Positions 1 to 25,475 of a DNA stretch of 25,475 nucleotides are shown here, piece after piece. The notes under the pieces are model-generated. The model was not told where the DNA came from and searched no databases. It was given only the letters and a program-made list of their open reading frames with translations. The first letter of the stretch is position 1, and every line of letters begins with the position of its first letter. The stretch is from a bacterium (lineage in GTDB: Bacteria > RBG-13-66-14): the NCBI GenBank assembly GCA_035528375.1, contig DATKYS010000131.1, positions 1 through 25,475 of the forward strand, in the 5' to 3' direction. A program made the position numbers and the translations under genes.

Positions 1-862
1 CGAGGGTCGGCACCTCCGCCTTCGCCCCCAGGGCGAGCTGGGGGTAGGTGAGCTCCAGGTTCACGAGCAGGTCCCGGCCGTTGCGCCGGAAGACGGGGTG
101 GGGCTCGAGCCGGCAGACGATGTAGAGGTCGCCCCGGAAACCGGGGGCCGAGCCGTCGTTGCCCTCGCCGGAGAGACGGATGCGCTGGCCGTCGTCAATT
201 CCGGCGGGAATCTCCACCTCGAGATGCGGGGTGGTCCGGGTGTACCCCGACCCGTCGCAGAAGCCGCAGGGCTCCTCGACGACCTGACCGGTCCCGCGGC
301 AGTTGGAGCAGGGGGTCTCCAGCCGCATGAAGCCGGTCTGGCGCACGACCCTCCCCCGCCCCCCGCAGACGGGGCAGGCCTTCGGGGGATGCCCCGGCTC
401 GGCCCCGGTCCCCCGGCAGCGGGGGCAGAGCTCCACCCGGGGGATTTGAATCTCCCTCGTCACGCCGGTGAGCGCCTCGGCGTAGGTGACGGTGACGTCG
501 GCCCGCAGGTCGTCACCCCGGTGCATCCGCTGCGCTCCGCGCCTGAACCCGCCGCCGAACAGCCCGCCGAACAGGTCGCCGAAGAGGTCGAAGATGTCGC
601 CGACGTCGTCGAAGCCGTGGTATCCGCGCCCCTCCAGACCCTCGTGGCCGTAGCGGTCGTAAACCGCGCGCTTCTGCGGGTCCGAGAGCACCTGGTACGC
701 CTCGGACGCCTCCTTGAAGCGCTCCTCGGCCGCGGGGTCGTCGGGGTTGCGGTCGGGGTGGAACTCGAGCGCCTTCTTGCGGTAGGCCTTCTTGACGGCC
801 GTCGCGTCGGCGTCGCGCTCGACTTCCAGGACCTCGTAGTAATCGCGTCGGTGGATGGTCAT
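1..862 (-). CDS. dnaJ: Chaperone DnaJ (Hsp40), C-terminus cut by window edge
   Basis: Co-chaperone that stimulates the DnaK ATPase and delivers unfolded clients in the cytoplasm. About 287 residues are visible from ATG at 862. The J domain (residues 1-70) carries HPD at 35-37. A Gly/Phe-rich stretch runs from about 75 to 108 and contains FGGLFGGGF. The zinc-binding domain has four CxxCxGxG motifs at C146/C149, C163/C166, C185/C188 and C199/C202. The start of the C-terminal client-binding domain follows. This is type I DnaJ architecture. The last part of the gene, normally about 80-100 residues, lies beyond position 1. It begins 6 bases after the stop of the small Cys/His protein, so the two may be co-transcribed. 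I see no clear Shine-Dalgarno sequence before the start. No grpE or dnaK is visible in the window. Confidence 0.97.
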
Positions 863-868
863 CGCTGG

Positions 869-1234
869 TTAAGATTCATCGAGAAGGGCGTTCAATCCCG
901 CACTTATAACTTCATGGAACAGCTCGATGCGCCCGGCGATTTTCTCCCGACCCTCGGATTTCTCATCCTCGTCGAGTTTCCGTTCTTTCACCAAAGTGTT
1001 GAACCTCTCGACGTCCTCTTTTAAAAGGACCGGGTTGTGGAGCAGCTCCTCGTGGCATTCGTAGCACATCAAAAGCGTATCTGTATTGTTGAACCAGGGG
1101 TGACCGTTGAGAAATTTCCTAAGACGTTTTGCTACGCAATGTTCCTCAGTAGCATGTGAACGTCCTTCAAGTGTATCTTGCGCATAATTACCGCTTCTGT
1201 GAACCTTGCAACCGCAGATGGCGCATCTCTCCAT
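869..1234 (-). CDS. Small Cys/His protein, HNH-nuclease-like, function unknown
   Basis: Intact 121-residue protein that I do not recognise confidently. The N-terminus has CAICGC (C4, C7, C9), followed by an H-A-T-E-E-H segment near residues 28-33. A second CxxCH motif lies at C57/C60/H61 and leads into LLHNPV. Paired CxxC motifs around an HxxEEH and an H-N element resemble HNH-type zinc-finger nucleases, but the typical H-N-H core spacing is not convincing, so nuclease activity is only a possibility. The C-terminal half is charged and helical. The coding sequence is visibly richer in A+T than purQ or dnaJ on either side, which suggests separate acquisition. It ends 6 bases before dnaJ. Calling it real rests on the conserved-looking Cys/His spacing and the absence of a better frame. 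Confidence 0.65.
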   Translation of the reverse strand: MERCAICGCKVHRSGNYAQDTLEGRSHATEEHCVAKRLRKFLNGHPWFNNTDTLLMCYECHEELLHNPVLLKEDVERFNTLVKERKLDEDEKSEGREKIAGRIELFHEVISAGLNALLDES

Positions 1235-1367
1235 TTCTACTTCTTTCGATGAAAAGGAAGTATTGGCGTTGTGCCGGCGCCGTCACGGTTTTTGCGGAGT
1301 TCGGAGCATCTCGATAATTCTGCGTTCACTTCCGGCAAAAACGCGTGCCGGCGCCTGCCTGCCTGGA

Positions 1368-1898
1368 TTAACGAATCATTCGCAGGTTTTGGAAAGCAAT
1401 CAACTCCCACACCTCGCAGTGCGGGTTGGCCAGAAGCCCCGGCGTGCGGGCCGAGCAGTCGGCCATCCTCCGGGCGGAGTCCGCCGGGTCGCCGCCGGTG
1501 AGCCACAGCGTCCACAGAGTGGAGTAGCGCGCGCCCTCGATTTCGGTCAGGCCGAGGGTGTTCCGGCAGTAGGCGAGGGCGTCGCGCCCGGCGAAGTCGT
1601 CGCGCTTGGAGACCAGAACACCCACGGGTGTCCCCCCGTCATCACGCGGCGGCGTCAGCCCGGCGAGGGAATCCACCCGGCGGTGGGCGTGCTTCGACGG
1701 GTTGACGAAGCGGCTGGTCCGCCGGAGCAGCTCGGGCAGCAATTTTTCCGGGTCGAAAGCGCCCGTGAAGCGCCAGAGCTCCTCGCGGTCCAGCGCGGAA
1801 AGGTTGGTGTGCCCCAGAAGCTCGACCAGGGCGAAGCGGGCCGAGGCGGCCACCGTGTCCGGCACCTTCAGCCGAACCAGCAGGTCGAGCTCCGCCAT
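1368..1898 (-). CDS. Tandem PurS-like protein (FGAM synthase small-subunit fold, duplicated)
   Basis: 176-residue protein starting at an ATGA overlap with the purQ stop, so almost certainly translationally coupled to it. The C-terminal half (about 92-172) follows the PurS pattern: a V-x-V-L-V strand, a helix ending in NTLGL, a V/IEGARY strand, a helix with repeated Ala/Arg, then LLANPHCEVWEL, matching PurS 'LLANPVIE'. The N-terminal half (about 3-75) repeats it in weaker form: VRLKVPDT, a helix ending in ELLG, a helix, then RFVNPSKH at the LLANP position. Standalone PurS is about 80-85 residues and forms dimers. A fused pair mimics the N-terminal domain of single-chain PurL. Inferred role: structural subunit of phosphoribosylformylglycinamidine synthase with PurQ and a PurL encoded elsewhere. 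The identification is by pattern only. Confidence 0.62.
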   Translation of the reverse strand: MAELDLLVRLKVPDTVAASARFALVELLGHTNLSALDREELWRFTGAFDPEKLLPELLRRTSRFVNPSKHAHRRVDSLAGLTPPRDDGGTPVGVLVSKRDDFAGRDALAYCRNTLGLTEIEGARYSTLWTLWLTGGDPADSARRMADCSARTPGLLANPHCEVWELIAFQNLRMIR

Positions 1899-2704
1899 CA
1901 GGCCGCCCCCTTCAGGTGCGCGGCGAGGGAGAGGAAGAGCTTCCGCCCCGGCCCGGCCTCGTCCAAATCCCCCCCGTCGTAGGACCGGCGCCGCTCGCCC
2001 CAGGGGCCGGCCAGCTCCCGCGGGAGCTGCCAGAGCCAGCTCGCCCGCTCGGGGTGCGGCATGACCGCCAGCACGTTCCCCGCCGGGTTGGTCAGCCCCG
2101 CGATGTCGCCCAGGGCGCCGTTGGGATTGACCGGGTAGCCGCCTTCCGCAGGCGAGCCGTCGGGATTCGCGAAGCGGAAGGCCACCTGGCCGTTCCTCTC
2201 GACGAGCACGAGAATCTCCCTGTCGCCCGTCGTGAAGCGCCCCTCGGCGTGGGCCATGGGCACGGGGACGACCTCGCCCTTTTCGTACATTCTGGTGAAG
2301 AGGCTCCCGGTCGGGTTCTCCACGCGGAGGTACGTCCAGCGGCAGAGGTAGCCGTGCGCGTTGGCGTCCAGGGCCATCTCGAGGGGGTGGCCCTCTTTGA
2401 TTCCGGGCACGAGCCCGGCTTCCAGGAGCGTCTGCGCCCCGTTACACACGCCGAGGACCGGCTTTCCGGCGTCGGCGGCCCGGGAGACCTCGTCCAGGAC
2501 GGCCTCCTTGGCGCCGATGGCCCCGGCGCGCACCCGGTCCTGGAAGCTGAACCCCCCGGCCAAAAAGTAGGCGTCGGCGGAGCGCAGCTTGTCCGGCTCG
2601 TTCCAGCGGACGATTTCGGCGTCGAGGCCCGCGGCCTCGCAGGCGCGGACGCTCTCGTACTCGCAGTTGGTGCCGGGGAAGGCCAGGACGGCGACTTTGG
2701 GCAT
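1898..2704 (-). CDS. purQ: Phosphoribosylformylglycinamidine synthase, glutaminase subunit PurQ
   Basis: Class I glutamine amidotransferase that supplies ammonia to PurL for the fourth step of purine biosynthesis. The 268-residue protein starts MPKVAVLAFPGTNCEYE. GGFSFQDRVRAGAI (about 50-63) is the family's oxyanion region. GVCNG has the nucleophile Cys87, and MPHPERASW near residue 230 carries the catalytic His and Glu. An in-frame ATG at 2749 would add 15 residues, but that extension is only the translation of a terminator-like hairpin and its T-tract, so I chose 2704. The Shine-Dalgarno sequence is poor. The stop codon overlaps the start of the PurS-like gene. At 268 residues it is longer than Bacillus PurQ (about 227) and closer to the larger PurQ forms found with tandem-PurS-type partners. 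purL is not in the window. Confidence 0.95.
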   Translation of the reverse strand: MPKVAVLAFPGTNCEYESVRACEAAGLDAEIVRWNEPDKLRSADAYFLAGGFSFQDRVRAGAIGAKEAVLDEVSRAADAGKPVLGVCNGAQTLLEAGLVPGIKEGHPLEMALDANAHGYLCRWTYLRVENPTGSLFTRMYEKGEVVPVPMAHAEGRFTTGDREILVLVERNGQVAFRFANPDGSPAEGGYPVNPNGALGDIAGLTNPAGNVLAVMPHPERASWLWQLPRELAGPWGERRRSYDGGDLDEAGPGRKLFLSLAAHLKGAA

Positions 2705-2723
2705 GGTGTAAAAAAATGGAAAA

Positions 2724-2745
2724 GGGGCTCGAAGCCCCCATTTTA
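2724..2745 (-). promoter_or_regulatory. Terminator-like hairpin overlapping an extended -10 element ahead of purQ
   Basis: On the minus strand, arms GGGGCT (2733-2738) and AGCCCC (2724-2729) enclose a TCG loop. They are followed by TTTT, CCA and a run of seven T that ends five bases before the purQ ATG. This is an intrinsic terminator by form. Overlapping its upstream edge is TGGTAAAAT (2740-2748), an extended -10 with TAAAAT. Either it terminates read-through from the PD40 gene at 2950, with purQ starting from this promoter inside the hairpin, or a more distant promoter is used and the hairpin attenuates purQ. Confidence 0.6.
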
Positions 2746-2844
2746 CCAAAACCCGGGAGAGTTATCCCGCTACGGCTCGACGGACCAGATGAATAACACG
2801 GCCCCGCGCACGGCGTCCTCCTACATTCCCAAACCGGGGCAATC

Positions 2845-2871
2845 GTTGACCCCGATGCGGTGAGGGTCAAC
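2845..2871. promoter_or_regulatory. Inverted repeat GTTGACCC/GGGTCAAC
   Basis: Perfect 8-base arms at 2845-2852 and 2864-2871 with an 11-base loop, in the gap between the PD40 gene and purQ. There is no T-tract on either side. It could be a protein-binding site or an RNA hairpin in a long purQ leader. Nothing else convincing is seen in 2746-2895. Confidence 0.35.
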
Positions 2872-2895
2872 CGTCTTCAATGGCGGGGAAGAAAA

Positions 2896-2949
2896 CCCCT
2901 CACCCCGGCCCGTGCCATGCAGGATTCCCCGGAGGGGAGAGGGGGTGGG
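2896..2949 (-). repeat. Interspersed element, CCCTCTCC...GGGCCGGGGTGAGGGG family, copy 1
   Basis: Read on the minus strand, it begins with CCCCCTCTCCCCTCC directly after the stop codon of the PD40 gene and ends with GGGCCGGGGTGAGGGG. The two ends are partly self-complementary, so it can fold as a long imperfect hairpin. Sister copies lie at 25191-25237 and 25277-25320, and a looser relative at 10309-10361. Confidence 0.7.
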
Positions 2950-4008
2950 CTACTCCACCGGGCACCAGGCGGGATTAAGACCTCCTTCTGTGGTCAACTG
3001 GGTCTGGTTGCCCCCATCGGCGTCCATCACGAAGATTTCCGAGCGACTGCCGGTGCGACCGGATGAGAAGGCGATGCGGCGGCCGTCGGGGCTCCAGGCG
3101 GGATCGCAGCTGTTACTATAATTGGTGGTCAACTGGATCAGCATACTACCGTCGGCTTCCATTAAGAAAATTTCACTGCCCCATGTAATACCGTTTGGGT
3201 AGGAGGTAAAAATTATGTGAAGTCCGTCAGGACTCCATTTGGGTTCAATATCTTTTATTATATTGTGGGTCAATTCTCTTTGATGGCCTCCCTTTAACAC
3301 GTAAATTTCACAGTCACCATTATCATCTTTTGCGTGGTAGGCGATGCATTTGCCGTCCGGGTTCCAGGCAGGCGTTTCATCCGCGAATTGATTTTCTTTA
3401 CCGCTTCCGTATGTTCGCCGTCTTTGGTTGCGCCCGTCGGCGTCCATCTCATAGATTTCCCAGTCCCCGTCGCGGTCGGAAACGAAGGCGATACGGCTGC
3501 CGTCGGGACTCCAGGCGGGCCACCTGTCAAGGCTTTCGTTGTCGGTCAACTGGATCTGGTTGCTCCCGTCGGCGTCCATCACGAAGATTTCCCGGTCCCC
3601 GTCGCGGTCGGAGGTAAAGGCGATGCGGCCGCCGTCCGGACTCCAGGCGGGACCCGCGTCCCAGTCATCGTCGAAGGTCAACTGGGTCTGGTTGCCCCCG
3701 TCGGCGTCCATCACGAAAATTTCCCGGTCCCCGTCGCGTTTGGAGTCGAAGGCGATGCGGCGGCCGTCGGGACTCCAGGCGGGAAACATGTCATCACTGG
3801 TGTTGTCGGTCAACTGGGTCTGGTTGCTACCGTCGGCGTTCACCACGAAGATTTCCCAGTCCCAGTCCCCGTCGCGGTAGGCTTGGTAAGCGATGAGGCC
3901 GTTATCATACTCTCCGCCACCGACGTCTTCGCCGCTTCTCGAGATCGGAAACAAACAACCCAGCGTGAACCCCAGGAGAAGTGCACAGATTAGAAAAACG
4001 GTTCTCAT
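2950..4008 (-). CDS. PD40/WD40-like beta-propeller lipoprotein, paralogue 1
   Basis: 352-residue predicted secreted lipoprotein. The signal peptide MRTVFLICALLLGFTLGC ends in a lipobox-like Cys18. Seven repeats of about 42-45 residues follow, each built as RIAF-S-xRDGDxEIFVMDADGxNQTQLT-PAWSPDG, the PD40 (WD40-like) module of TolB and related propellers, so a seven-bladed propeller is likely. Repeats 4-6 are the most divergent. The C-terminus ends PAWCPVE, as in both paralogues. The start is supported by GGAGGGAGGG just upstream and a near-consensus promoter at 4044-4072. Probable location is the periplasm or outer surface. TolB-like propellers usually mediate protein binding, and no enzyme residues are visible. 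A repeat element directly follows the stop. Confidence 0.85.
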   Translation of the reverse strand: MRTVFLICALLLGFTLGCLFPISRSGEDVGGGEYDNGLIAYQAYRDGDWDWEIFVVNADGSNQTQLTDNTSDDMFPAWSPDGRRIAFDSKRDGDREIFVMDADGGNQTQLTFDDDWDAGPAWSPDGGRIAFTSDRDGDREIFVMDADGSNQIQLTDNESLDRWPAWSPDGSRIAFVSDRDGDWEIYEMDADGRNQRRRTYGSGKENQFADETPAWNPDGKCIAYHAKDDNGDCEIYVLKGGHQRELTHNIIKDIEPKWSPDGLHIIFTSYPNGITWGSEIFLMEADGSMLIQLTTNYSNSCDPAWSPDGRRIAFSSGRTGSRSEIFVMDADGGNQTQLTTEGGLNPAWCPVE

Positions 4009-4043
4009 CTCCCTCCCTCCAAACCAGGAAAACTTCCACGACC

Positions 4044-4072
4044 ATTAAATATTAAAGCAAAAATCCTGTCAA
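4044..4072 (-). promoter_or_regulatory. Near-consensus sigma70-type promoter for PD40 gene 1
   Basis: On the minus strand, TTGACA (4067-4072) is separated by exactly 17 bases from TTTAAT (4044-4049). The predicted start of transcription is near 4037, giving a leader of about 29 bases with GGAGGGAGGG before the ATG at 4008. The -35 box begins nine bases after the end of the terminator hairpin of the fumarase relic. Confidence 0.75.
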
Positions 4073-4080
4073 TGTAAAAA

Positions 4081-4099
4081 GAGAGCCGGTCGGGCTCTC
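4081..4099 (-). terminator. Intrinsic terminator of the fumarase relic
   Basis: GAGAGCC (4081-4087), a five-base loop and GGCTCTC (4093-4099), followed on the minus strand by TTTTTACATTG. It is nearly identical in stem to the hairpin at 6565-6585 behind the intact fumarase gene and lies at a similar distance from the stop codon. Confidence 0.7.
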
Positions 4100-4128
4100 C
4101 TGATTTTTAACGTGCTGATGTTGGCTTT

Positions 4129-4176
4129 TTACAACACGACGGACTTGTGCCGCGCCGTGTGACTCTGGACGTTGTC
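4129..4176 (-). pseudogene. Relic of the 3' end of a fumarase alpha gene
   Basis: Sixteen codons on the minus strand read DNVQSHTARHKSVVL then TAA. The intact fumarase alpha subunit at 6621-7463 ends VNVQCHAARHKSVEL then TGA; 11 of 15 residues match. The nucleotide match is strongest over CGACGGACTTGTGCCGCGC (4137-4155 and 6629-6647). Upstream the similarity stops and an in-frame TGA occurs at 4192-4194, so only a stub remains. The terminator hairpin next to it is also shared. This is the remnant of a duplicated or displaced fumarase gene. Confidence 0.75.
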
Positions 4177-4285
4177 CGTTTTAAAAGGGAATCAGAAGCG
4201 ACGGGCCACGGGGGATGCATCCCGCGGGGCCGCCCTACACATTGTTACCCCTCGTCACCCACCGTGGATAGAGTCATGGCGGGAC
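4177..4285. other. Intergenic stretch with a palindrome and a short repeated motif
   Basis: Holds the perfect palindrome GGGATGCATCCC (4212-4223) and then GGGGCCGCCCTACA (4226-4239), a 14-base motif found again at 25446-25459 near the end of the window. No gene is supported here. Confidence 0.5.
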
Positions 4286-5278
4286 CTACTCCACCGGACC
4301 CCAGGTGGGGGAACTGTCCCAATCATCGGTGTCGGTCAACTGGGTCTGATTGCTTCCGTCGGCGTCCATCACGAAGATTGCATAGTTCCGTATAAAGGCG
4401 ATGCGGCTACTGTCCGGACTCCAGTCTGGAGCGGGATACCTGCTTTTGGTGGAGGTCAACGGGGTCTGGTTGCCTCCGTCGGCGTCCATCACGAAAATGT
4501 CCCAGCCCCCGACATCCCCTACGCGTTGGGAATAGAAGGCAATGCGGCGGGCGTCCGGACTCCAGACAGGATAGAGGTCAAAGCTTCCGTTGTCGGTCAA
4601 CTGGGTCTGGTTGCCACCGTCGGCGTCCATCACGAAAATTACACAGCCACTACCCCCGACGCATTCGGATTGAAAGGCGATGCGGCTACCGTCGGGACTC
4701 CAGGAGGGATACCAGTCCTCTCTACTATTAAAGGTCAACTGGGTTTGGTTGCGCCCGTCGGCGTCCATCACGAAAATTTCATCGCCCCCCTCGCGCCAGG
4801 TAACGAAAGCGATGCGGCGGCCGTCCGGACTCCAGGAGGGAGACCAGCTGTCGCGAGCGTTGTCGGTCAACCGGGTCTGGTTGCGTCCGTCGGCGTCCAT
4901 CACGAAGATATTCCGCTTCCCGTCGCGGTTGGATATGAAGGCGATGCGGCTGCCGTCGGGGTTCCAGGCGGGGCAATGGTCCCCATAGTCGTTGTCGGTC
5001 AACTGGGTCTGATTGCTTCCGTCGGCGTCCGTCACGAAGATTTCCCCGTCCCCGTCGCGTTTGGACTCGAAAGCGATGCGGCCGCCGTCCGGACTCCAGG
5101 CGGGATTCCTGTCATCACTTGTGTTGTTCGTCAACTGGGTTACATTGCTTCCATCGGCATCCATCACGAAGATTTCATTGCTCCGTATAAAGGCGATGCG
5201 GTATTGTTTGTAGCAGCTCAAGGAAAACAGGACGGCAACTATCGCAATGGCCGCAAAAAGAAACTTGTTTGCCTTCAT
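4286..5278 (-). CDS. PD40/WD40-like beta-propeller lipoprotein, paralogue 2
   Basis: About 330 residues from ATG at 5278, chosen because GGAGGAG lies nine bases upstream and the protein then begins with a signal peptide, MKANKFLFAAIAIVAVLFSLSC (Cys near residue 22, loose lipobox SLSC). An upstream in-frame start at 5344 would lie inside paralogue 3. Seven PD40 repeats follow, with the EIFVMDADGxNxTQLT core. Blades 5 and 6 carry two- to four-residue insertions in the DGD loop (VGGSGC, VGDVGGW), and the first and last blades are short. It ends PTWGPVE. Only 31 bases separate it from the stop of paralogue 3 on the same strand, so the two are likely one transcript. Role unknown; the propeller suggests an extracytoplasmic binding scaffold. 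Confidence 0.85.
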   Translation of the reverse strand: MKANKFLFAAIAIVAVLFSLSCYKQYRIAFIRSNEIFVMDADGSNVTQLTNNTSDDRNPAWSPDGGRIAFESKRDGDGEIFVTDADGSNQTQLTDNDYGDHCPAWNPDGSRIAFISNRDGKRNIFVMDADGRNQTRLTDNARDSWSPSWSPDGRRIAFVTWREGGDEIFVMDADGRNQTQLTFNSREDWYPSWSPDGSRIAFQSECVGGSGCVIFVMDADGGNQTQLTDNGSFDLYPVWSPDARRIAFYSQRVGDVGGWDIFVMDADGGNQTPLTSTKSRYPAPDWSPDSSRIAFIRNYAIFVMDADGSNQTQLTDTDDWDSSPTWGPVE

Positions 5279-5309
5279 TGGGCTTGCTCCTCCTTCAGTT
5301 GTAAGTTTT

Positions 5310-6287
5310 TTATTCCACCGGGTACCAGGCGGGATGATCGTCATAACTACTGTTGAAGGTCAACTGGGTCTGGTTGCTCCCGTCGCTGTTCATCACGAAG
5401 ATTTCATAGTCCCCGTCGCGGACTGAGCCGAAGGCGATGCGGCTGCCGTCCGGACTCCAGGTGGGCCACCAGTCAATGTTTACATTGTCGGTCAACTGGG
5501 TCTGGTTGCGCCCGTCGGCGTCCATCACGAAGATTTCATCGTCCCCGTCGCGGTCGGAAACGAAGGCGATGCGGCCGCCGTCCGGACTCCAGGTGGGCCA
5601 ACAGTCACCACTGGTGTTGTCGGTCAACTGGATCTGGTTGCCCCCGTCGGCGTCCATGATGAATATCTCGTCGTCCCCGTCGCGGAAGGAGTGAAAGGCT
5701 ATACGACTGCCGTCCGGGCTCCATGCGGGATCCCAATCACCGCTTTCGTTGTCGGTCAACTGTGTCTGGTTGCGCCCGTCGGCGTCCATCACGAAAATTT
5801 CCTCGTCCCCGTCGCGGTTGGAATCGAAGGCAATGCATCCGCCGTCGGGACTCCAGGCGGGATCCCAATCGGCGCTTTCGTTGTCGGTCAACCGTGTCTG
5901 GTTGCGCCCGTCGCTGTCCATCACGAAGATTTCCAAGTCCCCGTCGCAGTTGGAATCGAAGGCGATGCGATCGCCGTCCGGGCTCCATGCGGGACCCCAA
6001 TCACCGCTTTCGTTGTCGGTCAACTGGATCTGGTTGCCCCCGTCGTCGTCCATCACGAAGATTTCCCCGTCCCCGTCGCGGTCGGAGTGAAAAGCGATGC
6101 GGACGGGTTGATCATCACCGTCCCCGTCACCTGAAGTAGGAAACGAGCATCCCAGCGTGAGCCCGAGGAGAAGCGCACAACTTAAAGAAAGGTTTTTTAT
6201 CTCCCCGCCTATAAAACCAGACCTTAAAAGGAATTCTGAATGATACACAGATAAATAAGGGATCACCACTTCATTTCGGACCAGCAC
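5310..6287 (-). CDS. PD40/WD40-like beta-propeller lipoprotein, paralogue 3 (start codon uncertain)
   Basis: Six near-identical PD40 repeats (RIAF-SxRDGDxEIFVMDxDGxNQTQLTDN-SGDWxPAWSPDG) and the shared PAWYPVE C-terminus. The signal segment KNLSLSCALLLGLTLGC closely matches paralogue 1, but the codon at the homologous start position (6198-6200) is ATA, preceded by GGGGAG. The nearest in-frame ATG is at 6287, giving an unusually long 46-residue leader before the lipobox Cys. No ATG, GTG or TTG lies between the GGGGAG and the signal peptide. Either ATA is used, a far-upstream ATG or GTG is used, or expression is impaired. With six blades against seven in its sisters, one repeat has probably been lost or gained by recombination between near-identical units. 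It is upstream of, and probably co-transcribed with, paralogue 2. Confidence 0.75.
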   Translation of the reverse strand: MLVRNEVVIPYLSVYHSEFLLRSGFIGGEIKNLSLSCALLLGLTLGCSFPTSGDGDGDDQPVRIAFHSDRDGDGEIFVMDDDGGNQIQLTDNESGDWGPAWSPDGDRIAFDSNCDGDLEIFVMDSDGRNQTRLTDNESADWDPAWSPDGGCIAFDSNRDGDEEIFVMDADGRNQTQLTDNESGDWDPAWSPDGSRIAFHSFRDGDDEIFIMDADGGNQIQLTDNTSGDCWPTWSPDGGRIAFVSDRDGDDEIFVMDADGRNQTQLTDNVNIDWWPTWSPDGSRIAFGSVRDGDYEIFVMNSDGSNQTQLTFNSSYDDHPAWYPVE

Positions 6288-6564
6288 GATGTTGAGACGA
6301 CCGCTAACGATCTGTCAGCACACATTTAAAAGAAGAGATGCTGAATGTAAAAGGTGTATGGCGGCCCTTCCACGGGCCGCCGAAAAGGGCGGGTCATTCA
6401 AGAGGGTGATATAAACTCGACAGGCGTGTCCTTCCTCTTTGCCACATTCCTCTGTGGCAGGGTCATAAACCTTGTGATGCCGTTTGTTAAAGCCTTCTTC
6501 CGATTGGCGTGGTCCGGTTAGGAAATGTGATTCCATAAATAATTATGCCGATGAAGAAGAAGAA
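6288..6564. other. Intergenic region, no supported gene, one strong hairpin
   Basis: Between the fumarase terminator and PD40 gene 3. It contains GGCGGCCC (6360-6367), a six-base loop and GGGCCGCC (6374-6381), a perfect eight-base stem without a clean T-tract. A 73-codon open frame on the minus strand (6315-6536) has no recognisable protein features and no good ribosome site, and I do not call it. The base composition is more A+T-rich than the flanking genes. Confidence 0.5.
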
Positions 6565-6585
6565 AGAGAGCCGGTCTGGCTCTCT
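6565..6585 (-). terminator. Intrinsic terminator of fumarase alpha
   Basis: AGAGAGCC (6565-6572), loop GGTCT, GGCTCTCT (6578-6585). On the minus strand it is followed by TTCTTCTTCTTC, a pyrimidine-rich tail rather than a pure T run. It lies 36 bases past the fumarase stop codon. Confidence 0.65.
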
Positions 6586-6620
6586 CAGCAATTGAAGACC
6601 GGATTCGCCGCATAGGTTTT

Positions 6621-7463
6621 TCAGAGCTCGACGGACTTGTGCCGCGCGGCGTGGCACTGCACGTTCACCGCCACCGGCAGGCTGGCGATGTGGCAGGGGT
6701 AGGTCTCGATGGCCAACCACAGGGAGGTGGTCCGACCGCCCAGCCCCTGGGGCCCGATGCCGAGACGGTTAATCTCATCGAGCCACTGCTTCTCCAGCCC
6801 GGCGTAGTACGGGTCCGGGTTGTGCTCGCCCACGGTGCGCAGGGTGGCTTTTTTTGCCAGGATGGCGCACTTCTCGAAGTCGCCGCCGATGCCCACCCCG
6901 ATGATGGTGGGGGGGCAGGGGTTGGGGCCGGCCTCGTCCACCACGCGCAGGACGAAGCGCCGCACGCCCTCCACCCCGTCGGCGGGCTTGAGCATGGCCA
7001 CCCGACTCATGTTCTCGCAGCCGCCGCCCTTGGGCTCGAAGTGGATTACGAGCGCGTCGCCGGGGACCACGTCGTAGTGGATGACGGGCGGTGTGTTGTC
7101 GCCGGTGTTCTTGCGCCTCAGGGGGTCTACCACGATGGACTTTCGCAGGTAGCCGTCGGCGTAGCCCCGGCGCACCCCCTCGGCGACGGCCTCGGTGAGC
7201 CCGCCACCGGTGATGCGCACCTCCTGGCCCAGGGTCACGAAGGCCACGGCGTAGCCCGTGTCCTGGCAGATGGCCACCTCCTCATCCCGGGCGATCTCGG
7301 CGTTTTTGATTATCACGTCGAGGACGTCGCGCCCCACGGGGGATGGCTCCTCGGCGCGGAAATCACGGAGCGCCTTTTCCACGTCCTCGGGCAGGTAGTA
7401 GGCGGCGTCCAGGCAGAGTTGCCGGACGGTGGCGGTGACGTCTTTCGCGTCTATCTCTCGCAT
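6621..7463 (-). CDS. Class I fumarate hydratase (or L-tartrate dehydratase) alpha subunit
   Basis: 280-residue protein of the Fe-S-dependent class I fumarase N-terminal family, the size of the alpha subunit of two-subunit enzymes. The three [4Fe-4S] ligands are visible: Cys66 in ICQDTG, Cys149 in GGGCEN and Cys183 in NPCPP. GGRTTSLW lies near residue 240. It hydrates fumarate to malate (citric acid cycle, often in the reductive direction in anaerobes), or acts on tartrate; sequence alone does not separate these. The beta subunit normally lies directly downstream, but here the gene is followed by a terminator and the PD40 genes, so beta must be elsewhere. The start at ATG 7463 gives a typical N-terminus (MREIDAKDVTATVRQLCLDA). 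A relic of a second copy's 3' end lies at 4129-4176. Confidence 0.92.
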   Translation of the reverse strand: MREIDAKDVTATVRQLCLDAAYYLPEDVEKALRDFRAEEPSPVGRDVLDVIIKNAEIARDEEVAICQDTGYAVAFVTLGQEVRITGGGLTEAVAEGVRRGYADGYLRKSIVVDPLRRKNTGDNTPPVIHYDVVPGDALVIHFEPKGGGCENMSRVAMLKPADGVEGVRRFVLRVVDEAGPNPCPPTIIGVGIGGDFEKCAILAKKATLRTVGEHNPDPYYAGLEKQWLDEINRLGIGPQGLGGRTTSLWLAIETYPCHIASLPVAVNVQCHAARHKSVEL

Positions 7464-7561
7464 GTCCGTCTTTCGGGTTTGGGTTTCAGTAGGCGCGTTT
7501 CGGGGAATGCACGGGTAAACCGACCGCGCGTCGGATTTCGCACTCCCCGGGCTGTTTAATC

Positions 7562-8563
7562 TCAGAGCCGGGTCAGGGTCTCGTCCAGCCGGCCGACCAG
7601 GGCCCCGACCGACACCGCCGACGGGGGCTGACCGCCCGAGTCCCGGACGAACCGCTTGAGGTGCACCAGGGCGTGTACCAGGCGGGCCGCGGCCAGCGCC
7701 CGTTCGTCGGGCGGATTCCAGGACGGGTTGCGGTCGCCGGCCGTCTTCCGGTAGAGCGCGAGCTGCTCGTAGCCCAGACAGGAGGCCAGGTCCAGCGCCG
7801 CCCAGCCGAGCCCCATCTCGCCCCAGTCCACCAGGGTCCCGGACCCGTCGGCGCCCACCACGACGTTGGGTGGCTCGAGCTCGCCGTGGACCACCACCGG
7901 GCCCTCGCCCGCGGCCAGTTCCACTGCCTCGGCGGACACCGCTGTTGCGCGGCTCAGTAGAGCCCCAGCTTCAGCACTCATGCCGGGAAGGTCGAGGTAC
8001 GCCGCGGTATCGTCCACCGACGCCTCGATCAGGCTCTCCCGGGAGACGAAGGTGTAGCCCCGCCGGAGGTAGGCCTCGGCGTGACCGGCGGTGGAGGCGT
8101 GGAGGATGGCCATGTCGGCCACGATTCCCTCGGGGAGGGAATCGGCGGTGAAGGGGTTGCCGTCGGCGCCGTTTCCGAGCGCCTGACCCGGCACGAAGAG
8201 GTAGCACAGGGCCCGGCTCTCGACGCCGTTCGACTTGATGTCCAGGGAGGAGACGAGGATGCGCGGCTGGTGCTTCATACCCAGCCTATGACCCAGGACC
8301 AGGGCCTCCACCTCGCGTTCGCCGGGAATCTTGAAGAAGAGGTCCACCCGGTTCTCTTCCCCCCGCCCGCCCCGGGTCGTCACGGTTCCCCGCCGGGGGG
8401 CGAAACCGTTGCCGACGGCCGTGGACAGGGGATCGGGCTCGGCGAAGACGATGTTCTCCACGGCGACGGCCCGGGAGAGGTGCCGGGCGAGCGCCTGTTC
8501 CAACGCCGTCTTGCCCACGGGTGTGATTTCCCAGTCGGGGGCGCCGAAGGTGTTGTAGCTCAC
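7562..8563 (-). CDS. Aminoglycoside phosphotransferase (APH)-fold kinase-like protein
   Basis: 333-residue protein with the APH/choline-kinase fold. The catalytic loop is HGELEPPN (226-233), where the usual motif is HGDxxxxN; the metal-binding Asp is D246 in LVDWGEMGLG, followed by the usual A-x-D-L-A. The N-lobe has a possible ATP-binding lysine at K78 (DLFFKIPG). Substitution of the catalytic Asp by Glu228 is unusual and may lower or abolish phosphotransfer. The substrate is unknown; these proteins act on small alcohols, sugars, choline or antibiotics, and resistance should not be assumed. The start overlaps the stop of the AhpD-like gene by four bases (ATGA), so the two are one operon. The gap to fumarase downstream is 98 bases and shows no clear signal. 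Confidence 0.8.
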   Translation of the reverse strand: MSYNTFGAPDWEITPVGKTALEQALARHLSRAVAVENIVFAEPDPLSTAVGNGFAPRRGTVTTRGGRGEENRVDLFFKIPGEREVEALVLGHRLGMKHQPRILVSSLDIKSNGVESRALCYLFVPGQALGNGADGNPFTADSLPEGIVADMAILHASTAGHAEAYLRRGYTFVSRESLIEASVDDTAAYLDLPGMSAEAGALLSRATAVSAEAVELAAGEGPVVVHGELEPPNVVVGADGSGTLVDWGEMGLGWAALDLASCLGYEQLALYRKTAGDRNPSWNPPDERALAAARLVHALVHLKRFVRDSGGQPPSAVSVGALVGRLDETLTRL

Positions 8564-8916
8564 GGCCGACCCCCCTTCCCCCGGAGTTCCTCCCAGAGGC
8601 GGGCGGCGCGGCGGTAGTGGGGGATGACCACGGAGCCCCCCACCACGAGCGCCACTTCGAGGGCCTCGTAGAACTCCTCGCCCTCCACGCCCTCGTCGTT
8701 GCAGCGCAGGACGTGGTACGTGACGCAGTCCTCGCAGCGCAGGACGGTCGAGGCGACGAGCCCCAGCAGCTCCTTGAACCCGCCGGGGAGCCTCCCCTCG
8801 CCGTAGACCTGGCTGTCGAGTGAGAAAAAACGTTTCGTGATTTTCCCGCCCCGGGAGAGGACCAGCTCGTTGAGCTCCTCCCGCTCCCGGCGGAAATCTT
8901 CCGTTGCATTAGTCAT
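8560..8916 (-). CDS. AhpD-like / carboxymuconolactone decarboxylase family protein
   Basis: 118-residue all-helical protein with the family's CxxCxxxH signature: C61, C64 and H68 in RCEDCVTYHV, preceded by the typical LGLVASTV helix. Members are thiol peroxidase or reductase partners or gamma-carboxymuconolactone decarboxylases. The CxxC form indicates redox activity (AhpD type). Glu, Cys and His in the right order support a disulfide-based proton-relay site. It is the first gene of a two-gene operon with the APH-like protein. Upstream (8917-9143) I see no clear promoter. The link between a peroxidase-like and a kinase-like protein is not explained by known pathways. Confidence 0.85.
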   Translation of the reverse strand: MTNATEDFRREREELNELVLSRGGKITKRFFSLDSQVYGEGRLPGGFKELLGLVASTVLRCEDCVTYHVLRCNDEGVEGEEFYEALEVALVVGGSVVIPHYRRAARLWEELRGKGGRP

Positions 8917-9143
8917 CTAAAAACTCCAGTACTGGATGCGATTTGCCGCGGTTGTAGAGGAAATTACCTCACCCGTCTCCCGTCACCGTCCTCCTCCCTC
9001 ATTACGGGAAAAGCCGTCCTCCGGTGGCGGAGCAGTGCAGAAGTGGCAGCATCGCGGGAGTCGTCGCGCCGCCCGGACCGGATGCCGGCCCATGGGTGTC
9101 GTTGCGAGAAGAATACTCTATTAGGCGGCGTTATTCAAGCGGG

Positions 9144-10106
9144 CTACACCGTCCCGTCGCGCAGGCCGTCGGTGATGCCGCGGGCCCGTCGGCGCAGCTT
9201 CCACTGGGCGCGGCGCCCCTCGACCGCGTAGGCCAGCTCCGCCCCCAACAACAGAATCGTCGCCGCGTAGTAGGACCAGAAGCTGAAAGCGACCAGACCG
9301 GCCAGGACGCCGTAGTAGACGTCCGGCCGGGCCAGGTCGGCCAGGTAGAAGCTGAAGAGCACCTTGGCCGCCTCGTAGGCGAGCGCTGCGGTGAGCGCGC
9401 CCACGGACGCCGCCTGCCAGCTCACCGGCGCCGTGGGCACCAGGCGGTAGACGAGGAAGAAGAAGAGCGCCGTGAGGATATAGGGGACGACCAGCAGGAT
9501 GATCCGGGCGAGGCCCCTGGCCAGGGGGAACTCCCACCCCCCCAGCCGCCAGTCGGATCCGGCAAGCTTGGCCAGGAGCCCGGTGAGGACGGTCCCCGCC
9601 AACAGGAACACGAAGACCCCCAGGAGCATGCCCAGGGCGATGAGCCTCCCCTCCCACCAGCGCCTCTTGCGCCCCGCGCCCCAGATGTTGTCCAGCGCCC
9701 GGCGGACGGAGTCGGTGAGCCGCGACGAGAGCCAAAGGAGCACCACCAGCCCCACGATTCCCACCTCGACCCTGGCCCCCACCGCCTTTTCCAGAAGATT
9801 CCCCGCCCAGCCCAGGGACTCGGGGATTATCCCGCCCAGCGCCTCGGTCACGGTCCGGGCCGCCGCTCCGCTTGAGCCGAGGATGAAGCCGAAGACGCTC
9901 ACCCCCAGAAGGACCAGGGGGACGAGGTTCACCCCGAGGAAGAAGGCGATTCCGGCCGCGGAGAGGGAGCCCTGGTGGGTGACGAAGTGGCTCTTGAGGA
10001 CCCCGCCCAGGAAGCGGAAGAAGCCCTTGACGCCGGCCCAGATTTGAGCCGGTTTCGGGAGGCGTCGGAGGAGGTCGCGGACGCTGTTGCCGGGGGTGTG
10101 GGGCAT
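9144..10106 (-). CDS. YihY/virulence factor BrkB family membrane protein
   Basis: 320-residue integral membrane protein. After a basic amphipathic N-terminus (1-40), the family's typical SLSAAGIAFFLGVNLVPL segment opens the first membrane span. About six spans follow (roughly 50-75, 113-126, 150-175, 205-222, 233-250 and 265-285). The motif SRLTDSVRRALDNIW (about 127-141) corresponds to the conserved L-x-x-A-L-N-x-x-W of YihY/UPF0761 proteins. The C-terminal YYAATILLLGAELAYAVE is also typical. Once annotated as RNase BN, the family is now regarded as membrane proteins of unclear, possibly transport, function. It has a Lys/Arg-rich cytoplasmic tail. The start at 10106 lacks a good Shine-Dalgarno sequence. 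It is apparently monocistronic. Confidence 0.92.
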   Translation of the reverse strand: MPHTPGNSVRDLLRRLPKPAQIWAGVKGFFRFLGGVLKSHFVTHQGSLSAAGIAFFLGVNLVPLVLLGVSVFGFILGSSGAAARTVTEALGGIIPESLGWAGNLLEKAVGARVEVGIVGLVVLLWLSSRLTDSVRRALDNIWGAGRKRRWWEGRLIALGMLLGVFVFLLAGTVLTGLLAKLAGSDWRLGGWEFPLARGLARIILLVVPYILTALFFFLVYRLVPTAPVSWQAASVGALTAALAYEAAKVLFSFYLADLARPDVYYGVLAGLVAFSFWSYYAATILLLGAELAYAVEGRRAQWKLRRRARGITDGLRDGTV

Positions 10107-10308
10107 GGACGGCTCGGCTCCTACGACGGATGTGGCGGGGTAATCACCACCGTCGGCAGTCGCATCTACGCAAAAGAAAAGGGTTTACGGCAATCCCGTC
10201 GAATGTCCACTCTGCGGTCTGCGCGGCCGCCACCGGCCGGGCGACGGTCGCGCCCACTCCGTCGTCTTCAGTTTACCGGCGGGCCGCGTCACCATGCACC
10301 CGATCAAA

Positions 10309-10361
10309 CCCTCTCCCTCGTTCCCAAATATGCTTACGAACGAGGAGGGTCGAGGGTGAGG
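10309..10361. repeat. Hairpin-forming element related to the CCCTCTCC/GGGTGAGG family
   Basis: Starts CCCTCTCCC and ends CGAGGGTGAGG, with internal arms CTCGTTC (10317-10323) and GAACGAG (10338-10344). It lies eight bases beyond the 3' end of the TPR/membrane gene and may serve as its terminator, though no T-tract is seen. The rest of 10107-10308 holds nothing I can support. Confidence 0.5.
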
Positions 10362-10368
10362 ATGGGCC

Positions 10369-11271
10369 TCACGGGGAGGGGACGAGGGTCAGGCCGGAGC
10401 CGTTCTCGGCCTCCCAGCGGCGGACCGAGAGGGTAATCTCCCCTGCCAGGGCGGCCACGGCGCGGCGGTTGGCCTCCTCGGCGGCCTGCCCCGCGTTGTA
10501 CACGTTGCCGAGGTAGAACCCGGCGCCGATGAACCCGGCCAGGGTGGCGGCGGGGAACTCCCCCTCCTCGGCGGCCCACCATGTGGCCCCAATCCACAGC
10601 GCGTTGGTGGTCAGCGCCAGGACGCCGTCCCAGAAGTCGCCCGCGATGACCTGCCCCAGCCCCGGCACCAGGGCCGAGGCCAACGAGGCGAGGCCGGGGT
10701 TCACCCGGGGCAGCTCAGTCCGGCGGGCGGCGATTCGGGCCAACTCATCGCCCAGCGCGCCTGCGGGGTCGCCGGGGAAATCACCCGCGGCCCGGGAAAA
10801 TTCGCCCTCGGCCGATTCCAGGTCCCAGGTCGGCAGGTAGGTCAGGCCGCAGAGAATCCGCGCCCGGCCCGAGCTCTCCAGCGGTGGGGATTCGGAGGCC
10901 AGCCCCTCCAGCTCCAGCCGCGCGTCGGCGTAGTCGCGCCCCAGGGCCAGCGAACGCCCCAGGGCCAGCCGCACCCGGGGAACCAGGTCGCTCGAGGGGT
11001 AATCGGCCAGGAATTGCCGGTAGGTCGAGGAGGCGACGCCGTACTCCCCCGCCCCGTCGTAGGCCAGCCCGACGCCGAAGGCCGCGTCGTCGGCCAGGGA
11101 GCTCGACGGGAAGAAATGTAAAAGGCGCTCGTACTCCAGCACCGCCTTGAAGAACTCGCCCCGCCCGCAGAGCTCCCGGGCGAAAGTGAGCTGCCCCTCG
11201 TCGGTGAGCGTCAACTCCGCCGCCGGGGCGAGGGCGGCAAGGATAATGAGAAGGGCGACGGTTTTTTTCAC
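10369..11271 (-). CDS. Secreted/membrane TPR protein
   Basis: 300 residues beginning at GTG (11269-11271) in a GTGA overlap with the YidD-like stop, so translation is coupled. A Sec signal peptide, KKTVALLIILAALAPAAE, is followed by tetratricopeptide-like helical pairs (about 25-185; for example GRGEFFKAVLEYERLLHFFP and YGVASSTYRQFLADYP), as in outer-membrane assembly TPR proteins. From about 200 the sequence turns hydrophobic: ASALVPGLGQVIAGDFWDG, then two membrane segments (about 222-236 and 243-258). PGLGQ-x-G followed by a hairpin of spans is a common module of membrane-anchored proteins next to YidD. Inferred role: envelope protein working with the YidD-like partner. Function not established. 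Confidence 0.8.
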   Translation of the reverse strand: MKKTVALLIILAALAPAAELTLTDEGQLTFARELCGRGEFFKAVLEYERLLHFFPSSSLADDAAFGVGLAYDGAGEYGVASSTYRQFLADYPSSDLVPRVRLALGRSLALGRDYADARLELEGLASESPPLESSGRARILCGLTYLPTWDLESAEGEFSRAAGDFPGDPAGALGDELARIAARRTELPRVNPGLASLASALVPGLGQVIAGDFWDGVLALTTNALWIGATWWAAEEGEFPAATLAGFIGAGFYLGNVYNAGQAAEEANRRAVAALAGEITLSVRRWEAENGSGLTLVPSP

Positions 11272-11795
11272 GGCACGGGGTCCCAGAGGTGTCCGCGCGC
11301 CTCACGGGCGAAGACGGTGAAGTTCAAAGGTTCCCAGGCGCCGCAGGCCTCGAAGCGCGGGTAACCGTAGGCCTCGAGCACGGCGTAGTAATCGTAGAGA
11401 AGGACGGGGTAGCGCGCCGGCGGGATGTGATTGTTACAGCGCAGGAGCCGCCCGAAGGCCAGGATGACGCCCTTCGCGGGGCCGTGCCCGGACACCGCCC
11501 CGTAGGCGTAGTTCGAGCAGGTGGGCTCGTAGCGGCAGAAGGAGGCGTTCTGCCCCGTGAGCCAGTATTTCCACAGCCCGAAGAGCGGGGCGAGGGCCGC
11601 CTGCATGAAGCTCTCCGAACCGCCGGCGGTGACGGGGACGTCGGCGAGGCCGAGGCGGACCGGGCCCGGCGTTTCGTCGAAGCCGCCCTCGGGCGGGGCG
11701 TAGGGGCCTTGACTCGCGGCGTACGAGACCAGGAGCATCAATGACAACCAGGCCGCCTTCATCATCCTCCGGCCATACCTCGGTGCGAAGCTCAT
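11268..11795 (-). CDS. YidD-like protein with N-terminal signal peptide and extra C-terminal tail
   Basis: The core (about 60-120) has the YidD (UPF0161) pattern: FGLWKYWLTG, then CRYEPTCSNYAYGAVSGHGPAKG with conserved Cys and PTCS-Y, then GRLLRCN. Bacterial YidD is usually about 70-90 residues and has an amphipathic helix helping YidC-dependent insertion. This protein is about 175 residues, starts with a hydrophobic segment (KAAWLSLMLLVSYAAS) and has a 55-residue tail after the core, so it is probably exported or anchored. The start is unclear: ATG 11795 lacks a ribosome site; the ATG pair at 11765/11762 sits directly against GGAGG; a GTG exists at 11819. I give 11795. It overlaps the TPR protein gene. 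It is divergent from accC across a 100-base region. Confidence 0.75.
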   Translation of the reverse strand: MSFAPRYGRRMMKAAWLSLMLLVSYAASQGPYAPPEGGFDETPGPVRLGLADVPVTAGGSESFMQAALAPLFGLWKYWLTGQNASFCRYEPTCSNYAYGAVSGHGPAKGVILAFGRLLRCNNHIPPARYPVLLYDYYAVLEAYGYPRFEACGAWEPLNFTVFAREARGHLWDPVP

Positions 11796-11830
11796 CAAGT
11801 ATACCAGACCCCGCCCCACGGTGGCGCATG

Positions 11831-11895
11831 GGGACTCTTCCTGTTATAATACGCGGGCTCCGAACCGCGCTCGATAGCGCATCGAGAAGAGTCCC
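11831..11895 (+). promoter_or_regulatory. accC promoter (extended -10) flanked by an inverted repeat
   Basis: TGTTATAAT at 11842-11850 is a perfect TATAAT with an extended -10 TGn; no good -35 is needed. A perfect 10-base inverted repeat, GGGACTCTTC (11831-11840) and GAAGAGTCCC (11886-11895), brackets it. The second arm touches the accC ATG. The left arm lies upstream of the predicted transcription start (about 11857), so the repeat cannot fold in that mRNA and is better read as a DNA operator pair. Confidence 0.65.
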
Positions 11896-13239
<1,344 letters not shown>

Positions 13240-13253
13240 GAAAGGATTGTGTC

Positions 13254-15269
13254 ATGGAGAGCAAGGTTGTGATTGTACCTCCCGGTAAGATTTACGACTT
13301 CGTTGATGGGAAGTTTAGGGATGACACACCGGAAGAGTATGTCAGGCAGAACATTGAAAAGCGCCTTGTCATCGAGCATGGCTACCCGAAGGAACAGATA
13401 GCCGTCGAGTTTACGATCAGAACCGGCTCAAAACGGCCTCGGGCGGACATCGTTATCTTCCACGACAAGGAGAATCGAGCCCAAGAGAACATTAAAATCA
13501 TCATTGAGTGCAAGAAGGAGAAGACAGAGCCCACCCAGAAAAAGGATGGCGTAGGGCAGTTGCAAGCGTACATGTCCTCCTGCCCTAACTGTGAATGGGG
13601 GATGTGGACTAATGGGAGGCAGCGGTTTGTCTATCGGAAGGTAGTTAATGAGAAAGGCCGGATTGAGTTTGAGGAGCCTAACGACATCCCTTCTGTTGAC
13701 GGTTCCTTGGAGAACATCGAGCGTCCCAAGCGCACCACGCTGAAGAGGTCGGTGGAAGACAATCTCCTCTTTGCCTTCAAGACCTGCCACAACCACATTT
13801 ACGCTAATGACGGGCTTCAGAAATCGGAGGCGTTCTTTGAGCTTCTGAAGGTTATCTTCTGCAAGATATTCGATGAACACAACATAGGTCATCCTTTAGA
13901 GTTCTACGCAAAATCCAAGGAGCGGGCAAACCCCGATGGTCAGCTTGTAATCGCCGGTCGTATCGGCCGAATCTTTGATGCGGTCAAGGCGCAGTACCCC
14001 CAGATATTCGAGGCCGCCGACAAGATAAAACTCAAGCCTCGGAGCCTGGCTTACATTGTAAGCGAATTGCAGAGCTATTCCTTCCTCGGCACCGACGTAG
14101 ATATTAAAGGGAAGGCTTACGAAGAAATCGTCGGCTCGAACCTTCGTGGGGATAGAGGGGAGTTCTTTACCCCGCGTAACGTCGTAAGAATGGCCGTAGG
14201 GATGCTTGAGCCCACTGTTGACGAGCGGGTGCTTGACCCCGCATGTGGCACCGGCGGATTTCTTGTCGTGGCAATGAATTATGTGGGAGATGTGTTGAGG
14301 CAGGCATTTGAGGAGGAGTTAGGTAAGACTCAAAAGGAATGGTCAGACACTGAGAAGGATACATTCGCTCGTAAAATAAGACAGGTTGCCGAAGAGAACT
14401 TCATTGGCTTCGATTTAAGCACGACCCTGGTTAAAGCCACGAAAATGAACATGGTGATGAACAACGACGGCAACGTTAATATATTCCAGTGCCACTCTCT
14501 TCTTTCTCCTCACGAGTGGGAGGCGCACCTTAGAGAGGGGGTGTCGAAGGTACTCGGCATCCGTGCCTCTGACATTCGCAACGCCGACACTATTGGGTTC
14601 TTCGATGTGGTAATGACTAATCCTCCCTTCGGGAGCGAGATACCGATTAGAGATGCTACGATTCTTAGCCAGTATGATTTAGGATACATTTGGGAGGAGG
14701 ACAAAGAGCATCCTGGTGCATGGAGAAGAACCGATAGGCTTCAAAGCTCTGTTCCACCCGAGCAACTTTTCATCGAGCGTTGTGTGCAGTTCCTAAGACC
14801 CGGTGGGCGTATGGGCATCGTCCTCCCCGACTCGATTCTTGGCAATCCAGGGCTTGCGTATATCCGGCACTGGCTGATTAGGAACACGATTATCCTAGCC
14901 AGTATTGATCTTCATGTCGATACCTTCCAGCCCAAGAACGGCACACAAACCTCGGTTCTCTTCCTCCAGAAAAAGACCGATGAGCAGGTTAGAAAAGAAG
15001 AGCGCACCGGAAAGATGCGGGACTATCCTATCTTCATGGCGATGGTTGACAAGGTGGGGCATGACAAGCGGGGTAACAAGACCTATAAGAGAGACAAATA
15101 TGGGAATGAAATCCTGGAGGATGATGAGTCTTCTGGGGAGGTAGAAACTGCGGCGAATGGTACGCAGGTAATCAGGTACAAGGCTAAAAAGCGCATTGAG
15201 GATGACCAAATGCCTCTTGTAGTTGAAGCCTTCAGACAGTGGCGGAAGCAGGAGGGTATCTCATGGTAG
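13254..15269 (+). CDS. Fused restriction-modification protein: HsdR-N-like nuclease domain plus N6-adenine methyltransferase
   Basis: 671 residues, longer than typical HsdM (about 500). The N-terminal 130 residues resemble the type I HsdR N-terminal nuclease domain, with a PD-(D/E)XK-like set: D65 in RPRADIVIF, then E85-x-K87 in IIIECKKEK. A linker follows, then the HsdM-type methyltransferase: GEFFTPRNVVRMAVGML (about 302-318), motif I DPACGTGGF (about 327-335) and motif IV TNPPFG (about 455-460). The C-terminus is lysine-rich and helical. With the specificity subunit that follows and no helicase HsdR, the arrangement resembles BcgI-like type IIB/IIG systems, where one polypeptide cuts and methylates. 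The start follows GAAAGGA. Codon usage and composition are clearly more A+T-rich than accC or comB, indicating horizontal acquisition. Confidence 0.88.
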   Translation: MESKVVIVPPGKIYDFVDGKFRDDTPEEYVRQNIEKRLVIEHGYPKEQIAVEFTIRTGSKRPRADIVIFHDKENRAQENIKIIIECKKEKTEPTQKKDGVGQLQAYMSSCPNCEWGMWTNGRQRFVYRKVVNEKGRIEFEEPNDIPSVDGSLENIERPKRTTLKRSVEDNLLFAFKTCHNHIYANDGLQKSEAFFELLKVIFCKIFDEHNIGHPLEFYAKSKERANPDGQLVIAGRIGRIFDAVKAQYPQIFEAADKIKLKPRSLAYIVSELQSYSFLGTDVDIKGKAYEEIVGSNLRGDRGEFFTPRNVVRMAVGMLEPTVDERVLDPACGTGGFLVVAMNYVGDVLRQAFEEELGKTQKEWSDTEKDTFARKIRQVAEENFIGFDLSTTLVKATKMNMVMNNDGNVNIFQCHSLLSPHEWEAHLREGVSKVLGIRASDIRNADTIGFFDVVMTNPPFGSEIPIRDATILSQYDLGYIWEEDKEHPGAWRRTDRLQSSVPPEQLFIERCVQFLRPGGRMGIVLPDSILGNPGLAYIRHWLIRNTIILASIDLHVDTFQPKNGTQTSVLFLQKKTDEQVRKEERTGKMRDYPIFMAMVDKVGHDKRGNKTYKRDKYGNEILEDDESSGEVETAANGTQVIRYKAKKRIEDDQMPLVVEAFRQWRKQEGISW

Positions 15270-16741
15270 CGCCGCTACACAAGGAAGAGGAGCTTCAAAC
15301 ATCTGTTGAGGTTTCCCAAGAGGATTTACAGTGGAGCACTGTGAGCCTGTTGAGCGATGTGCTCACTAGGAGAAACAAAAAGGTGCGTCTTGAGGCGAGT
15401 GTTTTTGGCATTGAGGGGAGACATGCCCGTGAGGTATTAAAGCAGAACAAATGGCCACGCAATCAATTGGTTGGTGATACAGGCTTAGCAACAGCTTATT
15501 ATCCAAGCAGGTTTTCTCGGGTATATCAAGAAGATAAAACGTACCCATTTATTACCCCAAAGCAAATTGAGGATATTAAACCAGAGCCCAAGGGTTATCT
15601 ATCAAAGTTATGCGAGGTTGATTTAAAAGGCTTAATGCCTTCTTCTGGAGAGGTATTGGTTACAAGGTCCGGCTCTGTAGGTAGATGTGCCTATGTAAAT
15701 AAAACCCTTGAAGAATACGCGGTTAGTGATGATGTCATTAGATTGCATGCATATCAAAAGTGTGATTCTGGATACATCTACGCCTTCTTACGTACAAAAA
15801 TCGGTCAAACACTTGTTACCACAAACCAATATGGGGCAGTCATCAAGCATATTGAGCCAGAGCACCTAGAAAACATTCCAATACCCGTCCCTCCAAATGA
15901 GTTGAAGAAGAAGATCCATGATTTAATCGTACACTCCTATGAACTGCGAGATGAATCCAACGCCTTGCTTGACGAGGCTGAAAGCCTACTCTACAAAGCG
16001 CTCAACTTGCCGCCGATTGATAAATTAAAACCTGCATATCTGACGGATTCTGGTCTAAGGAGCTATCCTGTAAAGCTGTCTGAGTTTGATTCAAGGCTTG
16101 ACGGTTCTTACCACGTACCGATTATCAATGAAATCTTGAATGTCTTACAGAAGGAAGCGGCAGAAGTCACAAATGTAGGGAACCCGCGCATTTCTACAAA
16201 GGTTATTCTTCCCAATAGATTTACGAGGGTATATGTAGAGGAAGGGCAAGGAACTGTGTTTTTCGGCCACAAACAGATATTCCAAGTTGACCCTTCTGAT
16301 AAGAAATATCTATCAGTAGCCTATCATAGAAATAAGTTAGAGAATGAACTGGTATTAAAGGAAAACATGGTATTGATTTCAAGGAGCGGTACTATAGGAA
16401 AAGTTATGCTTACCCCGAAACATTGGGAGAGATGGGTTATTAACGAGCATGTAATTCGGGTCGTACCGGCGGATAATGAGATAGCTGGATACTTGAGCGT
16501 GTTTCTAAACTCCGACTATGGTTGGACGCTTGTTACTAGATTTACCTACGGCATGAACGTAGATGAAATAGATGATATGCAGGTATCTCGGGTTCCTGTA
16601 CCGTTGCTTAAAGACATAGAAATGCAAAAGCATATAAATAACCTTGCTTTGGAAGCCAACAAAATGCGCACGAAGGCTTACTACGCCGAGCAAAAGGCGA
16701 TTCAAATTACTAATGAAGAAGTGATATACAATGCGCGGTAG
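15263..16741 (+). CDS. HsdS-like DNA specificity subunit
   Basis: 492 residues from ATG 15263, chosen because AGGAGGG lies six bases upstream; it overlaps the methylase stop by seven bases. Two similar halves are visible. Each has a target-recognition domain ending in a G-x-V-L-[VI]-[ST]-RSG-[ST]-[VI]-G pattern (VLVTRSGSVGR near 130; VLISRSGTIGK near 375), then a YL/YIYAFL-x-S/T-x-x-G-x-x-L-V-T segment, then an I-P-V-P or V-P-V-P element and a helical spacer (KIHDLIVHSYELRDESNALLDEAE in the first). This tandem TRD-spacer layout is that of type I S subunits and recognises a split site. The sequence specificity cannot be read from this. Strongly A+T-rich like its partner. The last codons, AATGCGCGGTAG, repeat the first bases of comB (AATGCGCG). 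Confidence 0.9.
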   Translation: MVAPLHKEEELQTSVEVSQEDLQWSTVSLLSDVLTRRNKKVRLEASVFGIEGRHAREVLKQNKWPRNQLVGDTGLATAYYPSRFSRVYQEDKTYPFITPKQIEDIKPEPKGYLSKLCEVDLKGLMPSSGEVLVTRSGSVGRCAYVNKTLEEYAVSDDVIRLHAYQKCDSGYIYAFLRTKIGQTLVTTNQYGAVIKHIEPEHLENIPIPVPPNELKKKIHDLIVHSYELRDESNALLDEAESLLYKALNLPPIDKLKPAYLTDSGLRSYPVKLSEFDSRLDGSYHVPIINEILNVLQKEAAEVTNVGNPRISTKVILPNRFTRVYVEEGQGTVFFGHKQIFQVDPSDKKYLSVAYHRNKLENELVLKENMVLISRSGTIGKVMLTPKHWERWVINEHVIRVVPADNEIAGYLSVFLNSDYGWTLVTRFTYGMNVDEIDDMQVSRVPVPLLKDIEMQKHINNLALEANKMRTKAYYAEQKAIQITNEEVIYNAR

Positions 16742-16747
16742 TACCTA

Positions 16748-17461
16748 ATGCGCGTTGAAGTGGCGTTGGGGCCGGGGGAGTGGGCGACGGCGGAGCTCGA
16801 CGGGCGTACCGCCGTGGTCTTGGACGTCCTGCGCGCCACGACCACGGTCACCACGGCCCTTTTCAACGGCGCGGCGGCGGTCGTCCCCTTCGCCGACCTG
16901 GAGGAATGCCGGGCTTATAAAAAAATTGAGCCTGACGTTCTTCTGGGCGGGGAGCGGGAAGGCGTCCGCCCGCCGGGCTTCGACCTGGGCAACTCACCCC
17001 TTGAATACACGCCCGAAAAGGTCGCCGGCCGGCGAATCGCCTACACCACCACCAACGGCACCCGGGCGCTCGCAGCCTGCCGTGGGGCGGAGGAGGTCCT
17101 TCTCGGGGCGCTGGTGAACCGCCGGGCGGTGGCGGAAAGGCTGGCCGCAGGCCACCGGGACGCGACGCTGGTGTGCGCCGGAAAACGCGGCGGGTCAAAC
17201 CTTGAAGATACCTACTGCGCAGGTGCTATAATAGACTCGATGGAGAGCTTGGCCGCCGACGGGGTTGACCTCTCCGACCGGGCCCTGATCGTCCTGGCGC
17301 TGTTCCGGGCCCCGGACGCCGGAGCCGTCCTGGAGCGTTGCGAGCACGGGCGGGCCCTGGTCGGTCTGGGATTCTCGGACGACGTGGCCTACTGCGGGCG
17401 CATGGATGTCGTCGGGACCGTGGGCGTCCTCGAAAACGGTGAGATACGCGCCGCCCGCTGA
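16748..17461 (+). CDS. comB: 2-phosphosulfolactate phosphatase family protein (ComB)
   Basis: 237 residues, the usual length. ComB removes phosphate from 2-phosphosulfolactate in the coenzyme M / sulfolactate pathway, but many bacteria have homologues without that pathway. Family marks: VVLDVLRATTTVTTAL (about 23-38) with the catalytic Asp26, GGEREG near 67-72, FDLGNSP near 79-85, TTTNGTRAL near 98-106, CAGKRGG near 143-149, and EDTYCAGAI near 152-160. The start at 16748 has no good Shine-Dalgarno sequence, being just six bases after the hsdS stop, as if its original leader was displaced. No comA or comC is nearby, so the specific substrate is unproven. G+C returns to the high background here. 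Confidence 0.85.
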   Translation: MRVEVALGPGEWATAELDGRTAVVLDVLRATTTVTTALFNGAAAVVPFADLEECRAYKKIEPDVLLGGEREGVRPPGFDLGNSPLEYTPEKVAGRRIAYTTTNGTRALAACRGAEEVLLGALVNRRAVAERLAAGHRDATLVCAGKRGGSNLEDTYCAGAIIDSMESLAADGVDLSDRALIVLALFRAPDAGAVLERCEHGRALVGLGFSDDVAYCGRMDVVGTVGVLENGEIRAAR

Positions 17462-17470
17462 CGGGTAAAA

Positions 17471-18952
17471 ATGTACGAGGACCTGCTGTACAAGATAATG
17501 GAGGCCATCGCGGGCGATACGGCCCACGAGGCCCACTTCAACCGCATCAGCCCCTCCGACATCGAGGACGCCGACACCTGCATCATGCTGGCGCTCTTCT
17601 ACCGCCGGCGCGCCGACCACGAGCGGGCCCAACTCTTCGAAGACCAGGCCAAGCTCTTGACCGATGCCGCCTTCGTCCGTACGCGGTCGAGTCGCGAAGA
17701 CCGCCCCAACCTCAAATCAGGGGTACCGATGTCCGACGATATTCTGGACGAGGTCCGCGCGGCTCTGGCCGGCGGTCCCGGAACGCCCGCCGCCAAGTTC
17801 GCCCACATCTTGCCCGAAAAGCTCGACGACGTGACCACCTGCAACGCCCTGGGCGATATGTACGCCAGGATCGGCAACTCGCAGCGGGCCTTCGCCTTCT
17901 ACCACCGGGCCGCCCAGCTCTACAAGGAGGACGGCTACAACACGAAGTCCATCGCCATCCTGCGCAAGGCCACGCGCCTCGGCTCGCCGCCGGTGGACGC
18001 TTTGTGGGAGCTGGGTGAGCTCTACGCCGCCGAGGGCTTCAAGGCCGAGGCCTCCGGGCAGTTCCTCCGCTTCGCCGACTCGAACCGCCGCGCCGGCGAC
18101 GCCCTGGCCGTTCTGAAGGCTTACGAGCGCATCGTCTCCCTGGACCCGAATAACTCCCATATCGCGGTCATCCTCGCCGATATGTACGCCAAGAGCGGGC
18201 TGTTGGAGAAGGCCGGACGGGAGTACGAGCGCGCCCTCGACCTCTTGCGCGACCACCAGGAGTTGGAGGAGATCAAGAGAATCGCCGAGAAGCTCAAGGC
18301 CCTGCACGTTCCGTCCATCGAACGGCCCGAGGAGACCAGGCCCGTCAGCCGCCGCGAATCCTCCGACCTCATCGTCATCCCCGAGGGCGGGATGGAGCTC
18401 GACATCGTTGAGGAGGAGCCTCCGGAAATTATTGCGGAGCCGGAGTACGAATCCGTCTTCGAGGAGGAGACCACCGACGAGCTCCTCGAGGAGCCGACCA
18501 CGGACGAGGGCACCGGGGTCATCCTCTACGCCAGCTTCGACAAAATCATCAGCGAATTCAAGCAGGCGATGAGCACCCTCACCGAGGGGGACGACCCCCA
18601 GGGGCACTACGACCTGGGTATCGCCTACAAGGAGATGGGGATGCTCAACGAGGCGATAATCGAGCTCCAGGCGGCCTCCCGGCACGCGGAGTTCCAGACC
18701 AAGGCGCTGCCCGTCCTGGCCGACTGCTTCGTGGACAAGAAGATGCCCGAGCTGGCGGTGAAGCAACTGGAGAGGGCCATCACCCTCACCGACTCGGAGC
18801 AGGAGCTCCTGGCCATGCACTACCAGGCGGCGATGCTCTGCCTCCAGCTCGACCGGCGCGCCGAGGCCATCGAGCACCTCCGGAATTGCTACTCCATGGA
18901 CGCCGATTACCTCGACGTGTCCAGGCGTCTCGACCGGCTGACGAAGAAGTGA
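17471..18952 (+). CDS. TPR-repeat protein with acidic linker
   Basis: 493-residue soluble protein without signal peptide or membrane spans. The first 85 residues and residues 87-165 form two related modules (I-x-P-x-x-I/L-D-D-x-x-T-C-x-x-L-x-x-x-Y motifs). TPR-like helix pairs continue to about 285. Residues about 305-350 are a Glu/Asp-rich low-complexity linker (EEEPPEII, EEETTDELLEEPTTDEG). A second TPR block follows (about 365-490) with PQGHYDLGIAYKEMGMLNEA as a clear TPR. Architecture like FrzS- or PilF-type scaffold proteins, but I cannot assign a pathway. It starts nine bases after comB with little Shine-Dalgarno signal. An internal ATG at 17729 (MSDDILDEV) could be an alternative start. 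Probably co-transcribed with comB. Confidence 0.85.
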   Translation: MYEDLLYKIMEAIAGDTAHEAHFNRISPSDIEDADTCIMLALFYRRRADHERAQLFEDQAKLLTDAAFVRTRSSREDRPNLKSGVPMSDDILDEVRAALAGGPGTPAAKFAHILPEKLDDVTTCNALGDMYARIGNSQRAFAFYHRAAQLYKEDGYNTKSIAILRKATRLGSPPVDALWELGELYAAEGFKAEASGQFLRFADSNRRAGDALAVLKAYERIVSLDPNNSHIAVILADMYAKSGLLEKAGREYERALDLLRDHQELEEIKRIAEKLKALHVPSIERPEETRPVSRRESSDLIVIPEGGMELDIVEEEPPEIIAEPEYESVFEEETTDELLEEPTTDEGTGVILYASFDKIISEFKQAMSTLTEGDDPQGHYDLGIAYKEMGMLNEAIIELQAASRHAEFQTKALPVLADCFVDKKMPELAVKQLERAITLTDSEQELLAMHYQAAMLCLQLDRRAEAIEHLRNCYSMDADYLDVSRRLDRLTKK

Positions 18953-19096
18953 CGGCCGGGCGGGAGGCTCGAAGGTTGCCCTGTTTCTTTGGGGAAATCG
19001 GGTCGCGAGCTTGCGGGGCGGTCGCTTCCCGCGGGATCGTTTGAGCGAAAAAATGGGGGCCGAGCGCCCCTCTGTCTATAGCCGGGAACGAGGAGA

Positions 19097-19151
19097 CAAG
19101 GGGTTTTGCCGGGGGCATAGCTCGCTTCGCTCGGTTAAACCCCTTGCCCCC
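19097..19151 (+). promoter_or_regulatory. Two overlapping, competing hairpins ahead of the M16 peptidase
   Basis: CAAGGGGTTT (19097-19106) pairs perfectly with AAACCCCTTG (19137-19146). GGGGGCA (19111-19117) pairs with TGCCCCC (19145-19151). The right arms share 19145-19146, so the two stems cannot both form fully. The structure ends nine bases before the start codon, where there is no Shine-Dalgarno sequence. It could be a leader switch or a degenerate repeat. The rest of 18953-19096 holds only a weak GGGGC/GCCCC hairpin near 19053-19067. Confidence 0.45.
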
Positions 19152-19159
19152 AAAATCAA

Positions 19160-21766
19160 ATGAACGAAGAACAGCTTCTCCGGGGGAACGGCACCGTGGT
19201 CCGGGATACCGGCTCGGGCCTGAGGGTCATCGTGCGCCGGGACCCCGCCGTCCCGGTGGTCACCGTGTGGGTCTGGGTGGGCGTGGGCAGCGTGAACGAG
19301 CCCGACGGAACGGGCGGCATCTCCCACGTCATCGAGCACATGGCCTTCAAGGGGACCCCGACCCGGGGCGTGGGGGAGATCAGCCGCGAGATAGAATCCC
19401 ACGGCGGCTTCATCAACGCCTTCACCGGCCACTACGCCACGGCCTACTTCGTCAGCCTCCCCCGGGAGCACGCGGGGCTCGGCGTCGAGGTCCTGGCTGA
19501 CGCGTTGTCCAACCCGCTCTTCGACCCGGACGAGCTGGCGCGGGAGCTCGAGGTCGTCGCCGAAGAGATAAGGATGCGCGACGACCAGCCCGGGACGCGG
19601 CTGTGGGAGTCGGCCGCCGGACAGGTCTACACCGTCCACCGCATGGGGCGCTCAGTCGGCGGCCACCTCGACGTGGTCAAGACCTTCACCCGCGACCAGG
19701 TCCTCGACCACCACCGCCGGCACTACACGCCGCGCAACTCCAGGGTGGTGGTGGTCGGCGACGTGGAGCCCGAGAAAATCTTTTCCGAGGTGGAACGGCG
19801 CTTTTCCGCCTACGGCCGCCCCTACCGCGAACCGGACCCCACCCCTCCGGAGCCGGAGCAGCTCGGGCCCCGGTTCAGGGTCGAGGAGATGCCGGTGAAC
19901 CGCGCCCACCTGGCCCTGGCCTGGCCCACCCCCGGGCAGCTCCACCCCGACACCCCCTCCCTGGACATCCTGACCGGCGTGGCCGGCGACGGCCTCTCCA
20001 GCCGCCTCTACCGCCGGGTTAAGGACGAGCTGAACCTGGTGGACGACATCTCGGCCTCCCTGGTGATCGGCGACGACGCCGGCATCTTCTACGTTGACTG
20101 CGAGCTGGACCCCGCCGACGTCCGGCGGGCCCTGGCGGCGATTCTGGGCGAGACGGCGCTGCTCCGGAATCGGCCCGCGGGGCCTTACGAGCTGAACCGG
20201 GTCCGCAACACGGTGGAGCTCTCATACCTCCAGGAGCGCGAGACCGTGGAGGGACAGGCGCACGAGCTGGCCCACTACGACCACCTGGGCGACTGGCGCC
20301 GGGCCGAGGAGTACCTCCGCGGTCTCTACGCGGTCAGCGCCGAATCGGTCCTCGGGGCGGCCGGACGGTACCTCGCCCCGGAGAAGCTCAGCGTGGCGCT
20401 GGTCGTCCCCCCGGGGCGGGCGGCGGAGCTGGGGAACCTGGAGCCCGCGGCCGACCATTCGTCACCGCCGCCGGTCCGCCGGCCCCCCGCGGAGATGCCC
20501 CCCCGCCCCGTTTCCCCCTCACCGGTTTCGGTCGAGGAGACGGTCCTGGGTAACGGTGTGCGCCTGGTCCTCCGCCGCAACACCACCCGCGCCCTGGCGT
20601 CGGTGGCAGCCTTCACCACCGGGGGGCTTTTCGAGGAGCCCGCCGAGCTCGAGGGTGTGACCAATTTCGCCCTGGAGATGGCGCTGCGCGGCACCCGCGA
20701 GCACGACGCCCGCGAATTCCACGCCCTCGCGGAGTACTACGGGGCGGAGCTGGACACCGACGTGCAGCGCGACTTCTACGGGTTCAAGCTGGACTGCGCC
20801 GCCCGCCACCTGGACCCGGGGCTGGCCCTCCTCGCCGAGGCCCTGACGCGGCCCGCCTTCCCCGAAAGCGAGCTGGAGCCTAAGCGGAGCGACATCCTGG
20901 CCGAAATCGCCACCCGGACCGACGACGCGTCGGCGTACACCCTGGGCCGTGTCAACACCGCCCTCTACGGGGGGCGGGGGTACGGGCGCTTCCTGGACGG
21001 GCGCGAGGAGACGGTGCGCGTCCTGGACGCCGCGGCGCTCTCGGGGTGGTACGGCGACCGCTTGCGGGCGGACAGTCTGGTCATCGGCGTCAGCGGCGAC
21101 TTCGAGCGCGACCCCCTCGTCGCGCGGCTCGAGGAGCTGTTCGGCGGGCTTCGGCGGGGTGACGGTCCGCCCGATCCCCCCCCGCGCATCTATGGCACGG
21201 ACAACGTGGAGGAGCGGCTGCCCAAGCAGCAGACCCACGTGGCGCTGGCCTTCCCCGCTCCGGCGCTGGGCGACGACCGGCGTTTCGCCGCCGGTGTGCT
21301 GGCCCAGGGGCTGAACGGGGCCGGGAGGAGGCTCTTCGTCGAGTTGCGCGACCGGCTTAACCTGGCTTACGTCGTCTTCTTCCTCTACCGACCGCTCCGC
21401 GGCGCGGGTGGGTTCTTCAGCTACATCGCCACCCAGCCGGGACGGGGCGAAGAGGCGCAGGGCGCCCTCCGGGGCGAGCTGGAGCGGGTCGCCCGGGGAG
21501 GGCTCGAGCCCGTCGAGGTGGCCGAGGCCAGGGAGCACGTCGTCGGCCTCTACCAGCTCGGGCGCCAGAGGAACGCGGCGTTGGCCGCCGTTTACGCCGG
21601 CGCCGTGATCCAGGGGCTCACCGCCCGGGACGTGGATCTCTACCCCGAGCGCATCGCCGCCGTCACCCACGACGAGGTCAACGCCCTGGCGGCGGAATGT
21701 CTGGACCCGTCGCGCGGCGTGCGGTGCGTCATCCGGGGGACCCTGCCGGACCGCAAGACGAGGTAG
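19160..21766 (+). CDS. M16 family zinc metallopeptidase, two fused domains (one active, one inactive)
   Basis: 868 residues, equivalent to a fused pair of the usual 420-450-residue M16B subunits. The N-terminal half has the inverted zinc motif HVIEH (56-60) with the third ligand in EVVAEEIRMRDD (E135 or E136), so it is catalytic. The C-terminal half (from about 455) has the same fold but reads NFALEMALRGT where HxxEH is expected, so it is a non-catalytic partner domain, as in heterodimeric mitochondrial-processing-type peptidases. Between them is a Pro-rich linker (about 433-455). There is no signal peptide, so it is probably cytoplasmic. Likely substrate: small unfolded peptides; the PqqL or processing-peptidase role is not determinable. 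The stop is two bases before the GTG of the NuoF-like gene, which suggests one transcript. Confidence 0.93.
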   Translation: MNEEQLLRGNGTVVRDTGSGLRVIVRRDPAVPVVTVWVWVGVGSVNEPDGTGGISHVIEHMAFKGTPTRGVGEISREIESHGGFINAFTGHYATAYFVSLPREHAGLGVEVLADALSNPLFDPDELARELEVVAEEIRMRDDQPGTRLWESAAGQVYTVHRMGRSVGGHLDVVKTFTRDQVLDHHRRHYTPRNSRVVVVGDVEPEKIFSEVERRFSAYGRPYREPDPTPPEPEQLGPRFRVEEMPVNRAHLALAWPTPGQLHPDTPSLDILTGVAGDGLSSRLYRRVKDELNLVDDISASLVIGDDAGIFYVDCELDPADVRRALAAILGETALLRNRPAGPYELNRVRNTVELSYLQERETVEGQAHELAHYDHLGDWRRAEEYLRGLYAVSAESVLGAAGRYLAPEKLSVALVVPPGRAAELGNLEPAADHSSPPPVRRPPAEMPPRPVSPSPVSVEETVLGNGVRLVLRRNTTRALASVAAFTTGGLFEEPAELEGVTNFALEMALRGTREHDAREFHALAEYYGAELDTDVQRDFYGFKLDCAARHLDPGLALLAEALTRPAFPESELEPKRSDILAEIATRTDDASAYTLGRVNTALYGGRGYGRFLDGREETVRVLDAAALSGWYGDRLRADSLVIGVSGDFERDPLVARLEELFGGLRRGDGPPDPPPRIYGTDNVEERLPKQQTHVALAFPAPALGDDRRFAAGVLAQGLNGAGRRLFVELRDRLNLAYVVFFLYRPLRGAGGFFSYIATQPGRGEEAQGALRGELERVARGGLEPVEVAEAREHVVGLYQLGRQRNAALAAVYAGAVIQGLTARDVDLYPERIAAVTHDEVNALAAECLDPSRGVRCVIRGTLPDRKTR

Positions 21767-21768
21767 CC

Positions 21769-23532
21769 GTGACCGGAGAATCACTCTCCCTCTTCGACCG
21801 CTGCTGCGAGCGCTGCCGCCACACCGACTCGGAGCCCTGCGGTGACTGGCTCGCCTGCCGCACCGTCGGTCCTTTCTGCCACACGGACCCGAAATGCGAC
21901 GAGGCCAGGACGGCGGTGGCGCGGCGCATCGCCTTCGGCCCCGGAGCCCTCGTCGGGGTGGGGCAGGGCGACTGCGGGCGCGGGGTCGGTTCCGGGGAGG
22001 TCCTGAAGATCCTGGGGAAGGGGCTGCCCGCCGACTCCTTCGAGGTCGTCCCCACCGGCTGCCTGGGCTTCTGCTCGGCGGAGCCGCTGGTCTGGGTGGC
22101 GCGGCCCGCGGAGCCGGTCACCCTCTTCGGCGGCGTCACCCCCGACGACGCCGTCGAACTCGCTTGGCGCCTCGCCGACGGCGTGGGGTGGCCCGAGAAG
22201 GTGCTGGCCTACCTCCCGCCCGCCCTGGCCGAGGAGCGCTCCTTCCGCGACAACCGCCACCTGTACACCGTCGAGGAGGTAAAGGGCGGCTACTACCCCT
22301 TCTTTCTGGACAAGCAGATGCGGCTCGTGACGGCGCACTGCGGCTTGTCCCGTCCGACCAACTTAGACGACCACCTCATGCGCCGGGGGCTGCACCCCCT
22401 CTACGTCCTCATGCGCCACCTGACCCCGGAGGAGGCCTTCGCCTTCCTCGAGGATTCGGGGCTGGAATCGCGCGTCACCGGCGAGCCCGTGGCGCCCGTC
22501 TGGCAGAACTTCTCGGGTACGGAAGGCGGGTTGATCCGCCTCGACCTGCGCGACGGGAGGGCCAATCCGCCCCCCCTCACCCGGCGGCTCCTCGAGGGGC
22601 TCCCCTTCCAGGTCCTCGAATCCCTCCTCCTGCTGGGGCTGGTGACGCGGACCGACCGGGCGGAAATCGTCCTCCCCGACGACTGGGACGGCCTCCACGA
22701 GGCGACGGCGCCCGAGGACGACCTGCTGCGGCGCTACGCCCCCCGGAGCGCGGCGCCCGAGGAGAACCTGCGCACCGCCCTGGAAGCGCTGCGGAGTCGC
22801 GGCCTGACAGGTGACAGCATCCTGGGCACGGACTTCTCCTGCTCGGTGGAGCTCGTCCGCGAGCCTTCGGAGGACGGGGAGGCGCTCGGGGTGGACCTGG
22901 AGACGGTCCTCAACGTGCCGGCCATCCTGGAGATGGGCGGGGAGTGGTTCAGGGGTTACGGCCACGGCCGGCACCCCGGCACGAAGTGCCTTCTGGTGGG
23001 GGGACCACTGGCGGCCAAGGGCTTTCTGGAATTAAACCTGGGCACGCCGCTGGGTGACGTGCTGAACCTGGTCTGTGGTGGCGGCGAGGGTCCCGTCAAC
23101 GAGGCGGCGCTGGACGGCGGCGGGGCGGTGCCGGCGGCGGAGTTCGACGCCGTCCTCGACTTCCCCGACCCGGAGGAGCTGCCCGGCCCGCCGGTCCTGG
23201 GCGCGCCCGCGACGGTCGTCTTCCGGGTCGCCGGGGAGACGGGGGAACCCGGTCCGGCGGAAACCGGGGAGCGGCCCGAGGTCCGCCTCTCGCCCCTGAC
23301 CGGTCTCCTCGCCCGTTACGGGGATATCACCCCGCCCACCGGGCTGCCGGCGAGCGTCCTGTTGGGCTGGCGGATGGCGGGGCAGCGGCTGCTCGTCCTG
23401 ACCACGGGCGCCGACGACGAGGCGGAGCTCTTCCACGCCGGGCGGCTGGCCGGGTACCTGAGCCGGGAGGCACCCCCGGAAATGGCCCGCTGGGCCGCGA
23501 ATCTGTTGAACGCCCTCCACTCCCAACCCTGA
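21769..23532 (+). CDS. Degenerate NuoF/HydB-like protein lacking FMN and C-terminal Fe-S motifs
   Basis: 588 residues from GTG 21769 (GAGG is five to six bases upstream; an ATG at 21697 would lie inside the M16 gene). Residues 12-43 hold seven Cys (C12, C13, C16, C24, C30, C37, C43), unusual for the family. A thioredoxin-like [2Fe-2S] domain follows (GQGDCG with C69; TGCLGFC with C98 and C102; EPLVWV). Then the NuoF core appears: PFFLDKQMRLVTAHCG (177-192), and LTPEEAFAFLEDSGL (218-232). At GRGGAGFPTG it reads ESRVTGEPVAP; at NADEGEPG it reads DLRDGRANPP; the GAYICGEETAL loop is deleted after ILGTDFS (351-357). VDLETVLNVPAI and GTKCLLVGG (375-415) are retained. The C-terminal SCGxCxPCR [4Fe-4S] domain is absent. 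Therefore NAD(P)H/FMN catalysis is improbable. It is followed 15 bases later by the hydrogenase-like gene. Confidence 0.85.
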   Translation: MTGESLSLFDRCCERCRHTDSEPCGDWLACRTVGPFCHTDPKCDEARTAVARRIAFGPGALVGVGQGDCGRGVGSGEVLKILGKGLPADSFEVVPTGCLGFCSAEPLVWVARPAEPVTLFGGVTPDDAVELAWRLADGVGWPEKVLAYLPPALAEERSFRDNRHLYTVEEVKGGYYPFFLDKQMRLVTAHCGLSRPTNLDDHLMRRGLHPLYVLMRHLTPEEAFAFLEDSGLESRVTGEPVAPVWQNFSGTEGGLIRLDLRDGRANPPPLTRRLLEGLPFQVLESLLLLGLVTRTDRAEIVLPDDWDGLHEATAPEDDLLRRYAPRSAAPEENLRTALEALRSRGLTGDSILGTDFSCSVELVREPSEDGEALGVDLETVLNVPAILEMGGEWFRGYGHGRHPGTKCLLVGGPLAAKGFLELNLGTPLGDVLNLVCGGGEGPVNEAALDGGGAVPAAEFDAVLDFPDPEELPGPPVLGAPATVVFRVAGETGEPGPAETGERPEVRLSPLTGLLARYGDITPPTGLPASVLLGWRMAGQRLLVLTTGADDEAELFHAGRLAGYLSREAPPEMARWAANLLNALHSQP

Positions 23533-23547
23533 GCCGAGGGGCGACCG

Positions 23548-25182
23548 ATGACGGACCCCCAGGTGTCGTTCATCCTCGACGGCCGCGAGGTTCAGGCGCC
23601 GCCCGGGACCACGGTTCTGGAGGCCGCGCGCAAGCTCGGTCACGCCATCCCCACCCTCTGCTACCACCCCCTCCTGAAGACGGACGGCCGCTGCGGCATC
23701 TGCACCGTGGAGCGGGAGCCGGCGGTCCTTATCCGGGCCTGCTCGACGCCGGTGGAGCAGGGGGCGGTCTACCACACCGGCTCTCCGGCCGTCGCGGCCC
23801 ACCGGCGCGAGGTGGCCAAGCTCCTCCTCTCCCGCCACGAGCTCTCCTGCCACGTCTGCGACCGCCACGGGGAGTGCGAGCTGGAGCGGCTGGTAGGGCG
23901 GCTGGGCATCACCGACGGCTCCCCGGTCGGTCTGGCGGCGCCGACCTTCACCGACCGCTCCTCGGCCTCGGTGTCGCTCCTGGGCGACCGCTGCCTGGCC
24001 TGCGGGCGGTGCGTCGCGCTCTGCGACCAGCTCGGCTGGGGGGCGCTCCGTATGGACGAGAAGCTGGTCCAGGCCCGGTCCGTGGACGAGCCCGGCCTGG
24101 CCGGACCGCACTGCACGAGCTGCGGCCAGTGCACCCTGGCGTGCCCCTCGGGCGCCCTGGTGCCCCGCTCGGCGGTGGTGCCGGTGGAATCGGCGCTCAT
24201 GGACCGGGACCGCCACTGCGTGGCCGTGCTGGAGCCGACCGCGGCGGCGGCGCTCATGAACGAGCTCAAGGTGGACGCCCAACCCCGGCTGATCGGTACC
24301 CTGGCCACCCTGGGCTTCGCCGGGGTGGTGGATTCCGCCTGGGGGGCGGACGCCTACCTGGTGGAGTTGGCGGACCGGCTGCACCGTGAAAAACCCCGCG
24401 CGGCGATAATCTCGCCCTGCGAGGCGGTGCGGCGGTACGTCAGGCTGAACCGGCCCGAGCTGGCCGGCTGGCTCCCGCCGGAGGCCGGGCCGTCACAACA
24501 GGCCGCCTTCAAATGGCGACAGAAAGTCTCGCCCGAGCTGGGACTCGCGCCGGGTCACTGCTACCTGGTGCAGTTGGCAACGGGCACGGCCGCCAAGGAG
24601 GGGGTCCGGCGCCACTCCGTGGACCGCGAGCGGGGGCTCGACGCCTCCCTCACCGTGCGGGAGCTCACCGGGCTGCTGCGGCGGTTGGGGCTGACGCCGG
24701 AGAAGGCCAAAGCCCGGGGCTTCACCCACCTGCGCGGCTCGCGGCTGGGGACGATGCTCGGGGCGCCGGGGGCGGTGACGGACGGTCTGGCGGTCGTCTG
24801 GGCCCAACGGAGCGGCTCCGCCTTCCCCGCGCCGAGCGGCGGGTTCCTCCCTCCCGAGGAGGAGGAGCGGGGGATCGAGCTGCCGGGAGGCGGGCGGGCC
24901 CGGGTCCTCGTGGCCCACGGCGGGAGACAGGTACAGAACGCCCTGGACCGGGCGGTGGAATTGAGCGCCGATAAAGGAGGGCCGCGGATTTTATTGGAGT
25001 TGTACGCCTGCCCGGGGGGCTGCCTGGGCGGTGGCGGGATGCTACGGCTGGCCGGTCCGGCCGAGCTCCAGCAGCGGTATCAGGCGCTGGTGTACCTGGC
25101 CGGCGGGGCCCAGTTTGATTACCCGCACCAGAACAAGCGCCTGCGGCGCTTCCACCCCGAACTCTTCGATCCGATAGTGTAG
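23548..25182 (+). CDS. [FeFe]-hydrogenase-like protein with incomplete H-cluster site
   Basis: 544 residues, start supported by GAGGGG six bases upstream. N-terminal NuoG-type modules are all complete: [2Fe-2S] C38, C49, C52, C65; His-Cys cluster H97, C101, C104, C110; two [4Fe-4S] sets C149/C152/C155/C159 and C189/C192/C195/C199. The hydrogenase core follows. VAVLEPTAAAALMNEL (225-240) is like the usual first core strand. L1 reads IISPCEAV (C291), where TSCCP is expected, so the proton-relay Cys is lost but the cubane ligand kept. L2 reads ATGTAAK (about 344-350), where MPCTAKK is expected, so its Cys is lost. L3 reads LLELYACPGGCLGGGG with C488 and C492 kept. Length (about 580 in CpI-type HydA) and frame are intact. 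Hydrogen catalysis is doubtful; an electron-transfer, sensory or scaffold role with the NuoF-like partner is inferred. Confidence 0.88.
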   Translation: MTDPQVSFILDGREVQAPPGTTVLEAARKLGHAIPTLCYHPLLKTDGRCGICTVEREPAVLIRACSTPVEQGAVYHTGSPAVAAHRREVAKLLLSRHELSCHVCDRHGECELERLVGRLGITDGSPVGLAAPTFTDRSSASVSLLGDRCLACGRCVALCDQLGWGALRMDEKLVQARSVDEPGLAGPHCTSCGQCTLACPSGALVPRSAVVPVESALMDRDRHCVAVLEPTAAAALMNELKVDAQPRLIGTLATLGFAGVVDSAWGADAYLVELADRLHREKPRAAIISPCEAVRRYVRLNRPELAGWLPPEAGPSQQAAFKWRQKVSPELGLAPGHCYLVQLATGTAAKEGVRRHSVDRERGLDASLTVRELTGLLRRLGLTPEKAKARGFTHLRGSRLGTMLGAPGAVTDGLAVVWAQRSGSAFPAPSGGFLPPEEEERGIELPGGGRARVLVAHGGRQVQNALDRAVELSADKGGPRILLELYACPGGCLGGGGMLRLAGPAELQQRYQALVYLAGGAQFDYPHQNKRLRRFHPELFDPIV

Positions 25183-25190
25183 TGACCCAT

Positions 25191-25237
25191 CCCCTCTCCC
25201 TTTTAGGGAGAGGCTCGCCTACGGGCTAGGGTGAGGG
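25191..25237 (+). repeat. CCCTCTCC...GGGTGAGGG element, copy 2, terminator-like
   Basis: Begins eight bases after the hydrogenase-like stop. CCTCTCCC (25193-25200), loop TTTTA and GGGAGAGG (25206-25213) form a perfect eight-base hairpin. The element continues to GGGCTAGGGTGAGGG. It is the probable 3' end structure of the operon, though no T-tract follows. Confidence 0.65.
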
Positions 25238-25276
25238 TCGGGGCTGCGAACGTGGATGACGCGGCGGCCACGTTTT

Positions 25277-25320
25277 CCCTCTCCCCGTGGGAGCGGCGCG
25301 CCGACGGGCCGGGGTGAGGG
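25277..25320 (+). repeat. CCCTCTCC...GGGTGAGGG element, copy 3
   Basis: CCCTCTCCCC followed by a G+C-rich middle and GGGCCGGGGTGAGGG, in the same orientation as copy 2 and 39 bases further on. Its middle differs from copies 1 and 2. Confidence 0.65.
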
Positions 25321-25337
25321 CTACCTTATAAATAAAC

Positions 25338-25359
25338 GGGCGGGTGTGGACACCCGCCC
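25338..25359. repeat. Perfect 10-base-arm palindromic hairpin
   Basis: GGGCGGGTGT, loop GG, ACACCCGCCC, then CTACTTTTA. It could act as a terminator on the plus strand because of the short T-rich tail, or be part of a mobile palindromic repeat; CCCTAC ends recur in the next element. Confidence 0.55.
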
Positions 25360-25392
25360 CTACTTTTATGGCTTAAGCAGTGTGTCGCCCTC

Positions 25393-25458
25393 GTAGGGGC
25401 CGACCGACGGCGCGCCGTTTAGGTCGGCCCGCGGCGGCCCGCAGAGGGGCCGCCCTAC
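25393..25458. repeat. Compound palindromic repeat bounded by GTAGGGG and CCCTAC
   Basis: GGGCCGACC (25397-25405) pairs with GGTCGGCCC (25422-25430), enclosing the perfect palindrome ACGGCGCGCCGT (25407-25418). A second stem, GGCGGCC and GGCCGCC, follows before CCCTAC. The final 14 bases, GGGGCCGCCCTACA (25446-25459), match 4226-4239. No gene is seen from 25183 to the end. Confidence 0.55.
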
Positions 25459-25475
25459 ATTTCACATTCGATGGT

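Follow-up and report, generated by a model that had tools for sequence, protein, structure and literature searches.

One family of Coatesbacteria encodes two adjacent proteins, termed HydB' and HydA' here, which probably form a stable, non-catalytic Fe-S pair derived from HydB-HydA of the CCxxC type and serving as an electron relay or redox sensor. The statement that the pair is neither a hydrogenase nor a decaying operon is well supported. As the sequences show, no member has a complete set of H-cluster ligands, the accessory Fe-S chain is retained, and selection maintains both genes. The two genes are located in contig DATKYS010000131.1, a stretch of 25,475 nucleotides that is referred to as the window in the following. 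The picture obtained is wider than that of a preliminary description, which dealt with HydA': the co-encoded HydB' lacks the flavin/NADH site as well, and CheW-linked relatives are present elsewhere.

HydA' consists of 2Fe-2S, His-Cys 4Fe-4S and double 4Fe-4S domains followed by the H-domain of an [FeFe] hydrogenase (Table 1). Among proteins of solved structure, it comes closest to the HydA subunits of electron-bifurcating hydrogenases, namely 8a6t_A (E = 2.7e-51) and 7q4v_A (E = 1.4e-49), and profile-profile alignment with canonical HydA (hhalign) yielded a probability of 100 with E = 1e-74. The protein scored 82.7 bits with PF02906, and homology spans the accessory domains as well as the H-domain. 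With the NCBIfam model for group A6 it reached 238 bits, far below the cut-off of 765. The accessory sites were found intact, just as the preliminary description had claimed: the set of 15 cysteines plus His97 is complete and is kept in the orthologues wherever they are covered. From this conservation of cysteines we infer that Fe-S clusters probably occupy HydA' and also HydB'. An AlphaFold2 prediction calculated from two input sequences had a pLDDT of 32 and was discarded.

Table 1. Genes and sequence features of the HydB'-HydA' region, with positions in the window.
Feature	Position	Strand	Remark
TPR protein gene	17471..18952	+	conserved neighbor
M16 peptidase gene, HxxEH intact	19160..21766	+	conserved neighbor, directly upstream of HydB'
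HydB', degenerate HydB/NuoF-like partner	21769..23532	+	profile match
CCxxC NuoF-prefix domain (NF040902) of HydB'	21787..21930	+	7 conserved Cys
2Fe-2S-like stretch of HydB'	21973..22074	+	C69, C98, C102, conserved
FMN-loop remnant of HydB'	22465..22503	+	ESR-VTGEPVAPVW in place of LRGRGGAGFPTGKKW
Deletion point of HydB'	22861..22884	+	canonical HydB segment GAGAFVCGEETALIESIEG... gone
SLBB-like region of HydB', kept	22894..23088	+	ETVLN...GTKC...GGG
HydA' (544 aa), full-length homologue of HydABC-type [FeFe] hydrogenase	23548..25182	+	ORF, profile matches; H-cluster site incomplete
N-terminal [2Fe-2S] site of HydA'	23659..23742	+	C38/C49/C52/C65; complete in every orthologue covered
His-Cys [4Fe-4S] site of HydA'	23836..23877	+	H97/C101/C104/C110, intact
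Two ferredoxin-like [4Fe-4S] sites of HydA'	23992..24144	+	C149/152/155/199 and C189/192/195/159, intact
L1 remnant of HydA'	24403..24429	+	around SPCEAV; C291 at second position
L2 remnant of HydA'	24577..24597	+	ATGTAAK; G346 in place of the ligand Cys, A349 in place of the motif Lys
L3 of HydA'	25006..25035	+	ACPGGCLGGG, C488/C492; intact in window genus and G006, Asn and Ser in G005

In the H-domain, profile-profile alignment placed G346 on the invariant column of the L2 cysteine and revealed no substitute cysteine. The absence of a cysteine from L2, noted in the preliminary description, was thus confirmed, and it extends to the homologues: the cysteine and the L2 lysine, which is K358 in the numbering of Clostridium pasteurianum CpI and belongs to the ligand sphere around the 2Fe subsite, are missing in all HydA' orthologues. 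As this loss is common to all of them, chance is not an issue. The nearest cysteine, C338, was considered as a substitute L2 ligand and was ruled out because G006 has glycine at this position.

The L1 motif of HydA' reads ISPCEA as compared to TSC(S/C)PG in canonical HydA. In CpI, the second cysteine of L1 is a ligand and the first is a proton relay. HydABC relatives usually have TSCSP, with a conserved cysteine in first position and mostly serine in second; the conserved cysteine is proline in HydA' and C291 sits at the serine. Since serine is usual at the second L1 position of these relatives, C291 argues only weakly for a kept ligand. The earlier reading of SPC at L1 and of C291, C488 and C492 as present is correct for the window protein, and the loss of a cysteine from L1 stands. 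Each of the five H-domain cysteines of the window protein (224, 291, 338, 488 and 492) is lost in at least one orthologue. The L1 pair is His-Cys in G006 and Arg-Asp in G005, and the latter has Ser, Asp, Cys, Asn and Ser at the five positions. All retained H-cluster ligand cysteines are therefore lost in G005 (four of the five window H-domain cysteines in total), while all nine accessory cysteines covered by its contig are kept (Fisher p = 0.005). In the window genus, where three possible H-site cysteines remain, a bound cluster at the H site is possible.

Among the seven genomes of the family (G000–G006), HydG and HydF were above cut-off only in G004 and G006, both of which also encode a canonical HydBA pair. 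The canonical HydA proteins of these two genomes are located elsewhere in the tree, which ruled out the idea that HydA' arose recently by duplication of the canonical HydA in this family. The preliminary description had named hydF and hydG as genes to look for, and both fell below cut-off in the four genomes of the window genus (G000–G003), including the window genome, which is rated 100% complete and contains no PF02906 protein besides HydA'. The two maturases were also below cut-off in G005, a weak result because this genome is 70% complete. Taken together, these data exclude an ordinary hydrogenase. They also bear on the idea that HydA' is an [FeFe] hydrogenase, active or sensory, whose H-cluster is ligated in an unusual way, comparable to the sensory HydS of groups C/D. 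Although the L3 cysteines and C291 are kept in the window genus and HydS proteins are devoid of a conserved cysteine near the H-cluster (PMC8924675), we consider such an enzyme extremely improbable, because the L2 cysteine and lysine are missing, HydF and HydG fall below cut-off in all four G000–G003 genomes and one orthologue, that of G005, is left without any ligand cysteine.

The second protein of the pair, HydB', starts with GTG at position 21769, 2 nt past the stop codon of the M16 peptidase gene, and its stop codon lies 15 nt before HydA'. It is related to the HydB/NuoF scaffold (hhalign, 99.8%, E = 1.3e-27) and its NF040902 prefix scored 58 bits, above the cut-off of 45. The N-terminal cysteines are kept in all alignment rows covered. 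In all orthologues covered, the canonical FMN loop GRGG(A/G)GFPTG is altered, reading SR-VTGEPVAP in HydB', the DEGDPGAF motif is replaced and the GAGAFVCGEETAL segment is deleted. HydB' has no match to PF01512 (Pfam) and lacks the C-terminal SCGxCxPC [4Fe-4S] motif (SCGKCxPC in canonical HydB). As judged from these motifs, the FMN/NADH catalytic site of HydB' is removed. The cysteine in the SLBB-like region is shared with the CheW-linked HydB' proteins described below and is absent from the canonical HydB proteins compared.

HydB' was found in all seven genomes of the family and HydA' in six, full-length or partial; in G004 a contig end leaves the first codons only. No HydB' match above threshold was obtained in other Coatesbacteria families or in the rest of the 386 sampled genomes. 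When genome contigs were scanned with one protein, one close relative was retrieved, from Candidatus Coatesbacteria RBG_13_66_14, which matches G002. A search of viral contigs with the HydA' and HydB' profiles returned no relative, and the canonical HydA profile gave one partial match there. The order TPR–M16–HydB'–HydA' is kept across the family where contigs permit, and a MnmE-like gene (named by eye) follows further downstream of the pair in G002 and G006. For the M16 neighbor, a search of other Coatesbacteria families returned distant M16 homologues only.

Other parts of the window were also inspected. Between the AccC-like and ComB-like genes, at 13254-16741, ORFs resemble a restriction-modification methylase and a specificity subunit (by eye); in G001 and G002, different genes occupy roughly this position (L033 3302-5321; L035 179-3271), which suggests a variable defense hot spot. 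On the minus strand, positions 2950-6287 hold three consecutive genes for secreted proteins with repeats resembling TolB-type propellers (WSPDGxRIAF...EIFVMDADGxNQ), apparently tandem duplicates.

Selection was assessed by pairwise dN/dS (Nei–Gojobori) within the window genus. Full-length HydA' gave 0.23 (G000–G002) and 0.28 (G000–G003), two HydA' fragments of G001 gave 0.19–0.42, and HydB' gave 0.30–0.36. For the neighboring genes, in pairs with G001 and G002, the values were 0.30–0.32 (M16), 0.32–0.33 (TPR), 0.43–0.46 (ComB-like) and 0.19 (AccC-like). In the comparison with G003, the H-domain of HydA' is constrained like the accessory domain (0.27 and 0.28). As dS may be underestimated in these GC-rich genomes, the comparison with neighbors carries more weight than the absolute values. 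By this measure, HydB' and HydA' are under purifying selection in the same way as the genes next to them. Stepwise loss of active-site residues, furthest advanced in G005, could also be the mark of a hydrogenase operon that is decaying and heading for loss. This idea was rejected on the basis of the selection data, and decay is very unlikely: the frames are open in four genera, with dN/dS like that of the neighbors, the accessory cysteines are fully conserved and synteny is kept. The shared L2 loss, the HydA' frame open in four genera, the neighbor-like dN/dS and the lack of HydF and HydG above cut-off in the window genus support the preliminary suggestion of a repurposed protein.

The CCxxC prefix is not confined to the family, as it also occurs on HydB proteins adjoining a canonical HydA (G104, G132, G294 and G028; the G327 match is weaker). 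In one other phylum, four out of four genomes examined (G111, G377, G249 and G386) have a CCxxC HydB–HydA pair with altered motifs. In these pairs, the L2 methionine is changed to Thr/Ser and the lysine to Glu, the L2 and L3 cysteines are still there, L1 reads TSCSPEW or SSSSPAW, and the FMN loop is GRGGSGEDVADKW, GRGKHGELVKKKW or SRGGTSQLVAAKW. The loci (L165 461-5617, L164 459-5759, L181 1102-6372 and L167 352-5506) consist of an RluD-like gene (by eye) followed by genes for a CheW protein, HydB' and HydA'. The CheW protein combines an N-terminal CheW domain with repeats that resemble the NuoE helical bundle; PF01257 was above cut-off in three of the four and below it in G249. It is possible that this row of genes specifies a chemotaxis-type redox sensor derived from a hydrogenase. 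The operon of Coatesbacteria contains no CheW gene. Separately, we note a 934-aa protein (L183 1514-6117, G111:C83) with a HydA-like N-terminus and a HydB-like neighbor, in which a pattern search found no H-cluster motifs.

In a concatenated tree, the eight CheW-linked and Coatesbacteria pairs fall on one side of a branch with support of 99/97, and the HydB' proteins of both groups share GT(K/R)C, mostly ETxLN, and (F/Y)GxG. A tree of HydA alone groups them at 16/13. Because HydA alone leaves the grouping unresolved and the branches are long, a common origin of the Coatesbacteria and CheW-linked pairs appears likely from these sequences but is not proven. More tentatively, and with somewhat less than even confidence, we suggest that they represent an undescribed class of pseudohydrogenase complexes, present in at least two phyla at differing stages of active-site loss, in which HydABC has been deprived of its two catalytic sites and has become a redox-sensing signaling module with CheW as the output in one phylum and another output in Coatesbacteria.

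With both catalytic sites gone and the electron wiring intact, the Coatesbacteria pair probably works in redox relay or sensing. What is retained are the parts that carry electrons, and this is explained most economically by a relay made of Fe–S clusters or by a sensor of redox state. The pair would take up electrons one at a time, from ferredoxin or a different Fe-S partner, and would hold them or pass them along the 2Fe-2S/4Fe-4S chain of HydA' and the Cys-rich N-terminus of HydB'; it would neither make H2 nor oxidize NADH. The kept H-domain and NuoF-like scaffold would offer docking surfaces, and the redox state would serve as a signal or be handed on to a partner. We favor sensing over plain relay because no catalytic terminus is left and because partly degenerate relatives adjoin CheW; this step may be correct, and it is the least certain one.

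A different possibility is that HydB' and HydA' are wire-like subunits within a larger enzyme, with HydA' in the role of NuoG, or of BfuA in NiFe-HydABCSL, and carrying electrons between a dehydrogenase encoded elsewhere and an acceptor. BfuA proteins without an H-cluster are known to serve other catalytic subunits in NiFe-HydABCSL and other Bfu enzymes, in which BfuB keeps FMN and its clusters (PMC9304861), and the accessory clusters of HydA' are intact. The window genome also has an HdrA-Bfu-like cluster (L120, G000:C77), comprising HdrA-like genes, a HydB-like gene, a NuoG-like gene and the only PF01257 (HydC-like) protein of that genome; it probably encodes a separate Bfu-type complex. Nevertheless we regard the larger enzyme as unlikely, since in all family genomes read the operon has no catalytic subunit and no HydC beside the pair, HydB' lacks the flavin site on which Bfu complexes rely, and the sole HydC-like protein belongs to that separate cluster.

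Pseudoenzymes are well known among kinases and proteases. In the open-access full-text literature, we found no bacterial two-subunit redox enzyme that had lost both catalytic cofactor sites with its wiring kept, no link between CheW and HydA and no non-functional hydrogenase-like pair. If the proposal of a non-catalytic relay or sensor pair is true, canonical CCxxC-HydBA, the CheW-linked pairs and the Coatesbacteria pairs would form a graded series in which the conversion of a hydrogenase into a relay or sensor can be tested. A further caution is that HydA matches taken without a check of the motifs overstate H2 metabolism in uncultivated phyla.

With the electron-bifurcating or NADH-dependent HydABC hydrogenases (Bfu family, FeFe type), especially those of the CCxxC-HydB subgroup, the Coatesbacteria pair shares the HydB-HydA order, full-length homology, all accessory-cluster cysteines of HydA and the NF040902 prefix, whereas the H-cluster site, the FMN/NADH site and the C-terminal [4Fe-4S] motif of HydB are absent, as is HydC from the operon. 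NiFe-HydABCSL likewise uses a HydA homologue without an H-cluster, yet its alignment (7t2r_A) covers residues 5-229 of HydA' and ends before the H-domain; the Coatesbacteria HydA' keeps a broken H-domain and its HydB' is catalytically empty. Sensory HydS (group C) is a HydA relative thought to sense, as may be true of HydA', but it retains the H-cluster (PMC8924675) and is linked to PAS, whereas HydA' has no complete cofactor site and no PAS domain was found in it. Nar1/CIAO3/NARF share the HydA fold and are not hydrogenases; Nar1 retains the [4Fe-4S]H site and has no 2Fe subsite (PMC12621388). An Fe-S cluster carrier of the Nar1/NARF type would account for such a fold, but HydA' displays the reverse pattern: its set of the four [4Fe-4S]H cysteines is incomplete, with the L2 cysteine missing and none left in G005, and its accessory chain is kept. 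As Nar1/CIAO3/NARF are moreover eukaryotic single proteins and HydA' is encoded with a HydB partner, there is little probability that HydA' is such a carrier. The CheW-linked HydBA pairs resemble the Coatesbacteria pair in their CCxxC HydB', the loss of the L2 methionine and lysine, the altered FMN loop and the cysteine at GT(K/R)C; they differ in keeping the L2 and L3 cysteines and in having a CheW/NuoE-like protein in place of TPR-M16.
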